The notes under the pieces were generated by a model. It was not told where the DNA came from, did no database searches, and saw only the letters and a list, made by a program, of their open reading frames with translations. A stretch of 64,000 nt of DNA from Methanolinea sp. (lineage in GTDB: Archaea; Halobacteriota; Methanomicrobia; Methanomicrobiales; Methanospirillaceae), in assembly GCA_030055515.1 (NCBI GenBank), contig JASFYI010000005.1, forward strand, positions 33,029 through 97,028. Reading direction: 5' to 3'. Made by a program: the position numbers and the translations under genes. This document shows, in pieces, positions 1 to 64,000 of the stretch (position 1 is the stretch's first letter; every line of letters begins with the position of its first letter).

Positions 1-300
1 GCTATTCGCTTCCTCGATGTGGTCTTCCTACACTGACGCCTTCGCAACGCCGACTCCGGGTTACTCTTTCGGGAGTAATACCGACGAGGTCTTCCAGACC
101 CCGGACCTCTCCTACGCCTGGTCGTCCTCGTACACTGACCCGTTCCAGCCGCTATTCGCTTCCTCGATGTGGTCTTCCTACACTGACGCCTTCGCAACGC
201 CGACTCCGGGTTACTCTTTCGGGAGTAATACCGACGAGGTCTTCCAGACCCCGGACCTCTCCTACGCCTGGTCGTCCTATGGAGATCCGTTCAAAACACC
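1..300 (+). repeat. Perfect 150-bp tandem repeat, two units visible
   Basis: Bases 1-128 are identical to bases 151-278. The period is 150 bp (50 codons, in frame). The last unit diverges only in its final 22 bases, where the reading frame closes. The array probably continues to the left of the window. Nucleotide identity this complete implies recent unit duplication or ongoing homogenisation, so copy number may vary between strains. Confidence 0.9.
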
Positions 301-304
301 GTGA
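2..304 (+). CDS. C-terminal part of a tandem-repeat surface-type protein (5' end outside window)
   Basis: The reading frame is open from the left edge to a TGA at 302-304, so this is the 3' end of a longer gene. It encodes two 50-residue repeats rich in Ser, Thr, Tyr, Phe, Trp and Asp. Each unit contains two versions of a WSS-YTD-x-F motif and a TPTPGYSF segment. There are almost no Lys or Cys residues. I do not recognise the family. The composition suggests an extracellular repeat protein (adhesin, sheath or cell-wall-like), but no signal peptide or anchor is visible because the N-terminus is missing and the protein ends a few residues after the last repeat. Neighbouring genes also encode exported proteins, which fits that reading. 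The internal Met at 17 is inside a repeat and is not the start. Confidence 0.6.
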   Translation, partial: LFASSMWSSYTDAFATPTPGYSFGSNTDEVFQTPDLSYAWSSSYTDPFQPLFASSMWSSYTDAFATPTPGYSFGSNTDEVFQTPDLSYAWSSYGDPFKTP

Positions 305-387
305 AGGCATGACCAGTGGATGAGGTATTCGCGAAAAACCACGATACCCGGAAATTATTTCAGGGAGAAGAAGAACACCTGAGTAGA

Positions 388-399
388 TAAAATATATAT
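388..399 (+). promoter_or_regulatory. TATA box for the secreted protein at 442
   Basis: An AT-only run (ATAAAATATATA) lies about 48 nt before the ATG at 442. Using the usual archaeal spacing of 25-27 nt, transcription would begin near 418-422. That leaves a short leader holding a ribosome-binding-like GGATGTGA just before 442, and makes the upstream in-frame ATG at 415 an unlikely start. Confidence 0.6.
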
Positions 400-441
400 C
401 CTCATTTCACCAAAATGTGGACGATTCTGGAAGGATGTGAC

Positions 442-891
442 ATGAAAATAAGAAAGTGCCTCATACTCATCGGTATAATCCTGACCGTGGGTATCGCCGT
501 TGCAGACTACATTCCTCCCTACTGCAATGCGTATGACTTTGGAAGCTCGTTTACAGGTTCGCAAGTATCGATGGTCACCACAACGAGCGAGAGGAATGTT
601 GCATCATGTGCCGATTCCATGAAAAATGTCGATTACAGTGTTAGCCTCTCGGGAATCGGTTCTGCCTCTTCGTGGGTGAATGCGTATTCCCTCGGAGGAA
701 AGACGGGATATACCTTCGACAAGATCAGGAACATGCTAGGATCATACTCGCCGGCATTCTGGAATCCGGATCTGGGGACAGGGACACCCGGCAATGGCTT
801 CATGCAGGTGAACGAGCTCGCATACAGCGAGAAGACCACGGCATCGGGGATCATCCAGTCATTCAGCAAGGTAATAAGCATCCAGTGCTGA
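442..891 (+). CDS. Small secreted protein, paralogue of the C-terminal half of the protein at 5116-6042
   Basis: This is a 149-residue protein with a clear signal peptide (MKIRK followed by a hydrophobic stretch ending near ADYIPP). The mature part aligns along its whole length with the C-terminal ~125 residues of the protein at 5116-6042: shared blocks are GSSFTGS, MVTT, DYSVSLSG, GFMQ, and KTTASG/RTTASG. It lacks the N-terminal domain of that paralogue. The start was chosen at 442 because of the RBS-like AAGGATGTGA just upstream and the TATA box at 388. Three mature cysteines are present, including the final residue. The function is unknown; an exported beta-rich protein is the most that can be said. 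Its spacers are AT-richer than the window as a whole. Confidence 0.8.
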   Translation: MKIRKCLILIGIILTVGIAVADYIPPYCNAYDFGSSFTGSQVSMVTTTSERNVASCADSMKNVDYSVSLSGIGSASSWVNAYSLGGKTGYTFDKIRNMLGSYSPAFWNPDLGTGTPGNGFMQVNELAYSEKTTASGIIQSFSKVISIQC

Positions 892-916
892 TTTTTTTTC
901 ACGGAAATTATTTTTT
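892..916 (+). terminator. T-rich terminator after 442-891
   Basis: Eight Ts (892-899) follow the stop codon directly and six more lie at 911-916. Oligo-T tracts are the normal intrinsic termination signal in archaea. Confidence 0.6.
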
Positions 917-1167
917 ACCTAATATTAACCTTAGAATCCGTCAATCAAAAAAATTTATGATTTGATCCTCGCCGGGAATCAATGGAGAGTGTAACACCAC
1001 TCCTTGAGGATTCCAAAAAAAGCGTACCATTTTTTCATCACCAGATGAAATCCAGTCAGGATACATCTCCATTCCCCTCCTGCATGATTTTTTCAAGATC
1101 GGGCTTGTGAATGTTCCTTTCATTTTTGCGATCCCATGAAGAAATGCTCCTTTCTGCGTTTCCCACT

Positions 1168-1172
1168 AAAAA
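1168..1172 (-). terminator. Putative terminator of the caspase-like gene
   Basis: Read on the minus strand this is a T5 tract (GTTTTTAG) about 25 nt after the stop codon of the 1195-4272 gene. It is short, so support is moderate. Confidence 0.35.
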
Positions 1173-1194
1173 CAAGTTTCGGAGAGATTACTCC

Positions 1195-4100
1195 TCAATT
1201 TCGGCTATAAAATGGTGGATTCTCCGGTGATTCATGTGTTTCGGAGATGATGTAGGAACCGGAGCCAGAATATGCGTGGACCATCACGTAGTACCTCCCG
1301 GAGCTCGGGGACTGGATGGTGATCGACTCGGAGGAGAAGCCCCTCCTCGCGCTCGCGTAGTGGTACGATGTAAGAGTCGGGTACTCCCCTCGCTTCACGT
1401 ACATGTCGAAATCGGCGATGTAAGACGGCCCCGTGAGGGTGATCCTGCAATAACCGCTCGTCCCGTAGGGGATGTCGAAGTAATAGTACGCCTTCTCGCC
1501 CGTCGACGTGAAACGACCGTACTCTGTCTTCTGCGTGATCGACATCGGGACCTGGGGTGTCTGGGTTGGCAGAGTCGTCGGGGGAGTCGTGGGGCGGGTG
1601 GTCGGGGGTGTCGTGGGGGAACTGGTCGGACGCGGTGTCGGAGGGGTCGTGGTGACTGGTATGGTCGTGGGACGGGTGGTCACCGATCCGTGCGTCTCCG
1701 AGATCGTGTAGGAACCGTAGCCGGTGAAAGAATATACCATCACGTAGTACCGCCCGGGTGCAGGGTTCTGGATCGTGACCGTCTCGTAGGACGTCCCTAC
1801 GTTACCACTCCCATAATCGTACGAGGTGAGAGTTGGGAGATCCCCCCTCCTCACGTAGAGGGAGAAATCGCCTCGAAGCCCTATAGGGCCTTGGAGAGTG
1901 ACAGTGCAACTCGTAACACCTATGGGGATGTCAAAGGAGTAATAGGCCCTGTCTCCAGAAAAAGCGAGGTATCCTTGAACGGATTTGAGGGTGATGTCCG
2001 TTGCGGAGACCTGTGTCGGAGTTGGCTGGGTAGTCGGCGGAGTTGTGGGTGGCGTGGTCGGCGTGGGCGTCGGGGTCGGCGTGGGTGTGGGAGTTGCCAC
2101 AGTGTGTGTCTCAGAGATCGTGTAGGAGCCGGAACCGGAATAAGAACGGACCATCACGTAATACCTCCCCGCGGCCGGATTCTGGATCGTGACTGTCTCA
2201 TAGGAAGTTCCCCACCTGCTGCTCGCGTAGTCATACCATGACACCGTGGGGTAGTCCCCCCTCCTCACGTAGAGGTCGAAGTCCGCCCTTGACGAGGGTC
2301 CTGAAAGGGTCACAGTGCACGTCCTCGTCCCGGATGGAATATCAAAGTAATAGTATGCCTGTTGGCCGGACGTTGTGAATTGTCCCTGAACGGTCTGCAT
2401 CGTGATCGGGGTGGCGGGAATCGGTGTCGGGGTCGGCTGGGTAGTCGGCGGAGGTGTGGGTGGCGTGGTCGGCGTGGGCGTCGGGGTCGGCGTGGGTGTG
2501 GGAGTTGCCACAGTGTGTGTCTCAGAGATCGTGTAGGAGCCGGAACCGGAATAAGAACGGACCATCACGTAGTACCGCCCTGCTTGGGGATTCTGGATCG
2601 TGACCGCTTCCTGGGAAGTCCCCCGCCTGCTGCTCGCGTAGTCATACCATGACACCGTGGGGTAGTCCCCCCTCCTCACGTAGAGGTCGAAGTCCGCCCC
2701 TGACGAGGGTCCTGAAAGCGTCACAGTGCACGTCCGCGTATTGGAGGGAATGTCGAAGTAGTAGTATGCCTGCTGGCCGGGGGACGTAAACCCACCCTGT
2801 ATTGCCCGCAGCGTGATGGAGGTAACGGAACCGGGAGTCGGAGTCGGCTGGGTGGTGGTCGGCTGCGTCGTGGGCCTGGTCGTCGGCGTCGTGGTCGGCG
2901 CGGGTGTGGCTGTCGTGTGCGTCTCCGAGATCGTGTAGGAGCCGGAACCGGAGTACGCATAGACCATCACGTAGTACCTGCCCGCGACCGGATTCTGGAT
3001 TGTGACCGTCTCCGATGCGGTCGAGCCCGTGCCCGCATAATCATACGACGAGGTCGTCGGATACTCCCCCTTCCTCACGTAGAGGTCGAAGTCCGCCCCT
3101 GACGAAGGGCCTGACAGGCTCACAGTGCACGTCCTCGTCCCGGAGGGAATGTCGAAGTAGTAGTATGCCTGCTGGTAGGGAGACGTGAACCGCCCCTGTA
3201 CTGTCTGCATCGTGATTGAAATAGCACTCGGAACGAGTGGTACGAGGTCGACTTCGTTTGACGGGTCAGCATCGTAGATCTGGGGCTCGAACAGGTCTTT
3301 CCTGTTTGCGACCTGCCAGTTGTGCAATTCCCTTTTCGCGTAGTAAAACGCTTCCTCTGCCGAGATCCAGTTGTTCCTGTTCGTGTCTGCCGACGGACTA
3401 TTGAATCCCTCCACTAAAAAGTACGTGAATCCCCCGTTCTGGAGGAGGTAGTATTCTGTCGAGGATTCCGTGTCCTTCGTTGCCATTAGGATGAGGAACT
3501 TCCTCATCGAGAAAGAGTCCCTCGTCGATGCATCGCTGGCCGAGGTCGTGGAGGAGGAACTCCGCATGAAATCATCTGCAAAACCATCCTCAATGCCCGC
3601 GACCTGTGATTTGACGATACCGGGGCTTCCCTTCACCATCCCACCGCTCTTGCACGAGTCAAAGATAGCGACGATGTTCTTCGCATTTATTCCGCCCAGG
3701 AGGTATGCGAGCTCGTCGTCGCTTATCTCGCTTGACCAGTCGTAACCATCCCGCGAATCGTAGGGGCAGATGTACTCGTCGTAGCCGTCACTCTCGTCAC
3801 GGTCGTAGTCGGGCATTCCCGTGTTCCCGTGACCGGAGAAGTAAAAGACGACGATACTCCTCGAATTCGTCCTCGACTTGACGTAGTTTACCGTGCTGAA
3901 GATGTTTGACTTCGTCGCCTGTGCATTAGTGAGGGTCACGATGTTACTCTCCCTGAAGTTACACTTCCTCACCAGCACGTCCTTCATGTCCACGACGTCG
4001 TTTAGCGCGTAGTTCAGGCTGGGGTTGATATCCTCGTACTTGTACGTGTTTATCCCGATGAGAATGGCCCAGTTGTCTTCGTCCGCGGCACATGCAGGGA

Positions 4101-4272
4101 GGCAGGGGAGTGAGAACAGGAACAGGAGAACGAGAGTAAGAATTGACTTGTTGATCCCCTGCGAGCGACATGGCTTTAATTTTTTTCTTTTCGCTCCATC
4201 CGATATTGTGACTGACCCATAGGTAATTCCCTCTTTCGTTCTCCTTTGGAAAATGTGGAAAATAGAAATCAC
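1195..4272 (-). CDS. Secreted caspase-like (C14) protease with five C-terminal PPC domains
   Basis: Signal-type hydrophobic segment at about residues 43-62, then a caspase-fold domain (about 66-340). The catalytic dyad is visible: His148 in YFSGHG and Cys207 in FDSCKSGG. Five pre-peptidase C-terminal (PPC) beta domains follow, each starting near an Ile-Thr and containing FDLYV or FDMYV and GRYYVMV, separated by Thr-Pro linkers. Such proteins act outside the cell, and PPC domains usually aid secretion, folding or surface binding. C14 relatives outside animals commonly cleave after Arg or Lys; specificity here is unknown. The only in-frame start is a GTG at 4272, giving an unusual ~42-residue extension before the hydrophobic core. 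A TATA-like CTTATTCG on the minus strand near 4297-4304 would fit a leaderless GTG, but a frameshift-dependent ATG start at 4220 is an alternative (see findings). Confidence 0.85.
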   Translation of the reverse strand: MISIFHIFQRRTKEGITYGSVTISDGAKRKKLKPCRSQGINKSILTLVLLFLFSLPCLPACAADEDNWAILIGINTYKYEDINPSLNYALNDVVDMKDVLVRKCNFRESNIVTLTNAQATKSNIFSTVNYVKSRTNSRSIVVFYFSGHGNTGMPDYDRDESDGYDEYICPYDSRDGYDWSSEISDDELAYLLGGINAKNIVAIFDSCKSGGMVKGSPGIVKSQVAGIEDGFADDFMRSSSSTTSASDASTRDSFSMRKFLILMATKDTESSTEYYLLQNGGFTYFLVEGFNSPSADTNRNNWISAEEAFYYAKRELHNWQVANRKDLFEPQIYDADPSNEVDLVPLVPSAISITMQTVQGRFTSPYQQAYYYFDIPSGTRTCTVSLSGPSSGADFDLYVRKGEYPTTSSYDYAGTGSTASETVTIQNPVAGRYYVMVYAYSGSGSYTISETHTTATPAPTTTPTTRPTTQPTTTQPTPTPGSVTSITLRAIQGGFTSPGQQAYYYFDIPSNTRTCTVTLSGPSSGADFDLYVRRGDYPTVSWYDYASSRRGTSQEAVTIQNPQAGRYYVMVRSYSGSGSYTISETHTVATPTPTPTPTPTPTTPPTPPPTTQPTPTPIPATPITMQTVQGQFTTSGQQAYYYFDIPSGTRTCTVTLSGPSSRADFDLYVRRGDYPTVSWYDYASSRWGTSYETVTIQNPAAGRYYVMVRSYSGSGSYTISETHTVATPTPTPTPTPTPTTPPTTPPTTQPTPTQVSATDITLKSVQGYLAFSGDRAYYSFDIPIGVTSCTVTLQGPIGLRGDFSLYVRRGDLPTLTSYDYGSGNVGTSYETVTIQNPAPGRYYVMVYSFTGYGSYTISETHGSVTTRPTTIPVTTTPPTPRPTSSPTTPPTTRPTTPPTTLPTQTPQVPMSITQKTEYGRFTSTGEKAYYYFDIPYGTSGYCRITLTGPSYIADFDMYVKRGEYPTLTSYHYASARRGFSSESITIQSPSSGRYYVMVHAYSGSGSYIISETHESPENPPFYSRN
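2044..2571 (-). repeat. Recently duplicated PPC module inside the protease gene (411-bp period)
   Basis: Bases 2044-2160 match 2455-2571 exactly (117 nt), with further strong similarity on both sides. The period of 411 bp equals 137 codons, one PPC domain plus its Thr-Pro linker. The other PPC modules are more diverged at DNA level, so the middle pair looks like the newest duplication. Confidence 0.85.
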
Positions 4273-4363
4273 TTGATCACCTTAGTATCACTCGAATAAG
4301 GATTGCCGAAAACGCGCAATAAACATTTCCTTCACGCTTGGATACCTAATTCTAACGAGGAAT

Positions 4364-4373
4364 ACTTATATAG
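4364..4373 (+). promoter_or_regulatory. TATA box for the small peptide gene at 4395
   Basis: ACTTATATAG lies within an AT-rich stretch; its centre is about 26 nt before the GTG at 4395. This predicts a leaderless or almost leaderless transcript. Confidence 0.6.
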
Positions 4374-4394
4374 ATCACGGGTTATGGTTATTTT

Positions 4395-4610
4395 GTGAGA
4401 AAAATGAAACGAGTGTGGGTTATTGCCATCTGCATACTCCTCGTGTTTTCCCTCCTCATTGTAACGTCGACTGCAGCGACCGTGAAAGTATCAAAAACTT
4501 CCGGGAGTTCGAAGAGTTTCTCGTCTTCGAAATACACGGGAAAAACGTTTTCGAAGATTACATCCTCCAAGTTTTACTCATCTCGTTTCAACTGTCCGTT
4601 CTGCGGATAG
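4395..4610 (+). CDS. Tiny exported Lys/Ser-rich peptide ending in CPFCG
   Basis: A 71-residue product: a basic start (MRKMKRVW), a hydrophobic core ending around STAA, then a mature part of about 43 residues made largely of Ser, Lys, Thr, Phe and Tyr, with repeated SSK/SFSSSK-like motifs. It closes with CPFCG. It has no acidic residues in the mature part, so it is strongly cationic. No family recognised. The CxxC at the extreme C-terminus could bind metal, form a disulfide or be a modification site. A GTG at 4395 fits the TATA spacing; ATG at 4404 is the alternative start. It lies divergently next to the secreted caspase-like protease, which makes a substrate or partner relationship possible but unproven. 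Confidence 0.65.
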   Translation: MRKMKRVWVIAICILLVFSLLIVTSTAATVKVSKTSGSSKSFSSSKYTGKTFSKITSSKFYSSRFNCPFCG

Positions 4611-5115
4611 CAACGAACCCCTCCTTTTTACAGTATTCAAATTGGCTTTATCGCATCAATGCGACTGCATTACTTGAAGTCGCCCCGGATTAATGAAACT
4701 AAAAATATTCTGGGAATATCGCTCCAGTCCTGTAGGCCATATCCACTCTCCCGCGGGCATTTTTCCCGAATCACATGTCTCATGCCGGCTTGCCCTTAAA
4801 CCCGGGCCAAATGTTGTTCGTTAATTTTTGCCGTCCGCTGCCTCCCGTGACCATCGGAGAACAGAATTGGTCGCGAACGGATGCATTGCCGTGACATTGC
4901 GTGGAGGAGAAAGTCTTGTCGCGACAAATTTCTCAAAACCATTCGATTATCCCCGTGTAGAAATGCACTACCATCCCACAATCCTCACTTACTTTTTTTG
5001 ACCACGAGAGTATTTCCATTTCCGCGCACCTGACAATAAGTAGCCTTTTATGCCTCCAGAACCAACAGTTTCTCTATTGCTGGGAGTATCGCAATTCACT
5101 CAAAGGAGATGGTCG
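4611..5115. other. 505-bp spacer, possibly holding a non-coding transcript
   Basis: No supported protein gene. There is a T-tract at about 4623-4627 (end of the peptide gene), an AAAATATTC TATA-like element near 4702-4710, and a T7 tract at 4993-4999, which together could bracket a transcript of roughly 260 nt. Inside it, two imperfect ~35-nt direct repeats share CCGTGAC and GTCGCGA blocks. A pyrimidine-rich TAGCCTTTTATG near 5041-5051 may be the promoter of the gene at 5116. No tRNA or known riboswitch fold was recognised. Confidence 0.3.
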
Positions 5116-6042
5116 ATGAAGATTTCGAGGTTTTTTCCTGTTCTCCTGTTCCTCTGCTTCGCGGGATATGCCCTCGCGGACGATCCCGTGGGTGCGACCC
5201 GGCAGACGCAGGGGATCACCACCGTGACCCACGTCGTCGTCTACGGGACGTTCACCGACAGCGTGGAGGCCGTCTGGGTGACGTCGAACCAGGACGTGAG
5301 GAACAATCCCCCGCTCAACGAGTACGCCGACGAGGTCACCGTGGATGGAGCGGGCAGGCTTGCCCCGACCGGAAACAGGAACTGGACACCCGAACGGCAG
5401 GCGACGATGTCCTACAGCGAACAGACACTCGCGGACAACGGGTACATAGAGTGGGACAAGACCGTGAGCCTCGACACCGGGGACAAGATCGCAAACCAGG
5501 ACAACTTCAGGACGGTGACGCACTTCGACTTCGTCTCCGCCGAGGACGCGTACGGGAGGGCAACCTTCTCCGAGAGCCTCCTCCTCGATTCCGCGAGCAT
5601 GGGATCGGGGGCGGGGTCACGCATGATGTGCCCGTGGGGGACCGGTGACAGCGGGTTCATCCCGGCGTACTGCAACATCGTCGAGATGGGGAGCTCGTTT
5701 ACCGGCTCCCGCGTGACGATGGTCACGACAGCGGGCGAGCGCCACGTCTCTGCCTCCGCGGACGTTCCCGCCGGGATGGACTACTCCGTCAGCCTCTCGG
5801 GGGTCGGGTCTGCCGCAGCCTGGATCAACGCGCACATCATGGAGGGCAGGACGCCGTCCGTCTTTGCGAATGTCGCGAACGGCGCGGGGAGGACCGACTA
5901 CGTCTTCTGGAACGGGGACATGGGGGACTACGGCTTCATGCAGGGCGTCGACCTCGTCTACAAGGAGAGGACGACCGCGTCCGGCGTCATCGCCTCGTTT
6001 GCGAAGGCGATGAGCTACCAGTCGGGCATGCGGAGGCTCTGA
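5116..6042 (+). CDS. Secreted two-part protein of unknown function
   Basis: A 308-residue protein with a signal peptide (MKISRFF...ALADD). The N-terminal ~160 residues of the mature protein (motifs THVVVYGTFTDS, TMSYSEQT, FSESLLLDSA) look like an all-beta domain. The C-terminal ~125 residues are the domain shared with the small secreted protein at 442-891 (GSSFTGS, DYSVSLSG, GFMQ, RTTASGV). The start at 5116 was chosen because AAAGGAGATGG sits 5-15 nt upstream and the signal peptide follows directly; the upstream in-frame ATG at 5050 would bury the signal. It is followed by a T6 tract near 6062-6067. Probably an exported, lineage-specific protein; the biological role cannot be read from the sequence. 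Confidence 0.8.
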   Translation: MKISRFFPVLLFLCFAGYALADDPVGATRQTQGITTVTHVVVYGTFTDSVEAVWVTSNQDVRNNPPLNEYADEVTVDGAGRLAPTGNRNWTPERQATMSYSEQTLADNGYIEWDKTVSLDTGDKIANQDNFRTVTHFDFVSAEDAYGRATFSESLLLDSASMGSGAGSRMMCPWGTGDSGFIPAYCNIVEMGSSFTGSRVTMVTTAGERHVSASADVPAGMDYSVSLSGVGSAAAWINAHIMEGRTPSVFANVANGAGRTDYVFWNGDMGDYGFMQGVDLVYKERTTASGVIASFAKAMSYQSGMRRL

Positions 6043-6104
6043 GTCCTCCCCCTCAATCTCCTTTTTTGCCATTTCCCGCGGGACCCTGCACTCGCAGCAC
6101 ACGT

Positions 6105-6112
6105 CTTATTAA
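6105..6112 (+). promoter_or_regulatory. TATA box of the TPR lipoprotein gene
   Basis: CTTATTAA is centred about 27 nt before the ATG at 6136, with no Shine-Dalgarno-like sequence between, which predicts a leaderless mRNA. Confidence 0.6.
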
Positions 6113-6135
6113 GGATCGCCACCCAATTCCTACGA

Positions 6136-8115
6136 ATGCAACGGAGTGCCTGCCTGTTCCTCGTTGTCCTTATTCTCGCCGCCACCCTGATCGCTGCGTG
6201 CACCACGACTCCCCCCGCCCATGTCTCCATCGAGAAGGCGAGGGAACTCGCAAAGCAGGGAGACCTCGAGGGGTCCCTTGCCGTGTACGATGCCGTCGTC
6301 GCCGCCAATGGAAACGACAGTGCCGCGTGGCGGGAGAGAGGGGAGGTCCTCCGCGCGATGGGAAGGGACGAGGAGGCGCTCCGGTCGCTCGAAAGATCCC
6401 TCGCTCTCGACCCGTCCGAGGCCGGCGCGTGGGTCGTGCTCGGGGATATTTTCCTCGGGATGAACAGGACAACCGACGCCTTCCGCGCCTACGACCGTGC
6501 CATCGTCACCGATGCGAATACAACGATGGCATGGGTCGGCGTCGGCCGCGTCTTCGCACTCGAGGGGAGGAACGAGGATGCCCGGAAGGCGTTCCTCATG
6601 GCACTCAGGACGAACAGGTCCCACGCGCCGGCCGCAAAAGCTCTCGGTGACGTCCTCGTCGCCCTCAGGGAGTATGACAACGGCCTCCGGGCATACGAAG
6701 AAGCCCTCTCGCTCGATCCCCTCTACGCGGATGCAGCCGTTGCCAAGGGTGACCTGCTCTCGCAGTTCAGGAAGTTCGAGGAGGCGCTCTCGGCCTACGA
6801 CACCGCCCTTGAAGTCTCTCCCAACGACACCGCAGTCCTCGGCAGGAAGGCGTTCGTCCTCTCCGCGATGGGCCGGCACGACGACGCGATCGCCCTCTAC
6901 GACAGGATGATCGCGATCTCCCCCGGGAACGCGACGTTCCTTGCGTACAAGAGTTACGCCCTCAACTCTGCCGGCCGGTTCAACGAGTCGATAGAGGCCG
7001 CTGACCGGGCAACGGCGCTCGATCCCGGAAACGCCGTCGCGTGGAACAACAAGGGTTTCGCGTTGAGCGCCCTCGGGCGGCTCGACGAGTCGCTCGCCGC
7101 GTACACGAAGGCCGTCGAGCTGGACCCGAAAAACGCCGCGGCCCTCACCAACAGGGGCTACGTCCTGCTCACCCTCGGCCGGTACGGGGACGCGGTCGCG
7201 GACTTCGACCGGGCGATCGGTCTCCAGCCGAACTACTCCGCGGCCCTCTCCTACAGGGCGCTCGCGCACCTCCGGCAGGGGCAGTTCGAGAGTGCCCTCT
7301 CGGACGCGACGCGCGCCGCGACAATTGACCCGAAGAACGCGGGGGCGTGGACCACGGGCGGGAGGGCCCTCCTCGAGAAGGGGCAGTTCCGCAACGCCAC
7401 CACGTACTTCGATAGAGCCCTCCAGGCAAACCCGAACGCCCCTGACAGCTGGCTCCAGAAGGGGATCGCGCTCTTCATGGAGAGGATGTACGAGGACGCC
7501 ATCACCGCATTCGACAGGGTGCTCGCCCTCGCTCCCGGGAACCTGCAGGCATGGCAGTACAAGGTCTCCTCGCTCGTCAGGCTCGGGAGGGGGGAAGAGG
7601 CTGTGCGGGTCACCGACCGTGCACTCAAGACCGACCCGTGGAACACGACCCTCCTCCTCCGGAAGGCGAGCGCGCTCGTCCTCCTGAACCGCCCGGGCGA
7701 GGCGGACCTCGCCCTCTCCCGCATCCTCGAGAAGGACCCTGAAAACTACGACGCCCTCGTGATGAGGGGCACGATCCAGCTTTCTGCCAACGATTACCTC
7801 GGCGCCATAAAGACCTTCGAGGGTCTCCAGCAGTCAGGCCGTGACACCGACGAGTCTTTCGTGTACCTCGGTATCGCGTACTACCGGTCGGGGCAGTACG
7901 AGAAAGCCCTCGCCGTGTACGACAGGCTCCTCGAGCGGTACCCCGCGAGTTCCGTCACGTGGTCCAACAGGGGCTACGCGCTCGCGAAGCTCGGGAGGAT
8001 TCAGGACGCGATCAAATCCTTCGACCGCGCGCTCGCGCTCGACCCCTCGAATACCGACGCGAGGATCGGGAGGTACGAGGCGATGCGGATCCTCTGGCCT
8101 TCCTACAGGCCGTAG
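6136..8115 (+). CDS. TPR-repeat lipoprotein
   Basis: 659 residues. The N-terminus is a lipoprotein-type signal (hydrophobic core, then IAAC with Cys22), so the protein is probably lipid-anchored on the outer face of the membrane. From about residue 30 to the end it is an unbroken series of about 18 tetratricopeptide repeats of 34 residues, recognisable by recurring A-W-x-x-x-G, Y-x-x-A-L/I-x-x-Y/F-D-x-A-L and L-D-P-x-N motifs. TPR solenoids bind partner proteins; no enzymatic domain is present. The gene has its own promoter and its 3' end overlaps the convergent thiL gene by 13 nt. Its partner is unknown. Confidence 0.9.
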   Translation: MQRSACLFLVVLILAATLIAACTTTPPAHVSIEKARELAKQGDLEGSLAVYDAVVAANGNDSAAWRERGEVLRAMGRDEEALRSLERSLALDPSEAGAWVVLGDIFLGMNRTTDAFRAYDRAIVTDANTTMAWVGVGRVFALEGRNEDARKAFLMALRTNRSHAPAAKALGDVLVALREYDNGLRAYEEALSLDPLYADAAVAKGDLLSQFRKFEEALSAYDTALEVSPNDTAVLGRKAFVLSAMGRHDDAIALYDRMIAISPGNATFLAYKSYALNSAGRFNESIEAADRATALDPGNAVAWNNKGFALSALGRLDESLAAYTKAVELDPKNAAALTNRGYVLLTLGRYGDAVADFDRAIGLQPNYSAALSYRALAHLRQGQFESALSDATRAATIDPKNAGAWTTGGRALLEKGQFRNATTYFDRALQANPNAPDSWLQKGIALFMERMYEDAITAFDRVLALAPGNLQAWQYKVSSLVRLGRGEEAVRVTDRALKTDPWNTTLLLRKASALVLLNRPGEADLALSRILEKDPENYDALVMRGTIQLSANDYLGAIKTFEGLQQSGRDTDESFVYLGIAYYRSGQYEKALAVYDRLLERYPASSVTWSNRGYALAKLGRIQDAIKSFDRALALDPSNTDARIGRYEAMRILWPSYRP

Positions 8116-8981
8116 GGGGGATCCCCGTCCCACCGGTGCCGGAATCCCGCAATTTCTGCCGGGCGGCCGTCGACGAGGATCACCGGCTCGTCGGTCACGC
8201 GTCCGATCACGAACAGCTCCGGGATCTCCGGGAGAGGGGTGCCCGGGGGCGCGGTGAAGAGGAGCCCGTAGTCCCCCCCTCCCTCGAGGGCAAACCGCCG
8301 CGCCTCGTCCCGCGGGACCCCGAGGAGCGGGGGGATCCTCCCGGTCTCGATCGCGTACCCCCTCCCGCTCGCCTCCCGCATGTCGCCGAGCGAGGCAAGC
8401 AGCCCGTCCGACACGTCCATCATGGAGGTGACCCCCGCCTCCGCGAGTCTCCGGCCCTCGGCCACGCGGGGCCGCGGGGTGCAGAGGAACGGCCGGAACG
8501 CGGCGTACCCCTCAAGCGCCGCCTGCGCCCGCCCGGGGACCCCGACGATCCCCACGATGTCGCCGGGCCGCGCCCCCGATCTCCGGACCGGCCGGTCCGC
8601 AAAACCTACCCCTGCGCTCACGAGCGTGAGTTCCCGGTGGGCGTCGAGGTCGCCCCCCGCGAGGACCGCGCCGTGCTCCCCGCAGCAGTCGCGGGCGCCC
8701 GCGATGATCCCCGCGAGCCGCTGCGGCCGATCCAGCCCCACGGCGAGGAGGACGATTGCGGGCTGCGCGCCCATCGCGGCGATGTCGGAGAGCGTGACCG
8801 CGGCCGCCATCCACCCTATCTCGCGGTCCGTCATCCCGGCGGGAAAGTCCGTGCTCTCGTGGAGCATGTCGGTCGTCGCGACGAGGAACCGCCCGCGGTC
8901 GGGGAGGACAGCGCAGTCGTCGAGGACCGCGTCCCTCCCGATGAGGGAGGCGACGACCTCCCGCAGCGCACGCTCATCCAA
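8103..8981 (-). CDS. thiL: Thiamine-monophosphate kinase
   Basis: 292 residues, normal length for ThiL, which phosphorylates thiamine monophosphate to the diphosphate with ATP. Signature elements of the PurM/ThiL fold are present: DDCAVL near residue 21, TTDMLHESTDF with its metal-binding Asp, WMAAAVTLSDIAAMGA, the AGGDL block, SMMDVSDGLL and a GGGDYGLLF segment near the C-terminus. The start overlaps the end of the DUF460 gene by 8 nt, and the order RIO2-DUF460-ThiL on one strand indicates an operon. It meets the TPR gene tail to tail. Confidence 0.92.
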   Translation of the reverse strand: MDERALREVVASLIGRDAVLDDCAVLPDRGRFLVATTDMLHESTDFPAGMTDREIGWMAAAVTLSDIAAMGAQPAIVLLAVGLDRPQRLAGIIAGARDCCGEHGAVLAGGDLDAHRELTLVSAGVGFADRPVRRSGARPGDIVGIVGVPGRAQAALEGYAAFRPFLCTPRPRVAEGRRLAEAGVTSMMDVSDGLLASLGDMREASGRGYAIETGRIPPLLGVPRDEARRFALEGGGDYGLLFTAPPGTPLPEIPELFVIGRVTDEPVILVDGRPAEIAGFRHRWDGDPPYGL

Positions 8982-10950
8982 CCTTCTTCATCTCCCTTCC
9001 CCGCTCGGTGCGGTACTCCTCGAAGATCTTCATCAGAAGCTCTCCCTTCTTCTCGCGCTCGTACCGCTCCTGTGCCTCCCTCCACTCCCGCATGGCCTCG
9101 TGGAACTGGGAAGGGTCCGCGGCCCCTATCTTCCCCTTCACGACGGCGCGGACAGCCCGCGTGGAGAGGACCGGGACCGAGAGATCCCGCAGGATCTCCT
9201 CTACCTCGCGGAACGCCGTCTCTTCCTCCCCTGCCTCGACGAGGAGCGCCCCGATCCCCGCCTCGGCGAGTTCGCGGAGGGCAACCTTGCCGAACCCTTC
9301 CAGTTTCCGGACATAGAGGACGTCGCCCTCCCTGATCCCCATCTCCGCGACGAGGGATCGCACCCCCTCCCTTGTGAGCGAGGGGAGGATCTTGAGCGGG
9401 ATCGTCTCGCCCGAGAGGAGGGCCTCGTCGAACTCCTTCATCTTCTGGATCCTCTTTAGGAGCCTCCTGTTCTCCTTCTCCCCGGTGCGGAGCTTCTTCT
9501 TCAGGTTCTCGATGATCGCGTCCCTCTTCGTGATCTCGGCGTCCGACCGGATCTTCTGGTCCCGGCGCGACCGCAGCCTCTTTAACCGGGCCTCGAGCCT
9601 CGCGATCTGGACGTCCCTCTTCCGGAGGTCTTCCTGGAGCTCGGCGACGATGGCCCGGAGCCTCTTGACCGTGCCCTCGAGGATGCGCACCCTCTCGTCC
9701 CGGGCCTCGTCCGCCCTCTCCCCCGGCTCGCCCGTCGCTTCCGCCGCGGGTGCCCCCGGGGGTGCGGGGAGCTCCCTCCCGGCCATCTCCCCGATGACCT
9801 GCTCGAGCGACTGCCCCCGCAGGATCCGCGCCCTCACCTCGTCGACGTCGAACCCCGGCGGGATCCTCTTGCCGAGGTTCTGGAACTTGTTCCGGTACGC
9901 CCTGTACGCCTCGAGCGCCGCGGCGAGGGCATCGCGCTCGTGGTCGTTCCTCGTGGAATACCCCTGCGTGAGGGCCTGCTTTGCCTCGACGCTCATGTCC
10001 GACCTCGGGGTGTAGGCGATCCCGTTGAAGGCCCTGCGGATCTTCTCCACGGAGAACGGCATCTCGCTCACGTCGGACGCGACGATGAGGGGTTTTCCGA
10101 TGCGGGTGAGCGCCTCGATCACGCCCGGCATCGACATCTGGCGCGAGCTCTCGAGGTGGAGGAGGTTCCCGTCGAGGTCGAGCGCGGCGACCGCGGTCGT
10201 CGTGCCCGGGTCGATGCCCACGATGAGGTATTTTGGCCGCGCCTGGAGGGGGCGGAACCGGATCCTGTCGAGCCTTTTGCCATGGATCCGGACCTGGACG
10301 TCCGCGCCCCGGGATGCGGAGACCGGGATCTCCTCCCGCGGGGCCTGTACCGTGAAGGAGACCCTGCTGCAGCCGCCGAACGCCCGCGTCTCCCTCTTCT
10401 CGTACTTCAGCCCCGCGGAGAGGAGTGCCATCTCGATCTCCCGCGCCTTCTGCAGCACCGCCCCGTGGATCTTCCTGCAGTACCTGTTCTGGCTCCACCC
10501 CCCCTTCCCCGGCGACCTGTGCCGGGAGACGACGATCTCGCTCTCGTTCTCGAACGCGATCACCTCGCAGCCGGCGCCCATCGCCGCGACGCGCGCGATC
10601 GCCCTCGCCTCGTCGAAGGGATCGAACCTGTTGACGCTGATGTTGTACCTGCTCGCGACCTTCGGGAGCGATTCCTTCCTCTCTCCCCCCGTCACCTGGA
10701 CGAGCCTGACCGAGGGGGGGAGCATCTGGAGGAACGAGAAGACGTCCCGCGCGTCCGCGGCGACCTCCTGGACGCTGTCGACCGCGAGGATGTCGGGCTT
10801 CTCCTGCGCAAGCCTCCGGAAGAGCCGGAATGCCGTCACCTCGGTCTCCTCCACGATATCGTTGCCCGAGAGGACGACGAGCGCATACCGCGGCCTCTGC
10901 GACCGCGAGCGCACCGAGCCCGTGATGACGTCGATCCCGAAGACCTTCAT
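8974..10950 (-). CDS. DUF460 protein, RNase H-like fold (predicted nucleic-acid enzyme)
   Basis: 658 residues, beginning MKVFGIDV. Two RNase H-like segments are seen: the N-terminal part and a second at about residues 240-390 with VGIDPGTTTAVAALDLDG, a typical first beta-strand with the metal-binding Asp. A long charged coiled coil follows (about 430-530, many Arg/Lys/Glu heptads, KRLRAIV, LRKRDVQ), then a small alpha/beta C-terminal domain. This archaeal family has no firmly established function; a role in RNA or DNA processing is the usual prediction. The start was placed at 10950, where ATGA overlaps the stop codon of the RIO2 gene. Longer in-frame extensions upstream would run through RIO2. 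Confidence 0.85.
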   Translation of the reverse strand: MKVFGIDVITGSVRSRSQRPRYALVVLSGNDIVEETEVTAFRLFRRLAQEKPDILAVDSVQEVAADARDVFSFLQMLPPSVRLVQVTGGERKESLPKVASRYNISVNRFDPFDEARAIARVAAMGAGCEVIAFENESEIVVSRHRSPGKGGWSQNRYCRKIHGAVLQKAREIEMALLSAGLKYEKRETRAFGGCSRVSFTVQAPREEIPVSASRGADVQVRIHGKRLDRIRFRPLQARPKYLIVGIDPGTTTAVAALDLDGNLLHLESSRQMSMPGVIEALTRIGKPLIVASDVSEMPFSVEKIRRAFNGIAYTPRSDMSVEAKQALTQGYSTRNDHERDALAAALEAYRAYRNKFQNLGKRIPPGFDVDEVRARILRGQSLEQVIGEMAGRELPAPPGAPAAEATGEPGERADEARDERVRILEGTVKRLRAIVAELQEDLRKRDVQIARLEARLKRLRSRRDQKIRSDAEITKRDAIIENLKKKLRTGEKENRRLLKRIQKMKEFDEALLSGETIPLKILPSLTREGVRSLVAEMGIREGDVLYVRKLEGFGKVALRELAEAGIGALLVEAGEEETAFREVEEILRDLSVPVLSTRAVRAVVKGKIGAADPSQFHEAMREWREAQERYEREKKGELLMKIFEEYRTERGREMKKVG

Positions 10951-11804
10951 CCCGTCACCCTCGCGACCTCCGCGGAGACGTCCGCCGAGACACCGTACTT
11001 GCGCCCGAAGTACCGGACGATCTGGGAGATGTCGCGGGCGAGGATCTCGTCCGCGTTCGGGTGGTCCGTCGTGACCCACTGGGGCCAGTCGATCAGGACG
11101 ACGCCCCTCCCGTCGAGCATCACGTTGAACTCCGAGAGGTCCGCGTGGATGACGCCGCGGGAGTACGCGGCGGTAACCTGCCCGAGGATCTCGGCGAGGA
11201 CCCGGGCGGGCTCTTCCACCGCCGTCCTGTGGAGGAGAGTCCCGTCGATGTACTCCATCACGACGACGCCCCGGTTCTGGTCGACCGGGAACGGGACCCT
11301 CACGTGCGGGTGGAGCCTCCGGAGGGCCTCGTACTCGCGCTCGGCGGACGCCCTCGAGGCGAAGACCCACGGGCAGTGGGACCTCCCGGCGATGTAGTCA
11401 CGCGCGACCCGGATCGACTGGAACGACCTCTGCCCCACGTGGTGGCACTTGACCGCGACACGCGAGAGGCTCACCCCCTCGTACACGACCGACTCCTTTC
11501 CCTCCCCCACGGGCGGGCCGAGGGCCGAGAGGCTCCCCCTCCGCGTGAGGGCGAGGAGGGCGAGGGCATCGTACCCGGCAAACGTGAGGCTGTACCCCTC
11601 GTAGGGGACGACGTCGTACTTCACGAGCCCCTTCTCCATCAGGGTCCCGAGCCTGTACCGCGTCTCGTTCTCGGAGAGCCCGGCCTTCTTCCGGAGCAAG
11701 TCGAGCGGGACCCACGAGTGGAATGCCATCAGCCTCTCGATCGCCTGGAGGACGCGCGCCTCGTAGGGGTGGAGCTGCCGCACCGTCTCGGCAGAAAGGG
11801 GCAT
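10947..11804 (-). CDS. rio2: RIO2-type serine/threonine protein kinase
   Basis: 285 residues, usual length for archaeal RIO2, an atypical kinase/ATPase that acts in maturation of the small ribosomal subunit. An N-terminal winged-helix domain (about 1-85) is followed by the RIO kinase domain: the GEGKESVVYEG phosphate-binding loop, the ATP-binding Lys in AVKCH (Lys119), the catalytic loop VIHADLSEFN (Asp222) and the metal-binding Asp239 in LIDWPQWV. It is the first gene of a minus-strand operon with the DUF460 gene and thiL, and is transcribed divergently from the tRNA thiolase gene across a short palindromic promoter. Confidence 0.95.
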   Translation of the reverse strand: MPLSAETVRQLHPYEARVLQAIERLMAFHSWVPLDLLRKKAGLSENETRYRLGTLMEKGLVKYDVVPYEGYSLTFAGYDALALLALTRRGSLSALGPPVGEGKESVVYEGVSLSRVAVKCHHVGQRSFQSIRVARDYIAGRSHCPWVFASRASAEREYEALRRLHPHVRVPFPVDQNRGVVVMEYIDGTLLHRTAVEEPARVLAEILGQVTAAYSRGVIHADLSEFNVMLDGRGVVLIDWPQWVTTDHPNADEILARDISQIVRYFGRKYGVSADVSAEVARVTG

Positions 11805-11817
11805 ATCTGCTACACAG

Positions 11818-11838
11818 TTTATCTATGCGCATGATAAA
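11818..11838. promoter_or_regulatory. Palindromic divergent promoter between rio2 and ncsA
   Basis: TTTATC (11818-11823) and GATAAA (11833-11838) are inverted copies around ATGCGCAT (11825-11832), itself a perfect palindrome, with a single unpaired T. Read on each strand, the arm supplies a TTTATC TATA-like element: the right arm about 30 nt before the rio2 start at 11804 (minus), and the left arm about 38 nt before the ATG at 11859 (plus). Confidence 0.55.
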
Positions 11839-11858
11839 GGTTGATCTGAAGGCCTCCC

Positions 11859-12752
11859 ATGCGCTGCGACAAATGCCGGCGTCCCGCGGTTTTATTCCAG
11901 CGTTACTCGGGCCTCCACCTCTGCCGCGACCACTTCATCGCGGACTTCGAGGCGAGGGCCAAGAGGACGATCCGGAAGAACCGCTGGATCGCCCCCGGCG
12001 ACAGGATCGCGGTCGCGTTCTCGGGCGGGAAGGACTCCGGTGCGCTCCTCTCCTTCCTCCACAAGGTATTCTCCCCGCGGAGGGACGTATCGCTCCTCGC
12101 GATCACCGTCGACGAGGGGATCGGCGGATACAGGGACCCCGCGGTCTCGCGTGCCCGGGCCCGGGAACTCGGGATCCCGCACGTGACAGTCTCCTTCCGC
12201 GAGGAGTACGGGGTCACGGTCGATGAGATCGTCGCGAGGAAAGGGGGCGCCCACTCCTGCACGTACTGCGGCGTCCTGCGCAGGCACCTCCTCAACACCG
12301 CCGCGAGGGAGGCGGGTGCGACGAAGCTCGCGATGGGCTTCAACCTCGACGACGAGGCCCAGACAGTCCTCATGAACGTCCTGCGCGGGGACTCCGCCCG
12401 GCTCCTCCGGCCCTCCCGCGCCGTCCCCGGGCTCGTTCCGAGGATCCGGCCGTTCCTCTCGATCCCCGAGCGCGAGGTCGCCCTGTACGCCTACCTCACG
12501 ACCGGGACGCTCGACGTCGGCCGCTGCCCCTACTCGGTCCACGCGCTGCGCGCGGAGGTACGGCAGATGCTCAACGCCTACGCGTGGAGACACCCCTCGG
12601 CCCGGTTCGCGCTCGTCAACCTCGGAAACGACCTTTCAGCGGCAGGGCGGGATCTTCCCGGCGGGATGAGGGTCTGCCCTGACTGCGGGGAGGTCTGCGC
12701 CGCGGCGTGCAGGAGCTGCGAGATCCTCGCGGAGGTGCGGGGTGGCAGGTGA
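11859..12752 (+). CDS. ncsA: tRNA 2-thiolation enzyme, NcsA/TtuA (CTU1) family
   Basis: 297 residues. An N-terminal zinc finger (Cys3, Cys6, Cys22, His25) is followed by the ATP-pyrophosphatase PP-loop SGGKDS (55-60). The internal CTYC (Cys134, Cys137) and GRCPYS (Cys223) supply the three cysteines that hold the 4Fe-4S cluster in TtuA-type enzymes. A second zinc site is at the C-terminus (CPDCGEVC...CRSC). The family adenylates and thiolates uridine in tRNA (wobble U34 in NcsA, U54 in TtuA; the position modified here is inferred, not seen). Its 3' end overlaps the start of the potassium channel gene by 11 nt. Confidence 0.92.
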   Translation: MRCDKCRRPAVLFQRYSGLHLCRDHFIADFEARAKRTIRKNRWIAPGDRIAVAFSGGKDSGALLSFLHKVFSPRRDVSLLAITVDEGIGGYRDPAVSRARARELGIPHVTVSFREEYGVTVDEIVARKGGAHSCTYCGVLRRHLLNTAAREAGATKLAMGFNLDDEAQTVLMNVLRGDSARLLRPSRAVPGLVPRIRPFLSIPEREVALYAYLTTGTLDVGRCPYSVHALRAEVRQMLNAYAWRHPSARFALVNLGNDLSAAGRDLPGGMRVCPDCGEVCAAACRSCEILAEVRGGR

Positions 12753-14475
12753 GCGGAGGCTGTTTCCCGGGAGGCACGCCGGGCGGATCCCGCTCTCGCG
12801 GCGGGCGAAGGTCGCGGTATACATCGTTGCCTTCGCGGTCCAGATCGCCGTCTACACGGTCCTCTTCCACCACCTCTACCCCCTCCTCGAGGGAAAGCCG
12901 ATCACGTGGCCGAATGCCCTCCTCTTCGTCCTCGAGACCGTGACGACCGTCGGGTACGGCGATCTCCTCCCCTTCGAGAACCAGTTCACGGTCGCCTTCA
13001 CGATCCTGATGATGGCGACGGGGATCATCCAGATCTTCATGGTGATCCCCCTCCTCCTCGTCCCCCTCGTCCAGTCCCGGCTCCAGCCCGTCCCCCCGCG
13101 GCGCGTCCCGCCGGAACTGTCCGGGCACATTCTGGTCGTGGGGGCGAGCCCCACCGCGCGCGCGATCGTCGAGAGCCTCCACGTCTCCGGTCTCCCGGTC
13201 GCGATGGTCGTGGACGACGCGGAGACCGCGCTCTCTCTCGTGGAATCCGGGGAGAGGCACGTGCACGTGGTCTTCGGGGACTACCACGACCACGGGACGT
13301 GGGCGGGGGCGCGGGTGAAGTACGCCCGCGACATCGTCATCTGCGAGGACGAGGAGACGACCGCGAGCATCATCCTCGGGATACGGCCGGGGACGAGGGG
13401 CCGCGTCATCGCGGTCGTGGACAAGCTCTCCTACGGGCGGTACCTCCGGTACGCGGGTGCCGACCTCGTCCTCTCCCCAAAGCACGTGACCGGCCAGATC
13501 CTCGCCCGGCACGTGACCCTCACGTCCCACCTCGACACCCTCGTCGAGGAGACGGTCGTCGAGGGGAACGGGAGCACGCCCGGGCCGCCCGGGGGCGAGA
13601 CGCTCCGCATCATCAACATCCCTGTCCTCGCGGGGTCCCCCGCGGCGGGAAAGAGGCTCGGGGACCTCGGCCTCCTCGAGCGGTTCGGGACGGAGTGCCT
13701 CCTCGTCGCGAGGAGGGGGCACTTCACCCTCTTTCCCGGCCCCGGCGAGGTCCTCGACACCTCGACGATGCTCTTCCTCCTCACCCCGACGGGGAGGATC
13801 GGCCCGATGGTCACGGAACTCTTCGTCCCCGCGGAGGAGAAGGAGTTCCTCGGGGTGATCTGCGGGTTTGGGGACGTGGGCAGGTCGGCGTACAGGGAGC
13901 TCGCGTCCCTCGGGATGGAGTGCATGGTCATCGACAGGAGACCGTACCCGGTCAACAGCGTCGTCGGGAGCGCCGAGGACGAGGCGACCCTCCGGGAGGC
14001 GAGGATAGAGGACGCGGACTTCTGCATCGTCGCCCTCAACGACGACTCGCGCAACATCCTCGCGACGCTCATGGCGCGGAACCTCAACCCCCGCCTGAGA
14101 ATCCTCGCCCGCGCGAACGAGGCCGCGGCAGTCGAGAAGCTCTCCCGCGCCGGTGCAGACTACGTCGCCCTCCTCCCGCGGATCGGGGGGCAGATCATCG
14201 CCGGCGTGATCCTCGCGCCGACGGTCTACATCCTCCTCTCCCTCCCCGACGGGCAGCTCGTCGTGAGGGGACAGTTCCGGCGGGACGAGCCCTCGACGGT
14301 CGGCCGCGTGGAGCGCGAGACCGGGGTCACCGTGCTCGGGCTCGCGGGGAAGGGGGGATCGATCGTCCGACCGGGGAAGGAGACCCCCGTCTCCCCGGGG
14401 GATACGCTCATCGTGATCGGGCACCAAAAATCACTCTCGGGATTCGTGAGGTTCGTTCCCGGCGGGGTGCGGTGA
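12742..14475 (+). CDS. RCK-gated potassium channel (two-TM channel plus two RCK/TrkA domains)
   Basis: 577 residues from a GTG start. Two transmembrane helices (about 24-45 and 84-108) flank a pore helix with the selectivity filter TVGYGD (69-74). The cytoplasmic part holds one TrkA-N/RCK domain starting HILVVGAS and a second starting GVICGFGDVG; each has a nucleotide-binding fold and is followed by a TrkA-C module, the last ending near residue 570. This is the MthK/Kch-like architecture with duplicated RCKs, gating K+ flux by ligand. Starts inside the ncsA gene and its stop overlaps the nadE ATG (TGATG), so the three genes form one operon; the functional link between them is not obvious. Confidence 0.92.
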   Translation: MAGERRLFPGRHAGRIPLSRRAKVAVYIVAFAVQIAVYTVLFHHLYPLLEGKPITWPNALLFVLETVTTVGYGDLLPFENQFTVAFTILMMATGIIQIFMVIPLLLVPLVQSRLQPVPPRRVPPELSGHILVVGASPTARAIVESLHVSGLPVAMVVDDAETALSLVESGERHVHVVFGDYHDHGTWAGARVKYARDIVICEDEETTASIILGIRPGTRGRVIAVVDKLSYGRYLRYAGADLVLSPKHVTGQILARHVTLTSHLDTLVEETVVEGNGSTPGPPGGETLRIINIPVLAGSPAAGKRLGDLGLLERFGTECLLVARRGHFTLFPGPGEVLDTSTMLFLLTPTGRIGPMVTELFVPAEEKEFLGVICGFGDVGRSAYRELASLGMECMVIDRRPYPVNSVVGSAEDEATLREARIEDADFCIVALNDDSRNILATLMARNLNPRLRILARANEAAAVEKLSRAGADYVALLPRIGGQIIAGVILAPTVYILLSLPDGQLVVRGQFRRDEPSTVGRVERETGVTVLGLAGKGGSIVRPGKETPVSPGDTLIVIGHQKSLSGFVRFVPGGVR

Positions 14476-15221
14476 TGGAAAGGGCATTGGAAGACGGGTG
14501 CGTCCTCGGGAGGATCGAGCACCTCCTCCGGTACGTGTACTGGAGGAGCGGGAGCAGGGGCTACGTGGTCGGTGTCTCGGGCGGGATAGACTCCGCGGTC
14601 GCGGTGACGATGTGCTGCAGGGCGGTGGGACCGGAACGCGTCCTCGGCCTCGTCCTCCCCTCGCGCGTGACGGACCCTTCCGACATCGAGGACGCCCGGG
14701 AGGTCTGCGGGAACCTCGGCGTGGAGTGCAGGGTGATAGACATCGAGCCCGTGCTCTCCTCCTTCCGGGCGCTGCTCGGGTACCGGGACGACCCGCGCCT
14801 CCTCGGCAACCTCATGGCGCGGACGCGGATGGCGATCCTATACTACCACGCGAATCGCGAGGGGATGCTCGTCTGCGGGACGTCCAACAGGACGGAGTAC
14901 ATGATCGGGTACTGCACCAAGTGGGGGGACAACGCGGCAGACGTCCAGCCGCTCCTCCACCTCTACAAGACCGAGGTCATCGCGCTCGCGGAGACGATGG
15001 GAAACATCCCCGAGCGCGTGCGGCGGAAGGCGCCGACCGCGGGGCTATGGCCCGGCCAGACGGACGAGGGCGAGATAGGGCTCTCCTACCCCGAGATCGA
15101 CGCCGCGCTCCGCGCGCTCGCGGAGAACGGGTGGGTCAGCCGGAACCCCGTGGAGGAACGCGTCCTCTCGATGGTGCGGGCGAGCGCCCACAAGCGCGAG
15201 CCGCCGCCGAGCCTCCTATAG
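14475..15221 (+). CDS. nadE: NAD+ synthetase (ammonia-type, short form)
   Basis: 248 residues, typical of the archaeal ammonia-dependent enzyme without a glutaminase domain. It converts nicotinic acid adenine dinucleotide to NAD+. The PP-loop SGGIDSAV lies at residues 35-42. Further family blocks are GTSNRTEYMIGYCTKWGD (substrate and ATP site) and the APTAGLWPGQTDE segment of the lid. ATG shares its first base with the channel gene's TGA. It meets the cupin-type isomerase gene tail to tail with a 6-nt overlap. Confidence 0.95.
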   Translation: MERALEDGCVLGRIEHLLRYVYWRSGSRGYVVGVSGGIDSAVAVTMCCRAVGPERVLGLVLPSRVTDPSDIEDAREVCGNLGVECRVIDIEPVLSSFRALLGYRDDPRLLGNLMARTRMAILYYHANREGMLVCGTSNRTEYMIGYCTKWGDNAADVQPLLHLYKTEVIALAETMGNIPERVRRKAPTAGLWPGQTDEGEIGLSYPEIDAALRALAENGWVSRNPVEERVLSMVRASAHKREPPPSLL

Positions 15222-15911
15222 CCCTGCGGGGACCCAGCGGTACCGCTCGGGATAGACGAGTGCAGAGAGGTTCCCGTCCCTCTCCTCGATCCTCTTGTAC
15301 AGGGGACCTCCCGCCCACGGGGGGCGCGCGGGGCCGGGGGGCGAAAGGACCGCGGGCGGGGGGACGGCGGGGTAGCGCGGGTTCCTCTCGAGTGTCCCGC
15401 CGAGGAGCTCGTAGTACGCGGCACCCCTGTGCTCCTCGTAGTACCTGTAGTCGCTCGCAAAGCAGGACGCGACGACGTTTGCGACCACCAGGGGTTCCCC
15501 GCCGGGGTTGATGGTGACGTGCCCGTATCCGGGCGGCACGAGGACCGTATCCCCCCTCCCCGCGGGGACGAGAGCGACGGCCCCGAGGTCCTCCCTCTGG
15601 AGGAGGAAGTGGGCGGTCCCCGAGAGGACCTCGTACACCTCGGGGTACCCGGTCCCCGCCGGGTTCTCGGGGTGGTAGTGCCCCTTCGTCTTCGGGTACT
15701 CGCCGCAGAAATCACCCGGCGGGATGCACGTCACGTCGAACCGCAGGCGGTGCGCGGCGAGCCACGCCCTGTCCTCCGGCGTCCGGGCGATGTCCCTGTA
15801 CATGTAGTAGGCAGGGCCGGAGAGCGGGCACGAAGGGTCCCGCAGGACCGCCCGGAGCTCGGCCATGTCCCGGACGTCGGGCCGCCCCGCGTGCGCCTTC
15901 CAGTCGTCCAT
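15216..15911 (-). CDS. pgiA: Cupin-type (archaeal) glucose-6-phosphate isomerase
   Basis: 231 residues. The metal-binding cupin signature is clear: KTKGHYHP with two His, the Glu in YPEVYE, and a later His in VPPGYGHVTINPGG. This family (archaeal cPGI) interconverts glucose 6-phosphate and fructose 6-phosphate and is unrelated in fold to bacterial PGI. In this organism it would feed gluconeogenic hexose phosphate toward the glucan genes found 15 kb away. The start was placed at ATG 15911, overlapping the TGA of the upstream surface-protein gene by one base; GTG at 15914 is the alternative. Confidence 0.92.
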   Translation of the reverse strand: MDDWKAHAGRPDVRDMAELRAVLRDPSCPLSGPAYYMYRDIARTPEDRAWLAAHRLRFDVTCIPPGDFCGEYPKTKGHYHPENPAGTGYPEVYEVLSGTAHFLLQREDLGAVALVPAGRGDTVLVPPGYGHVTINPGGEPLVVANVVASCFASDYRYYEEHRGAAYYELLGGTLERNPRYPAVPPPAVLSPPGPARPPWAGGPLYKRIEERDGNLSALVYPERYRWVPAGL

Positions 15912-17188
15912 CACCCGGATTTTCTCTTCCGGCGTAAATAATATGCCGCCCCGGCCGCAGCGGCGACGAGGGCGACGAGCCCCGCGACGAGGAGCGGGGA
16001 GATCCCGGCCGGGACAACCCGCACCCTCACCTTCATCGGGTCGGAGATGACGGTGTTGTCGAGCGCGTCCCGAAACCGGATCTCCGAGTCGAGGCCGTAC
16101 TCCTTCTGGACCGCGCCCGCGTCCACCTTCACCTCGTACCGGGCGACCGCCCTCTGCCCGGGGGCCATGTCGCCGAGGTACGCGGAATCGTCGTTGCTCG
16201 AGAAGGGTTCCACGGCGCTGATCCGGGCCTGCGCGTCGCGCGCGACCGCGGGTCCCGTGTTCTCGTACACGACCTCGATCACGGTCTTTGCCCCCGCCCT
16301 CACCTCGGCGGGTTCCGAGACGACCGCGAACGTGATCTTCCTCCCGACCGGGACGCCGACCGTGACGGTGTCCGTGGAGACGGTGTCACCCTCGGTGCCC
16401 GTGTACCTGCAGGAGACGTCGACGGGGTACGTCCCCTCGTCCGCCTCGCGGGAGACCGAGACCCTGAACCGCACCTCGCGGGTGCTGCCCGCCGGGAAAT
16501 CGCCGACGTATATGTCCGTGTCGGTCGGGACGACGGGGCTCCTGCCGTTCCGCGAGAGGTGGATCACCGCCTCCCTCGCATCCTCGGAGCCCGCGTTGCG
16601 CAGGGAGAGGGCGAGGTACCCTTCCGTCCCCGCGTGCAGGTTCTCCGCCCTCGCTCCCACGACCTCAAGCACTGCCCTCGGTTTCACCCTGACGGGGAGG
16701 GGTATCGTCACTTCCCTCTCGCGGTAGGTGTACGAGATCGCGTCGAGCCCGTACTGCTCCGCGGTCGCGAGGTAGGAGTAGCGGACGAGGAGCCCAAGCG
16801 TGTAGTTGCCCCCGGCGGCATCGGAGGGGACCTTCGCGGGGAACGAGACGGTCGCGGACTTCCCGCCCGGGATGTCGCCGGCCGCCTGCGGGTCGGCCTT
16901 CACGACGAGCGGCGAGTCCCCGGGAAGGAGGGTCGCCCGGACGAGTTTCGCCGTGTTGGGGAGGTCCTCCCTCTCGATGATCCCGGACTGGACGAACTTC
17001 ATCTCGACGAGCCCCCTGTTCTCGATCGCGACCCTTATCGTCGTCTCCTCGCCGGGGGAGAACTCGTTCTTCCCCTGTATCGAGGCGGTGAGGGTCGGTT
17101 CGCCCGCCATGTACTTGACTCCCGCGAGGGCAGGGGAACACGAAACACTGAATATAACGGCCAGAAATACAACGAGCCGCAGATTCAT
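15911..17188 (-). CDS. Membrane-anchored COG1361 (S-layer-like) protein
   Basis: 425 residues: signal peptide (to about ALAG, residue 23), three to four repeated CARDB/immunoglobulin-like beta modules characterised by FSPGEETTIRVAIENRG, YLALSLRNAGSEDA and KTVIEVVYENTGPA, and one C-terminal transmembrane helix followed by RRKRKSG. The bulk therefore lies outside the cell, anchored at its C-terminus. COG1361 proteins are annotated as S-layer-domain proteins; the ligand is unknown. It is co-transcribed with the cupin PGI (1-base overlap) and divergent from a TrmB-family regulator, with an inverted repeat over the promoter suggesting local control. Confidence 0.85.
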   Translation of the reverse strand: MNLRLVVFLAVIFSVSCSPALAGVKYMAGEPTLTASIQGKNEFSPGEETTIRVAIENRGLVEMKFVQSGIIEREDLPNTAKLVRATLLPGDSPLVVKADPQAAGDIPGGKSATVSFPAKVPSDAAGGNYTLGLLVRYSYLATAEQYGLDAISYTYREREVTIPLPVRVKPRAVLEVVGARAENLHAGTEGYLALSLRNAGSEDAREAVIHLSRNGRSPVVPTDTDIYVGDFPAGSTREVRFRVSVSREADEGTYPVDVSCRYTGTEGDTVSTDTVTVGVPVGRKITFAVVSEPAEVRAGAKTVIEVVYENTGPAVARDAQARISAVEPFSSNDDSAYLGDMAPGQRAVARYEVKVDAGAVQKEYGLDSEIRFRDALDNTVISDPMKVRVRVVPAGISPLLVAGLVALVAAAAGAAYYLRRKRKSG

Positions 17189-17199
17189 GGGATATCACG

Positions 17200-17221
17200 T
17201 GTTGTCATTGCTATAACAACA
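17200..17221. promoter_or_regulatory. Inverted-repeat operator candidate between COG1361 gene and TrmB regulator
   Basis: TGTTGT (17200-17205) and ACAACA (17216-17221) are perfect inverted arms with a 10-nt spacer. The spacer holds the leftward TATA-like TTATAG about 25 nt from the ATG at 17188, and the right arm abuts the rightward TTTAAG element about 28 nt before the ATG at 17253. A protein bound here would sit on both promoters; the divergent TrmB-like regulator is the natural candidate. Confidence 0.5.
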
Positions 17222-17252
17222 TTTAAGAATCTGCCCTATATAATGCTATGGA

Positions 17253-18026
17253 ATGGCCGGGTCGCAGACATCGCCCCTCGCGCTCGCGGGGATGCTCCGC
17301 TCCCTCGGGCTCACGAAGTACGAGGCGCTCGTGTACATCGCCCTCCTGAGGGAGCCGGGTGCGACCGCGACGCGTATCCACGAGCTCGCGGGCGTCCCCC
17401 GCGCGTCCGTGTACCCCGTCCTCGATCGCCTCATCCAGAAGAACATGGTCTCCGCGTCGCTTGGGACACCCCGCCGCTTCGAGGCCGTCCCGCCCGAGAC
17501 CGCGATCGACCACCTCCTCGACACCGTCGCCGCGGATGCCGCGAGGGCAAAGAAGGTGCTCTCGAGGATCTGGCAGGAGAGGGAGCAGAAGAGCGGCGGT
17601 GACCAGGACTCCATCTGGAGCATCTACGGGGCGGAGAACATCCGCGTCCGGCTCGCGGACCTCCTCCGGAATGCCTCCGCGTCGATCGACGCGGTCATCC
17701 ACGGCGAGGTCGCGCCGGAGATCGCGACGGTGCTCTGCGAGAAGGCATCGTCGATCCCCGTCCGGGTCGCCACGTGGCACCCCGAGCGAATCCCCTGCCC
17801 GGGCATCAGGCTGCGTGCCCTCCCCCGCGCAGCTGAGGAGGCCGCAGCGGCCGACCTGCGGTTCTCCGGCGGGATGTACCTGATCGACTCCTCCCGGGCG
17901 ATCGTCGTGCTCGTGGCGGGAGAGGACGATGCGACCGCGCTCTACTCCGAGTCGAGGGGTTTCGTCCGGTTCTTCTCGACCTACTTCGAGATCTTCTCCT
18001 CGATGGGAAAGTCGAAAGACCAGTGA
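17253..18026 (+). CDS. TrmB-family transcriptional regulator
   Basis: 257 residues. N-terminal winged helix-turn-helix (about 15-80: LGLTKYEALVYIALL, ATRIHELAGVPRASVYPVLDRL) typical of TrmB/sugar-specific regulators, a short helical linker, then a C-terminal domain with the phospholipase-D-like fold often found in this family (about 110-250: NIRVRLADLLRNASASIDAVI, PVRVATWHP). TrmB proteins bind DNA as dimers and respond to a small molecule, often a sugar. Context: divergent from the surface-protein/PGI operon, with an inverted repeat in the shared promoter region. Autoregulation and control of the divergent operon are inferences. Confidence 0.88.
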   Translation: MAGSQTSPLALAGMLRSLGLTKYEALVYIALLREPGATATRIHELAGVPRASVYPVLDRLIQKNMVSASLGTPRRFEAVPPETAIDHLLDTVAADAARAKKVLSRIWQEREQKSGGDQDSIWSIYGAENIRVRLADLLRNASASIDAVIHGEVAPEIATVLCEKASSIPVRVATWHPERIPCPGIRLRALPRAAEEAAAADLRFSGGMYLIDSSRAIVVLVAGEDDATALYSESRGFVRFFSTYFEIFSSMGKSKDQ

Positions 18027-18031
18027 CCCCG

Positions 18032-18778
18032 TCAGTGGTCGAGGATCTCCTCCATCTCCCCCGCGTCCATGAGCCCCTTGATGGCGTAGGTCGTCACGGG
18101 GATCCCCTTCTCCTTGATGGCCGCCATCGGGTTCGTCCCGCCGAGGGCGACGATGCCCATGTACTGCGGGTCGACCGTCACGCCGAGCGCCGGCGTGTTC
18201 GGGAGCCCGACGTCGAGAACCGGCGAGAAACTGCTCCCCGAGAGCTCGTCGATGATCTCCCCCACCGCCTCCTCGGCCTCCATGTGGCACTGCCTGATGT
18301 TCGCGAGGATGTTGCCGCTCCCCTTCCGCACGATGCGTGTCACCGAGGTGATCTCCTGCGAGAGGAGGGCCTGGAGGGGGTCGATCGTCGTGTACTCGTA
18401 GAGGATGAGGTGGGTGAACCGCCGCGGGACGCGCGACTCGATCTCGACGATGCCGCCCCCGATCGGGTTGTACGGGATCCCCCTCCGGAGGAGGATGCCG
18501 TCGAGCGTCGAACTGCACACCGTGACGATCCCCGTCTGGCCCTCCGGGATTTTGAAATCGCCCGCGCTCTCCTCCGCCCCGATGAACCGCACGAGGCCGC
18601 TCACGCAGAGTCCCGCCCTGTACGTCTCCTTCATGGTGGAGATCGCATCGTCGAGGTGCGTGTCCGGGACGAGCGAGAGGTTGTACACGACGAGACCCCT
18701 CCCCTCCCGCGGGTCGTACGTGACCTGCATCGCGTACTCCTCGATGCGGGTGTGGACGAATTTGAGGGGGAGATGCAT
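18032..18778 (-). CDS. NrpR-type regulatory domain protein without DNA-binding domain (NrpRII-like)
   Basis: 248 residues consisting of one NrpR/DUF128 domain: VVYNLSLVPD near the start, TGIVTVCSSTLDGILLRRG, the IPYNPIGGGIVEIE strand and YEYTTIDPLQALL are all close to the 2-oxoglutarate-sensing domain of methanogen NrpR nitrogen repressors. There is no winged helix at the N-terminus. In Methanosarcina the system is split into NrpRI (with HTH) and NrpRII (without), and this matches NrpRII, so it probably works through a separate DNA-binding partner not in this window. The start at 18778 (MHLPLKF) was chosen because earlier in-frame codons lie in the divergent gene's promoter and coding region. 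Confidence 0.75.
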   Translation of the reverse strand: MHLPLKFVHTRIEEYAMQVTYDPREGRGLVVYNLSLVPDTHLDDAISTMKETYRAGLCVSGLVRFIGAEESAGDFKIPEGQTGIVTVCSSTLDGILLRRGIPYNPIGGGIVEIESRVPRRFTHLILYEYTTIDPLQALLSQEITSVTRIVRKGSGNILANIRQCHMEAEEAVGEIIDELSGSSFSPVLDVGLPNTPALGVTVDPQYMGIVALGGTNPMAAIKEKGIPVTTYAIKGLMDAGEMEEILDH

Positions 18779-18842
18779 CTTTCCAAGATCTTTCGCCAGA
18801 AAACAGAAAAATTGTTCTATGAGGGGGAAAAATGTATGGTTC

Positions 18843-19814
18843 ATGGACGAAAAGGTTCGGGAAAAGGCGAGATCGGCGATAAGGGCGATTCTCGAGACCG
18901 CAGGGTACGAGGTGAACCCCCTCGAAGATCCCTTCGACCTCGCGAGCAGGGGCGACGAGTACCTGATGGTCCTCTGCAGCGATGACCCCACCGAGATCGA
19001 GGAGTTCTCGGCGGGGAACTTCAGACTCGTGAGCGGCGGCGAGGAGATCCGCTACGAGAAACTCCTCTTCTCCCTCGCCCCGGTCACCGGCGCGCAGGGG
19101 ATCACCGTGTGGGGGAGGGACGAGTTCGTCACCCTCTACGGCGAGGCGGCCCTCGCGAGGATCCTCTCGCGCCCGTTCTCTGTCCCCCTCGGCAGGGCAC
19201 GCGGGGAGGGGAAGGGGACGGCTGCACCCGCGGCGGCTCGCGGGGGAGAGGAGGCCGCGATGGGGGGGGGAGAGAGCGGCATCGTCATCCCCCACCTCCC
19301 GATACGCGTCACCAAGAACGCGGCCCTCCAGATCGCGAAGATCCAAGGGACTGTCGCGCTCCGGTTCATGCCATTCTGGTACTACACGTACAGGAGTTCC
19401 GGGGAGCAGGTGTACAAGGAGCACCGCGTCCCGTTCGACGCGGAGGGAGAGGGAGCCCTCAACGCGATCAACGGCCTGAAGTTCGAGGGGGAGATGGGAT
19501 CGGTCGTCGAGGAGGGGATCCCGGCCGGTGCGGAGGTCGTCCCCCCGAAGATCACGCAGGAGGAGGCGAGGGAGAAGATCCTCTCCGAGGTCGCGGAGAG
19601 CCTCACCCACCGGGTCAGGATCCGGCAGGTCGCGGGGGATGCCATCTCCTACGAGGAGAAGGTGCTCCGGCCCGACAGGAGGAACATCGAGGTGAACGTC
19701 CGGGAGGTCTACGTCCCCGTCTGGCAGGTCAGGGGCAAGAAGATCGTCGAGGTGAACGCGTTCTCCGGCGAGATCCTCTCCGTGCCGATGGACGAGGGCG
19801 TCGAGATCTTCTGA
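18843..19814 (+). CDS. Conserved-type protein of unknown function, restriction-endonuclease-like N-terminus
   Basis: 323 residues. The first ~110 residues (ILETAGYEV, DLASRGDEYLMVLCSDD) resemble the alpha/beta arrangement of restriction-endonuclease-like domains, but a full PD-(D/E)xK site is not evident. A Gly/Ala-rich linker (about 118-145) contains a G9 run at 19262-19270. The C-terminal ~175 residues hold a beta-rich domain with FMPFWYYTY, VYVPVWQVRG and VNAFSGEILSVP, the last pair reminiscent of PepSY-like strands. No transmembrane helix. ATG at 18843 was chosen; in-frame ATG at 18819 is possible. It precedes the flavoprotein gene by 13 nt and is probably co-transcribed with it. Function unknown. 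Confidence 0.65.
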   Translation: MDEKVREKARSAIRAILETAGYEVNPLEDPFDLASRGDEYLMVLCSDDPTEIEEFSAGNFRLVSGGEEIRYEKLLFSLAPVTGAQGITVWGRDEFVTLYGEAALARILSRPFSVPLGRARGEGKGTAAPAAARGGEEAAMGGGESGIVIPHLPIRVTKNAALQIAKIQGTVALRFMPFWYYTYRSSGEQVYKEHRVPFDAEGEGALNAINGLKFEGEMGSVVEEGIPAGAEVVPPKITQEEAREKILSEVAESLTHRVRIRQVAGDAISYEEKVLRPDRRNIEVNVREVYVPVWQVRGKKIVEVNAFSGEILSVPMDEGVEIF

Positions 19815-19827
19815 TCTGCACGTTCCC

Positions 19828-21174
19828 ATGATCGGTGTCCTCGGCGGTGGTCCCGCGGGCCGGACCGCCGCGATGAAACTCGCCCTTTCGGGCAGGGATG
19901 TGACGCTCGTCGAGCGGGCAGGCCTCGGCGGGCAGTGCCTCCACCACGGCTGCATGGTCATCTGCGCCTTAAACGACGTCGCGAGGGCGATCTCGCAGGC
20001 GAGGAACCTCGCGTCCCTCGGGATCCTCGATTCCGTCCCCACGCCGTCCTTTCCCCGGACCGTCTCGCAGATGGCCTCCGTCCAGAAGAAGATCGCGTCG
20101 GTCCTCGACGCGGAAACGAGGGGCTGTGGGGTGCACATCGTCCGCGGCGAGGGGAGGGTCGATGCCGACCGCCTCACCGTCGACGGCGAGACCCTCGAGA
20201 CCTCCCACCTCGTCGTCGCGACGGGCTCCGTCCCCCGCGTCCCCTCCATCCCCGGCGTCGAGACACCCGGCGTCTACACCGCGCACACGTTCACCTCGAT
20301 GCCCGACGTCCCGGACCGGCTCCTCATCGTCGGCGGCGGCGTGATGGCCGCGGAGTTCGCCTTCATCTTCCAGGAGTGGGGGTCCGAGGTCACGCTCGCG
20401 GTGCGGAGCACGTTCCTCCGCGAGGTCCCCCGGAAGCTCCGGGAGGCGGCCCGCGGGGAGCTCTTGGGGGTGGACGTGCGCGAGAACTGCACGGTGGAGC
20501 GGATCTCGGGGGAGGAGAGGGTGCGGGGAGCAGTCCTCCGCGCCGGGAACGCGGAGAGCGAGATTGCCTGCGACGCCGTGATCCTCGCGGCGGGCCTCGT
20601 CCCCAACTCGGGGATGGTCAGCGGCCTGCGGAAGGGGAAAGACGGGAGGATCGTCGTCAACCGGCGGATGGAGACGAGCGTTCCGGGCGTATATGCCTGC
20701 GGCGACGTGACGGGGTCCCCCTGCCTCACGCCGGTCGCCCGGCAGGAGGGGATCGTCGCCGCGTCGTCCATCCTCGGCGAGAACCTCGAGATGGACTACG
20801 GGGGGATCCCGCGGTCTTTTGCGCTCTCGCAGGAGTACGCGTTCGTGGAGGGAGAACCGGGCGAGGAGATGGTGGCTTTTGCGGCCCCGGGCCCCGCCGG
20901 CCCCGGGACGTTCTGGGAGGTCCCGCGGGGGCGGACGGGGATGGCAGAGGTGGTCGCCTCGCGGGAGGACGGCCGGGTCCGCGGGATCTCGGTCGCGTCC
21001 CCGGTCGGGGGGACGGTCGCGGCCTACGTCGCATTCCTGATGAGAGAGGGGATCCCTGTCCGCGACTTTTCGCGGTTCACCGAGGTCCACCCTTCATCCG
21101 ACGGCGTCTCCCCCCTGATGAAGTACGCCGCGTCACGGCTCGGCGCAAGGCAGGAGAGGGAACGGGGGGACTGA
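19828..21174 (+). CDS. Orphan dihydrolipoamide dehydrogenase-like FAD/NAD flavoprotein
   Basis: 448 residues. FAD-binding GGGPAG at the N-terminus, the redox-active disulfide in GGQCLHHGC (Cys37, Cys42), an ATGSVPRVP motif, a central NAD-binding IVGGGVMAAEFA, the second FAD motif GVYACGDVTG, and a C-terminal interface domain. This is the class I pyridine nucleotide-disulfide reductase fold. The C-terminal active-site His-Glu pair of true Lpd (usually HAHPT...E) is not intact: the region reads VHPSSDGVSP. No 2-oxoacid dehydrogenase or glycine cleavage genes are nearby, so classic Lpd activity is doubtful; the substrate is unknown. Probably co-transcribed with the preceding unknown gene. Confidence 0.85.
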   Translation: MIGVLGGGPAGRTAAMKLALSGRDVTLVERAGLGGQCLHHGCMVICALNDVARAISQARNLASLGILDSVPTPSFPRTVSQMASVQKKIASVLDAETRGCGVHIVRGEGRVDADRLTVDGETLETSHLVVATGSVPRVPSIPGVETPGVYTAHTFTSMPDVPDRLLIVGGGVMAAEFAFIFQEWGSEVTLAVRSTFLREVPRKLREAARGELLGVDVRENCTVERISGEERVRGAVLRAGNAESEIACDAVILAAGLVPNSGMVSGLRKGKDGRIVVNRRMETSVPGVYACGDVTGSPCLTPVARQEGIVAASSILGENLEMDYGGIPRSFALSQEYAFVEGEPGEEMVAFAAPGPAGPGTFWEVPRGRTGMAEVVASREDGRVRGISVASPVGGTVAAYVAFLMREGIPVRDFSRFTEVHPSSDGVSPLMKYAASRLGARQERERGD

Positions 21175-21280
21175 AAAAGGGCAGGGCACCGAACGGCGCA
21201 GCACCCCGGCAGCCGGGCCTGGGAGACGGGGCGAAAAAGAACTATCTCTCCCCCCATCCCATCCCCACACGGGGAAGAGT

Positions 21281-21892
21281 ATGGAGAGGGGTGAACTGCA
21301 GGCACTCTTTGGGAAGATCCCGGCGGGCATCGTGATCATCGACCCGGGGACACACGCGATCCTCGAGGTCAACCCTGCCGCGGCTTCCCTCGTCGGGAGG
21401 GAGAGGGACGAGATCGTGGGGAACGTCTGCCACCGGTTCATCTGCCCTGCCGAGAGGGGGAGGTGTCCCATCACCGACCTCGGGCAGGAGATCGACAACA
21501 GCGAGAAGGTTCTCCTCGCCTCGGACGGGAGGCAGGTCCCGATCCAGAAGACAGTGGTGAGGGCGCGAATCGGCGGGAGGGAGGTTCTCGTCGAGAGCTT
21601 CATCGACATCACCGACAGGAAGAACGCGGAGGACAGGAGGCTCGCCCTGATCGGGTACATCTCCGAGGTGGTCATGCGGGTCCGCAAACCCCTCGCGCTC
21701 GTGGAGTCAGGCCTCGCCGACATCGCGGAGAAGGCCTCGCGGGAGGCGGGGTGCAGCGAAGAGGTGAGGACAGGGCTCCTCCTCGAAGCTGCGCGGGTCC
21801 GCCAGATCGCGTCGAACCTCGCGGAGGTGGAGAGGGCGATCGCCGAGGAACGGCAGGAGATCCCCGGGGCCTACAGGGAGTTCCTCGGGTGA
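21281..21892 (+). CDS. PAS sensor protein with degenerate kinase-like helical tail
   Basis: 203 residues: a PAS domain (about 1-115; IPAGIVIIDP, ILEVNPAAASLVG, ITDRKNAED) followed by a helical region (about 120-195). The PAS includes a cysteine-rich insertion, CHRFICPAERGRCPI, that could bind metal or sense redox. The helices begin LIGYISEVVMRVRKPL, which resembles a HisKA dimerisation helix but has Tyr where the phosphoaccepting His would be; there is no ATPase domain. Likely a soluble sensor or adaptor rather than a kinase. It converges on the response-regulator gene at 21923. Confidence 0.8.
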   Translation: MERGELQALFGKIPAGIVIIDPGTHAILEVNPAAASLVGRERDEIVGNVCHRFICPAERGRCPITDLGQEIDNSEKVLLASDGRQVPIQKTVVRARIGGREVLVESFIDITDRKNAEDRRLALIGYISEVVMRVRKPLALVESGLADIAEKASREAGCSEEVRTGLLLEAARVRQIASNLAEVERAIAEERQEIPGAYREFLG

Positions 21893-21922
21893 GGGGAGGG
21901 CGACTGCAGGTCTCCCCGCGCC

Positions 21923-22915
21923 CTACCCCGCGGGATTCCCCTGTCCCCCGCCTTCCCGTTCCGCAAAGAGGCCGATCGCCCCGCCGAGGATGCCTGCCGC
22001 GATCCGCATCGCCTCGATCTCCGGGCCGGGGAACTCGCGGTCCTTCGCGTCGCAGAACGCGACGATGCCGTAGAACCTGTCGCGGACGGTGAGGGAGAAC
22101 AGGGCAGCCGACCTGATCCCGAGTGCGCGGGAAAACTCGCCCCCGTCCTCCGCGTGGCTGCCTGCAGTGACCGTGACGCATTCCCCCGACACGAGCGCGT
22201 GCAGCCTCTCCCCGGCGCACACCGGTTCGAGGGCGAGTGCGACCGGTTCTCTCTCCCCGCGGAGGGGAGGTATCCCCGGGCTGCACCACTCCGCGACCGG
22301 GACGATCCTCCCGTCCTCCTCCCGGTGCCGGAAGACGACGACCCGGGAGAGATCCATCGCGACACCGACCTGCTCGAGGAACGGCTCGAGGGCGTACGGC
22401 CCGAGGGTCCGCCCCGCCGTGGGGACGCCTCCCCCGAGGCGGGCGCCGCAGACCTCGCAGACCTGCCGGAGGAACCATTCCACCCCGAACCCGAGGGCGA
22501 GGAGGATCGCGTCCCTCTTCCTGATCTCCCTCTCGGCGCGGTGCCTGTAGAGTGCGATCTCGATGCAGGACCGGAGCTCCCGCTCGTTGAACGGCTTGAC
22601 GATGTAGCCGTACGGCTCGGTCACCTTCGCCCGCTCGATGAGGTTCTGGTCGGAGTATGCTGTCACGAAGATGACGGGGATGTCGAGCGTGCCCTGGATC
22701 TGGCTTGCGGCGGTTATCCCGTCGATCTCCCCGGAGAGCATGATGTCCATCAGGACGATGTCGGGGACCTCCTGCCGGGCCATCTCGATGGCCTGCTCCC
22801 CGCTGCCCGCGATGCCCGCGACGGAGTACCCCATGTCCTCGAGGGTCTCCCTCAAATCCTCGGCGACGATACGCTCGTCCTCGACGACGAGGATCCGGGC
22901 CCTGCCTCCCCGCAC
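21923..22915 (-). CDS. Response regulator with C-terminal GAF-type sensor domain
   Basis: 330 residues from a GTG start. Receiver domain (about 6-125) with acidic pocket VEDE, phosphoacceptor Asp57 in LMDIML, the Thr in VTAYSD and Lys in IVKPF. A linker helix leads to a GAF-like domain (about 165-320: RVVVFRHREEDG, VAEWCSPGIPPL, FYGIVAFCD). There is no DNA-binding output. GTG at 22915 lies three bases before the TGA of the upstream kinase gene, so kinase and regulator are translationally close and form a likely cognate pair. Confidence 0.88.
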   Translation of the reverse strand: MRGGRARILVVEDERIVAEDLRETLEDMGYSVAGIAGSGEQAIEMARQEVPDIVLMDIMLSGEIDGITAASQIQGTLDIPVIFVTAYSDQNLIERAKVTEPYGYIVKPFNERELRSCIEIALYRHRAEREIRKRDAILLALGFGVEWFLRQVCEVCGARLGGGVPTAGRTLGPYALEPFLEQVGVAMDLSRVVVFRHREEDGRIVPVAEWCSPGIPPLRGEREPVALALEPVCAGERLHALVSGECVTVTAGSHAEDGGEFSRALGIRSAALFSLTVRDRFYGIVAFCDAKDREFPGPEIEAMRIAAGILGGAIGLFAEREGGGQGNPAG

Positions 22916-22917
22916 GC

Positions 22918-24612
22918 TCACCCGCCTCCCGGGATGACGAGCCGGAACGCCGTCCCCCTCCCGGCCGGGAGCCGCTCGATGCTCCCGTGCAGCTGCGCGA
23001 CGAGGGAGTACACGAGGCGGAGACCGAGGGTCGTGCTCCTCTCGGGGTCGAACCCCGCGGGGAGTCCGACGCCGTCGTCGGCGACCGAGAACTCGGCCCC
23101 GTCGCCCCTCCTCTCCCCCCGTACCGTCACCGTCCCCGCCATGTCGCCGGGGAACGCGTGCACGAGCGCGTTCGTGACGAGCTCGTTGATAATGAGCCCG
23201 AGGGGGATCGCCCGGCCGATGTCCATGGAGAGTGTCTCGCACGTGAAGGATAATGTCACTTTCTGTGGCCTCGTCCCGTGCGAGGCAAACGTCTGGTGCA
23301 CGAGCGCCCGCAGGTAACTGCAGATGTCGATCCGCGAGAGGTCCCCGGACTGGTAGAGCTTCTCGTGGACGAGGGCCATCGCCCTGATCCTGCTCTGGGT
23401 GTCACGCAGGATCGCGCTCACCTCCGGGCTCTTCGCGGACCGGATCTGGAGGTTGAGGAGGCTGGTGATGACCTGGAGGTTGTTCTTGACCCTGTGGTGG
23501 ACCTCCCGGAAGAGGAGGTCCTTCTCCCTGAGCGTCGCCTCGAGGAACTCCGTCCGGATACGCACCTGCTCTTCAAGGTCCCTCGTGAACCTCTGCTGGA
23601 TGTACTCCCTCTCCACGCTGTCCGTGATGTCACGCACGATGACGAGTGCCCTCTCGTCGTCGATCGCGACCGTGCGCGCCTCGAAGTGCCGTGTCTGCCC
23701 GCCGGTGGCGAGGCTGTAGTGCATCTGCTGGAGCTGTTTTGATTCGAGCGCTGCCCTGACGATCTCCGTGAACCTCCCGGCGAGGTCCGCCGGGCACCCG
23801 GTCTCGCGGAGACGCCTGCCCACGTAGTACTCCGCGGGACGGACGAGCATTTTTCCGTCCGCGCAGTGGAACTCGTGGAACGTGCCGTCCCGCGAGATCA
23901 CGAACATGAGGTCGGGCAGTGCCCTCAGGATCGCGACCATCCGGTTCAGATTCGCCGCCAGGGACTCCTGCGCTCTCTTGAGGCCGGTGATGTCCGTCCC
24001 GATCGCAACGAACGTCTCCCGCCCTTCGGGTCCCGCGCCCAGCGACCGCGTGTTCCAGAGGATCGTCTTCTGCGAGCCGTCCCTGCACGTGATGGTCGTC
24101 TCGAGGTTCTCGAAGTACTTCTTCTCCCCGACGATCTCGCGGATCTGCCGCGTGATGCGCCGGCGGTACTCCCTGTCGGGGTATATCTCCCGCCACACGT
24201 CGTTCCTCCCGAGGACTTCCCGCGCCGGGTAGCCGCTGATCCTCTCGGCCGCGGTGTTCCACTCGAGGATCTTCCCCGTGGAGTCGAGCACCATCATCCA
24301 GACGTTCACGTTCTGGAGGATGCTCTCCCGGAGCTGGAGGGTCCTCTCCACCTCCCTCCTCCCCTCGAGGATCTTCTCCGAGAGGATCGCCGTGAGCGCA
24401 CCCACCGAGAGGAATGTGACGCTCCTCACAGCGGCATTCAGGAGGACGACGGTGTCGGAAGGGAAGAAAGTGGCCGTGATCCCCATGTAGACCCCGACGA
24501 GGAGGAGGACCCACTTCAGCCCCGCGGTTCTGTACCTGTACGCGACGAGGACGATGGGGATGTAGTAGAGGTGCGGGAAGACGATCGTGATCCCGAGGGT
24601 GGCAGTGTACAC
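22918..24612 (-). CDS. Membrane-bound PAS histidine kinase (HisKA_2 type), N-terminus probably frameshifted
   Basis: The intact frame gives 564 residues from a weak GTG at 24612: about two to three hydrophobic helices, a short coiled coil, two PAS domains (about 95-215 and 225-345), a DHp domain with EVHHRVKNNLQV and a HATPase_c domain with INELVTNALVHA and DDGVGLP. The HisKA_2 motif marks the kinase type that often pairs with stand-alone receivers, as in the next gene. The frame continues upstream of 24612 to a stop but has no other start codon, while a well-placed GTG at 24715 with GGGGAG upstream lies one base out of frame, separated by a G7 tract at 24663-24669. Joining the two would restore a complete first membrane helix. 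Confidence 0.85.
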   Translation of the reverse strand: MYTATLGITIVFPHLYYIPIVLVAYRYRTAGLKWVLLLVGVYMGITATFFPSDTVVLLNAAVRSVTFLSVGALTAILSEKILEGRREVERTLQLRESILQNVNVWMMVLDSTGKILEWNTAAERISGYPAREVLGRNDVWREIYPDREYRRRITRQIREIVGEKKYFENLETTITCRDGSQKTILWNTRSLGAGPEGRETFVAIGTDITGLKRAQESLAANLNRMVAILRALPDLMFVISRDGTFHEFHCADGKMLVRPAEYYVGRRLRETGCPADLAGRFTEIVRAALESKQLQQMHYSLATGGQTRHFEARTVAIDDERALVIVRDITDSVEREYIQQRFTRDLEEQVRIRTEFLEATLREKDLLFREVHHRVKNNLQVITSLLNLQIRSAKSPEVSAILRDTQSRIRAMALVHEKLYQSGDLSRIDICSYLRALVHQTFASHGTRPQKVTLSFTCETLSMDIGRAIPLGLIINELVTNALVHAFPGDMAGTVTVRGERRGDGAEFSVADDGVGLPAGFDPERSTTLGLRLVYSLVAQLHGSIERLPAGRGTAFRLVIPGGG

Positions 24613-24944
24613 AGTCAGGAGGATGACTGCGAGGGAAGAGGCGAGGATCGCGGCGGTCCACTCCCCCCCGCGGCCGCTCTTTGCCCCCTGGCTTGTCGTT
24701 CAGTTCCCGTTTCACCCGCTCTTCTCCCCCTCTTGCCGCGCGGGATGGATGCACGCTCTCCCGCGGGGGTCCGGCTCTGGAGCTTTGGAGATCTCTCCCG
24801 ATTTGGACCATTGCGGGATCTCTCCCCATTAACCTTTCTCTTCCCCTGCCGGTCGGCGGGACGGGGGGATGCCTGCCCTGACACCCGTGGCGGAAGAGAC
24901 ATGACGGGAGAGAGACGATCCTATGGGAGAGACCGGGAGGGAGG

Positions 24945-25571
24945 ATGCTCCAGACATACCTGCTCGGGTTCGTCATCGGGCTCTCGGGCGCGCTCGTGCC
25001 GGGACCGACCCTCGTTGCGACCATCAACACGTCCGTGACCGGCGGGTGGAAGACAGGCCCCCGCGTCTCGGCCGGACATGCCCTCGTCGAGGCCGCCATC
25101 TTCGCGGCGGTCATCCTCGGGTTCAGCACGGTCTCAGGGGTGTCGGACTACGCGGGAGTGATCGGGGCAGTCGGCGGGACAGCCCTCGTCGCCTTCGGGA
25201 TAATGACGATCCGGGGGGCAGAGGCCGGCGTGCCCGACGGCGAGAGCCGGAGCGTCGTCACAAACCCGTACCTCGCCGGGGTGATCACGAGCGTCTCGAA
25301 CCCGTACTTCTGGCTCTGGTGGTTCTCGGTCGGGAGCGCGCTCGTGCTCGCGGCCGCCCAGCAGGCCTTCGTCTTCGCACTCGCGTTCGTCGCGGGCCAC
25401 TGGTCGGCCGACTTCGGGTGGTACACCCTCGTCTCGACGGGAATCCACAAGGGGAAGAACGTCTTTGACAGGAGGATCTACGCGTGGGTGCTGCGGGGCT
25501 GCGGCGCGTTCCTCGTCCTCTTCGGGCTCATGTACCTCGCGGAGGCTCTCTCCCGGTTTTTCAGCGGCTGA
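24945..25571 (+). CDS. LysE-family amino-acid exporter
   Basis: 208 residues with six predicted membrane helices. N-terminal block LLGFVIGLSGALVPGPTLVATI carries the LysE/RhtB signature around the PGP motif, followed by GHALVEAAIFAAVILG and, later, SNPYFWLWWFSVG. Members export basic or other amino acids or related small molecules; the substrate is not predictable here. It lies divergent to the membrane kinase gene with a 230-bp spacer that includes two GATCTCTCCC-type repeats. Confidence 0.88.
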   Translation: MLQTYLLGFVIGLSGALVPGPTLVATINTSVTGGWKTGPRVSAGHALVEAAIFAAVILGFSTVSGVSDYAGVIGAVGGTALVAFGIMTIRGAEAGVPDGESRSVVTNPYLAGVITSVSNPYFWLWWFSVGSALVLAAAQQAFVFALAFVAGHWSADFGWYTLVSTGIHKGKNVFDRRIYAWVLRGCGAFLVLFGLMYLAEALSRFFSG

Positions 25572-25661
25572 TTCCAAGCGACAGGGCACCTCTGGCAAAA
25601 AACAGCCAATTCCGACGGGACGAGAGGAGGGGGAGAGTCACCTTCCCCTCCACGCCACGGC

Positions 25662-28600
25662 CTATGGTGCGCGCCTCCACGAGCCCCGCGGCACGGTGAT
25701 GAGGAACCTTGCCCCCCTCCCCGGCTCCCCCGTCTCCCTGATGGTCATCCCCGTGATGGAGAGGATCTCGCGCGAGAGGAAGAGGCCCATCCCCGTGTTC
25801 CTCCCGTATCCCCTCTCGAAGATCTTCTCCTTCTCCTCCGCGGGGATGCCCGTGCCGTCGTCCTCGCACGTGACCGCGAGTGTCTCCCCCTGCTCCGCCG
25901 CCGAGAACCGGACCGTCGTCGCGTTCCCGCCGTGCCGGACCGCGTTGTCGAGGAGGTTTGCAAACACCCTCCCGACCATGGGATCGGCGAAGACCTCGAT
26001 ATCGGAGGGGATCCCGTTCTCGAGGGTGACGGTCGATGCGGGGATGTCCGCCCCCGCGGCCTCGACGAGACCGCGGAGGTTCAGCCACCGCGGCGCGCTC
26101 TCCCCGACCTGCGCGCAGTCCCGCGCGAAGCGGATCGTCGCGTGGATCCTCGAGATGGCCTGCCGTGCCCTCGCGAGGAGCTCTCCCCTCTCCTCCCCGC
26201 TGCCCGCCGTCTCGAGGAGGTCGAGGATCCCGGAGAGGACGAAGACCTGGTTGTTGATGTCGTGCCTCGTCACGTTCCCGAGGAGCGCGAGCTTCCTGTG
26301 TGCCTGCCGGATTTGCGCCTCGGCCCTCTTGCGCTCCGTGATGTCGATGAGGACGATGAGGGTTGCAGGCTGTCCCCCGAAGACCACGGGGCTCCCGCTC
26401 ACCCGCACCGTCTTCCTCGTCCCGTCTTTCGCGATGACCTCGATCTCGTAGGGTTCGACGGGGGATCCCCCTTCCCTCTTCTGGATATTCTCGACGATGA
26501 GTGGGTGATATTCCGGCGGAACGAAATCGAAAACGCAGCGGTCGACCATCTCCTCTGGCGAGTACCCAAACGTCCTGAGAGCCGCGGGATTCGCGTAGAG
26601 GATGTGCCCGCCCCTGTGGACGAGGATCTGTTCGGGGAGGTTCTCGAGGAGTGAGCGGTACTTCCCCTCGCTCTCGGCAAGTTCCCTCTCGGCCCGCTTC
26701 CTCTCGGTGATGTCACGCGCGATTCCCTCGAGAGCGACGAGATTCCCCGTATCGTCAAGGATCGGCCTGTTGCGGAGTTCGAGCCAGGCGAACTGGCCGT
26801 CCTTCTTCCTCCACCTCAATTCCACAGGTCTAGTGTACACTTCCTCGCTCGGCGTGAACATCGCGTCGATTAAGTGCCTCTCGTCGGGGTGGACGAGCGC
26901 GTAGCCGATGTCCGGATCCGCGTAGAACTCGTCAGGGGAGTACCCGAGGATGGACGTGACAGAGGGGGAGACGAAGGAGAAACCCCTCTTCGGCAGGATT
27001 TCGTACCGGTAGACAATGTCCTGCGCGCCCTCGGCGAGGAGCCGGAACCTCGCCTCGCTCTCGCGGAGCGCGAGCTCTGCCTCCTTCCAAGGGGTGACGT
27101 CCTCAAAGACCGCGGCAAAGTACCCCTCCCTCGGGGAGAAGACAGACGCGCGGAGCCACTTCTTGAATTCCTCGACGTAAACCTCGATCTTCGTGGAGGA
27201 TCCTTCCCGGATGGCCTTCTCGAAAACCGCTCGAGCCTCGGGGTACTTCTCCCCGAACCCGGGGAAAATCCCGCTCGCCCTCTTCCCCTTTATGCCGGAG
27301 AGCCCCGTGATCCTCTCGAACGCGGGGTTTGACTCGACGAGGATCCAGTCCGTCAGGTTCCCCGAGGGGTCGAGGATAGCCTCGCAGAGGACAAAGCCCT
27401 CCTCCATGTGCATGAAGAGGTCATGGAGCCGCTCCTCGCTCTCCCGGAGCGCGACCTCCGCCTCCTTGCGGGACGTGATGTCGGTGATGAACCCTTCGAG
27501 GTAGAGGAGGTTCCCCTGTGCGTCGAATATCCCCCTCCCCCTCTCCCAGACCCAGCGGACCTCGCCCTCGCGGGTGATGATGGGGTACTCGTACTCGAAG
27601 ACCTTCCTCTCCCGCAGGACCTCCTGCCACATCTCCCACAGGAGGTCGCGGAACGAGGGGGCGATGATGTCGTTGAACGCGACGGTCGCGTTCCCGATGA
27701 AGTCGGACGGGGCGTAGCCTGTGATCTCCCGGCAGCCCTCGCTGATGTACTCCATCGTCCAGTCGCGGTCGTTCCTGCACCGGTAGACGAACCCCGGGAG
27801 GTTCGAGATGAGCGTCGAGAGGAACCGTTCCCTCTCGTCGCACTCCCTCTCGAGTATCTTCCACTCGCTCACGTCCCGGATGGTCTCGATCGCCCCCGCG
27901 ACCTCCCCCCGGGAGTTGTAGAGGGGGGATGCGAGGAACCAAAGGTGGGCGCCGCGGCCGTCGTTGAGGTGGGGGATGAAGATCTCGGAGATGAGGACGT
28001 CCCCCTCCCTCCGGATGTACGGGTACTTCGCCTCGGTCGCGGGGTCAGGCTTGAGCACGAGGTCGATCAGGATCGGGCGCCGCTCGTGGTAGAAGGGGAG
28101 CGCGTACTCGTAGTCTCCCTTCCCGAGGATCGTCTCCGCCGGGATGCCGGTCATCCTCTCCATCGCCCTGTTCCACGCGATCACCGTCCCCCGCAGGTCG
28201 ATCGCGAACGTCGCGTCGGGGAGGAAGTTGAGGATATCGGCCTCGCGCCGCTCCATGTCGCGGATGCTCGCCTCGACCCTCCGCTCCCGGACGACCTTCC
28301 GCACGACGTGCGCGAGCTCCGCGAACTGGGACGCGGGGTCCCCGCCCTTCTGGAGGTAAAAGTCGGCGCCCTCGTTGAGGGCCTGGATCACGACGTCTTC
28401 CCTCCCCTTCCCCGTGAAGATGATGAAGGGGATGTCGTTTCCCCTGCGGCGGAGGGCCTTGAGGAACTCGATCCCGTCCATGACCGGCATCTGGTAGTCC
28501 GAGATGACGGCGTCGTAGGACGGGCCGGATTCGATCTTCTTGAGGGCCTCTGCCGCCGAGATCGCGGTGTCGACAGAGAACCGGCTCTTTTTCTCGAGGT

Positions 28601-28667
28601 AGAGCCTGACGACCTCGAGCAGGGCAGGCTCGTCGTCGACGTACAGGACGCGGTAGGAGGATGTCAT
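25662..28667 (-). CDS. Hybrid sensor kinase: receiver, five PAS domains, histidine kinase
   Basis: 1001 residues, no membrane helix. N-terminal receiver (1-125; Asp57 in ISDYQMP), then five PAS domains starting near NFLPDATFAI, LISNLPGFVY, LFMHMEEGFV, LLAEGAQDIV and LLENLPEQIL, several ended by a DITxRK/DITERK motif. The kinase core has the methanogen-style DHp motif NVTRHDINNQ and a HATPase_c domain with LLDNAVRHGG, DDGTGIP and MGLFLSREIL. A receiver at the N-terminus suggests it is an intermediate or output-end kinase in a relay. Its receiver is closely related to that of the adjacent REC-PAS protein at 28789, with a 44-nt identical stretch, indicating duplication. Confidence 0.92.
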   Translation of the reverse strand: MTSSYRVLYVDDEPALLEVVRLYLEKKSRFSVDTAISAAEALKKIESGPSYDAVISDYQMPVMDGIEFLKALRRRGNDIPFIIFTGKGREDVVIQALNEGADFYLQKGGDPASQFAELAHVVRKVVRERRVEASIRDMERREADILNFLPDATFAIDLRGTVIAWNRAMERMTGIPAETILGKGDYEYALPFYHERRPILIDLVLKPDPATEAKYPYIRREGDVLISEIFIPHLNDGRGAHLWFLASPLYNSRGEVAGAIETIRDVSEWKILERECDERERFLSTLISNLPGFVYRCRNDRDWTMEYISEGCREITGYAPSDFIGNATVAFNDIIAPSFRDLLWEMWQEVLRERKVFEYEYPIITREGEVRWVWERGRGIFDAQGNLLYLEGFITDITSRKEAEVALRESEERLHDLFMHMEEGFVLCEAILDPSGNLTDWILVESNPAFERITGLSGIKGKRASGIFPGFGEKYPEARAVFEKAIREGSSTKIEVYVEEFKKWLRASVFSPREGYFAAVFEDVTPWKEAELALRESEARFRLLAEGAQDIVYRYEILPKRGFSFVSPSVTSILGYSPDEFYADPDIGYALVHPDERHLIDAMFTPSEEVYTRPVELRWRKKDGQFAWLELRNRPILDDTGNLVALEGIARDITERKRAERELAESEGKYRSLLENLPEQILVHRGGHILYANPAALRTFGYSPEEMVDRCVFDFVPPEYHPLIVENIQKREGGSPVEPYEIEVIAKDGTRKTVRVSGSPVVFGGQPATLIVLIDITERKRAEAQIRQAHRKLALLGNVTRHDINNQVFVLSGILDLLETAGSGEERGELLARARQAISRIHATIRFARDCAQVGESAPRWLNLRGLVEAAGADIPASTVTLENGIPSDIEVFADPMVGRVFANLLDNAVRHGGNATTVRFSAAEQGETLAVTCEDDGTGIPAEEKEKIFERGYGRNTGMGLFLSREILSITGMTIRETGEPGRGARFLITVPRGSWRRAP

Positions 28668-28788
28668 CTGCGTGACCGGGGTCCGATACGTAGTAATCAG
28701 AATACTCCACGAAAAAACTCACCATCGCGCAGGGCGGGATGTCCCGGGAGGACATGAGACGCCGGGGACGACAGGGAGCGAGACCCGA

Positions 28789-29673
28789 TCACCGGTCCGG
28801 ATTCCCCGTAGAGACGAGGCGCTTCAGCCGTTCCTTCTCCCTCTCCGATTCTTCCAGCCGGGCCGCCTTCTCCCTCGCATCACGCGCGAGCGTGAGGTTC
28901 TCCTCCCTGCACCCGTTCTCGCGCACCTTTCTCTCCGTGATGTCCGCGAGGAGCCCGAGGAACGCGGGCCGGCGGTTCCACGGGATGCGAACCGCCGATG
29001 CCTGCACCCACGTCACGCGCCCACCGTTCCCTACGACCCTGAAGTCGCGGGTCCCCGGGAACTCCTTTCCCTCCTCAAGCTCGCGACACCACGAGACGAC
29101 CGGAACCCGGTCGTCCGCGTAAATGAACGAGTCGAAGCGTGTCCCCGTGACATCGCCGGGCGTTGCCTGCAGCATCGAGGCGAGGGCGGGGTTCGCGTAC
29201 CGAATCAGCCCGTCCTGGATGACCACGATCCCCTCGGTCGTATTCTCGACGACGAACCTGTACCTCTCCTCGCTCTCGCGGAACGCAGCCTCGGCCGCGT
29301 GGATCCGGACTGCCTTGACGATCTTGTGCGAAAGCTCGCGGAATTGCGTCGCCGGGTCACCACCCTTCTGGATGGAGAAGTCGGCGTCGCTGTCGTATGC
29401 CTGGATGGCGACCTCTTCACGTCCCTTCCCCGTGAAGATGATGAAGGGGATGTCGTTTCCCCTGCGACGCAGGGTCTTAGGGAACTCTATCCCGTCCGTG
29501 ACCGGCATCTGGGAGTCCGAGACGATCGCGTCGAAAGACCGCTGCTCCATTGTTCTGCGGGCTTCCTCCACGGAGTTTGCGGTTGTGATGGAGATGGTAC
29601 CCGATTTCTCGATGAACCACTTCGTAATCTCGAGGAAATCCGGGTCGTCGTCGACGCACAGGACCTCTATCAT
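28789..29673 (-). CDS. REC-PAS response regulator/sensor protein
   Basis: 294 residues: receiver (1-120; DDDPDF pocket, Asp53 in VSDSQMP), one PAS domain (about 130-245; FVVENTTEGIVVI, ITERKVREN) and a C-terminal coiled-coil tail with many Glu/Arg. No kinase or DNA-binding domain. The start MIEVLCVDDD at 29673 was preferred to the upstream in-frame start because the receiver begins there and a GGAGA lies just upstream. It sits immediately upstream of the hybrid kinase gene on the same strand (121-nt gap) and shares a recent common origin with that receiver, so the two may work in one relay. Confidence 0.85.
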   Translation of the reverse strand: MIEVLCVDDDPDFLEITKWFIEKSGTISITTANSVEEARRTMEQRSFDAIVSDSQMPVTDGIEFPKTLRRRGNDIPFIIFTGKGREEVAIQAYDSDADFSIQKGGDPATQFRELSHKIVKAVRIHAAEAAFRESEERYRFVVENTTEGIVVIQDGLIRYANPALASMLQATPGDVTGTRFDSFIYADDRVPVVSWCRELEEGKEFPGTRDFRVVGNGGRVTWVQASAVRIPWNRRPAFLGLLADITERKVRENGCREENLTLARDAREKAARLEESEREKERLKRLVSTGNPDR

Positions 29674-29888
29674 GGGAGGTCTCCGGGATAGGAAAAAGAA
29701 CACATCCTATGGAGGGAGAACGGGCTCCCCCATCTTAATACCTCCCCTCGGTGCCTTTTTCGGGTCGGTATCCCGTGGCGCATCCCGCCCGGATTCGACG
29801 AAATGGCACGGCGGGGTGAGGGCCGCCGCGCCTCCCGCGCCGATGCCCGCGATGGACGACCGGGACACTGCCCGATTCCCCGCCGTTC

Positions 29889-30266
29889 TCACGCCTTCCC
29901 GAAGTACCTCTTCACGTTCTCCTGGAACAGGTACCAGAGGACGATGGCCGAGATCGCGATGCCAATGAGCGCACCCGCGCCGGACTGCACGAGTTCGACG
30001 ATGCCCAGGACGAGGGCAAGGATTGTGATGATCACTCCCACCGTCCAGACCCAGCCCCACGCCATGAAGCAGCCGATGCCGAGCACGATCTGGATGATCC
30101 CGACAATCCCGAGGAAGATCCCGATGGCGAGCCCGACCGCGGCCCCGATGGGTCCCGCGATCATCGCGCCGAAGAGGAATGCGCCGAGGCCGCCGATCAG
30201 GGCGAGGATCCCGCCGAGGATCCAGAGGATGCCGATGATGGTCACACCGAGAGGTCTCTCTCCCAT
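29889..30266 (-). CDS. Small four-helix membrane protein
   Basis: 125 residues, almost wholly hydrophobic, with about four transmembrane helices rich in Gly, Ile and Ala, a short cytoplasmic start (MGERPLG) and a basic end (VKRYFGKA). It resembles small DUF-type integral membrane proteins common in methanogens; no functional motif is present. A TATA-like CATTATCAC on the minus strand near 30290-30300 is about 28 nt before the ATG. Function unknown. Confidence 0.75.
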   Translation of the reverse strand: MGERPLGVTIIGILWILGGILALIGGLGAFLFGAMIAGPIGAAVGLAIGIFLGIVGIIQIVLGIGCFMAWGWVWTVGVIITILALVLGIVELVQSGAGALIGIAISAIVLWYLFQENVKRYFGKA

Positions 30267-30397
30267 GGCGGGAGTCTCCGCGGCGCACCGTGATAATGGT
30301 TTCCTCCCCGCATGGCCCCTCCAACCCCCCCGGTTGCGGTCCCCTGCCCGCTGCGCACAATTAAATTCTCCCCTGTCTGAAGGATCAATGGAAAAAT

Positions 30398-31858
30398 ATG
30401 ACGGCGGAAGGGTGCCGGGCGCTCTGCATCGGGATAGGGCTCCACTACCCGTACTACGTGAACACGGCTTTTCCTGCCCGCGTGCCGCGCGGGGAAGTGC
30501 CCGCGTGCTTCAGCCCGTCGCAGGGAAAGCACTTTGCGCACTACCTCGGGTCGGCACTCGTCCCTGCCCTCGCCTCGGCCCTCGGGTGGCTCGACGCGGG
30601 GCACAGGCTCGCGTTCTCCGTCTCCGGCCTCCTCTTCGAGCAGTTGCCCGCAGGCGACAGCGAGGCGCGCCGCCTCCTCGAGCGGGCGCTCTCGCACGAG
30701 AACTCCGAGGTCCTCGGCCAGACGTACTACCACTCTGTCGCCGCGCTCTTCTCCGACACGAGGGAGTTCTCGGAGCAGGTGGCATCCCACGCCGCCCTGA
30801 TGGAGGATCTCTCGGGGAAGAGGCCGCGGGTATTCGAGAACACGGAGTTTGCGTTCAGCACGGAGGTTGCCGCCCTCGTGCGCGGGATGGGCTTTTCCGC
30901 GCTCTACTCCGAGGGCTACGACCACCTGCTCTCGGTCGGGCACCCCAACGCCCTCTATTCCTGCGGCGGGCTGCCCGTCCTCCTGCGGAACTGCAGGCTC
31001 TCCGACGACCTCGCGTTCCGGTTCTTCGACCCCGGCTGGGACCGGTACCCCCTCTCCGCCGGGACGTTCGCCGACTGGATCGCGGCGACGCCCGGCGACT
31101 GCATCCACGTCTTCATCGACGCCCGGACCTTCTCCCCCGCCCGGTCTGTCCACGCGGACTTCCGGGGATTCTTCGCGGCGCTCCCCGACGCCCTGCGGTC
31201 GAGGGGCATCGAGACGCTCCTCCCCTCGGATTGCCTCCGGGAACCGGCCCGCGGCGAGATCCCGCCGGGCGACCTCTGCGTCTGCCAGCCCGGGACCATC
31301 GCGTCGCCGACAGGGATCCAGAACATCCTCCAGCAGTCCGCGTTCTGGTGCCTCGAGGAGGGCGGGCGGCTCGTCGCGAGGGACCGCGAGGCGTGGCGGA
31401 GGCTGCAGGCGACGGACCACTTCCACCGCATGGCGCTCTGTTCCGCATCCTGCGGGAGGCAGGTCCCGCACTCCACGAACGAGGAGACCTGCGACTACTT
31501 CGCGGCCTACATGAGGGTGCTCGAGTACCTCGAGCTCTCCTCCGCGCCGCGCTTCCGCTCGCGGTCCGCGCTCCGCGCCCTCCGCTGCCTCCCGCCCGAG
31601 CGGGCCTTCCACTTCCACACGGGGACGCGGTACGCAGGGTACTCGGCGCACAGCCTCTCGGAGTTCGCGAGGATCCTCGAGTTCGTCCCCGCGCACGTCT
31701 ACTCGTTCCACCACGGGCGGGGCGACTTCTCCCGGTGGGTCGGGGACGTGCTCGGCGATAAAACGCTCTCCCGGGCACTCGCGGGGTGCCGGACGGCAGC
31801 GGAGGCGAGGGAGACCGTGCAGGCGAGGATCGGGGAGCTATGGCGCCGCTTAGGGTAG
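30398..31858 (+). CDS. GH57 glycoside hydrolase (alpha-amylase-like)
   Basis: 486 residues. GH57 features: an early GLHYPYYVNT block (family region with active-site His), HSVAALFSD, FENTEFAFS with Glu150 as the candidate nucleophile, and RLSDDLAFRFFD with the candidate acid/base Asp at 203-204. Enzymes of this family hydrolyse or transfer alpha-1,4-glucans inside the cell; it lacks a signal peptide. It is the first gene of the glucan operon; a TATA-like CAATTAAAT lies at about 30358-30366. The last 19 nt overlap the glycosyltransferase gene. ATG at 30398 was chosen; an out-of-frame ATG at 30389 lies closer to the expected transcription start. Confidence 0.88.
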   Translation: MTAEGCRALCIGIGLHYPYYVNTAFPARVPRGEVPACFSPSQGKHFAHYLGSALVPALASALGWLDAGHRLAFSVSGLLFEQLPAGDSEARRLLERALSHENSEVLGQTYYHSVAALFSDTREFSEQVASHAALMEDLSGKRPRVFENTEFAFSTEVAALVRGMGFSALYSEGYDHLLSVGHPNALYSCGGLPVLLRNCRLSDDLAFRFFDPGWDRYPLSAGTFADWIAATPGDCIHVFIDARTFSPARSVHADFRGFFAALPDALRSRGIETLLPSDCLREPARGEIPPGDLCVCQPGTIASPTGIQNILQQSAFWCLEEGGRLVARDREAWRRLQATDHFHRMALCSASCGRQVPHSTNEETCDYFAAYMRVLEYLELSSAPRFRSRSALRALRCLPPERAFHFHTGTRYAGYSAHSLSEFARILEFVPAHVYSFHHGRGDFSRWVGDVLGDKTLSRALAGCRTAAEARETVQARIGELWRRLG

Positions 31859-33030
31859 CATACTTCTGCTGGGAGTCCCTCCACTCGGTGCGGGTCGGCG
31901 GGCTTGCACCTGCGGTCACCCACCTCGCGGAGACGATCGCGCGGCACCACGAGGTCCACTACTTCACGCGCGGGCCGGGCCCGGACCGGACGATCGACGG
32001 CGTCCACTACCACTTCGCGCAGCCCGAGGGGCACGACCTCATCTCGTACTGCCGGGACATGAGCGCAAAAGCCCTCTCCCGGTTCCGGGAGGCCGACTCA
32101 CCCCCGTTCGACCTCGTCCACTTCCACGACTGGCACTTCATCGATGCCCTCGGGGAGCTTTCCGGCCGCAGGACCGTCCTCACCTTCCACTCGACCGAGT
32201 ACGGGAGGAACGGCGGGAATTTCGGGACATCCCCGGAGTTTGCGTACATATCCCGCATGGAGAGGGAGGGCTGCGCGCGGGCCACCCACCTGACCACCGT
32301 CTCGCACCACACGAAGACCGAGATCGTGTGGCTCTACGGCGTCCCCGCGGAGAAGATCACGGTCGTCCCGAACGGCATCTACCCGGACGTCTACCGGCTC
32401 CCCGTCGACCCGGGGCAGGTGAAGAAGGAGTACGGCATCCACCCCCTCGCCCCCGTCGCGCTCTTCGTCGGCAGGCTCGTGTACCAGAAGGGTGCCGACA
32501 TCCTCGCCGACGCGGTCCCCCTCGTCCTCCGGAGGAGGGGCGACGTCCAGTTCATCGTCGTCGGGGACGGCGAGATGCGGCCGTGGCTCGAGGAGCGCTG
32601 CCGATCCCTCCCCGTCCACTTCACGGGGTTCATCCCGGACGCGGAGTACCTGCGCCTCCTCAACGCCTGCGACGTCGTCGTGATCCCGAGCCGCAACGAG
32701 CCGTTCGGGCTCGTCCTCACCGAGGCGTGGAGCGCGGGCAGGTGCGTCGTCGCGACCGACGTCGGCGGCCCGGCCGAGAACATCGAGAACTTCGTCGACG
32801 GGATCAAGGTCCCGGTCAGGGCCGACTCACTCGCGTGGGGGATCGCCTACGTCCTCGAGGACCCCATGAGGGTCCGCGCGATGGGGCTTGCCGGGAGGAG
32901 GAAGGTGGACAGGCTCTTTTCCTGGGAGAGGATCGGGAGGATGATGGAGGAGGTCTACGCGAAGGTCACCGGCGGGGGGACGGAGAGCCCGCCGGGCACT
33001 GCCCCCGCGGCGCGCGGGGACGGCGATTGA
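31840..33030 (+). CDS. Glycogen synthase-like glycosyltransferase (GT4/GT5 fold)
   Basis: 396 residues. GT-B fold with N-terminal WESLHSVRVGGLAP, where the KxGG-type glycine loop of glycogen synthases is replaced by RVGG. The C-terminal nucleotide-sugar half has FVGRLVYQKGADIL, VGDGEMRPWLE and the ExxxxxE-type site in RNEPFGLVLTEAW. It probably adds glucose from UDP- or ADP-glucose to a growing alpha-1,4-glucan. The start at 31840 (MAPLRVAYFCW) follows CGGGGAG and overlaps the GH57 gene by 19 nt. The low-complexity tail after about residue 375 is likely non-functional. It is 13 nt from the branching enzyme gene. Confidence 0.88.
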   Translation: MAPLRVAYFCWESLHSVRVGGLAPAVTHLAETIARHHEVHYFTRGPGPDRTIDGVHYHFAQPEGHDLISYCRDMSAKALSRFREADSPPFDLVHFHDWHFIDALGELSGRRTVLTFHSTEYGRNGGNFGTSPEFAYISRMEREGCARATHLTTVSHHTKTEIVWLYGVPAEKITVVPNGIYPDVYRLPVDPGQVKKEYGIHPLAPVALFVGRLVYQKGADILADAVPLVLRRRGDVQFIVVGDGEMRPWLEERCRSLPVHFTGFIPDAEYLRLLNACDVVVIPSRNEPFGLVLTEAWSAGRCVVATDVGGPAENIENFVDGIKVPVRADSLAWGIAYVLEDPMRVRAMGLAGRRKVDRLFSWERIGRMMEEVYAKVTGGGTESPPGTAPAARGDGD

Positions 33031-33043
33031 GTTTTCGGGCACC

Positions 33044-34972
33044 ATGACGGGAACGGACGAGTACCCTGAGGGGGTCCCGCGGCTTTCCGACTACGACGTC
33101 TACCTCTTCCGGCAGGGGAAGCACACGCGCCTCTACGGGAAGATGGGCGCGCACCCCGTGCGGGACGGGGGAGAAGAGGGGACGTGGTTTGCGGTCTGGG
33201 CCCCGAATGCCGATGCCGTCTCGGTGATCGGGGACTTCAACGGCTGGGAACACGGGAGGGACCCGCTGCGGGCGAGGACCGACGGCTCCGGGATCTTCGA
33301 GGGGTTCGTTGCCGGCGCCCGGCCCGGGATGCGGTACAAGTACCACGTCGTCTCGCGGTACGGCGGCTACGCGGTGGACAAGGGGGATCCCTTCGCGTTC
33401 TCCTGGGAAGTCCCGCCGAGGACCGCGTCGGTCATCTGGGACCTCGCGCACTCGTGGGACGACGGCGACTGGATGGCGTCCCGCGCCGAGAGGGCGTCGC
33501 TCGAATCGCCGATGCAGGTCTACGAGGTCCACCTCGGCTCGTGGAGGTGGAGGGAGGGGGGGGACGGGCCGCCCGGCTACAGGGAGCTTGCCCCGCTCCT
33601 CCGGGACTACGTCGCGGACATGGAGTTCACCCACGTCGAGTTCCTCCCCGTGATGGAGCACCCGTTCTACGGGTCGTGGGGGTACCAGACCGTCGGGTAC
33701 TTCGCGCCCACAAGCCGCTACGGCACGCCGCAGGACTTCATGTTCCTCGTCGGGACGCTCCACCGCGCGGGGATCGGCGTCATCCTCGACTGGGTCCCCT
33801 CGCACTTCCCCGCCGACGCGCACGGCCTCTCCTTCTTCGACGGGACCCACCTCTACGAGCACGCGCACCCGTACCAGGGGTTCCACCCCGAGTGGAAGAG
33901 CCTGATATTCAACTACGGCCGCCACGAGGTCCGGTCGTTCCTCCTCTCGAGCGCCCTCTTCTGGCTCGACCGTTACCACGCCGACGGGCTGCGCGTCGAC
34001 GGTGTCGCGTCGATGCTCTACCTCGACTACGCCCGGAAGGAGGGCGAGTGGATCCCGAATAGGTACGGAGGCAAGGAGAACCTCGAGGCCCTCGAGTTCC
34101 TGCGGGACCTCAACACCGCCGCCTACGGCACCTTCCCCGGGATCCACATGATCGCCGAGGAGTCGACCGCGTGGCCGATGGTGACGCGGCCCGTCCCCAC
34201 CGGCGGGGTGGGATTCGGCCTGAAGTGGAACCTCGGGTGGATGCACGACACCCTCCGGTTCTTCTCGCGGGATCCCATCCACAGGTCGTACCACCTGCAC
34301 GAGCTCACGTTCTCGCTGTGGTACGCGTTCTCCGAGAACTACGTCCTCTGCCTCTCCCACGACGAGGTCGTCCACGGGAAGGGCTCGCTCTTCCAGCGGA
34401 TGCCGGGCGACGAGTGGCAGAAGTTCGCGAACCTCCGGCTCCTCCTCGGCTACATGTACGCGCACCCGGGGAAGAAACTCCTCTTCATGGGCGGCGAGTT
34501 CGGGCAGAGGACCGAGTGGGACCACAACGCCCCCCTCCGCTGGGAGTCCCTCGGCCATCCCCTCCACGCGGGGCTCCTGAATTGGACGCGGGACCTCAAC
34601 AGGACGTGCAGGCGGGAGAGGGCACTCCACGCCGCGGACTTCGACCCGCGCGGCTTTCAGTGGGTGGACTTCTCGGACGCGCAGAACACGGTCATCTCCT
34701 TCCTCCGCCTCGCGCCCGGCTCGCCCGAGATCCTCCTCTCGGTCTGCAACTTCACCCCCGTCCCCCGGACGGACTACAGGATCGGCCTCCCCCGCGACGG
34801 GACGTGGGAGGAGATCCTCAACAGCGACGCGGCGTGCTACGGGGGATCGGGGATGGGGAACCTTGGTGCAGTCCGCGCGGAGGACGTCCCGTTCCACGGG
34901 AGGCCATACTCCGCGCGATTCGTCCTCCCGCCGCTCGGCTTCCTCCTCTTCCGCCACGGGGGGACTGGGTGA
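33044..34972 (+). CDS. glgB: 1,4-alpha-glucan branching enzyme (GH13)
   Basis: 642 residues: N-terminal carbohydrate-binding beta domain (WFAVWAPNADAVSVIGDFNGW, about 48-68), the catalytic barrel, and a C-terminal beta domain. Catalytic residues are visible: Asp319 in DGLRVDGVAS, Glu372 in MIAEEST, and the transition-state Asp in LSHDEVVHGKG. The AEEST motif and HDEV are diagnostic of branching enzymes, which move glucan segments to 1,6 positions. Its product is the branched glucan handled by the following GH57, amylomaltase and phosphorylase genes; the next gene begins two bases after the stop. Confidence 0.95.
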   Translation: MTGTDEYPEGVPRLSDYDVYLFRQGKHTRLYGKMGAHPVRDGGEEGTWFAVWAPNADAVSVIGDFNGWEHGRDPLRARTDGSGIFEGFVAGARPGMRYKYHVVSRYGGYAVDKGDPFAFSWEVPPRTASVIWDLAHSWDDGDWMASRAERASLESPMQVYEVHLGSWRWREGGDGPPGYRELAPLLRDYVADMEFTHVEFLPVMEHPFYGSWGYQTVGYFAPTSRYGTPQDFMFLVGTLHRAGIGVILDWVPSHFPADAHGLSFFDGTHLYEHAHPYQGFHPEWKSLIFNYGRHEVRSFLLSSALFWLDRYHADGLRVDGVASMLYLDYARKEGEWIPNRYGGKENLEALEFLRDLNTAAYGTFPGIHMIAEESTAWPMVTRPVPTGGVGFGLKWNLGWMHDTLRFFSRDPIHRSYHLHELTFSLWYAFSENYVLCLSHDEVVHGKGSLFQRMPGDEWQKFANLRLLLGYMYAHPGKKLLFMGGEFGQRTEWDHNAPLRWESLGHPLHAGLLNWTRDLNRTCRRERALHAADFDPRGFQWVDFSDAQNTVISFLRLAPGSPEILLSVCNFTPVPRTDYRIGLPRDGTWEEILNSDAACYGGSGMGNLGAVRAEDVPFHGRPYSARFVLPPLGFLLFRHGGTG

Positions 34973-34973
34973 C

Positions 34974-37292
34974 GTGAGACCGAGGGTCACCATCCACGCG
35001 CACTTCTACCAGCCCCCGCGGGAGAACCCGTGGACGGGCCACGTCGCGCGGGAGACCACTGCCGCCCCTTACCACGACTGGAACGAGAGGATCTGCGCCG
35101 AGTGCTACAGGCCGTTTTCCGCCGCCCGCCTCCTCGACGGGGAGGGGAAGATCCGGGGGGCGATCTGCCTCTACGGCCGCGTGAGCTTCGACGCGGCGCC
35201 GACACTCCTCTCGTGGCTCGAGCGGCACGCCCCCGGCGTCTACGAGGCGATCCTCGCGGCGGACCGTTCCGCGCGCGACCGGTTTTCCGGGCACGGGACC
35301 GCGATCGCGCACCCGTACTACCACGCGATCCTCCCCCTCCTCCCCGAAAGGGACAGGGCAACCCTCGTCCGGTGGGGGATCGCGGACTTCGAGGGGAGGT
35401 TCGGGCGGTACCCCGAGGGGATGTGGCTCCCCGAGATGGCGGTCGACTACGGGACGCTCGAGACCCTCGCGGACCACGGGATCCGGTTCACGGTCCTCGC
35501 CCCCCACCAGGTCCGCCCCGTCCCGGGAGGGCCCGGGGGAGGGGATCTCCCCCTCCCGTCCCAGCCGTTCTCCTGCCCCCTCCCCTCGGGGGAGGAGATC
35601 GCGGTCTTCGTCCACGACGCGCAGGTCGCGCGCGAGGTCGCGTTCGGCGACCTCCTCGAAAACGGCGACCGGTTCGCCGACCGCCTCCTCTCCGCCGCCC
35701 CCGGCGGCGGGCTCGTCTCGGTCGCGACCGACGGGGAGACGTACGGCCACCACCGGAAGTTCGGGGAGATGGCCCTCGCCCGGTGCGTCGAGCGGCTGGA
35801 AGAGGGGGGCGACACCCTCACCGTCTACGGGGAGTACCTCGGGAGGGTGCCCCCTCGGGAGGAAGTGGAGATCGTGGAGGGGACGTCGTGGAGCTGCCCC
35901 CACGGGCTCTCGCGGTGGGCGGGCGGGTGCGAGTGCACCTCCGGGCGGCACGCGGGCTGGTCGCACGCGTGGCGCGGGCCCCTCCGGTCCGCACTCTCGG
36001 AGCTCTCGGGTTTCCTCGCGTCGGTCTACACCGAGCACGCGGCCGCAATCTTCGCGGATCCCGCCGCGGCGCGTGACGCGGCCGTTTCCCTCTTCTCCGA
36101 CCCGGATCCCGGCGCGATCCGCCGGTTCGTTGCCGCCCACGCCCGCGCGGCGCCGGGCGAGGAGGAGATTCAGAAGGCGTGCGCCCTCCTCGAGCTCTCC
36201 CGCCATGCCCTCGCGCTCCACACGAGCTGTGCGTTCTTCTTCGACGACGTCGCCGACAGGGAGGCGGTGCAGGTCCTCTCCCACGCGGCGCGCGCGATAG
36301 AGCTCGCGGCACGCGTCTCCGGCACCGACTCCACCCCGGAGTTCCGGCGCGCGCTCGCGGCGGTCCCGGGGAACCGCCCGGCGTTCCCCGATGGGGAGAG
36401 CGTCTACGCGGAATGCGTCCTCCCCCTCGCCCTCTCCCCCCGCGCGCAGGCAGGGTTCCTCGCCCTCCGGGAGGTCGCGGCGGGCCGCGCGGCGTGCACC
36501 CTCTCCCGCCCGTCAGGGGATGCGTTCGCGGCCGGGGGGTTCCGCGTCCGCCACGACCTCTCGTTCGCGGGGGCGTCGTTCCGGTACTGCATCGTCTGGA
36601 CCGCGCCCGGCACGTTCCTCGCCGGTGTCGCGGGCGCGGGGACGGCTCCACCCCCCGGACCCTTTGAGGAGATCGCGCGGATCTTCGAGGGGGAGGGGGC
36701 GCAGGCCGCGGCCCGCGCACTCGCTTCTTCGTGGACGCCCCGCCCGCTCGGGGAGAACGAGGTATCGGCCGCGGAGAGGGGGCTTGCCCTCGCGGTCCAG
36801 CTCACTCTCGCCGCGGAAGCGGCGGGGCGGGCCGCGGCGGACCTCCTCGCGGAGTGCAGGCGGTCCCGGCCCGGCCCGCGGACGGGCGCGGGTCCCCTCG
36901 CCCGGTCCCTCGCGGCGCTCGGGTTTGCCCGGGAGTTCCGTTCCCTCCTCTCCGATCCCCGCGCGGGGCCCGAGGACATCGCCCGCCTCGCCCGGGAGGC
37001 GCGGGAGTGGGGGGTCGCCGTGGACGGGTCCGCCCTCGCGCGCGACGCGGCGGCATTCCTCCTCCGGCTCGCCCGCGACTGGGCCGCGCAACCCACCGAC
37101 GCCAATCGGCTCGCGCGGCTCCGCGGGGCACTCGCGGTCCTCGGCGAGGCGGGGATCCCCGCCGACCTCTGGGAGGTCCAGAACGTCCTCCTCGGTGTCC
37201 GGGAGTCCCCGCCCCGCGCGGCGGGGCCGGGATGGACCGGGGAATTCCGGGCGCTCGCGCGGGCCCTCGGGGTGCGGGGGGAGATCCCGTGA
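34974..37292 (+). CDS. Second GH57 enzyme (DUF3536-type, long form)
   Basis: 772 residues from a GTG one base after the glgB stop. The GH57 catalytic part covers about residues 1-300: IHAHFYQPPREN, a WLPEMAVD block with Glu154 as the candidate nucleophile, and ATDGETYGHH with Asp253 as candidate acid/base. The long Ala/Arg-rich C-terminal region (about 400-770) is helical and belongs to the type found in DUF3536-containing GH57 proteins. It differs clearly from the GH57 enzyme at the start of the operon, so the two should have different roles, for example debranching or glucan transfer; which one is not determined. Its stop overlaps the next gene as GTGA. Confidence 0.85.
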   Translation: MRPRVTIHAHFYQPPRENPWTGHVARETTAAPYHDWNERICAECYRPFSAARLLDGEGKIRGAICLYGRVSFDAAPTLLSWLERHAPGVYEAILAADRSARDRFSGHGTAIAHPYYHAILPLLPERDRATLVRWGIADFEGRFGRYPEGMWLPEMAVDYGTLETLADHGIRFTVLAPHQVRPVPGGPGGGDLPLPSQPFSCPLPSGEEIAVFVHDAQVAREVAFGDLLENGDRFADRLLSAAPGGGLVSVATDGETYGHHRKFGEMALARCVERLEEGGDTLTVYGEYLGRVPPREEVEIVEGTSWSCPHGLSRWAGGCECTSGRHAGWSHAWRGPLRSALSELSGFLASVYTEHAAAIFADPAAARDAAVSLFSDPDPGAIRRFVAAHARAAPGEEEIQKACALLELSRHALALHTSCAFFFDDVADREAVQVLSHAARAIELAARVSGTDSTPEFRRALAAVPGNRPAFPDGESVYAECVLPLALSPRAQAGFLALREVAAGRAACTLSRPSGDAFAAGGFRVRHDLSFAGASFRYCIVWTAPGTFLAGVAGAGTAPPPGPFEEIARIFEGEGAQAAARALASSWTPRPLGENEVSAAERGLALAVQLTLAAEAAGRAAADLLAECRRSRPGPRTGAGPLARSLAALGFAREFRSLLSDPRAGPEDIARLAREAREWGVAVDGSALARDAAAFLLRLARDWAAQPTDANRLARLRGALAVLGEAGIPADLWEVQNVLLGVRESPPRAAGPGWTGEFRALARALGVRGEIP

Positions 37293-38785
37293 GGCTCCCG
37301 CGGGGGTCAGGGCTCCTCCTCCCCGTCTTCTCCCTCCCGGGACGCTACGGGATCGGCGACATGGGGCCTTCCGCGCGCGAATTTGCCGACCGCCTCGCGG
37401 GGGCCGGCCAGCGGTACTGGCAGGTCCTCCCCCCAAACCCCGTCTCGCCGAACGCGGCCTTCTCCCCCTATCATCCCCTCTCGGCGTTCGCCCTCAACCC
37501 CCTCCTCGTCAGCCCCGACCTCCTCGCGGAGGAGGGTGTTGCCGGCGCGTGCGACCTCCCGCCCCCCCTGCCGGGCGGGGAGTGCATCGACTACCCCGCC
37601 GCCGCGGCGGGCAAAGAAGCGTTCCTCCGGGCGGTCGCGGCTGCCGCCGGCTACGGGCGGAGCGATCCCGGCTTCGAGGCATTCGAGGCGGCGCACGCCC
37701 ACTGGCTCGGGGACTGGGCGCTCTTCTCCGCGCTCCGGCAGAGGCTCGGGGAGTGGTGGCCGGGGTGGCCTGCCCCCCTCCGCGACAGGGACCCTGCCGC
37801 GCTGCGTTCCGCCGAATCCTCCCTCTCGGGGGAGATCGCGGAGGAGAAGTTCCTCCAGTACCTCGCGTTCTCCCAGTGGGAGGCGCTGCGGGCGCACTGC
37901 GCGGAGAGGGGGATACGGGTCATCGGCGACCTGCCCATGTTCCCCGCGCTCGGGAGCGCGGACGTCTGGGTCCACCGCGACCTCTTCAAGCTCGGGCCGG
38001 ACGGTCTCCCCCTCGCGGTCGCGGGCGTCCCGCCCGACTACTATAGCCCCCGCGGGCAGGTCTGGGGCAACCCGGTGTACGACTGGGACACGGTGGCGGA
38101 GTCCGGGTTCTCGTGGTGGGTCGCGCGGATCGAGCACAACCTCCGGCTCCACGACGTCCTGCGCATCGACCACTTCAGGGGGCTCTGCGCGTACTGGGAG
38201 ATCCCGGCCGGGGCCGCCGACGCCCGCGCGGGGAGGTGGGTGCCCGTCCCCGGGAGGGAACTCCTCTCCCGCCTCGGTGCGTCCCGCCTCCCCCTCGTCG
38301 CGGAAGACCTCGGGGTGATCACCCCCGACGTGCACGCCCTGCGGGAAGAGTTCGGGATCCCGGGGATGCGCGTCCTCCAGTTCGGTTTTTCCGGCGAGCC
38401 CGGCAACCCGCACGCACCCGGAAACATCGTCGAGGACGTCGTCCTCTACACGGGCACGCATGACAACAACACGGTCCTTGGGTGGTTCTGCGAGGAGGCG
38501 GGGCCGGGGGAGAGGGAGCTGCTCGCGGCTGCCCTCGGGTCCCTCCCGGAGCCGCGGGACATCCCCCGCGCAATGATCCGGCTCGCGATGGAGTCTCCGG
38601 CGCGGGTCGTGGTCGTCCCGGTGCAGGACCTCCTCTCCCTCCCCTCCCGCGCGCGGATGAACAGGCCGGGGACGACTGGAGGGAACTGGAGGTGGCGGCT
38701 CCCCCCCGGTCTCCCGTCCCCCGCGGACTGGGAGTGGCTCGCGGGAGTCGCGGCCCGGACGGGGAGGGCAACAGGTGGTCGCTGA
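37289..38785 (+). CDS. malQ: Amylomaltase, 4-alpha-glucanotransferase (GH77)
   Basis: 498 residues from a GTG overlapping the GH57 stop by 4 nt. Family signatures: GLLLPVFSLPGRYGIGDMG at the N-terminus, YWQVLPPNP, GDLPMFPALGSADVW, the nucleophile Asp in LRIDHFRG, the acid/base Glu in LVAEDLGVITPDV and the third acid in GTHDNNTVLGW. It disproportionates alpha-1,4-glucans, creating chains long enough for the phosphorylase next door. Length and motifs match a full enzyme without the long N-terminal extension of plant DPE2 forms. Confidence 0.95.
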   Translation: MRLPRGSGLLLPVFSLPGRYGIGDMGPSAREFADRLAGAGQRYWQVLPPNPVSPNAAFSPYHPLSAFALNPLLVSPDLLAEEGVAGACDLPPPLPGGECIDYPAAAAGKEAFLRAVAAAAGYGRSDPGFEAFEAAHAHWLGDWALFSALRQRLGEWWPGWPAPLRDRDPAALRSAESSLSGEIAEEKFLQYLAFSQWEALRAHCAERGIRVIGDLPMFPALGSADVWVHRDLFKLGPDGLPLAVAGVPPDYYSPRGQVWGNPVYDWDTVAESGFSWWVARIEHNLRLHDVLRIDHFRGLCAYWEIPAGAADARAGRWVPVPGRELLSRLGASRLPLVAEDLGVITPDVHALREEFGIPGMRVLQFGFSGEPGNPHAPGNIVEDVVLYTGTHDNNTVLGWFCEEAGPGERELLAAALGSLPEPRDIPRAMIRLAMESPARVVVVPVQDLLSLPSRARMNRPGTTGGNWRWRLPPGLPSPADWEWLAGVAARTGRATGGR

Positions 38786-38830
38786 CGCGGAGGGCAAGGC
38801 ATACACGTGCGGACGTGGGAGGTACATGGG

Positions 38831-41014
38831 ATGAACGGACCAGCAGGTACCGTCGCGGCGCACCCGTGGCTCGCGCGGATCCCGGAGAGGATCAGGGGCC
38901 TTGGGGAGCTCGCCTACAACCTCTGGTGGAGCTGGCACCCCGAGGCCCGGATCCTCTTCAAGCAGATCAACCAGCACGCGTGGAAGGAGAGCATCCACAA
39001 CCCGGTCCGGATGCTGCAGGAGATCCCGGTCGAATTCCTCGAGAAGATCGCGGAAAACCCGGACTACCTCCGCAGGTACGACATCTCCATGTTCCGGTTC
39101 CGCCAGTACATGAGCACGCGCAACGGCTGGTTCTCCGAGTCCCACCCATCCCCCCGGGCGCTCACCATCGCGTACTTCTCGGCGGAGTACGGGCTGCACC
39201 ACTCCCTCCCCCTCTACGCGGGGGGCCTTGGGTTCCTCGCGGGGGACTACCTGAAGGAGTGCAGCGACCTCGGCGTCCCGCTCGTCGCCGTCGGGTTCAT
39301 GTACTCCGAGGGGTACCTCACCCAGCGGATCCGGCCCGACGGGACGCAGGACGACGTCCTCGAGCGGCTGAACCGCGACGCGGCGCCCGTATCCCGCGTC
39401 ACCGGGCCGGACGGGAACCAGCTCGTCGTCACCATCCCGCTGATCTCGCCCCCCATCAGGGTCGCCGTGTGGCGGGTGGACGTGGGCAAGGTCCCCCTCT
39501 TCCTGCTCGACACGGACATCCCCGAGAACGACCCCCGCTGCCGGTCGATCTCCTCGCGCCTCTACACCGGGAAACCCGAGGAGAGGCTGGTGCAGGAGAT
39601 CGTGCTCGGGATAGGGGGGTGGAAGGTCCTCGACACCCTCGGGATCACGTTCTCCGCCATCCACCTCAACGAGGGGCACCCGGCGTTCGCGCTGCTCGAG
39701 ATGGTGCGGGAGAGGGTCTCGCGGGGGCTCTCGTTCCGCGAGGCGACCGAGCAGGTGAGGGGGATTGCGCTCTTCACCACGCACACGCCCCTCCCCTCGG
39801 CAACCGACGTCTACCCCCCGGACCTGATGGACCGGTACTTCTCCGGGTACTACCCCGCGCTCGGGATCGACCGGGAGACGTTCCTCTCGCTCGGGAGGCA
39901 CCCGAGGGACCCGACCGGCGGGTTCAACATGACGGTGTTCGCCCTCCGGATGACGGCGCACCACAACGCGGTCTCCGCCCGGCACGCCGGGGTCTCGAAG
40001 GAGATCTGGAGGGACCTCTGGCCTGATCTCCCGCCGGAGAACGTCCCCATCGACTCCATCACGAACGGCGTCCACCTCTCCACGTGGATCAACCCGCGGC
40101 TCCTCGAGCTCGTCACCCGGTACATGCTCCACGCATGCCCGGACTGGTACCACCACCACGACACCCCCGAGCTCTGGGAGATGATCGACGAGATCCCGGA
40201 CGCGGAGCTCTGGAAACTCCACGTCTGGCTGAAGAACAAGCTCATCCACAGGATCCGGGAGCGCGCCCGGATGAGGTGGGCCGCGGGCCTGAAGGAGCCG
40301 GCAAACCTCAGCGCCGACGGGCTGATGCTCAACCCGAGCGTGCTCACCATCGGCTTTGCCCGCCGGTTCTCCGGGTACAAGCGCGCCGACCTCATTTTCC
40401 ACGACGTGGAGCGCCTCAAGGGAATCCTCACGAACAGGTGGTGGCCCGTCCAGATCATCTTCGCCGGGAAGGCCCACCCGTGCGACCACGAGGGGCAGGA
40501 GATCCTCCGGCGCGTCTACAGGTTCGCGGCCTCCCCCGAGTTCCAGGGGAGGATCGCGTTCGTCGAGGACTACGGCGAGCAGACCGCCCAGTACCTCGTC
40601 CACGGCGTCGACGTCTGGCTGAACAACCCCCTCCCCCCGATGGAGGCGTGCGGGACGAGCGGGATGAAGGCCGCGGTGAACGGCGTTTTGAACCTGAGCA
40701 TCCGGGACGGCTGGTGGCTCGAGGGCTACAACGGCCGGAACGGCTGGGCGTTCGGGGGCAAGCCGTGGTCGCCCACGCGCAACGCGGAGGACGCGGCCGA
40801 GCTCTACGACATCCTCGAGAGGGAGGTCGTCCCGCTCTACTACGACACCTCGCTCGACGGGATCCCGCACGGGTGGGTCCGCATGATGAAGGAGTCGATA
40901 AAGAGCGTCGCCCCGCGGTTCTCCGCGCGGAGGATGGTCAAGGAGTACATCGGGCGGTACTACCCTTCCCTCATCTCGTGCGCCGAGAGGGAGTGCAGGG
41001 TCCCCCTCCGCTGA
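38831..41014 (+). CDS. glgP: Alpha-glucan (glycogen) phosphorylase, GT35
   Basis: 727 residues, matching the shorter archaeal/bacterial phosphorylase type. It releases glucose 1-phosphate from alpha-1,4-glucan. Early motifs are LAYNLWWSWHPEA and FSAEYGLHHSLPLYAGGLG; the pyridoxal-phosphate Lys lies in GTSGMKAAVNG near residue 610, preceded by NNPLPPMEA. The start at 38831 was chosen because GGGAGGTA lies about 7 nt upstream; GTG at 38807 would add eight residues. No terminator is visible after malQ, so this is probably the last gene of the six-gene glucan operon. Confidence 0.95.
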   Translation: MNGPAGTVAAHPWLARIPERIRGLGELAYNLWWSWHPEARILFKQINQHAWKESIHNPVRMLQEIPVEFLEKIAENPDYLRRYDISMFRFRQYMSTRNGWFSESHPSPRALTIAYFSAEYGLHHSLPLYAGGLGFLAGDYLKECSDLGVPLVAVGFMYSEGYLTQRIRPDGTQDDVLERLNRDAAPVSRVTGPDGNQLVVTIPLISPPIRVAVWRVDVGKVPLFLLDTDIPENDPRCRSISSRLYTGKPEERLVQEIVLGIGGWKVLDTLGITFSAIHLNEGHPAFALLEMVRERVSRGLSFREATEQVRGIALFTTHTPLPSATDVYPPDLMDRYFSGYYPALGIDRETFLSLGRHPRDPTGGFNMTVFALRMTAHHNAVSARHAGVSKEIWRDLWPDLPPENVPIDSITNGVHLSTWINPRLLELVTRYMLHACPDWYHHHDTPELWEMIDEIPDAELWKLHVWLKNKLIHRIRERARMRWAAGLKEPANLSADGLMLNPSVLTIGFARRFSGYKRADLIFHDVERLKGILTNRWWPVQIIFAGKAHPCDHEGQEILRRVYRFAASPEFQGRIAFVEDYGEQTAQYLVHGVDVWLNNPLPPMEACGTSGMKAAVNGVLNLSIRDGWWLEGYNGRNGWAFGGKPWSPTRNAEDAAELYDILEREVVPLYYDTSLDGIPHGWVRMMKESIKSVAPRFSARRMVKEYIGRYYPSLISCAERECRVPLR

Positions 41015-41186
41015 CCCGGCAGGCAGGGGCCCGATACCCCCGCCCTGTCCGGGATTGGAAGGACGGCGGTCCAGGGGTCCCCGTGGTCCGCGCTCCCGCC
41101 GGCGCGCTCCCGCACGAGTGCCGGGACGGGGGGAACATCCTCGCGATGCGGGAGAGGGAGCCGAAAAAGAGAACGCGGAGAGAGAG

Positions 41187-41195
41187 ATATTTATC
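41187..41195 (+). promoter_or_regulatory. TATA box of the cheY-cheC-kinase operon
   Basis: ATATTTATC sits in a short AT-rich window inside GC-rich DNA, about 75 nt before the ATG at 41264. The expected transcript start near 41215 leaves a ~50-nt leader containing AGGAGGCGG close to the start codon. Confidence 0.6.
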
Positions 41196-41263
41196 AATCG
41201 GGAGAACGAAGTGGAACAAAACAGAAGGGAATCGGGGGCACCGGGCAGGAGGCGGTAAACGGA

Positions 41264-41635
41264 ATGGCAAGAATCCTCGTCATCGACGATTCGCAGTTCC
41301 AGCGGAAAATCCTCACATCTATCCTCGAGAAGAAAGGCCACGAAGTCCATACGGCGGTGGACGGGAGGGAGGGGTACGAGAAGGTCCGTCGCGAACGTCC
41401 CGACCTCGTCATCTGCGACCTCCTGATGCCCGGCATCGACGGGTACAGCTTCCTCAAGGACATGCAGAACGAGGGATTCCAGATCCTCGTCCTCGTCCTC
41501 ACCTCCGACATCCAGGAGACCACCCGCAAGATCTGCATGGATCTCGGCGCGTGCGACGTCATCCACAAGCCGGCGAAGGAAGAGAATCTCCTCCCGGCGG
41601 TCGAGCGGGCATTATCCCACAGGGACAGGGCATGA
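41264..41635 (+). CDS. Single-domain response regulator (CheY-like)
   Basis: 123 residues, receiver domain only: acidic pocket VIDDS, phosphoacceptor Asp52 in ICDLLMP, the signalling Thr/Ser in LTSD and the conserved Lys in IHKPA. With no output domain it must act by binding a partner. The stop codon overlaps the cheC ATG (ATGA), giving translational coupling to a CheC-type phosphatase that would dephosphorylate it. Confidence 0.9.
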   Translation: MARILVIDDSQFQRKILTSILEKKGHEVHTAVDGREGYEKVRRERPDLVICDLLMPGIDGYSFLKDMQNEGFQILVLVLTSDIQETTRKICMDLGACDVIHKPAKEENLLPAVERALSHRDRA

Positions 41636-42240
41636 ATGTCACGGAAGACCTCGTCGACGCCATCCGCGAGCTGATCAACATCGGGGTGGGGAAGGCCGCG
41701 GGCCTCCTCCACGAGATGACGGGGACGCACATCCGGCTCACCGTCCCCGAGGTGAGGGTCCTCCAGTACGCGGATCTCTTCACGGAAAGGACCCTCACCG
41801 GGAGCACCCGCCTCTCCGCGGTCGTGCTCCACTTCACCGGCCCGTTCTCGGGGATGAGCGTGCTCGTCTTCCCCGAGGAGAGCGCGGCAATCCTCATCGC
41901 CGCACTCACCGGCGAGAGGATCGACGAGCCCGACCTCGACGCGCTCCGGATCGAGACGCTCAACGAGGTGGGCAACATCGTGAACAACGCCGTGATGGGT
42001 TCGCTCACGAACGTCATCGGCGAGCGGCTCACCTACTCCCTCCCCGAGTACCGGGAGGGCAGCCTCCCCGATATCCTCGGGAAGCCGGAGTCCGCCCTGT
42101 ACGACTGGGTCATCGTCGCCGTCTCGAAGTTCACCCTCGAAGACCTCCATGTCACCGGGAACATCCTCATGATCTTCGAGATAGGAACCCTCCACGTCCT
42201 CCTCGAGAAGATCGAGGCGGTGATGGGATCCCCGCAATGA
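41632..42240 (+). CDS. cheC: CheC-family phosphatase
   Basis: 202 residues with the two pseudo-symmetrical helices that carry CheC active sites: RELINIGVGKAAGLLHEM (Glu...Asn) and LNEVGNIVNNAVMGSL (Glu...Asn). CheC proteins dephosphorylate CheY-P. ATG overlaps the end of the receiver gene and its TGA overlaps the next kinase ATG. No methyl-accepting receptor, CheA or archaellum genes are in the window, so the module may regulate something other than motility. Confidence 0.9.
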   Translation: MNVTEDLVDAIRELINIGVGKAAGLLHEMTGTHIRLTVPEVRVLQYADLFTERTLTGSTRLSAVVLHFTGPFSGMSVLVFPEESAAILIAALTGERIDEPDLDALRIETLNEVGNIVNNAVMGSLTNVIGERLTYSLPEYREGSLPDILGKPESALYDWVIVAVSKFTLEDLHVTGNILMIFEIGTLHVLLEKIEAVMGSPQ

Positions 42241-44114
42241 CGCCCGAACCCTCCCCCTCCCCGTTCCGGAACTTCGACATCCTCCCCGCGGGCATCGTCG
42301 TCATCCGGCCGGACTACACGGTCATCTTCTGGAACAGGACGATCGCGGAGTGGACGGGGATCCCGCCGGGGGAGATCCTCGGCCGCGACATCCGCGAGGT
42401 CTACCCCCACCTGCGGGAGAAACGGTACGCGCTCCGCATCGGGCAGGTCTTCGAGGGGGGAGCCGCTGCCTTCTTCTCGACGCAGTTCCACCCGCACTTC
42501 ATCCCCGCACGCCTCCACGGCGGGGACCTGAGGTACCAGCGGACCACTGTCCACCCCGTGGACACCGGTGGGGAGACCTGCGCCCTGCTCTTCATCGACG
42601 ACGTGACAGACCTCGTCTCGCAGGTCCGGGCCTACCGGGAGATGAGGGACCGCGCGCTCCGCGAGGTGAGAGAGCGAGAGGAGAAGGAGGCGGCCCTCGC
42701 GGAGAGCGAGGCGAAGTTCCGCCAGATCTTCGATTCCGTGAATGACGCGATCCACATCACCGAGCTCCGGGAGGACGGCCTGCCGGGGAGGTTCATCGAG
42801 GCGAACGCGATCGCAACCCGGATGCTCGGGTTTGAGAGGGACGAGCTCCTCGCGACGTCCCCCCTCGACCTCGTCTGCGGCCCGCACAGCCGCCCCCTTG
42901 AGGAGATCAGGCGCGAGATCCTCGAGAAGGGCGAGACGATCTTCGAGACCTGCCACAGGAAGAAGGACGGCGGGGAGGTCCCTGTGGAGATCCACGCCCG
43001 CCGGGCGCGGCTCATGGGCAGGGACGTCATCGTCGCCATCGTGCGGGACATCTCGCAGCGGAAACGTGACAGGGAGGCCCTCGTCTCGCTCTCGCGTGAG
43101 CTGCGGACGATCATCGACAACGTCCCCGCGATGATCTGGTACAAGGACACGCAGAACAGGATCATCCGCGCGAATCCCGCGGCGGCTGCCGCGGTCGGCC
43201 TCCCCCTCGAGGAGATCGAGGGGAAGAGCGTGTACGATCTCTTCCCCGAGATGGCCGGGAAGTACTACCAGGACGACCTCGAGGTCATCGCGAGCGGGAA
43301 GCCGAAGCTCGGGATCATCGAGGAGATGCCCACGAGGACACGGGGCGTCCGATGGGTGGAGACCCACAAGGTCCCCCTCTTCTCTCCCGAGGGGAAGGTC
43401 GCGGGCCTCCTCGTCATCGTAAGCGACATCACGGAGAGGAAGATGGCGCAGGATGCCCTCGCCCTCGCGAACCAGAAGCTCAATCTCCTCTCGAGCATCA
43501 CGCGGCACGACATCCTCAACCAGGTCATGGCCCTCAAGATCATCGCAGACCTCACCGAGATGGAGAGGGACCCCGCCGTGGTCGCCGGCTACATCCGCAA
43601 GCTCCGGTTGATCGCAAACACCATCGAGGAGCAGGTCAACTTCACGAGGGACTACCAGGACATCGGGATCAGGGCCGCGACGTGGCAGAAAGTCTCGGCC
43701 ACAGTCCAGAGGATCGCGGCCGGTCTCCCCCACCTCGGCGTCACGGTCCGCGACGAGACGGGAGACGCAGAGGTCTACGCCGACCCTCTCTTCGAGAAGG
43801 TGATCTACAACCTCTTCGAGAATGCCGTCCGGTACGGCGGGCCCGCGCTCACGGAGATCCGCGTGTACACGAAGAAAGACGGCGACCGCCACGTCATCGT
43901 CGTCGAGGACAACGGCGTCGGGATCCCGCCTGAGGACAAGGAGAGGATCTTCTCGCGGGGCTTCGGGAAGCACACGGGCCTTGGGCTCTTCCTCTCGCGC
44001 GAGATCCTCGCCATCACGGGCATGGAGATACGGGAGACGGGGGAACCGGGGAAGGGGGCGCGGTTCGAGATCACCGTCCCGCCCGGGAAGTTCCGGCACG
44101 GCGGGACCTCGTGA
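42237..44114 (+). CDS. PAS-domain histidine kinase, third gene of the CheY-CheC operon
   Basis: 625 residues, no membrane helix. Three PAS domains (about 10-125, 150-275, 285-405; begins FDILPAGIVVI, IFDSVNDAIHI, IIDNVPAMIWY), the last closed by DITERK. The DHp motif is SITRHDILNQ and the ATPase domain has LFENAVRYGG, DNGVGIP and LGLFLSREIL. The start overlaps the cheC stop (ATGA). It is the likely phosphodonor for the single-domain receiver at the head of the operon: kinase, receiver and phosphatase in one coupled unit. Confidence 0.9.
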   Translation: MTPEPSPSPFRNFDILPAGIVVIRPDYTVIFWNRTIAEWTGIPPGEILGRDIREVYPHLREKRYALRIGQVFEGGAAAFFSTQFHPHFIPARLHGGDLRYQRTTVHPVDTGGETCALLFIDDVTDLVSQVRAYREMRDRALREVREREEKEAALAESEAKFRQIFDSVNDAIHITELREDGLPGRFIEANAIATRMLGFERDELLATSPLDLVCGPHSRPLEEIRREILEKGETIFETCHRKKDGGEVPVEIHARRARLMGRDVIVAIVRDISQRKRDREALVSLSRELRTIIDNVPAMIWYKDTQNRIIRANPAAAAAVGLPLEEIEGKSVYDLFPEMAGKYYQDDLEVIASGKPKLGIIEEMPTRTRGVRWVETHKVPLFSPEGKVAGLLVIVSDITERKMAQDALALANQKLNLLSSITRHDILNQVMALKIIADLTEMERDPAVVAGYIRKLRLIANTIEEQVNFTRDYQDIGIRAATWQKVSATVQRIAAGLPHLGVTVRDETGDAEVYADPLFEKVIYNLFENAVRYGGPALTEIRVYTKKDGDRHVIVVEDNGVGIPPEDKERIFSRGFGKHTGLGLFLSREILAITGMEIRETGEPGKGARFEITVPPGKFRHGGTS

Positions 44115-44135
44115 ACGCGTGCCGCCGCAAAAGCC

Positions 44136-45062
44136 CTAGGGATCGCCCTCTCCTCGCGGCGGGTAATTCGTGACGACGATCTCCGGGACCCTGCCCCTCC
44201 CCGACCCCCTCGAGTTGATCGCCCTGCGCGCGAGGACCCTGCTCACGTGGTAGTCCCCGTAAAGCCTCTCGAAGAAGCCGTCCCCCGGGTCGGAGTTCGA
44301 GAGCATGAGGAGTGCCCCCCTCGCGTCGCACTCCGCGAAGAACCGGGCGAGCCGCTCCTGCTCGGCGTCGGGGAACCCTCCCCTCGTGTACGACGTGAAC
44401 TGCGCCGTCCTGCTGACCGGGCGGTAGGGGGGGTCGAAGTACACGAACGACCCCTCCGCGATGTACGGGAGCGCCTCCGAGAAGTCCCCCGCGTGCACGC
44501 GCGTGTTCTGCAGGACCTCGGAGTCGCGCCGGAGGAGCGGCTCGTCGAGGATCCGGGGATTCCTGTACCTCCCGAACGGGACGTTGAACTCGCCCCGCGA
44601 GTTGACGCGGAAGAGCCCATTGTAGCACGTCCTGTTGAGGAAGACGAGCTCTGCGACGCGGTCGACCCACGACGGCCGGAAGGTAGGGGAAGAGACCTCC
44701 CTCTCCCTCCCCCTGTTGAACCTTTCCCGGACTTCGAGGTAGTACTTCCTGCGCGCGTCTTCGCCGAGCGCGAGGTACTCTGCCTCGATCTCCCGCAACG
44801 CCTCGACGAGCTCCCCCACCCTGTCCCGGACGACCGTGTACGCGAGGAAGAGCTCGCGGTTCACGTCGAAGATGTGGCACTCCGGGAACCGGAACCTCCC
44901 GTTGAAGCAGAAGTACACTGCCCCGCCGCCGACGAACGGCTCCACGTACACCGGGACCTCGCCCCTCGCGACGCGCGGGGGTACCCTCGCGGCGAGTTCG
45001 GGGAGGATCTGGGTCTTCCCCCCCGCCCACTTCAGGAACGGCCGCGCCTCCCGCACACCCAT
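44136..45062 (-). CDS. Orphan N6-adenine DNA methyltransferase (Dam/D12 class)
   Basis: 308 residues. D12-class order of motifs: the AdoMet-binding start [12 protein letters not shown] (9-20), VEPFVGGGAVYF (40-51), the helical target-recognition region with FLNRTCYNGLFRVN, and catalytic DPPY (210-213). It methylates adenine in a short DNA site, commonly GATC in this class; the specificity here is inferred only. No restriction endonuclease partner is adjacent. The 5' end overlaps the 3' end of the MgtA-type ATPase gene by 31 nt, with AGGTGA about 12 nt before the ATG, so it is probably translated from the same mRNA. Confidence 0.92.
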   Translation of the reverse strand: MGVREARPFLKWAGGKTQILPELAARVPPRVARGEVPVYVEPFVGGGAVYFCFNGRFRFPECHIFDVNRELFLAYTVVRDRVGELVEALREIEAEYLALGEDARRKYYLEVRERFNRGREREVSSPTFRPSWVDRVAELVFLNRTCYNGLFRVNSRGEFNVPFGRYRNPRILDEPLLRRDSEVLQNTRVHAGDFSEALPYIAEGSFVYFDPPYRPVSRTAQFTSYTRGGFPDAEQERLARFFAECDARGALLMLSNSDPGDGFFERLYGDYHVSRVLARRAINSRGSGRGRVPEIVVTNYPPRGEGDP

Positions 45063-47734
45063 GGATCCTCGCGCTCACCTCTCCATCCCTGTTTCTCCCC
45101 GCGGGGAGAAGAGCGTGGCGCATTCCCGGCAGCCCGCCCCGGTGTCCCCTCCCCGCGAAGAGCGCCGCGCGGGAGGTACTTCCCGTAGAACCACTCCTTT
45201 GCGACCTCCGCGAGGAGGAGGTACGCGCCCACGAGCGCGGCGAGGACGGGGTAGAAGGCAGGCGGCGGCTGCACGAACCCAAACAGCCCCGCCGCGGGGG
45301 AGAACGGGAGGATGCACGCCGCCGCGACGGCAGAGAGCGTGCTCGCGAGGAGGAACGCGCTCGGCCTGCTCCGGAAGAACGGGACCCTCTCCGTGCGGAT
45401 GACGAAGATGATGAGCGTCTGCGTGCAGAGGGACTCGACGAACCACGCCGTCTGGAAGAAGGACTCTCCCGCGGAGAAGACGGAGAGGAGGATTGCGAAC
45501 GTGAGGAAGTCGAAGAGCGAGCTTATCGGGCCGAAGACGAGGATGAACCTCCTGATGAACCCGATGTCCCACCTCTTCGGCCGCCGCACGTACTCCTCGT
45601 CGACGCGGTCGGTGGGGATGGTCGACTCCGAGATGTCGTAGAGGAGGTTGTTGAGGAGGATCTGGATGGGGAGCATCGGGAGGAACGGGAGGAAGAGGGA
45701 CGCCCCCGCGACACTCACCATGTTCCCGAAGTTCGAGCTCGTCCCCATCAGGATGTACTTGAGGGTGTTTCCGAACGTTTTCCTCCCCTCGAGGACGCCG
45801 TCGTGCAGGACGCGCAGGTCGTTCTCGAGGAGGACGATGTCGGCCGATTCCCTCGCGATGTCCACGGCCTCCCGGACGGATATCCCGACGTCCGCCTCGC
45901 GGATGGCCGAGGCGTCGTTGATCCCGTCGCCCATGAACCCGACGACGTGGCCGTTCTTCCGCAGGACGCCGACGATGCGGGTCTTCTGGGCGGGGGTGAC
46001 GCGGCAGAAGAGGGTCGTCTTCTCCGCGGCGCGCGCGAGGGCCTCGTCGTCCATGTGGGCGATCTCCTCCCCGGTGAGGACACCCTCCACCGGGAGACCG
46101 ATGAGTGCGGCGATCCTCCCCGCCACGAGCTCGTTGTCCCCGGTGAGGATCTTGAGCCCTATCCCCGCGCCCGCGAGCGCGCGCACCGACTCCCCCGCGG
46201 TCGCCCTCGGGGGATCGAGGAACGTGACGAGCCCAAGGAACGTCATGTCCCGCTCGTCGTCCCTTGAAGCGGCGTTTCGGCCCGGCGGGAGGTCCTTCCT
46301 GCAGACCGCGAGGGTCCGGAACCCCTCCCCGCTCTTCCGCGCGTAGAGTGCATTGATGGACGCGCGGTCGCCTTCCGTGATGGGGCGGGTGACCCCGCCG
46401 CGCGCGATCGACGAACAGATGGAGAGGATCGCCTCGGGTGCTCCCTTCGTGACGAGGACGCGCTCGTCGCCCTTCCCGGCGAGGACCGAGACGCGGCGGC
46501 GCGCGAAGTCGAACGGGATCTCGTCGACCTTGCGGAACGGCCCGGTATCCATAGGCCGGAATGAGACGATCGCCTCGTCGAGGGGGTTTTTGACACCGGT
46601 CGAGAACGCGCTGTTCAGGAACGCGAAGGAGAGGACCTCCTCGCACGGCTCCCCGTCGGGGCCGAGGTACTCGACGAGCGCGATCCGGTTCTCGGTGAGG
46701 GTCCCCGTCTTGTCCGTGCAGAGCACGTCCATGCTCCCGAGGTTCTGGATCGCGGCGGGGTGCCTCACGATCACCTTCTTTGCCGCCATGGCGATCGCCC
46801 CCTTGGAGAGGTTGAGCGAGAGGATCATGGGGAGGAGCTCGGGGGTCATCCCGACCGCGAGGGCGACTGCGAAGAGGAGGGACCCGAGCGTGTCGTGCCG
46901 GAAGAGCGCGTTGACGGCAAAGACGAAGAGGACGAGGAGGAAGATGAACCGCGACATGAGGAGTGAGAACGCCGCGAGGCCCCTCTCGAACTCGGTCTCC
47001 GGCGGCCTCTCGACGAGGGTCCGCGCGATCCGCCCGAACTCGGTCGAGAGCCCTGTCCTCGCGACGACCGCGGTCGCCGTCCCGCTCACGACCGAAGTCC
47101 CGAGGAAGACGTAGTTTTTCGCGGAAGGGAGCGGCGTCCCCGCGGGGACAGGACCCGCGTGCTTCTCGACGGGGAACGGTTCCCCGGTGAGGGCGGACTC
47201 GTTGACGAAGAGGTCGCGCGCGGCAATTACCCTCGCGTCGGCCGGGACGATGTCCCCCGCGGAGAGGAGGACGATGTCGCCGGGCACGACGTCGTGGAGC
47301 GGGACCTCCCTTGCGGCCCCGTCCCGCAGGACCGTCGCGTGGGTGAGGATCTTCTGCCGCAACAGCTCGGCGGCGGTCTCCGCCCTGTACTCCTGCGAGA
47401 AATCGAGCGCGACGCTCGCGACGACGATCGCGACGATGATGGCCGCGGAAGGGAGGTCCCCGACGAAGAGGAGGACGGCCGCCGCGGCGAGGAGGACGAG
47501 GACGAGGACGTTGCTGAAGTGCCCGAGGAACCGGAGGACGACGTGCCGCCGCTTGACGCCCGTGATGTCGTTGGGCCCGCAGATCCTCTCCCTCTCCCCC
47601 GCCTCCGCGGCCGGGAGCCCCGCGGGGGTCGTCCCGAGCCGGGCGAGGACCTCGCCCTCGGCGAGGGAGACCAGTTCCGCGGGAGACACGTCCTTCCAGC
47701 CGCATCCACCGTCCCCGCCCATCCCGTATCCCAT
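45032..47734 (-). CDS. mgtA: MgtA-type Mg2+ P-type ATPase
   Basis: 900 residues. Domain order of P3B pumps: N-terminal cytoplasmic region, TM1-2, actuator domain with the SALTGE loop, TM3-4 with the hallmark MTPELLPMI (in place of PEGL of Ca2+ pumps), phosphorylation site [16 protein letters not shown] nucleotide domain, [12 protein letters not shown] hinge, then TM5-10 with [19 protein letters not shown] typical of MgtA. It imports Mg2+ at ATP cost. The start at 47734 lies 29 nt from the centre of a TATA box; upstream in-frame codons are outside the transcript. The last ~45 residues are basic low-complexity sequence shared with the start of the Dam gene. Confidence 0.92.
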
Positions 47735-47758
47735 AGCGTACCGATCTCGCGCCGCGCT

Positions 47759-47768
47759 GCATATAGTG
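47759..47768 (-). promoter_or_regulatory. TATA box of the mgtA-dam transcript
   Basis: On the minus strand this reads CACTATATGC, centred about 29 nt before the ATG at 47734, which predicts a leaderless mRNA and decides the mgtA start. Confidence 0.65.
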
Positions 47769-47855
47769 CGTTGCACATCTCCCCCGGGGGCGCACTCCCG
47801 GCGGACCGCCCGGGTTCCCGAAAGGGATTTCTGGACTGCGCCCTATCCCTCCCCC

Positions 47856-48728
47856 ATGGAGAGGTCACCCGCCGGGAGGGTCGCCGTCGTGAAGGGCGAC
47901 ATCACGGCGCTGCGCGTGGACGCGATCGTGAACGCCGCGAACGAGAGCTTGAGCGGCGGGGGCGGGGTCGACGGGGCGATCCACAGGGCCGCGGGACCCG
48001 GCCTCCTCGAGGAGTGCAGGAGACTCGGCGGGTGCAGGACCGGTGACGCGAAGATCACGGGAGGATACAACCTCCCCGCGCGGCACGTGATCCACACCGT
48101 CGGGCCGGTCTGGCGCGGGGGCGGCCACGGGGAGGACGGGCTCCTCGCCTCGTGCTACAGGAGGTGCCTTGAGCTCGCAGAGGAGCACGGCGTCCGGACG
48201 ATCGCGTTCCCCGCGATCAGCACCGGGGCGTTCCGGTTCCCGCCGGAGAGGGCGGCCCGCATCGCGGTCCGGACGGTCCTCGACTTCCTCTCGCGGTCGG
48301 ACAGGATCGAGAGGGTATTCCTCGTCGCCCACGGGGACGAGGCGTACGCGGTCCTCCGCGACGCGCTCGAGCGGGCCGGGGAGGAGGACGCCGGGGCAGC
48401 GGCGCGCGGGGAATCCCGGGACGGTCCCGAGGGGGACGCGGCAGCCGAGATCCTCGCCCGCGTCGACGGGCAGGTCCGGACGATCGAGCTCGTCCACGGG
48501 ATCCGGTTCGCGGGGAGGGAGGATCTCGTCCGCCGGGTCGCGGCGGCGTGCGGCAGCCCGGGGGAGGCAGACCTCGCGACTGCCGCCCTCAACACGTGGG
48601 TCGCGCTCTCGGGGGAGCGGGGTGTCGTCGACGTGCCCCGCGGCGTGCTCGCCCGCCTCCTCGACGGGGCGTACCTCGCGGGGAAGCGCGGGGAGGCTGG
48701 CCGCCGGGGCGTGGAAAGGGGAGAGTAG
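47856..48728 (+). CDS. Macrodomain protein (ADP-ribosyl hydrolase-like) with unknown C-terminal domain
   Basis: 290 residues. Residues 1-175 are a macrodomain of the MacroD/YmdB type: [36 protein letters not shown], the [22 protein letters not shown] strand-loop and the [12 protein letters not shown] loop. These bind ADP-ribose and commonly remove mono-ADP-ribose or deacetylate O-acetyl-ADP-ribose. After an Ala/Gly/Glu linker (about 176-195) there is an extra ~90-residue helical domain ([31 protein letters not shown]) that I do not recognise. It is divergent from mgtA and followed after 59 nt by a PadR regulator. Confidence 0.88.
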
Positions 48729-48787
48729 CGGGGACCGCGAACCCCTCCCTTTATCCCCTCGCGCGGCGAAGGGGAGAGGGCAGACAC

Positions 48788-49351
48788 GTGATCGAGATGC
48801 CGAAGCCCGCGTACCCGAAGTACACAGTCCTTGGGATCCTTGGTATCCGCCCCATGACTGCAGGCGAGGTGAGGAAGTGGATCAGGGATTACCTCTCCCC
48901 CGTGGCGGGCGTGGACGAGAACGCCGCCGTGCCGGCCCTCCGGACCCTCGAGGCATCGGGCCTCGTGCGCAGGGAGGCCCGGGGGAAGGAGGGGGGGAAG
49001 AACGTCTACCTGCTCACCCCCGAGGGCGAGAGGGAGTTCTCCCGGTGGATGGAATCCCCCGCCGAGGACGACCGCGAACTCGTCCTCAAGTGCTCCTTTG
49101 GCTCCCGGCTCCCGCGCGAGGTCCTCAAAGAGAAGGTACGCGCGTTCCGCGCGCGGTGCGGCGAGGAGATCGCCGCGATCGAGACGAGGGAGAACAGGAT
49201 CGCGTCCCTCCCCGACACCTCCCCCGAGAAGCCTTTCCTCCGGTCGGCGGCGCGCCTCGCGCTCGCAATCTCCATCGCGAAATCCGACTGGGCGCAGGAG
49301 ACCCTCGCGATGCTCGAGGATCTCCCCGAGCCGCGCGCGCACCGGGCCTAG
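48788..49351 (+). CDS. PadR-family transcriptional regulator
   Basis: 187 residues. Winged helix domain (YPKYTVLGILGIRPMTAGEVRKWI, ALRTLEASGLVRREARG, KNVYLLTPEGEREF) and a C-terminal dimerisation helix pair (about 100-185) typical of PadR/Vir-type repressors. The start is GTG 48788, after GGGGAGAGGG; ATG at 48797 is equally possible. A CTTTATCC TATA-like element lies about 35 nt upstream. Its 3' end overlaps the convergent HNH gene by 4 nt. The target is unknown. Confidence 0.85.
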   Translation: MIEMPKPAYPKYTVLGILGIRPMTAGEVRKWIRDYLSPVAGVDENAAVPALRTLEASGLVRREARGKEGGKNVYLLTPEGEREFSRWMESPAEDDRELVLKCSFGSRLPREVLKEKVRAFRARCGEEIAAIETRENRIASLPDTSPEKPFLRSAARLALAISIAKSDWAQETLAMLEDLPEPRAHRA

Positions 49352-49743
49352 ACGCCGAACCTGAACCGCGGGGAGCAGGCCTCGCGGTACGCCTCCTCGA
49401 TGTCGGTCTCGGGCGGCGTGTAGGGGCGCGGGACCCTCGCGAGGATCCTCCGTATCTCTTCGCGCGCCGAGGGGTCCCTCGCGCGCACGATCCTCCGCTG
49501 GAGGCGCGGGGGCACGTCGAACTCGTGGACGTCCGAGTGGCAGCGGGGGCAGAGGACGAGGACGGATCCCTCGAGGCGCGCGGGGTCCTCCCGATTTTCG
49601 CGTTCCCCCCGCGGGGGTACAGAGTGGACCTCGAGCGCGTCGGGGGGCAGGAGGTCGCCGCAGATCTCGCAGCGGCAGCCGAGCGCGACCTTGACCCTCC
49701 GCGCCCTCGCGGGGTGATCGGTGAAGTAACGTTCGGTCGACAT
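49348..49743 (-). CDS. Small HNH-endonuclease-like zinc protein
   Basis: 131 residues. A zinc site CEIC followed by an HNH-type core: LEVHSVPP (first His) and LCPRCHSDVH (CxxC with the two terminal His). The C-terminal half is a charged helical region (EEIRRILARV). HNH proteins of this size nick or cut DNA, or are domesticated parts of larger systems; the function here is open. ATG at 49743 was chosen over an in-frame GTG at 49788 because a minus-strand TATA (GGTTTATC at about 49791-49798) predicts a transcript start near 49768. Confidence 0.7.
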   Translation of the reverse strand: MSTERYFTDHPARARRVKVALGCRCEICGDLLPPDALEVHSVPPRGERENREDPARLEGSVLVLCPRCHSDVHEFDVPPRLQRRIVRARDPSAREEIRRILARVPRPYTPPETDIEEAYREACSPRFRFGV

Positions 49744-49790
49744 GCGGCGGCGGGCGGTGTCCCTTAGCGCGGGAATTGGGGTGCGCACGT

Positions 49791-49798
49791 GATAAACC
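49791..49798 (-). promoter_or_regulatory. TATA box of the HNH-like gene
   Basis: Minus-strand GGTTTATC about 50 nt before the ATG at 49743. It immediately adjoins the in-frame GTG at 49788, which therefore cannot be the start. Confidence 0.5.
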
Positions 49799-49832
49799 GA
49801 TCCCCCGCGGGGGTGCGACCCCGACAGGCTCC

Positions 49833-49840
49833 TTTATCAT
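49833..49840 (+). promoter_or_regulatory. TATA-like element of the small zinc protein gene at 49900
   Basis: TTTATCAT lies about 65 nt before the ATG at 49900, predicting transcription start near 49862, that is, right at the hairpin described below. Confidence 0.45.
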
Positions 49841-49863
49841 CCCGGAGCGCGAACATGGAAGAA

Positions 49864-49887
49864 ACAGTTTTTCCCAGAGAAAACTGT
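49864..49887 (+). promoter_or_regulatory. Perfect 8-bp inverted repeat in the leader of the small zinc protein gene
   Basis: ACAGTTTT and AAAACTGT flank an 8-nt loop. In RNA it would form a hairpin at the extreme 5' end of the predicted leader, 12 nt before the ATG at 49900; in DNA it is a candidate operator. The surrounding leader is clearly AT-richer than the neighbouring genes. Confidence 0.45.
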
Positions 49888-49899
49888 CCGAGTAAAACC

Positions 49900-50067
49900 A
49901 TGTACAGAGGAAATTTTGGCGGCCCGAGAAATTTCGGTCCCCGCGAGATGACAAAGGTAGTCTGTTCAGACTGCGGGAAAGATTGCGAAGTACCGTTCAA
50001 GCCGACCGAGGGGAGGCCCGTCTACTGCAGGGAGTGCCTCCCGAACCACCGGCGCCCACGGTTATAA
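49900..50067 (+). CDS. Tiny CxxC zinc-binding protein (GPREM/PFKPTEGRPVYC family)
   Basis: 55 residues. After a Gly/Arg/Phe-rich start (MYRGNFGGPRNFGPREM) comes a zinc ribbon: Cys22-SD-Cys25, Cys29, and Cys43-RE-Cys46, separated by the strongly conserved EVPFKPTEGRPVY. This small family is widespread in archaea and some bacteria without an assigned function; the Gly/Arg-rich start hints at RNA binding. ATG at 49900 was preferred to in-frame ATGs at 49855 and 49789 because of the family's usual start and the TATA position. A T6 terminator follows. Confidence 0.7.
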   Translation: MYRGNFGGPRNFGPREMTKVVCSDCGKDCEVPFKPTEGRPVYCRECLPNHRRPRL

Positions 50068-50372
50068 GGAAACCCTAAAAATCTCTTTTTTCTCGCCACG
50101 CGGGGCACGGCCCCGGTTATTCCTGGCCTCGCCATCCACGCGCCCGCGGTTCCCCGGTGCAGTCCACCGCCCGATGCGAGGACTGATAACGGGGCACGTC
50201 GATAAAATATAGTCACAAGCTTTCGCACCGGAACACCAGTCCCCCGCCCGCGCCCGCGCGCGGGGCCGGGGTGCGCGCCCTTTCGCGGAGAATGGCCCGC
50301 GGGGCAAGGGTCCCGCGGGAATGGACGAATACCGTCCCGGTGGCGTCCGGGAAACTTTTTCGGAGGAGAACC
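50068..50372 (+). other. 305-bp spacer with promoter and long GC-rich leader
   Basis: It contains the T6 terminator of the upstream gene and a strong TATA-like GATAAAATATAGTC at 50201-50214. Predicted transcription would start near 50233-50236, leaving about 137 nt of leader before the ATG at 50373. The leader includes GC-only, self-complementary CGCGCGGGGC-type blocks at about 50245-50282 and ends with a strong GGAGGAG ribosome-binding site (50362-50368). Confidence 0.45.
50086..50091 (+). terminator. T6 terminator after the small zinc protein gene
   Basis: CTCTTTTTTCTC lies 19 nt after the stop codon at 50067. Confidence 0.5.
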
Positions 50373-50561
50373 ATGGCAAAGAGTTCGGTCAGGGAGACCG
50401 TCATCGGAACCCGATCGGGGCAGGCCATCACGTTCACGTGCCCCTCCTGTTCGAAGGAGAACAGGATCGTCTACTCCATGCCCAAGGCATTCTACAAGGA
50501 ATCGAGGGAGGGGAGGTGCGCCCACTGCAAGAAGATCGTCACGATCCTGACGCCCGGGTAG
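50373..50561 (+). CDS. Tiny zinc-ribbon protein (62 residues)
   Basis: A basic N-terminal stretch (MAKSSVRETVIGTR) followed by a single zinc ribbon: Cys23-PS-Cys26 and Cys49-AH-Cys52, with KENRIVYSMPKAFY between. GGAGGAG five nt before ATG 50373 fixes the start. It is too small for an enzyme; likely a nucleic-acid or protein-binding zinc module. It follows another tiny zinc protein in the same orientation but with its own promoter and a long leader. Function unknown. Confidence 0.75.
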   Translation: MAKSSVRETVIGTRSGQAITFTCPSCSKENRIVYSMPKAFYKESREGRCAHCKKIVTILTPG

Positions 50562-50783
50562 GGCCGGGGCGATCACCTCTCTCCCACGCACCCACCCTTT
50601 TTTCCCGCGTCTTTTCCCCGTCTCCTTCCGCGCGGCACGGCACCCTGCCGGGTTCCCGCCCGTTCCAGTCCTCCTCGCTCCCGGGGATCATCGTGAGGAC
50701 CATCGCGAACGGGATCTTTCCTCCGGGAGCCCCTCGTCCCTGTCGAAGGAGAAGACCGTGATGTTGCCCCCACGCGACACCGC

Positions 50784-51560
50784 TCACGCGTCTCCCTCCC
50801 CGCCGTACACGAGTGCACCCCGAACGGGGCATGCCTCCACGCAGCGGCGGCACATGTAGCACTCGCCCTTGAGCGCATCCTTCCCCGCCTCGCCCGTCGG
50901 GCAGGCCTCCTCGCACTTCCCGCACCCGGTGCACTTGCCGGTGCGGCGGATCTTCCACCGTGCCCCGAGTGCCGCGAGGGAGAAGAACACCCCGGGGGGA
51001 CACGCGAACCGGCAGAACGGGCGGTAGACGAAGACCGAGACGAGCACGAGGCAGAGGAAGGCGAGGAATCCCGCCGAGATGGTGAGGGTGAAGAACTGCC
51101 GTATCCCGAGGGCGTGGAGGACGGGGACGGAGGCCGCGGTCCCCGCGACGACGACGAGGACGAAGACAATCCCCCGCGCGACCTGCGGGACGCCCTTCCA
51201 CGGGACTTTCACCTTTGGAGAGGGGACAGTGTACGCGAGCTCCTGCACCGCGCCGACGGGGCAGAGGTACCCGCAGAAGTGGCGGGAGAAGAGGAAGACG
51301 ACGAGGATGTACGCGGCCATCCCGAGCGCGGCCCCGAGGATGACAGTCCCCGCGCCGCTTCCCGCCGCGAGGACGAGCTCCTGGAACATGTACGGGAGCA
51401 TGGGGGAGAAGATCGCAAAACCGAGCGCGAGCGTGACGAGGAGGAACGCGTACTTCACGTGCCGCGAGAACCTCCCCGTCTTCCAAAGGATTGCACCGGC
51501 AACCGCGGCGGCCAGCCCGTAGGCGATCCCCACCAGCGCAATGGGACTCGGACCTTGCAC
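50784..51560 (-). CDS. NapH-like membrane iron-sulfur protein
   Basis: 258 residues with about five transmembrane helices. Two membrane-edge cysteine motifs of the NapH/NosR/YccM family are present: HFCGYLCPVGAVQEL and PFCRFACPPGVFF. The C-terminus holds two 4Fe-4S ferredoxin motifs (CTGCGKCEEACP and CYMCRRCVEACP). Such proteins pass electrons between the membrane quinone or methanophenazine pool, or soluble ferredoxin, and a partner enzyme. No obvious partner is adjacent. The start at GTG 51560 was chosen because AGGTGAT lies 4 nt upstream; GTG 51569 is possible. 50562-50783 downstream holds no gene. Confidence 0.85.
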   Translation of the reverse strand: MQGPSPIALVGIAYGLAAAVAGAILWKTGRFSRHVKYAFLLVTLALGFAIFSPMLPYMFQELVLAAGSGAGTVILGAALGMAAYILVVFLFSRHFCGYLCPVGAVQELAYTVPSPKVKVPWKGVPQVARGIVFVLVVVAGTAASVPVLHALGIRQFFTLTISAGFLAFLCLVLVSVFVYRPFCRFACPPGVFFSLAALGARWKIRRTGKCTGCGKCEEACPTGEAGKDALKGECYMCRRCVEACPVRGALVYGGEGDA

Positions 51561-51707
51561 CTGTATCACCTGCCACACTGTACCCCGTGCCCCCTGATTA
51601 ACGAATTGTTCCGCACTGCGGCAGGCGCCTCCCCGTTCCCGGGCGGGACCATGCATGTTGATGACACATCCCGTCCCACTGATCGGGCAGATACCGGGCC
51701 GGGTACA

Positions 51708-53717
51708 ATGATCGCGGTCGACATCTTCCTCTTCGACATCCTCATCGTCCTTGGCCTCTCCACGCTCGTCCTCTTCCTCGGCAACAAGTTCCGGATCCCG
51801 GGGGTCGTGGGGTTCATCCTGACCGGGATGCTCGCCGGCCCGCACGGCCTCGGGTTCATCGGCGACGAGGAGATGATAGGGTTCCTCTCGGAGATCGGGG
51901 TGATCTTCCTCCTCTTCTCGATCGGGATGCAGTTCTCGTTCCGGACACTCTCCCACATGAAGAAGGTCGTCCTCCTCGGGGGCGCCCTCCAGGTCGGCCT
52001 CACGGTTCTCGCGACCGCCGCGTTCGCGAAACTCGCCGGCATCCCGTTCCCCTCTGCGATCTTCCTCGGCATGCTCACCTGCCACACGAGCACCACGATC
52101 ACCCTCCGCGTCTTCCAGGACAGGGGCGACCTCGACAGCCCCCACGGCAGGACGACCCTCGGCATCTCCCTCTTCCAGGACCTGATGAGCGTCCCGATGA
52201 TCCTCCTCCTCCCCACCCTCTCGGGGCAGGAGATGCACCCCCTCCGTTTCGCCCTCAGCGTGGAGGCGGCACTCGTCGCGGCGCTCGTCCTCGTCCTCGT
52301 CCTCCTCTCCTACATCCTCCCGCGCCTCATGGACACCATCACGCGCACGCGCAGCCAGGAGCTCTTCCTGCTCTCCATCCTCTTCGTCTGCATCGCGGTC
52401 ACGTGGATCACCTCGAGCATCGGGCTCTCCCTCGCGCTCGGCGCCTTCCTCGCCGGTCTCCTCCTCGCGGAGACCCCCTACTTCCACCAGGCGTTCGCGA
52501 CCATCCTCCCGTTCCGCGACATCTTCACGAGCTTCTTCTTCATCTCGGTCGGGATGCTCCTCAACGCCCACCTCCTCGTCACCGTCCCGCTCCTCGTCGT
52601 CGCGCTCATCGCGGCCGCGATCCTCCTCAAGGCCCTCATCGCCGTCGTCTCCTCCCTCGCGCTCGGCAACTCGCTCAGGACCTCTGTCATCGCGGGCATC
52701 GCGCTCGCGAACATCGGGGAGTTCTCGTTCGTCCTCCTCCTCGCCGGGAAGGAATATTCGTTCCTCTCCGAGTTCGGGACACAGGTCTTCCTCACCGTCG
52801 CGGTCTGGACGATGGCCATCTCGCCGTTCCTCATCGCCGCCGCCCCCCGCCTCTCCGACCGGGCGAGCGGCCTCCCCCTCCCGCAACGGCTGAAGGCCGG
52901 CGCGGAACCCCCCGCGCGGGAGCCGCCGCCCTTCCTCCGGGACCACCTCATCATCGTCGGGTTCGGGCCCAACGGGAGGAACCTCGCACGCGCCGCCGAG
53001 ATGGAGGGGATCCCCTACGTCGTCGTCGACATGAACCCCGACACCGTCGCGGAGGAGAGGAAGAAAGGGACACCGATCTCCTTCGGCGACGCGGCGAACC
53101 CCCCCATCCTCCTCCACGCGGGGGTCGAGCGCGCGAGGATCCTCGCCATCGTGACGAACGACCCCTTCTCGAGCCGGACCATCGCCGCGACGGCACGCCG
53201 GCTCAACCCCTCCCTCCACATCATCATCAGGACGCGGTACCTCCGCGATATCGAGCAGCTCCAGAGGATCGGCGCGGACGAGGTGATCGTGGACGAGTTC
53301 GAGACCTCGATCGAGCTCATCTCGCGGGTCATGCGGAAGTACCTCGTCCCCCGGATCGAGATCGACAGGGTGACGTCCCGGATCCGGAGCGATACCTACC
53401 GGATCTTCCGCCAGCCGCCCCCCGCCCGCGGCGTCATCCCGGAGCTCGCGATCCGCATCCCCGACGTGGAGGTCCGCACCGTCCGCGTCTCCCCGCGGTC
53501 GCCCCTGCGGGGCAGGAACCTCGGTGACCTCCAGGTCCGGAAGGAGTACCGTGTCTCCGTCCTCGCGGTGGAGAGGGGAGAAGAGATCGTCCCCAACCCC
53601 GGCGGGGACTTCGTCGTCGAGCCCGGCGACGACCTCGTCGTCCTCGGCCGGCCCGAGGACCTCGCCGCGTTCGGGGCGGTCGCGGAGGGGGAGGGGGAGG
53701 AGCCAGCGGGGGCGTGA
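51708..53717 (+). CDS. CPA2-family cation:proton antiporter with RCK (TrkA) domains
   Basis: 669 residues. About 12-13 membrane helices (residues 5-395) with the Kef-type signature TSTTITLRVFQDRGDLD and LFQDLMSVP; then a TrkA-N/RCK domain from about 420 (LIIVGFGPNGRNLARA) and a TrkA-C domain (about 585-665). This architecture moves K+ or Na+ against H+ under nucleotide control. ATG at 51708 was taken as the start of the first helix; in-frame ATG 51653 would add 18 residues. It is divergent from the NapH-like gene and similar in design to the antiporter at 55029-57008. Confidence 0.9.
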   Translation: MIAVDIFLFDILIVLGLSTLVLFLGNKFRIPGVVGFILTGMLAGPHGLGFIGDEEMIGFLSEIGVIFLLFSIGMQFSFRTLSHMKKVVLLGGALQVGLTVLATAAFAKLAGIPFPSAIFLGMLTCHTSTTITLRVFQDRGDLDSPHGRTTLGISLFQDLMSVPMILLLPTLSGQEMHPLRFALSVEAALVAALVLVLVLLSYILPRLMDTITRTRSQELFLLSILFVCIAVTWITSSIGLSLALGAFLAGLLLAETPYFHQAFATILPFRDIFTSFFFISVGMLLNAHLLVTVPLLVVALIAAAILLKALIAVVSSLALGNSLRTSVIAGIALANIGEFSFVLLLAGKEYSFLSEFGTQVFLTVAVWTMAISPFLIAAAPRLSDRASGLPLPQRLKAGAEPPAREPPPFLRDHLIIVGFGPNGRNLARAAEMEGIPYVVVDMNPDTVAEERKKGTPISFGDAANPPILLHAGVERARILAIVTNDPFSSRTIAATARRLNPSLHIIIRTRYLRDIEQLQRIGADEVIVDEFETSIELISRVMRKYLVPRIEIDRVTSRIRSDTYRIFRQPPPARGVIPELAIRIPDVEVRTVRVSPRSPLRGRNLGDLQVRKEYRVSVLAVERGEEIVPNPGGDFVVEPGDDLVVLGRPEDLAAFGAVAEGEGEEPAGA

Positions 53718-53774
53718 CGGGCGGGCGGGACTCCCGGACAGGGGAAAAAAAGGGATGCCCCACCTCCCTCCTCC

Positions 53775-54974
53775 CTATATCTCTCCTGAAGCCCGCGGCA
53801 CGCAGAACTCGTCCCTGTACAGCCAGTTCCTGTAGAGGATCGGGGTGACGAGTGTCGTCGCGAGGCTCATCACGATGATCGCGATGAAGACCGCCTGCCC
53901 GATGTACCCCTGCTCGAGGCCGATCAGCGCGACGATCATCGCCACCTCCCCCCGGGGGGCCATCCCGAACCCGATCACGAGGGCGTCCTTCCTGCAGATA
54001 CCGGCGAGCCGGGCGGGGATCGCGCATCCGACGACCTTGGTCCCGATCGCAACGAGGGTCAGGACGACGACGAACGGGAGTATCCCTCCCGTGAGCGCCC
54101 GGAAATCCGCGACGATGCCGAGCGAGACGAAGAAGATCGAGGCGAAGATAATTTTGAGGTACTCGGCCCCCTCCTTCACGTCGAGGCTCTTTCGCAGCGT
54201 CAGGCGCTCGAACGCGATCCCCGCGATGAACGCGCCCACGATCGCCGAGAGGCCGACCATCTCGGCGACCATCGCGTAGAGGAACGCGAACGTCATCGCG
54301 AAGATGAAGATGAACTCCGGGTACCGCGCGACGAACGAGGTGTTGTCGAGCCGCATGAGGAACCTGTTCACGACGAGGATCCCGAACGCCCCCGCGGCGA
54401 CGAGGAAGGCGACCACTTTCACGAGGATGACGAGGATGACGGAGGGGTGGAACGCGCCCGCGACGACGTCGCCCGTGATGGCGAGCGCGATAAGGCTGAG
54501 GACGTCGTCCATCACGGCCGCTCCGATGATTGCCCTCGCGGCGTCCGTGTGGAGCTTGTTCATCTCCTGCAGCACGTTCGCCGTGATCGCGATGCTCGTC
54601 GCGGTGAGCGCGGTCCCGACGAAGAGGGCCGTCGGAAACTCCATCCCCGCCCAGACCGCCGTCGCGTACCCCCCGATCCACGGGAGGATCACCCCGACGA
54701 GGGCGATGAACCCGTACGCGGGCTTCACGATCTCCTTCAGCTTGAACTCGAACCCGATCACGAAGAGGAGGATGACGGCCCCAAGGTGGGCAAGACCCCT
54801 CACGAACTCGTTGTAGGAGACGAGCCCGAGGGCGCTTGGTCCAATCACGAGCCCCACGAGGATGATCCCCACGACCGCGGACTGGTGGATCCGGGACGCG
54901 AGGAGGTAGCCCCCGAGCGCGGCGAAGAGGAGGAGGCTCACCTGGAACTCGGGGGTCGTCACGATCCCTTCCAT
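53775..54974 (-). CDS. NapA-like Na+/H+ antiporter (CPA2, no RCK domain)
   Basis: 399 residues, about 12 helices, no cytoplasmic domain. The double aspartate Asp156-Asp157 in GAAVMDDVLSLI is the ion-binding motif of electrogenic Na+/H+ antiporters of the NapA/NhaA type, in contrast to the QD-type motif of the two neighbouring RCK antiporters. Additional family blocks are TATSIAITANVL and GMAPRGEVAMIVA. It exports Na+ in exchange for H+. It lies 54 nt downstream of the RCK antiporter gene on the same strand, preceded by GAGGTAA, so the two are probably co-transcribed. Confidence 0.9.
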   Translation of the reverse strand: MEGIVTTPEFQVSLLLFAALGGYLLASRIHQSAVVGIILVGLVIGPSALGLVSYNEFVRGLAHLGAVILLFVIGFEFKLKEIVKPAYGFIALVGVILPWIGGYATAVWAGMEFPTALFVGTALTATSIAITANVLQEMNKLHTDAARAIIGAAVMDDVLSLIALAITGDVVAGAFHPSVILVILVKVVAFLVAAGAFGILVVNRFLMRLDNTSFVARYPEFIFIFAMTFAFLYAMVAEMVGLSAIVGAFIAGIAFERLTLRKSLDVKEGAEYLKIIFASIFFVSLGIVADFRALTGGILPFVVVLTLVAIGTKVVGCAIPARLAGICRKDALVIGFGMAPRGEVAMIVALIGLEQGYIGQAVFIAIIVMSLATTLVTPILYRNWLYRDEFCVPRASGEI

Positions 54975-55028
54975 CCATTACCTCTTCGCGTTCCCCGCGG
55001 AAAAACGCTTGCAGGCCGCGCGGGACCC

Positions 55029-57008
55029 TCACGCCGGGCGCGAGAAGAGCGGGACCGCGCCCGCGATCTTCTCCCCCGTCCCCGTGAGGACGAGCTCGTC
55101 GCCGGCGTGGATCGCGCACGTCCCGTCCGGGTGGGGGATGATCGCGCCGTCCCTGCGGACCGCGAGCACCGTCACCCCGTACCTCTTCTTGAGGAGGACT
55201 TCCCCGAGCGTCTTTCCCGCGAGCGGCGATCCCTCCTCCACGCGGACGGTCCGGACCTCCATGCCGGGGATGTCGAGGGCGGGCGCCGGCGGGGGCGACA
55301 CGGGGTTCCGCAGGATCCTGTAGCTCTCAGACCGGATCTCGCGGACGAGCGCGGCCGTCTTCTCGTCCGGAACGCCGAACTCCTGCATGACGCGCGAGAA
55401 GATCGCGATCGACGTCTCGAACTCCTCGGGGACGACCACGTCCGCACCGATCTCCCGGAGGACCGGGACCTCGACGAGGTACCGCGTCCGGACGACGAGG
55501 AATATCCCGGGGTTCAGCTCGCGGCAGAGCCCCACGATCCGGCGGGTCGCGACGGGGTCGTTGATCGCGATGACCGCGACCCGGGCTGTCCGGATCCCGG
55601 CGTGGTCGAGGACACCTTCCGTCGTCGCGTCCCCGTAGATGATCGGCTCGCCCTCCTCGCGCGCCTTCCGGACGGCGTCGGGGTTCATGTCGATGATGAC
55701 GTGCGGGATCCCCCCGATGCGGGCTGCCCGTGCGAGGTTCTTCCCGTTCACGCCGTACCCGATGATGACGAGGTGGCCGGACCGCTCGACCCTCTTCTCG
55801 GCGGCGACCCACTCGCACCGCCCCGGCATGACCCTCTGGATGAACCGGTTCGCGCAGAATACCGAGGCGAGCGGGTGGCCCGCGGGGATGAGGAAGGGCG
55901 TTGCGGCCATCGTGACGAGCGCGACGACGAGGAAGACCTGGTACACCTCGCGCGAGAGGATCCCGTAGTCGAGCGCGCTCTTTGCGATGATGAACGAGAA
56001 CTCCCCTATCTGCGTGAGGGCGATCCCCGCGAGGATGACCGTCCGGAGCTGGTAGCCGAGCAGGAACGGGGCGGCCGACCCGGAGAGGAACTTGATGGCA
56101 ATGACGGCCCCGAGGAAGAGGAGGATCGTGCCGGGGTGCCCCGCGAGGAACGAGACGTCGAGGAGCATCCCGATGGAGACGAAGAAGAACGCCGTGAATA
56201 TGTCCCTGAACGGGACGATCCTGCTGATCGCCTGGTGGCTGAACTCCGACTGGGAGATGAGGAGCCCGGCGAGGAGGGCCCCCATCGCGAGGGAGAGACC
56301 CGCGAACGACGCGAACGCGGCAACACCGAAACAGACGCACACGACGAAGAGGAGGAAGAGCTCGTTGCTGCGCGTCCTCGCGACCTGGAAGAGGACGGCC
56401 GGCATCACCCACTTCGCGGCCGCGGCGAGCACGGCGACGAAGAGGATATCCTTTGCGAGGACGACGTGGAGGGGCTCGCCGGCGACGGCGCTGCCCCCCG
56501 CGAGGAACGGGATCGCCATCAGCATCGGGATCGCGACGAGGTCCTGGAAGATCAGGATCCCGAGCGCGAGCTTCCCATGGAGGCTGTCGAGCTCCCCCCT
56601 GTCGTGGAGGATCTTCAGGACGACCGCCGTGCTCGAGAGGGAGACGACGAACCCGAGGAGGACCGCCTCGTGCCACGGGCGGCCTATCCCGAGGGCGAGG
56701 GCCACGGAGAGGACCGCCGCGAGGGAGACCTGGAGGATCCCCGCGGAGAGGACGATGCTGCGTATCTCCCACAGCTGGCGGAACGAGAACTCGAGCCCTA
56801 TCGAGAAGAGGAGGAGGATGATCCCGATCTCCGCGAGGAATTCCACCTGCGCCGTGCTCCTGATCAGGGAGAGGAGCGAAGGCCCCGCGATCACCCCCGC
56901 GACGATGTACCCGATCACCGGCGGAATGCGGAGCCTCGTGAACGCGAGCCCCACGGCGAGGGAGAGTCCGAAGATGACGAGGATGTCGTAGAGGATGACG
57001 ATGTCCAC
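55029..57008 (-). CDS. CPA2-family cation:proton antiporter with RCK (TrkA) domains, second copy
   Basis: 659 residues from a GTG (VDIVILYDIL read as Met). Membrane part with SSTAVVLKILHDRGELDSL and ILIFQDLVAIP, RCK domain from about 410 (HLVIIGYGVNGKNLARA) and TrkA-C domain near 570-650 ending LVLTGTGEKIAG. It is paralogous to 51708-53717 throughout, but the two are inverted relative to each other and separated by the NapA-like gene. The start at 57008 is about 55-60 nt from a TATA-like ATAAAGC (minus strand, 57063-57070). It is likely the first gene of an operon with the NapA-like antiporter. Confidence 0.9.
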   Translation of the reverse strand: MDIVILYDILVIFGLSLAVGLAFTRLRIPPVIGYIVAGVIAGPSLLSLIRSTAQVEFLAEIGIILLLFSIGLEFSFRQLWEIRSIVLSAGILQVSLAAVLSVALALGIGRPWHEAVLLGFVVSLSSTAVVLKILHDRGELDSLHGKLALGILIFQDLVAIPMLMAIPFLAGGSAVAGEPLHVVLAKDILFVAVLAAAAKWVMPAVLFQVARTRSNELFLLFVVCVCFGVAAFASFAGLSLAMGALLAGLLISQSEFSHQAISRIVPFRDIFTAFFFVSIGMLLDVSFLAGHPGTILLFLGAVIAIKFLSGSAAPFLLGYQLRTVILAGIALTQIGEFSFIIAKSALDYGILSREVYQVFLVVALVTMAATPFLIPAGHPLASVFCANRFIQRVMPGRCEWVAAEKRVERSGHLVIIGYGVNGKNLARAARIGGIPHVIIDMNPDAVRKAREEGEPIIYGDATTEGVLDHAGIRTARVAVIAINDPVATRRIVGLCRELNPGIFLVVRTRYLVEVPVLREIGADVVVPEEFETSIAIFSRVMQEFGVPDEKTAALVREIRSESYRILRNPVSPPPAPALDIPGMEVRTVRVEEGSPLAGKTLGEVLLKKRYGVTVLAVRRDGAIIPHPDGTCAIHAGDELVLTGTGEKIAGAVPLFSRPA

Positions 57009-57061
57009 GGCGCGCCCCCCCAAAACGGGCAGTCCCCTCAATACTGGACTTCCCGACAGAA

Positions 57062-57071
57062 GTGCTTTATC
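57062..57071. promoter_or_regulatory. Shared TATA element between antiporter and sensor/P-type ATPase operons
   Basis: GTGCTTTATCC reads as a plus-strand element about 27 nt before the ATG at 57095 and as AGGATAAAGC on the minus strand toward the GTG at 57008. One AT-rich core appears to serve both directions. Confidence 0.45.
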
Positions 57072-57094
57072 CTGCGGGGGTCTATTCTCCACAC

Positions 57095-57136
57095 ATGGAT
57101 TCGAATGCACCCGTTGCAGCCCTGGGGGGTGCGTGA
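57095..57136 (+). CDS. 13-codon upstream ORF (possible leader peptide)
   Basis: ATG at 57095 opens a frame for MDSNAPVAALGGA that stops at TGA 57134-57136, directly before the ATG at 57137 (TGAATG). The ATG lies where the TATA element predicts the 5' end of the mRNA, so it could be read as a leaderless start. Its last codons (GGGGTG) act as the ribosome-binding region of the next gene, so translation of the two would be coupled. There is no run of one rare amino acid such as attenuators use. Confidence 0.4.
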   Translation: MDSNAPVAALGGA

Positions 57137-57637
57137 ATGGCGTGGCTCCACGACATCCCGCCCCGGACCCGCTGGAACATCGCGACCTCTGTCCTCACCC
57201 GCCTCGTGCTCGAGGTCGGGGCAGAAGAGGTCGCGCAACGGGCGCCCGGGGGAGGGGGACGGCTCTTTTCCCTCCTCGGCGAGGAGGTGAGGCGCATCGC
57301 GGATATCTACTCCCTCCCCCGCGACAACGCGGCGCACGTCGTCCAGACGCTGGGTGCAGTCTCGGTCATCCTCTTCGGGAGGTCGTTTGAGACCCGGTAC
57401 ATCGAGGGGTTCCCGGGGGAGGGCGTGATTAGGCTCGCGGAGTGCGCCATGTTCCGGGACGGCATCGCCCCGGGGATACCCCCCCGGACAGTCCATTCCG
57501 TCTGCCTCTCCTACGTCCGGAATGCCGTCTCCTCGCTCAACCCGGATTACGCGGTCGAGGTCGCGATGGCCCGCTGCCGGGGCGATCCCTTCTGCGAGAT
57601 GGTCATCTCGCCGAGATCCCGTTCTCCTGGCCATTGA
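57137..57637 (+). CDS. Small cytosolic sensory/output-type domain protein (V4R- or MetOD1-like)
   Basis: 166 residues, alpha/beta, no membrane segment. The second half has the pattern seen in small-molecule-binding V4R and methanogen output domains: GVIRLAECAMFRDG, a run of strands, and a closing VAMARCRGDPFCEMVIS with paired cysteines. Domains of this type usually follow PAS or HTH modules; here it stands alone. Family assignment is tentative. It begins right after a 13-codon upstream ORF and is followed after 18 nt by a P-type ATPase gene, so it may sense conditions that control the pump. Confidence 0.55.
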   Translation: MAWLHDIPPRTRWNIATSVLTRLVLEVGAEEVAQRAPGGGGRLFSLLGEEVRRIADIYSLPRDNAAHVVQTLGAVSVILFGRSFETRYIEGFPGEGVIRLAECAMFRDGIAPGIPPRTVHSVCLSYVRNAVSSLNPDYAVEVAMARCRGDPFCEMVISPRSRSPGH

Positions 57638-57655
57638 CCGGGGGGTCCGATTGCC

Positions 57656-60382
57656 ATGGACGACACCAGGATCCCCGCGCAGGGCGTCCCATGGCACGCC
57701 CTCCCCATCGAGAGCGTGTATGAGACGCTCCGCTCCGGGCCCCGGGGCCTCTCGAGCGGGGAGGCAGCTGCCCGGGTCGCCCGTTACGGGAAGAACTCCC
57801 TCCCCGCCGGGAGGGCTCCCACCCTCGTCGAGATCATCCTCCACCAGTTCGCAAGCCCCCTCATCTACATCCTCCTCGCCGCCGGGATCATCTCCTTCCT
57901 GATCGGGGACGAGAAGGACGCGGGGTTCATCTTCCTCGTCGTCATCATCAACGCGATCATCGGGACGGTCCAGGAGTGGAAGGCCGAGCAGAGCGCCCGG
58001 GAACTCCAGAACCTCCTGCGGATCTCCGCCCGCGTCCTGCGCGACGGGGCGTGGAAGACCATTCCCGCGGAGGAGATCACGCTGGGCGACGTCGTCCAGC
58101 TCGAGTCAGGCATGAAGGTCCCCGCCGACCTCCGCCTGATCCACGTCGCCGAGCTCTCGATAGACGAGTCGCTCCTCACGGGGGAGTCGGTCGCCGTCCG
58201 CAAGCATCTCTGCGTGGTGAATCCGGACACGCTCCTCTGCGACCGGGCGAACATGGCATTCGCAGGGAGCATCGTCGTCTCCGGGCGCGGGTGCGGGATT
58301 GTCACCGCGGTCGGGAGGAACACCGAGGTCGGGCTCATCGCGAAGGCCGTCTCGGAGACGGAGACCGCAAAGCCGCCCCTGCTCATCCGCATGGAGGAGT
58401 TCTCCCGCAAGGTCGGGATCCTGATCCTCTCGGCGAGCGCGGTCATGGCGGCCGTCGCGCTCTCGAGGGGCGTCCCCCCGCTCGAGGTCTTCTTCCTCGC
58501 CGTGGCGCTCGTCGTCTCGGCGATCCCCGAGGGGCTCCCCGTCGCGATCACCGTCGCCCTCTCGATCGCTGCTGCCCGGATGGCAAAGAGGAACGTCATC
58601 GTGAGGAAGCTCGCCGCGGTCGAGAGCCTGGGCAGCTGCACCACCATCGCGACGGACAAGACGGGGACGCTCACCGTGAACCAGCAGACGGTCAAGGCTC
58701 TCTTCCTCCCGCCCGAAACGATCGTCGAGGTGACGGGAGCGGGGTACGAGCCCGGCGACGGGAGGCTCCTCGTGGACGGCGAGCCGCCCGACACCGCCGT
58801 CCTCGACGCCGCCCGCACGCTCGCGCAGACCGCGGTCATCTGCAACGAGGGGACGCTCTACCAGGAGGACGGAAAGTGGGTATACTCGGGGGACGCGATG
58901 GACATCGCCCTCCTCTCGCTCGCCTACAAAGCGGGGATATCCCCCGACGACGTGAAGAACGGGATCCGCGTCCTCGCGCACGTCCCCTTCGAGTCGGAGA
59001 GGATGTATGCGGCCGTGTACTACGCGCGGGACGGGGAGACCGCACCGCCCGTGAGAATCGCGGCGAAGGGGGCAGCCGAGGCAATTCTCCCCTTCTGCAC
59101 GGAGATGGCGACGCCGCGCGGCACCGTCCCGTTCGACGCGGAGGCCGTGGAATCGGAGCTCGCCCGCCTGATGGAGGGGGGCTACAGGGTCCTCGCGGTC
59201 GCGGGCGGGACCGTGGACGCGCCCCCGGGCCCCGATGCCACCCTCGCCTGCACAAGGCCCTCGCTCACGTTCCTCGGCCTCGCGGCATTCATCGACCCCC
59301 TCCGGCCCGACGCGAGGGATGCCGTCCGGATCGCCCGCGAGGCGGGGATCGACGTCGTGATGGTCACCGGCGACCACCCGCGCACTGCCTTTGCCATCGC
59401 GCGGGAACTCGGCATCGCGGACGACCCCTCGCAGGTGGTGACCGGGAGGGAACTCTCCGCGGCGGGGAACCCCCCTCTCCCGGCCTATGACGCGCTCGTC
59501 GAGAGGGCGAGGGTCTTTGCACGGGTAACACCGGTCCAGAAGATGGAGATCGTGGATGCGCTCGTCCGGGCGGGCCACTTCGTCGCCGTGACAGGCGACG
59601 GCGTGAACGATGCCCCGGCCCTGCGGCGGGCGAACATCGGCGTCGCCATGGGTTCGGGCACGGACGTCGCGAAGGACACCGCGTCCCTGATCATCGCGGA
59701 CGACAACTTCTCCTCGATCGTCGCGGGCGTGGAGGAGGGGCGGTTCGCCTACGACAACATCCGGAAGGTGACCTACCTCCTCATCTCCACGGGCTTTGCC
59801 GAGGTCGTCCTCTTCATCCTCGCCCTCTTCTCCGGGCTGCCCATCCCGCTCCTCGCCGTCCAGCTGCTCTGGCTGAACCTCGTCACGAACGGGATCCAGG
59901 GGGTCGCGCTCGCGTTCGAGGCCGGCGAGGAGGACGCGATGAAGAGGAAGCCCCGGCCGCCGGACGAGGGGGTATTCAATCCCCTCATGGTGAAGGAGAC
60001 ACTCCTCTCCGGGCTGACAATAGGGGGGCTCGCATTCCTCTTCTTCTGGTGGCTCACCTCGAGGGGTATCGAGGAAGCGGTGGCGCGAAACCTCCTCCTC
60101 CTCCTCATGGTCCTCTTCGAGAACTTCCATGTCTTCAACTGCAGGTCAGAGCACCACTCGCTCTTCCGTGTCCCGGTCAGGAACAATCCCTTCCTCATCC
60201 TCGGTGTCGTCCTCATGCAGGGACTGCACATCCTCTCGCTCCACGTCCCCCTCATGCAGGATATCCTCGGTGTCCTCCCCGTCTCGTTCGGCCAGTGGCT
60301 CGTCTGCCTCGCCATCGCGGGTACCGTCGTCGTCGTGATGGAGGCCTTCAAGGTGATCAACGCGCGGCAGGGGAGTGCGTGA
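57656..60382 (+). CDS. P2-type cation-transporting ATPase (Ca2+-pump-like)
   Basis: 908 residues. Short cation_ATPase_N domain, actuator with SLLTGES, TM4 motif VVSAIPEGLPVA typical of Ca2+/Na+-type P2 pumps, phosphorylation site [11 protein letters not shown], the AAKGAAEAIL nucleotide-binding segment, VTGDGVNDAPALR hinge, and six C-terminal helices. The TM6 motif reads LWLNLVTNGIQG: the Asp that follows NLVT in most Ca2+ pumps is Asn (Asn745, codon 59888-59890), which casts doubt on plain Ca2+ specificity. It is in an operon with the small sensory-type protein. Substrate is not determined. Confidence 0.9.
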   Translation: MDDTRIPAQGVPWHALPIESVYETLRSGPRGLSSGEAAARVARYGKNSLPAGRAPTLVEIILHQFASPLIYILLAAGIISFLIGDEKDAGFIFLVVIINAIIGTVQEWKAEQSARELQNLLRISARVLRDGAWKTIPAEEITLGDVVQLESGMKVPADLRLIHVAELSIDESLLTGESVAVRKHLCVVNPDTLLCDRANMAFAGSIVVSGRGCGIVTAVGRNTEVGLIAKAVSETETAKPPLLIRMEEFSRKVGILILSASAVMAAVALSRGVPPLEVFFLAVALVVSAIPEGLPVAITVALSIAAARMAKRNVIVRKLAAVESLGSCTTIATDKTGTLTVNQQTVKALFLPPETIVEVTGAGYEPGDGRLLVDGEPPDTAVLDAARTLAQTAVICNEGTLYQEDGKWVYSGDAMDIALLSLAYKAGISPDDVKNGIRVLAHVPFESERMYAAVYYARDGETAPPVRIAAKGAAEAILPFCTEMATPRGTVPFDAEAVESELARLMEGGYRVLAVAGGTVDAPPGPDATLACTRPSLTFLGLAAFIDPLRPDARDAVRIAREAGIDVVMVTGDHPRTAFAIARELGIADDPSQVVTGRELSAAGNPPLPAYDALVERARVFARVTPVQKMEIVDALVRAGHFVAVTGDGVNDAPALRRANIGVAMGSGTDVAKDTASLIIADDNFSSIVAGVEEGRFAYDNIRKVTYLLISTGFAEVVLFILALFSGLPIPLLAVQLLWLNLVTNGIQGVALAFEAGEEDAMKRKPRPPDEGVFNPLMVKETLLSGLTIGGLAFLFFWWLTSRGIEEAVARNLLLLLMVLFENFHVFNCRSEHHSLFRVPVRNNPFLILGVVLMQGLHILSLHVPLMQDILGVLPVSFGQWLVCLAIAGTVVVVMEAFKVINARQGSA

Positions 60383-60515
60383 CGCGCCGGGCAGGCCGGA
60401 CGGGGGGATTTTATGGGGGGCGGCACGGTCGTCCCCCTGCCTCCCCCCTGCAATACTAGAGCGTTTTTAGGGAGGGGACGGCATACCTTCCTCCGCACGC
60501 CGGAGGCGGGAGCCC

Positions 60516-61982
60516 ATGGCCAATGGGGAAGGTGGGAACAGGGAGTCGTGGTCGTCGCGGGCGGGGTTCGTCCTCGCCGCGATAGGGTCCGCGGTGGGGA
60601 TAGGGAACATCTGGAGGTTCTCGTCCGTCGTCGGGCAGAACGGAGGGGGCGCGTACCTCGTCCCGTACCTCGTCGCGGTCTTCTTGTTCGCGTACCCCCT
60701 CATGCTGCTCGAGTTCGGCATGGGGAGGCACTTTGCGAAAACGGTCGTCGGCGCGTTCGGGAGCGTGGGGCCGCGCCTCCGCCTCGCCGGCTGGTTCCTC
60801 GCCGCGACGATCTTCCTCGTCCTCTGCTACTACCTCGTCATCACGGGGTGGACCGTCGCGTACGCCGCGTTCTCCCTCGCGGGGACGCCCGTCACGTTCC
60901 GCGCCTTCACGGGCTCGTACCTGCCGGTCGCCTCCTTCCTCTTCTCCGCGGCGGTCACGGTCGCGATCGTCTCGCTCGGCGTCCGGAAGGGGATCGAGCG
61001 GGTCTCCGTCGTCCTGATCCCGGTCTCGGCGGGGATCCTCGCCGCGATGGCGGTCTACGCGGTGACACTCCCGGGCTTCCCCGCGGGGATCCAGTTCCTC
61101 TTCTCCCCCGATTTTTCCGTCCTCTCCGACCCCCTCGTCTGGAGCGCGGCGTTCGGGCAGGCGTTCTTCTCCCTCTCGGTCGGGACGGGGATCCTCCTCA
61201 CGTACGGGGCCTACATGGAGAGGGAGACCCCGATCCCCTCGTCTGCCCTCGCCGTCACCGTCGCCGACCTCGGGATCGCGCTCCTCGCGGGGGTCGTCAT
61301 CTTCCCGATCGTCTTCACGTTCGGCCTCGAGCCGGCCGCGGGGGCAGAGCTCGCCTTCGTCACCCTCCCGGCCGCCTTCGCGATGATGCCGGCGGGCAGG
61401 CTCTTCGCGACCGCGTTCTTCCTCCTCCTCTTCTTCGCCGCGATCACGTCGGCCGTCTCGATGCTCGAGGTGGGGGTCTCCTCCCTCTCCGAGGCGACGG
61501 GCTGGTCGCGCCGGAGGGCGAGCCTCGTCCTCGGCGCCGTGATGGTCGCGCTGGGGCTCCCGGCCGCCCTGAGCTACAGCGCCGCCGGCTGGAGCATCGG
61601 GGGGATCCCCGTCCTCGACGCCATGGACGAGACGGTCGGGACGCTCGGCCTCCCGGTCGCCGGTGTCGTGCTTGCCCTCGCCTTCTCGTGGCTCGTCCCC
61701 CGCGACGTGCTCGAGCGCGAGGTCGGCCGCCTCCCTGGCAGGATCGTGCACGCGGCGTGCAGGACGTTCATCCCCGCGGTCCTCCTCTTCGCGACCGGCG
61801 CCCGGCTCGCCGCCGGGATAGACCCCGCGGACTTCCGCCTCCTCCCGGGGAGCCCGTGGATCGGGACCGCGCTCCAGGTCGGGGCGATGGCAGCGATCGC
61901 GGTTGCCCTCCTCGCCGCGATCTCCCTCCTCTGCAGGTTCGGTAGGTGCCCCCTCGGCAGGCGGCTCACGCGGGGGAGGTAG
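60516..61982 (+). CDS. Sodium-dependent NSS/SNF-family transporter
   Basis: 488 residues, 11-12 helices. TM1 carries the family signature AAIGSAVGIGNIWRFSSVVGQNGGGAYLVPY, which forms the Na+ and substrate site (the unwound GIGNIWRF segment). TM6 region FFSLSVGTGILLTYGAYM is also typical. These symporters take up amino acids or similar compounds with Na+. In this neighbourhood of Na+/H+ antiporters and cation pumps, a Na+ gradient to drive it would be available. A TATA-like CAATACTAG lies about 60 nt upstream. Confidence 0.92.
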   Translation: MANGEGGNRESWSSRAGFVLAAIGSAVGIGNIWRFSSVVGQNGGGAYLVPYLVAVFLFAYPLMLLEFGMGRHFAKTVVGAFGSVGPRLRLAGWFLAATIFLVLCYYLVITGWTVAYAAFSLAGTPVTFRAFTGSYLPVASFLFSAAVTVAIVSLGVRKGIERVSVVLIPVSAGILAAMAVYAVTLPGFPAGIQFLFSPDFSVLSDPLVWSAAFGQAFFSLSVGTGILLTYGAYMERETPIPSSALAVTVADLGIALLAGVVIFPIVFTFGLEPAAGAELAFVTLPAAFAMMPAGRLFATAFFLLLFFAAITSAVSMLEVGVSSLSEATGWSRRRASLVLGAVMVALGLPAALSYSAAGWSIGGIPVLDAMDETVGTLGLPVAGVVLALAFSWLVPRDVLEREVGRLPGRIVHAACRTFIPAVLLFATGARLAAGIDPADFRLLPGSPWIGTALQVGAMAAIAVALLAAISLLCRFGRCPLGRRLTRGR

Positions 61983-62005
61983 GCTCCCCCCACCCGGCCC
62001 CGGTC

Positions 62006-64000
62006 TCAGGCAGCGCCTCCGGCTCCCTCCCGCGACCTCCTCCTGTAGATCTTGTACAGGTCGAACCAGAGGACGCTCGCGATGCCGAGCGCCGCCGCCC
62101 CGAGGAGCACCGGGAGGGGGACGGGGCAGAACCCGAAGAGGTCGCGGAGCGGCGGGACCGAGAGGACGAGCGCAAGGCAGGAGAGGGTCCCCGCCGCGAC
62201 GACCGAGAGGGCCCTGTTCCCGTGCCCGAGCGTCTCGGGGACCGTCTTCTCCCACGACCTGTTGACGAGGATGAGACCGAGGTTGGAGACGACGATCGCG
62301 ACGAACGCGACCGTCCGGGTGGCCCCGGTCGCGAGCCCCGCGGCCGCCGCCCACGCGTACGCGCAGAGGACCGCGGCGAGGACGACTGCGCCCTGCAGGA
62401 GGCCGAGCGTGACCGTCTCCCGGGAGAAGAGGCCGCGCGAGACATCCCGCGGCGGTCTCCTCATCACGTCCTCCTCCTCGCGCTCGGACTCGAAGACGAC
62501 GGAGCACGAGGGGTCGATGACGAGCTCGAGGAAGACGATGTGGGCGGGGAGGAGGACGAGGGGCGCGCCGAGGAGGACGGGGGCAAGCGACATCCCGGCG
62601 ATGGGGACGTGGACCGAGAGGATGTAGGCCATCGCCTTCCGGAGATTGTCGGCGATCCGCCGGCCCATCCGCACCGCGGCGACGATGGACGTGAAGTTGT
62701 CGTCGAGGAGGACGAGGGAGGCCGCCTCCCTCGCGACGTCGGTCCCCCGCCCGCCCATCGCGATCCCGATGTCCGCGGCCCGCAGCGCGGGGGCGTCGTT
62801 CACGCCGTCGCCGGTCATGGCGACGACCTCGCCTGCCCCTTTCAGCGCGCGGACGATCCGGAGTTTCTGGGCGGGCACGACCCGTGAGAAGAGGGGCGAG
62901 TTCCTGCACGCCGCGGCGAGCTCCCCGTCGGACATCTCCTCGAGCTCGGGGCCGAGGATGACGCCGCCGTGGTCCCCGAGGCCCGCCTGCCGCGCGACCG
63001 CCCGCGCGGTGACCGGGGAATCCCCCGTGATCATGAGGACGCGTATCCCGGCCGCCCTGCACTCCCCGACCGCCTCCCGGACACCGGGCCGGACGGGATC
63101 GGAGAACCCGACGAGCCCGAGGAACGAGAAGGTGAACGTGTGCTGGCACTCGGGCAGGTCTCCCGGCCGGAACGAGGCGCGCGCGACGCCGAGGACCCGC
63201 AGTCCCTCGGAGGCGAGGATGTCCACCCCCGCCGCGACCCGGGCCGCTGCCTCGCCGTCGAGGTGGCAGAGGTCCGCGATCGCCTCCGGGGCGCCCTTCG
63301 CCGCGATCACGTACTCGGCACCGTCGCGCGAGCGCCAGACGTTGGACATGGCCATGAGCGCGGGCGAGAGGGGGTACTCCCGGACGAGTTCCCAGCCCGC
63401 GTGGACGTGCTCGGTCTTCCCGAACTCGCCGGCGGCAAGGGAGAGGAGCGCTTTTTCCATCGGGTCGAAGGGGTCCCTCTTGCAGGCGAGGATCGCGAAC
63501 TCCACGAGCTCGTGGCAGGACTCGGGGATCTCCCCGGGGTCGCCGGAGGGGTACGGGACGACCCTCTCCCCGCAGGAGAACGCCCGGACCGCCATCCTGT
63601 TCTCCGTGAGCGTCCCGGTCTTGTCCACGCAGAGGACCGTCGCCGCCCCGAGGGTCTCGACCGCGGAGACCTGCCGGGTGAGGACGCGGGCCCGCGAGAG
63701 CCTCCACGCGCCCAGCGCGAGGAAGACGGTGAGGACGACCGGGAACTCCTCGGGGAGGATCGCCATCGCGAGGGTGATCCCCGCGATCAGGCCCTCCGGG
63801 ATGCTCTGCGTGGAGATCCCGTGGAGGGCCGCGACGACCCCGCAGAGGGCTGCCCCGGCGAGCGCGACCTTCCGCACGAGGGAAGAGACCTCCCTCCGGA
63901 GCGGGCTCTCCTCCCGGTGGACCGACGAGAGGGCTTTCCCAATCTTCCCCATTTCCGTGCGGGGACCCGTCGCGGTCACCCGCGCGAGGCCCTGCCCCGA
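62006..64000 (-). CDS. P-type ATPase, 5' end cut by the window edge
   Basis: The frame is open to the right edge, so about 665 C-terminal residues are seen. It starts within the end of the actuator domain (GPRTEMGKIGKAL), then TM3-4 with AILPEEFPVVLTVF, phosphorylation site [10 protein letters not shown], nucleotide domain AAKGAPEAI, hinge MTGDGVNDAPALR and C-terminal helices with the TM6 motif FLELVIDPSCSVVFE. The PEEFPVV and ELVIDPxCS pair marks a P-type subgroup distinct from both other pumps here. Its ion is unknown. It converges on the NSS transporter gene with a 23-nt gap. Confidence 0.9.
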   Translation of the reverse strand, partial: SGQGLARVTATGPRTEMGKIGKALSSVHREESPLRREVSSLVRKVALAGAALCGVVAALHGISTQSIPEGLIAGITLAMAILPEEFPVVLTVFLALGAWRLSRARVLTRQVSAVETLGAATVLCVDKTGTLTENRMAVRAFSCGERVVPYPSGDPGEIPESCHELVEFAILACKRDPFDPMEKALLSLAAGEFGKTEHVHAGWELVREYPLSPALMAMSNVWRSRDGAEYVIAAKGAPEAIADLCHLDGEAAARVAAGVDILASEGLRVLGVARASFRPGDLPECQHTFTFSFLGLVGFSDPVRPGVREAVGECRAAGIRVLMITGDSPVTARAVARQAGLGDHGGVILGPELEEMSDGELAAACRNSPLFSRVVPAQKLRIVRALKGAGEVVAMTGDGVNDAPALRAADIGIAMGGRGTDVAREAASLVLLDDNFTSIVAAVRMGRRIADNLRKAMAYILSVHVPIAGMSLAPVLLGAPLVLLPAHIVFLELVIDPSCSVVFESEREEEDVMRRPPRDVSRGLFSRETVTLGLLQGAVVLAAVLCAYAWAAAAGLATGATRTVAFVAIVVSNLGLILVNRSWEKTVPETLGHGNRALSVVAAGTLSCLALVLSVPPLRDLFGFCPVPLPVLLGAAALGIASVLWFDLYKIYRRRSREGAGGAA

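Follow-up and report, generated by a model that had tools for sequence, protein, structure and literature searches.

Probable archaeal cell sheath subunit genes in a Methanolinea genome: a conserved cluster and a hairpin leader of sheath genes

The analysed window is a stretch of 64,000 nucleotides, C5:33029-97028, of the 1.76-Mb genome of Methanolinea sp. Its left part contains four genes singled out in an earlier note, all of which were found at the positions given for them (442-891, 1195-4272, 4395-4610, and 5116-6042). The products of all four carry an N-terminal hydrophobic, signal-like segment, as judged by hydropathy only. The claim that these genes lie among AT-richer spacers was borne out: the spacers have a GC content of 37-47%, compared to 67% for the window as a whole, and a TATA-like sequence could be seen by eye upstream of each gene. 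The second and third genes diverge from a single TATA-like palindrome near position 4366 (also by eye). The features considered here, including those that lie just left of the window, are as follows.

C5:31245-31296 (L006:11246-11297), 1.8 kb left of the window: canonical 5' leader before the P0007 gene
C5:31297-32247, just left of the window: third, full-length paralogue, P0007
2..304, + strand: 3' end of rep50, the gene of an exported repeat protein with 50-aa repeats of ~16-17-aa YxDxF..P units; the gene starts left of the window, at C5:32607
442..891, + strand: half-core SH protein P0001, 149 aa, with a signal peptide and the C-terminal three of six long core strands, as aligned to P0002
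1195..4272, - strand: secreted caspase-like protease of the C14 type (Peptidase_C14, E 1e-17) that has five PPC domains and is absent from the cluster in relatives
4395..4610, + strand: cationic exported peptide, 71 aa, with 12 K/R and zero D/E
5076..5115, + strand: degenerate SH 5' leader before the P0002 gene, reading ATTGC-tgggagtatc-GCAAT and then a ribosome-binding site
5116..6042, + strand: full-length SH sheath protein P0002, 308 aa, with both candidate disulfide cysteines (172 and 186)
6136..8115, + strand: TPR-repeat, lipoprotein-like protein; in relatives, too, its gene comes directly after the SH cluster
8103..8981, - strand: flanking gene, ThiL/AIR-synthase-like by eye, conserved in position in relatives
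8974..11370, - strand: flanking gene, conserved in position in relatives

The two exported paralogues reported previously are indeed related: P0001 aligns with residues 181-302 of P0002, and 51% of the residues are identical in this 126-residue alignment (E 6e-41). Sequence searches of Pfam, NCBIfam, and the PDB with the paralogues returned no match, and the shared domain had been described as unknown. This description no longer holds, since the domain belongs to the SH/MspA family of archaeal sheath subunits, the sheath being an amyloid-like tube that encloses cell chains of methane-producing archaea. The SH/MspA sheath protein of M. hungatei is Mhun_2271, WP_011449234.1 (PMC6242892, PMC10593813). 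In M. hungatei JF-1 (genome G024), there is a protein of 377 aa and 40.5 kDa that carries D43, T86, S144, N157, C257, C271, and K363; because these residues and the mass agree with those published for SH, we took this protein to be M. hungatei SH. It was matched at E 3e-51 by a profile built without Methanospirillum, while P0002 alone matched it by blastp at E 5e-13 and 21% identity. A profile-profile comparison (hhalign) extended over the whole length (probability 98.8%, E 6e-17). In these alignments, the C257/C271 cysteine pair of M. hungatei SH corresponds to C172/C186 of P0002 and to C174/C188 of P0007. The N-terminal signal peptide expected of an SH protein was recognized from hydropathy and alignment only.

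The structure prediction suggested for the shared domain was carried out with P0002. The model (mean pLDDT 76, with core strands mostly at 82-97) contains six strands of ~25 residues each, and these predicted strands fit the published core of two six-stranded sheets. A Foldseek search of the PDB and of viral models gave no match, the top entries being long-stranded pore proteins with TM <0.25; the fold match rests, therefore, on published descriptions. When SH was compared with itself by profile to look for an internal repeat, 27 columns aligned, with a probability of 4.7%. In summary, the Methanolinea proteins resemble M. hungatei SH in profile and pairwise homology, signal peptide, two conserved cysteines, predicted long-stranded beta core, and presence in multiple copies. 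They differ in that M. hungatei SH has a large helical cap between strands 1 and 2, whereas P0002 has ~35 residues there; in P0001, the N-terminal half is missing.

A profile search revealed SH-like genes in 53 of 100 genomes of the family, belonging to 13 of 17 genera, with up to 42 copies per genome and about 530 matches in total. None was found in the g4, g5 (large, Methanoregula-like), g6, and g11 genomes searched. This fits the published distribution, in which Methanolinea and Methanospirillum have SH and Methanoregula lacks it; the named contigs of the window's genus come from Methanolinea-type metagenome-assembled genomes. Since groups in a tree of the SH core were resolved only in part, strict orthology of SH copies is not claimed. 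M. hungatei JF-1 itself has more divergent SH paralogues (L079, L091), among them a short form of 141 aa that neighbours a paralogue of 314 aa; a short SH beside a long one thus occurs in Methanospirillum too.

Upstream of P0007, of many other SH genes, and of the M. hungatei sheath gene, a common leader was found. It has the layout GTTGATGCTGAGAGTATCAGCATRAAATGTAGGAGG, which consists of a 7-bp hairpin with a GAGUA loop (AUGCUGA-GAGUA-UCAGCAU, about 38 nt upstream of the start codon) and, between it and the start codon, a ribosome-binding site. In its canonical form, the leader folds strongly. A TATA-like peak is located about 30 nt upstream of the stem, from which transcription would be expected to start 4-6 nt ahead of the hairpin. 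An SH mRNA with this leader would begin with the 7-bp hairpin and its GAGUA loop at the expected 5' end, continue with AUGUAGGAGG, and reach the start codon.

A covariance model of the leader gave 104 matches at E 0.001, distributed over 43 of the 100 family genomes. All 43 are SH-positive, and no match at this threshold was found in the 47 SH-negative genomes. An SH gene lies directly downstream in 81 of the 84 matches checked, and the other three precede SH-like signal-peptide starts that are truncated by the end of the contig. Of the family's SH genes, only about one in five carries a leader (about 104 leaders versus about 530 SH matches). When 295 genomes of the phylum were searched, only four weak matches were found outside the family, all inside one conserved reading frame which, by eye, resembles a thiolase C-terminus; these were read as chance matches. 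No Rfam family scored above its gathering threshold, the best being freshwater-2 RNA (RF02980), whose 17.9 bits (E-value 1.4) lie below the gathering score of 49.9 and do not amount to a match. The archaeal sheath literature that we found, outside subscription journals, does not mention the leader, nor does the accessible part of the survey by Medvedeva et al. (2024, PMC11576556). The P0007 leader scores 66 bits and is among the model's best, while the copy at 5076-5115 received no covariance-model score and shows no significant fold (z +0.6). The sole SH gene of M. hungatei with a leader match is that of the main sheath protein; in published data, it is the most transcribed SH gene.

The hairpin could, in principle, act as DNA, i.e., as an operator palindrome at the promoter that is bound by a transcription factor. 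Its sequence is palindromic, and the expected transcription start is close by. In the aligned leaders, five of the seven pairs changed on both sides; rows of the first alignment had been picked by eye and were therefore biased, and the analysis was repeated with 76 distinct matches of the model, aligned by fitting them to it. With either choice of rows (by eye or model-fitted), base pairs were kept through compensatory change, as is expected of a cis-regulatory RNA. Three features speak against an operator. G-U pairs are frequent among stem variants (UG 8 and GU 7 at two pairs), which favours RNA over a DNA operator but does not prove it. The GAGUA loop is conserved in 43 of the 76 distinct rows although it is unpaired, and the distance between the hairpin and the start codon is nearly fixed. 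We therefore consider a DNA operator unlikely. From its sequence, its covariation, and its exclusive linkage to SH genes, we conclude that SH mRNAs of this family commonly start with a dedicated leader.

The gene order around the SH genes is also conserved. In Methanolinea-type relatives, a methyltransferase-like gene is followed by one or more SH genes, the exported repeat protein gene, a half-length SH gene, a long SH gene, the TPR gene, and the two flanking genes. Homologues of rep50 were found only in this genus, in 9 of 13 genomes, and they lie within the SH cluster in all but one of them (G070). In the exceptional genome, the rep50 homologue (L141:9396-9776, G070:C105) has no SH gene within 9 kb and contains an N-gap of its own. 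In the genome studied here, an assembly N-gap adjoining the left edge of the window breaks the rep50 gene: a run of ~98 N at C5:32931-33028 (L006:12932-13029), within the 150-bp tandem repeats of the gene, marks a scaffold gap. Since this gap falls in the repeats, the repeat number of rep50 in this genome is uncertain.

The published surveys of archaeal sheaths consulted here give neither assembly or plug factors nor a conserved gene context. The presence of SH in Methanolinea, the clustering of its genes, short cap-less forms, and the loss in Methanoregula were already reported by Medvedeva et al. (2024), but a conserved genomic context was not found there; here, a conserved order that includes the exported repeat protein and the half-length SH is seen in the Methanolinea-type genus. 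The cluster parts and the leader are what is new; the proteins themselves add members to a family already known.

A difference between this genome and its relatives is found between the half-length and the long SH genes, which are about 0.1-0.35 kb apart in relatives and 4.2 kb apart here, with the protease and peptide genes in between. The protease has the Pfam Peptidase_C14 domain and retains both catalytic motifs, SGHG with the His (146) and DSC with the Cys (205), and in domain and catalytic motifs it resembles prokaryotic caspase homologues (PF00656) with PPC domains; it differs from them in its location, a C14 protease inside the SH cluster being found only in this genome. A family search showed that the peptide is restricted to this genome except for two weak matches. 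Its C-terminus, FNCPFCG, contains a CxxC pair, which is unusual in a short basic exported peptide. No convincing repeats were found flanking the protease insert.

The earlier note had combined the paralogues, the protease, and the peptide into one extracellular processing or defence system, in which the protease might cleave the paralogues. The adjacency of these genes in this genome, the export of all the products, and the intact catalytic motifs of the protease agree with such a system, but Methanolinea-type relatives have the same SH cluster with neither the protease nor the peptide in it. C14 homologues are present in 11 of the 100 family genomes, and all 11 also have SH; at the level of genera, all six C14-positive ones fall among the 13 SH-positive of 17 with a chance of about 0.14, so that this co-occurrence is uninformative. 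In the stretches examined, which include several short contigs, C14 homologues elsewhere do not adjoin SH genes, and beyond this genome only two were found within about 15 kb of one, in G030 (13 kb) and G034 (9 kb). The protease is thus not kept beside SH across genomes, and this is largely the outcome named in the earlier note as one that would refute its reading. The G030 contig contains another SH cluster (L133, G030:C44:23051-27752; L132), with the C14 protease ~13 kb off on the same contig. We consider a single system improbable, and a defence or processing reading centred on the protease fails with it, the cluster order being conserved in the absence of both genes. Given this order, the rarity of C14 genes near SH, and the private nature of the peptide, the protease and peptide genes are best read, on sequence grounds, as a lineage-specific insertion into the SH cluster. 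The suggestion of a lineage-specific set of genes therefore stands for the protease and the peptide and falls for the paralogues.

The half-length P0001 might be viewed not as a functional part but as a decaying duplicate. The N-terminal half is missing from it, as is the first conserved cysteine; it keeps only the second of the two disulfide candidates and sits on a long branch of the tree. Its own structure model is of low confidence (pLDDT 66), and the half-core reading therefore rests on the alignment with P0002. However, P0001 is an intact open reading frame with a signal peptide and occupies the same position in relatives, and dN/dS among half-SH orthologues at this position is 0.02-0.21 where computable, which argues against decay. 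We put the chance of decay as low; at the level of codon changes, P0001 shows the signature of a gene retained under purifying selection. There is hardly any likelihood that the genes are virus-derived SH-like proteins serving a known egress strategy instead of host sheath genes: viruses that infect sheathed archaea are known to have short SH-like proteins without a cap, but the cluster keeps its position among housekeeping-type genes in relatives, and a search of viral contigs and phage records, of limited sensitivity, found no relative, be it a viral contig or a phage protein.

Thus, we regard it as highly probable that the paralogues are archaeal cell sheath subunits of the SH/MspA family, and that the region represents the right-hand portion of a conserved Methanolinea-type sheath cluster into which the protease and peptide genes were inserted in this lineage. 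Of the three options offered previously, surface assembly was the correct one. A sheath function in this organism would be expected from the sequence homology. By analogy with the M. hungatei sheath, P0002 and P0007 would most likely be exported by their signal peptides and fold into two six-stranded sheets; the SH units would stack edge to edge into rings, and the rings would be cross-linked through the two conserved cysteines. The half-length SH may extend or end a ring edge, as a cap, a filler, or a plug adaptor, and the repeat protein encoded between SH genes is a candidate accessory, e.g., a plug or a linker. The most likely effect of the leader would be to stabilise the mRNA, or to raise the translation, of a very abundant structural protein.

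For the making of archaeal sheaths, the conserved cluster provides concrete candidates: the half-length SH, the exported repeat protein, and the TPR protein. On balance, we favour the view that sheath genes of one family, including those of Methanospirillum and Methanolinea, share an SH-only hairpin leader at the 5' end of their mRNAs that serves as a sheath-specific control or stabilising element, and that the Methanolinea-type cluster adds two candidate accessory parts, the half-length SH and the exported repeat protein, parts of a kind missing from the results of earlier context searches. The SH-only leader provides a sequence marker for main sheath genes and makes the control of their expression testable.
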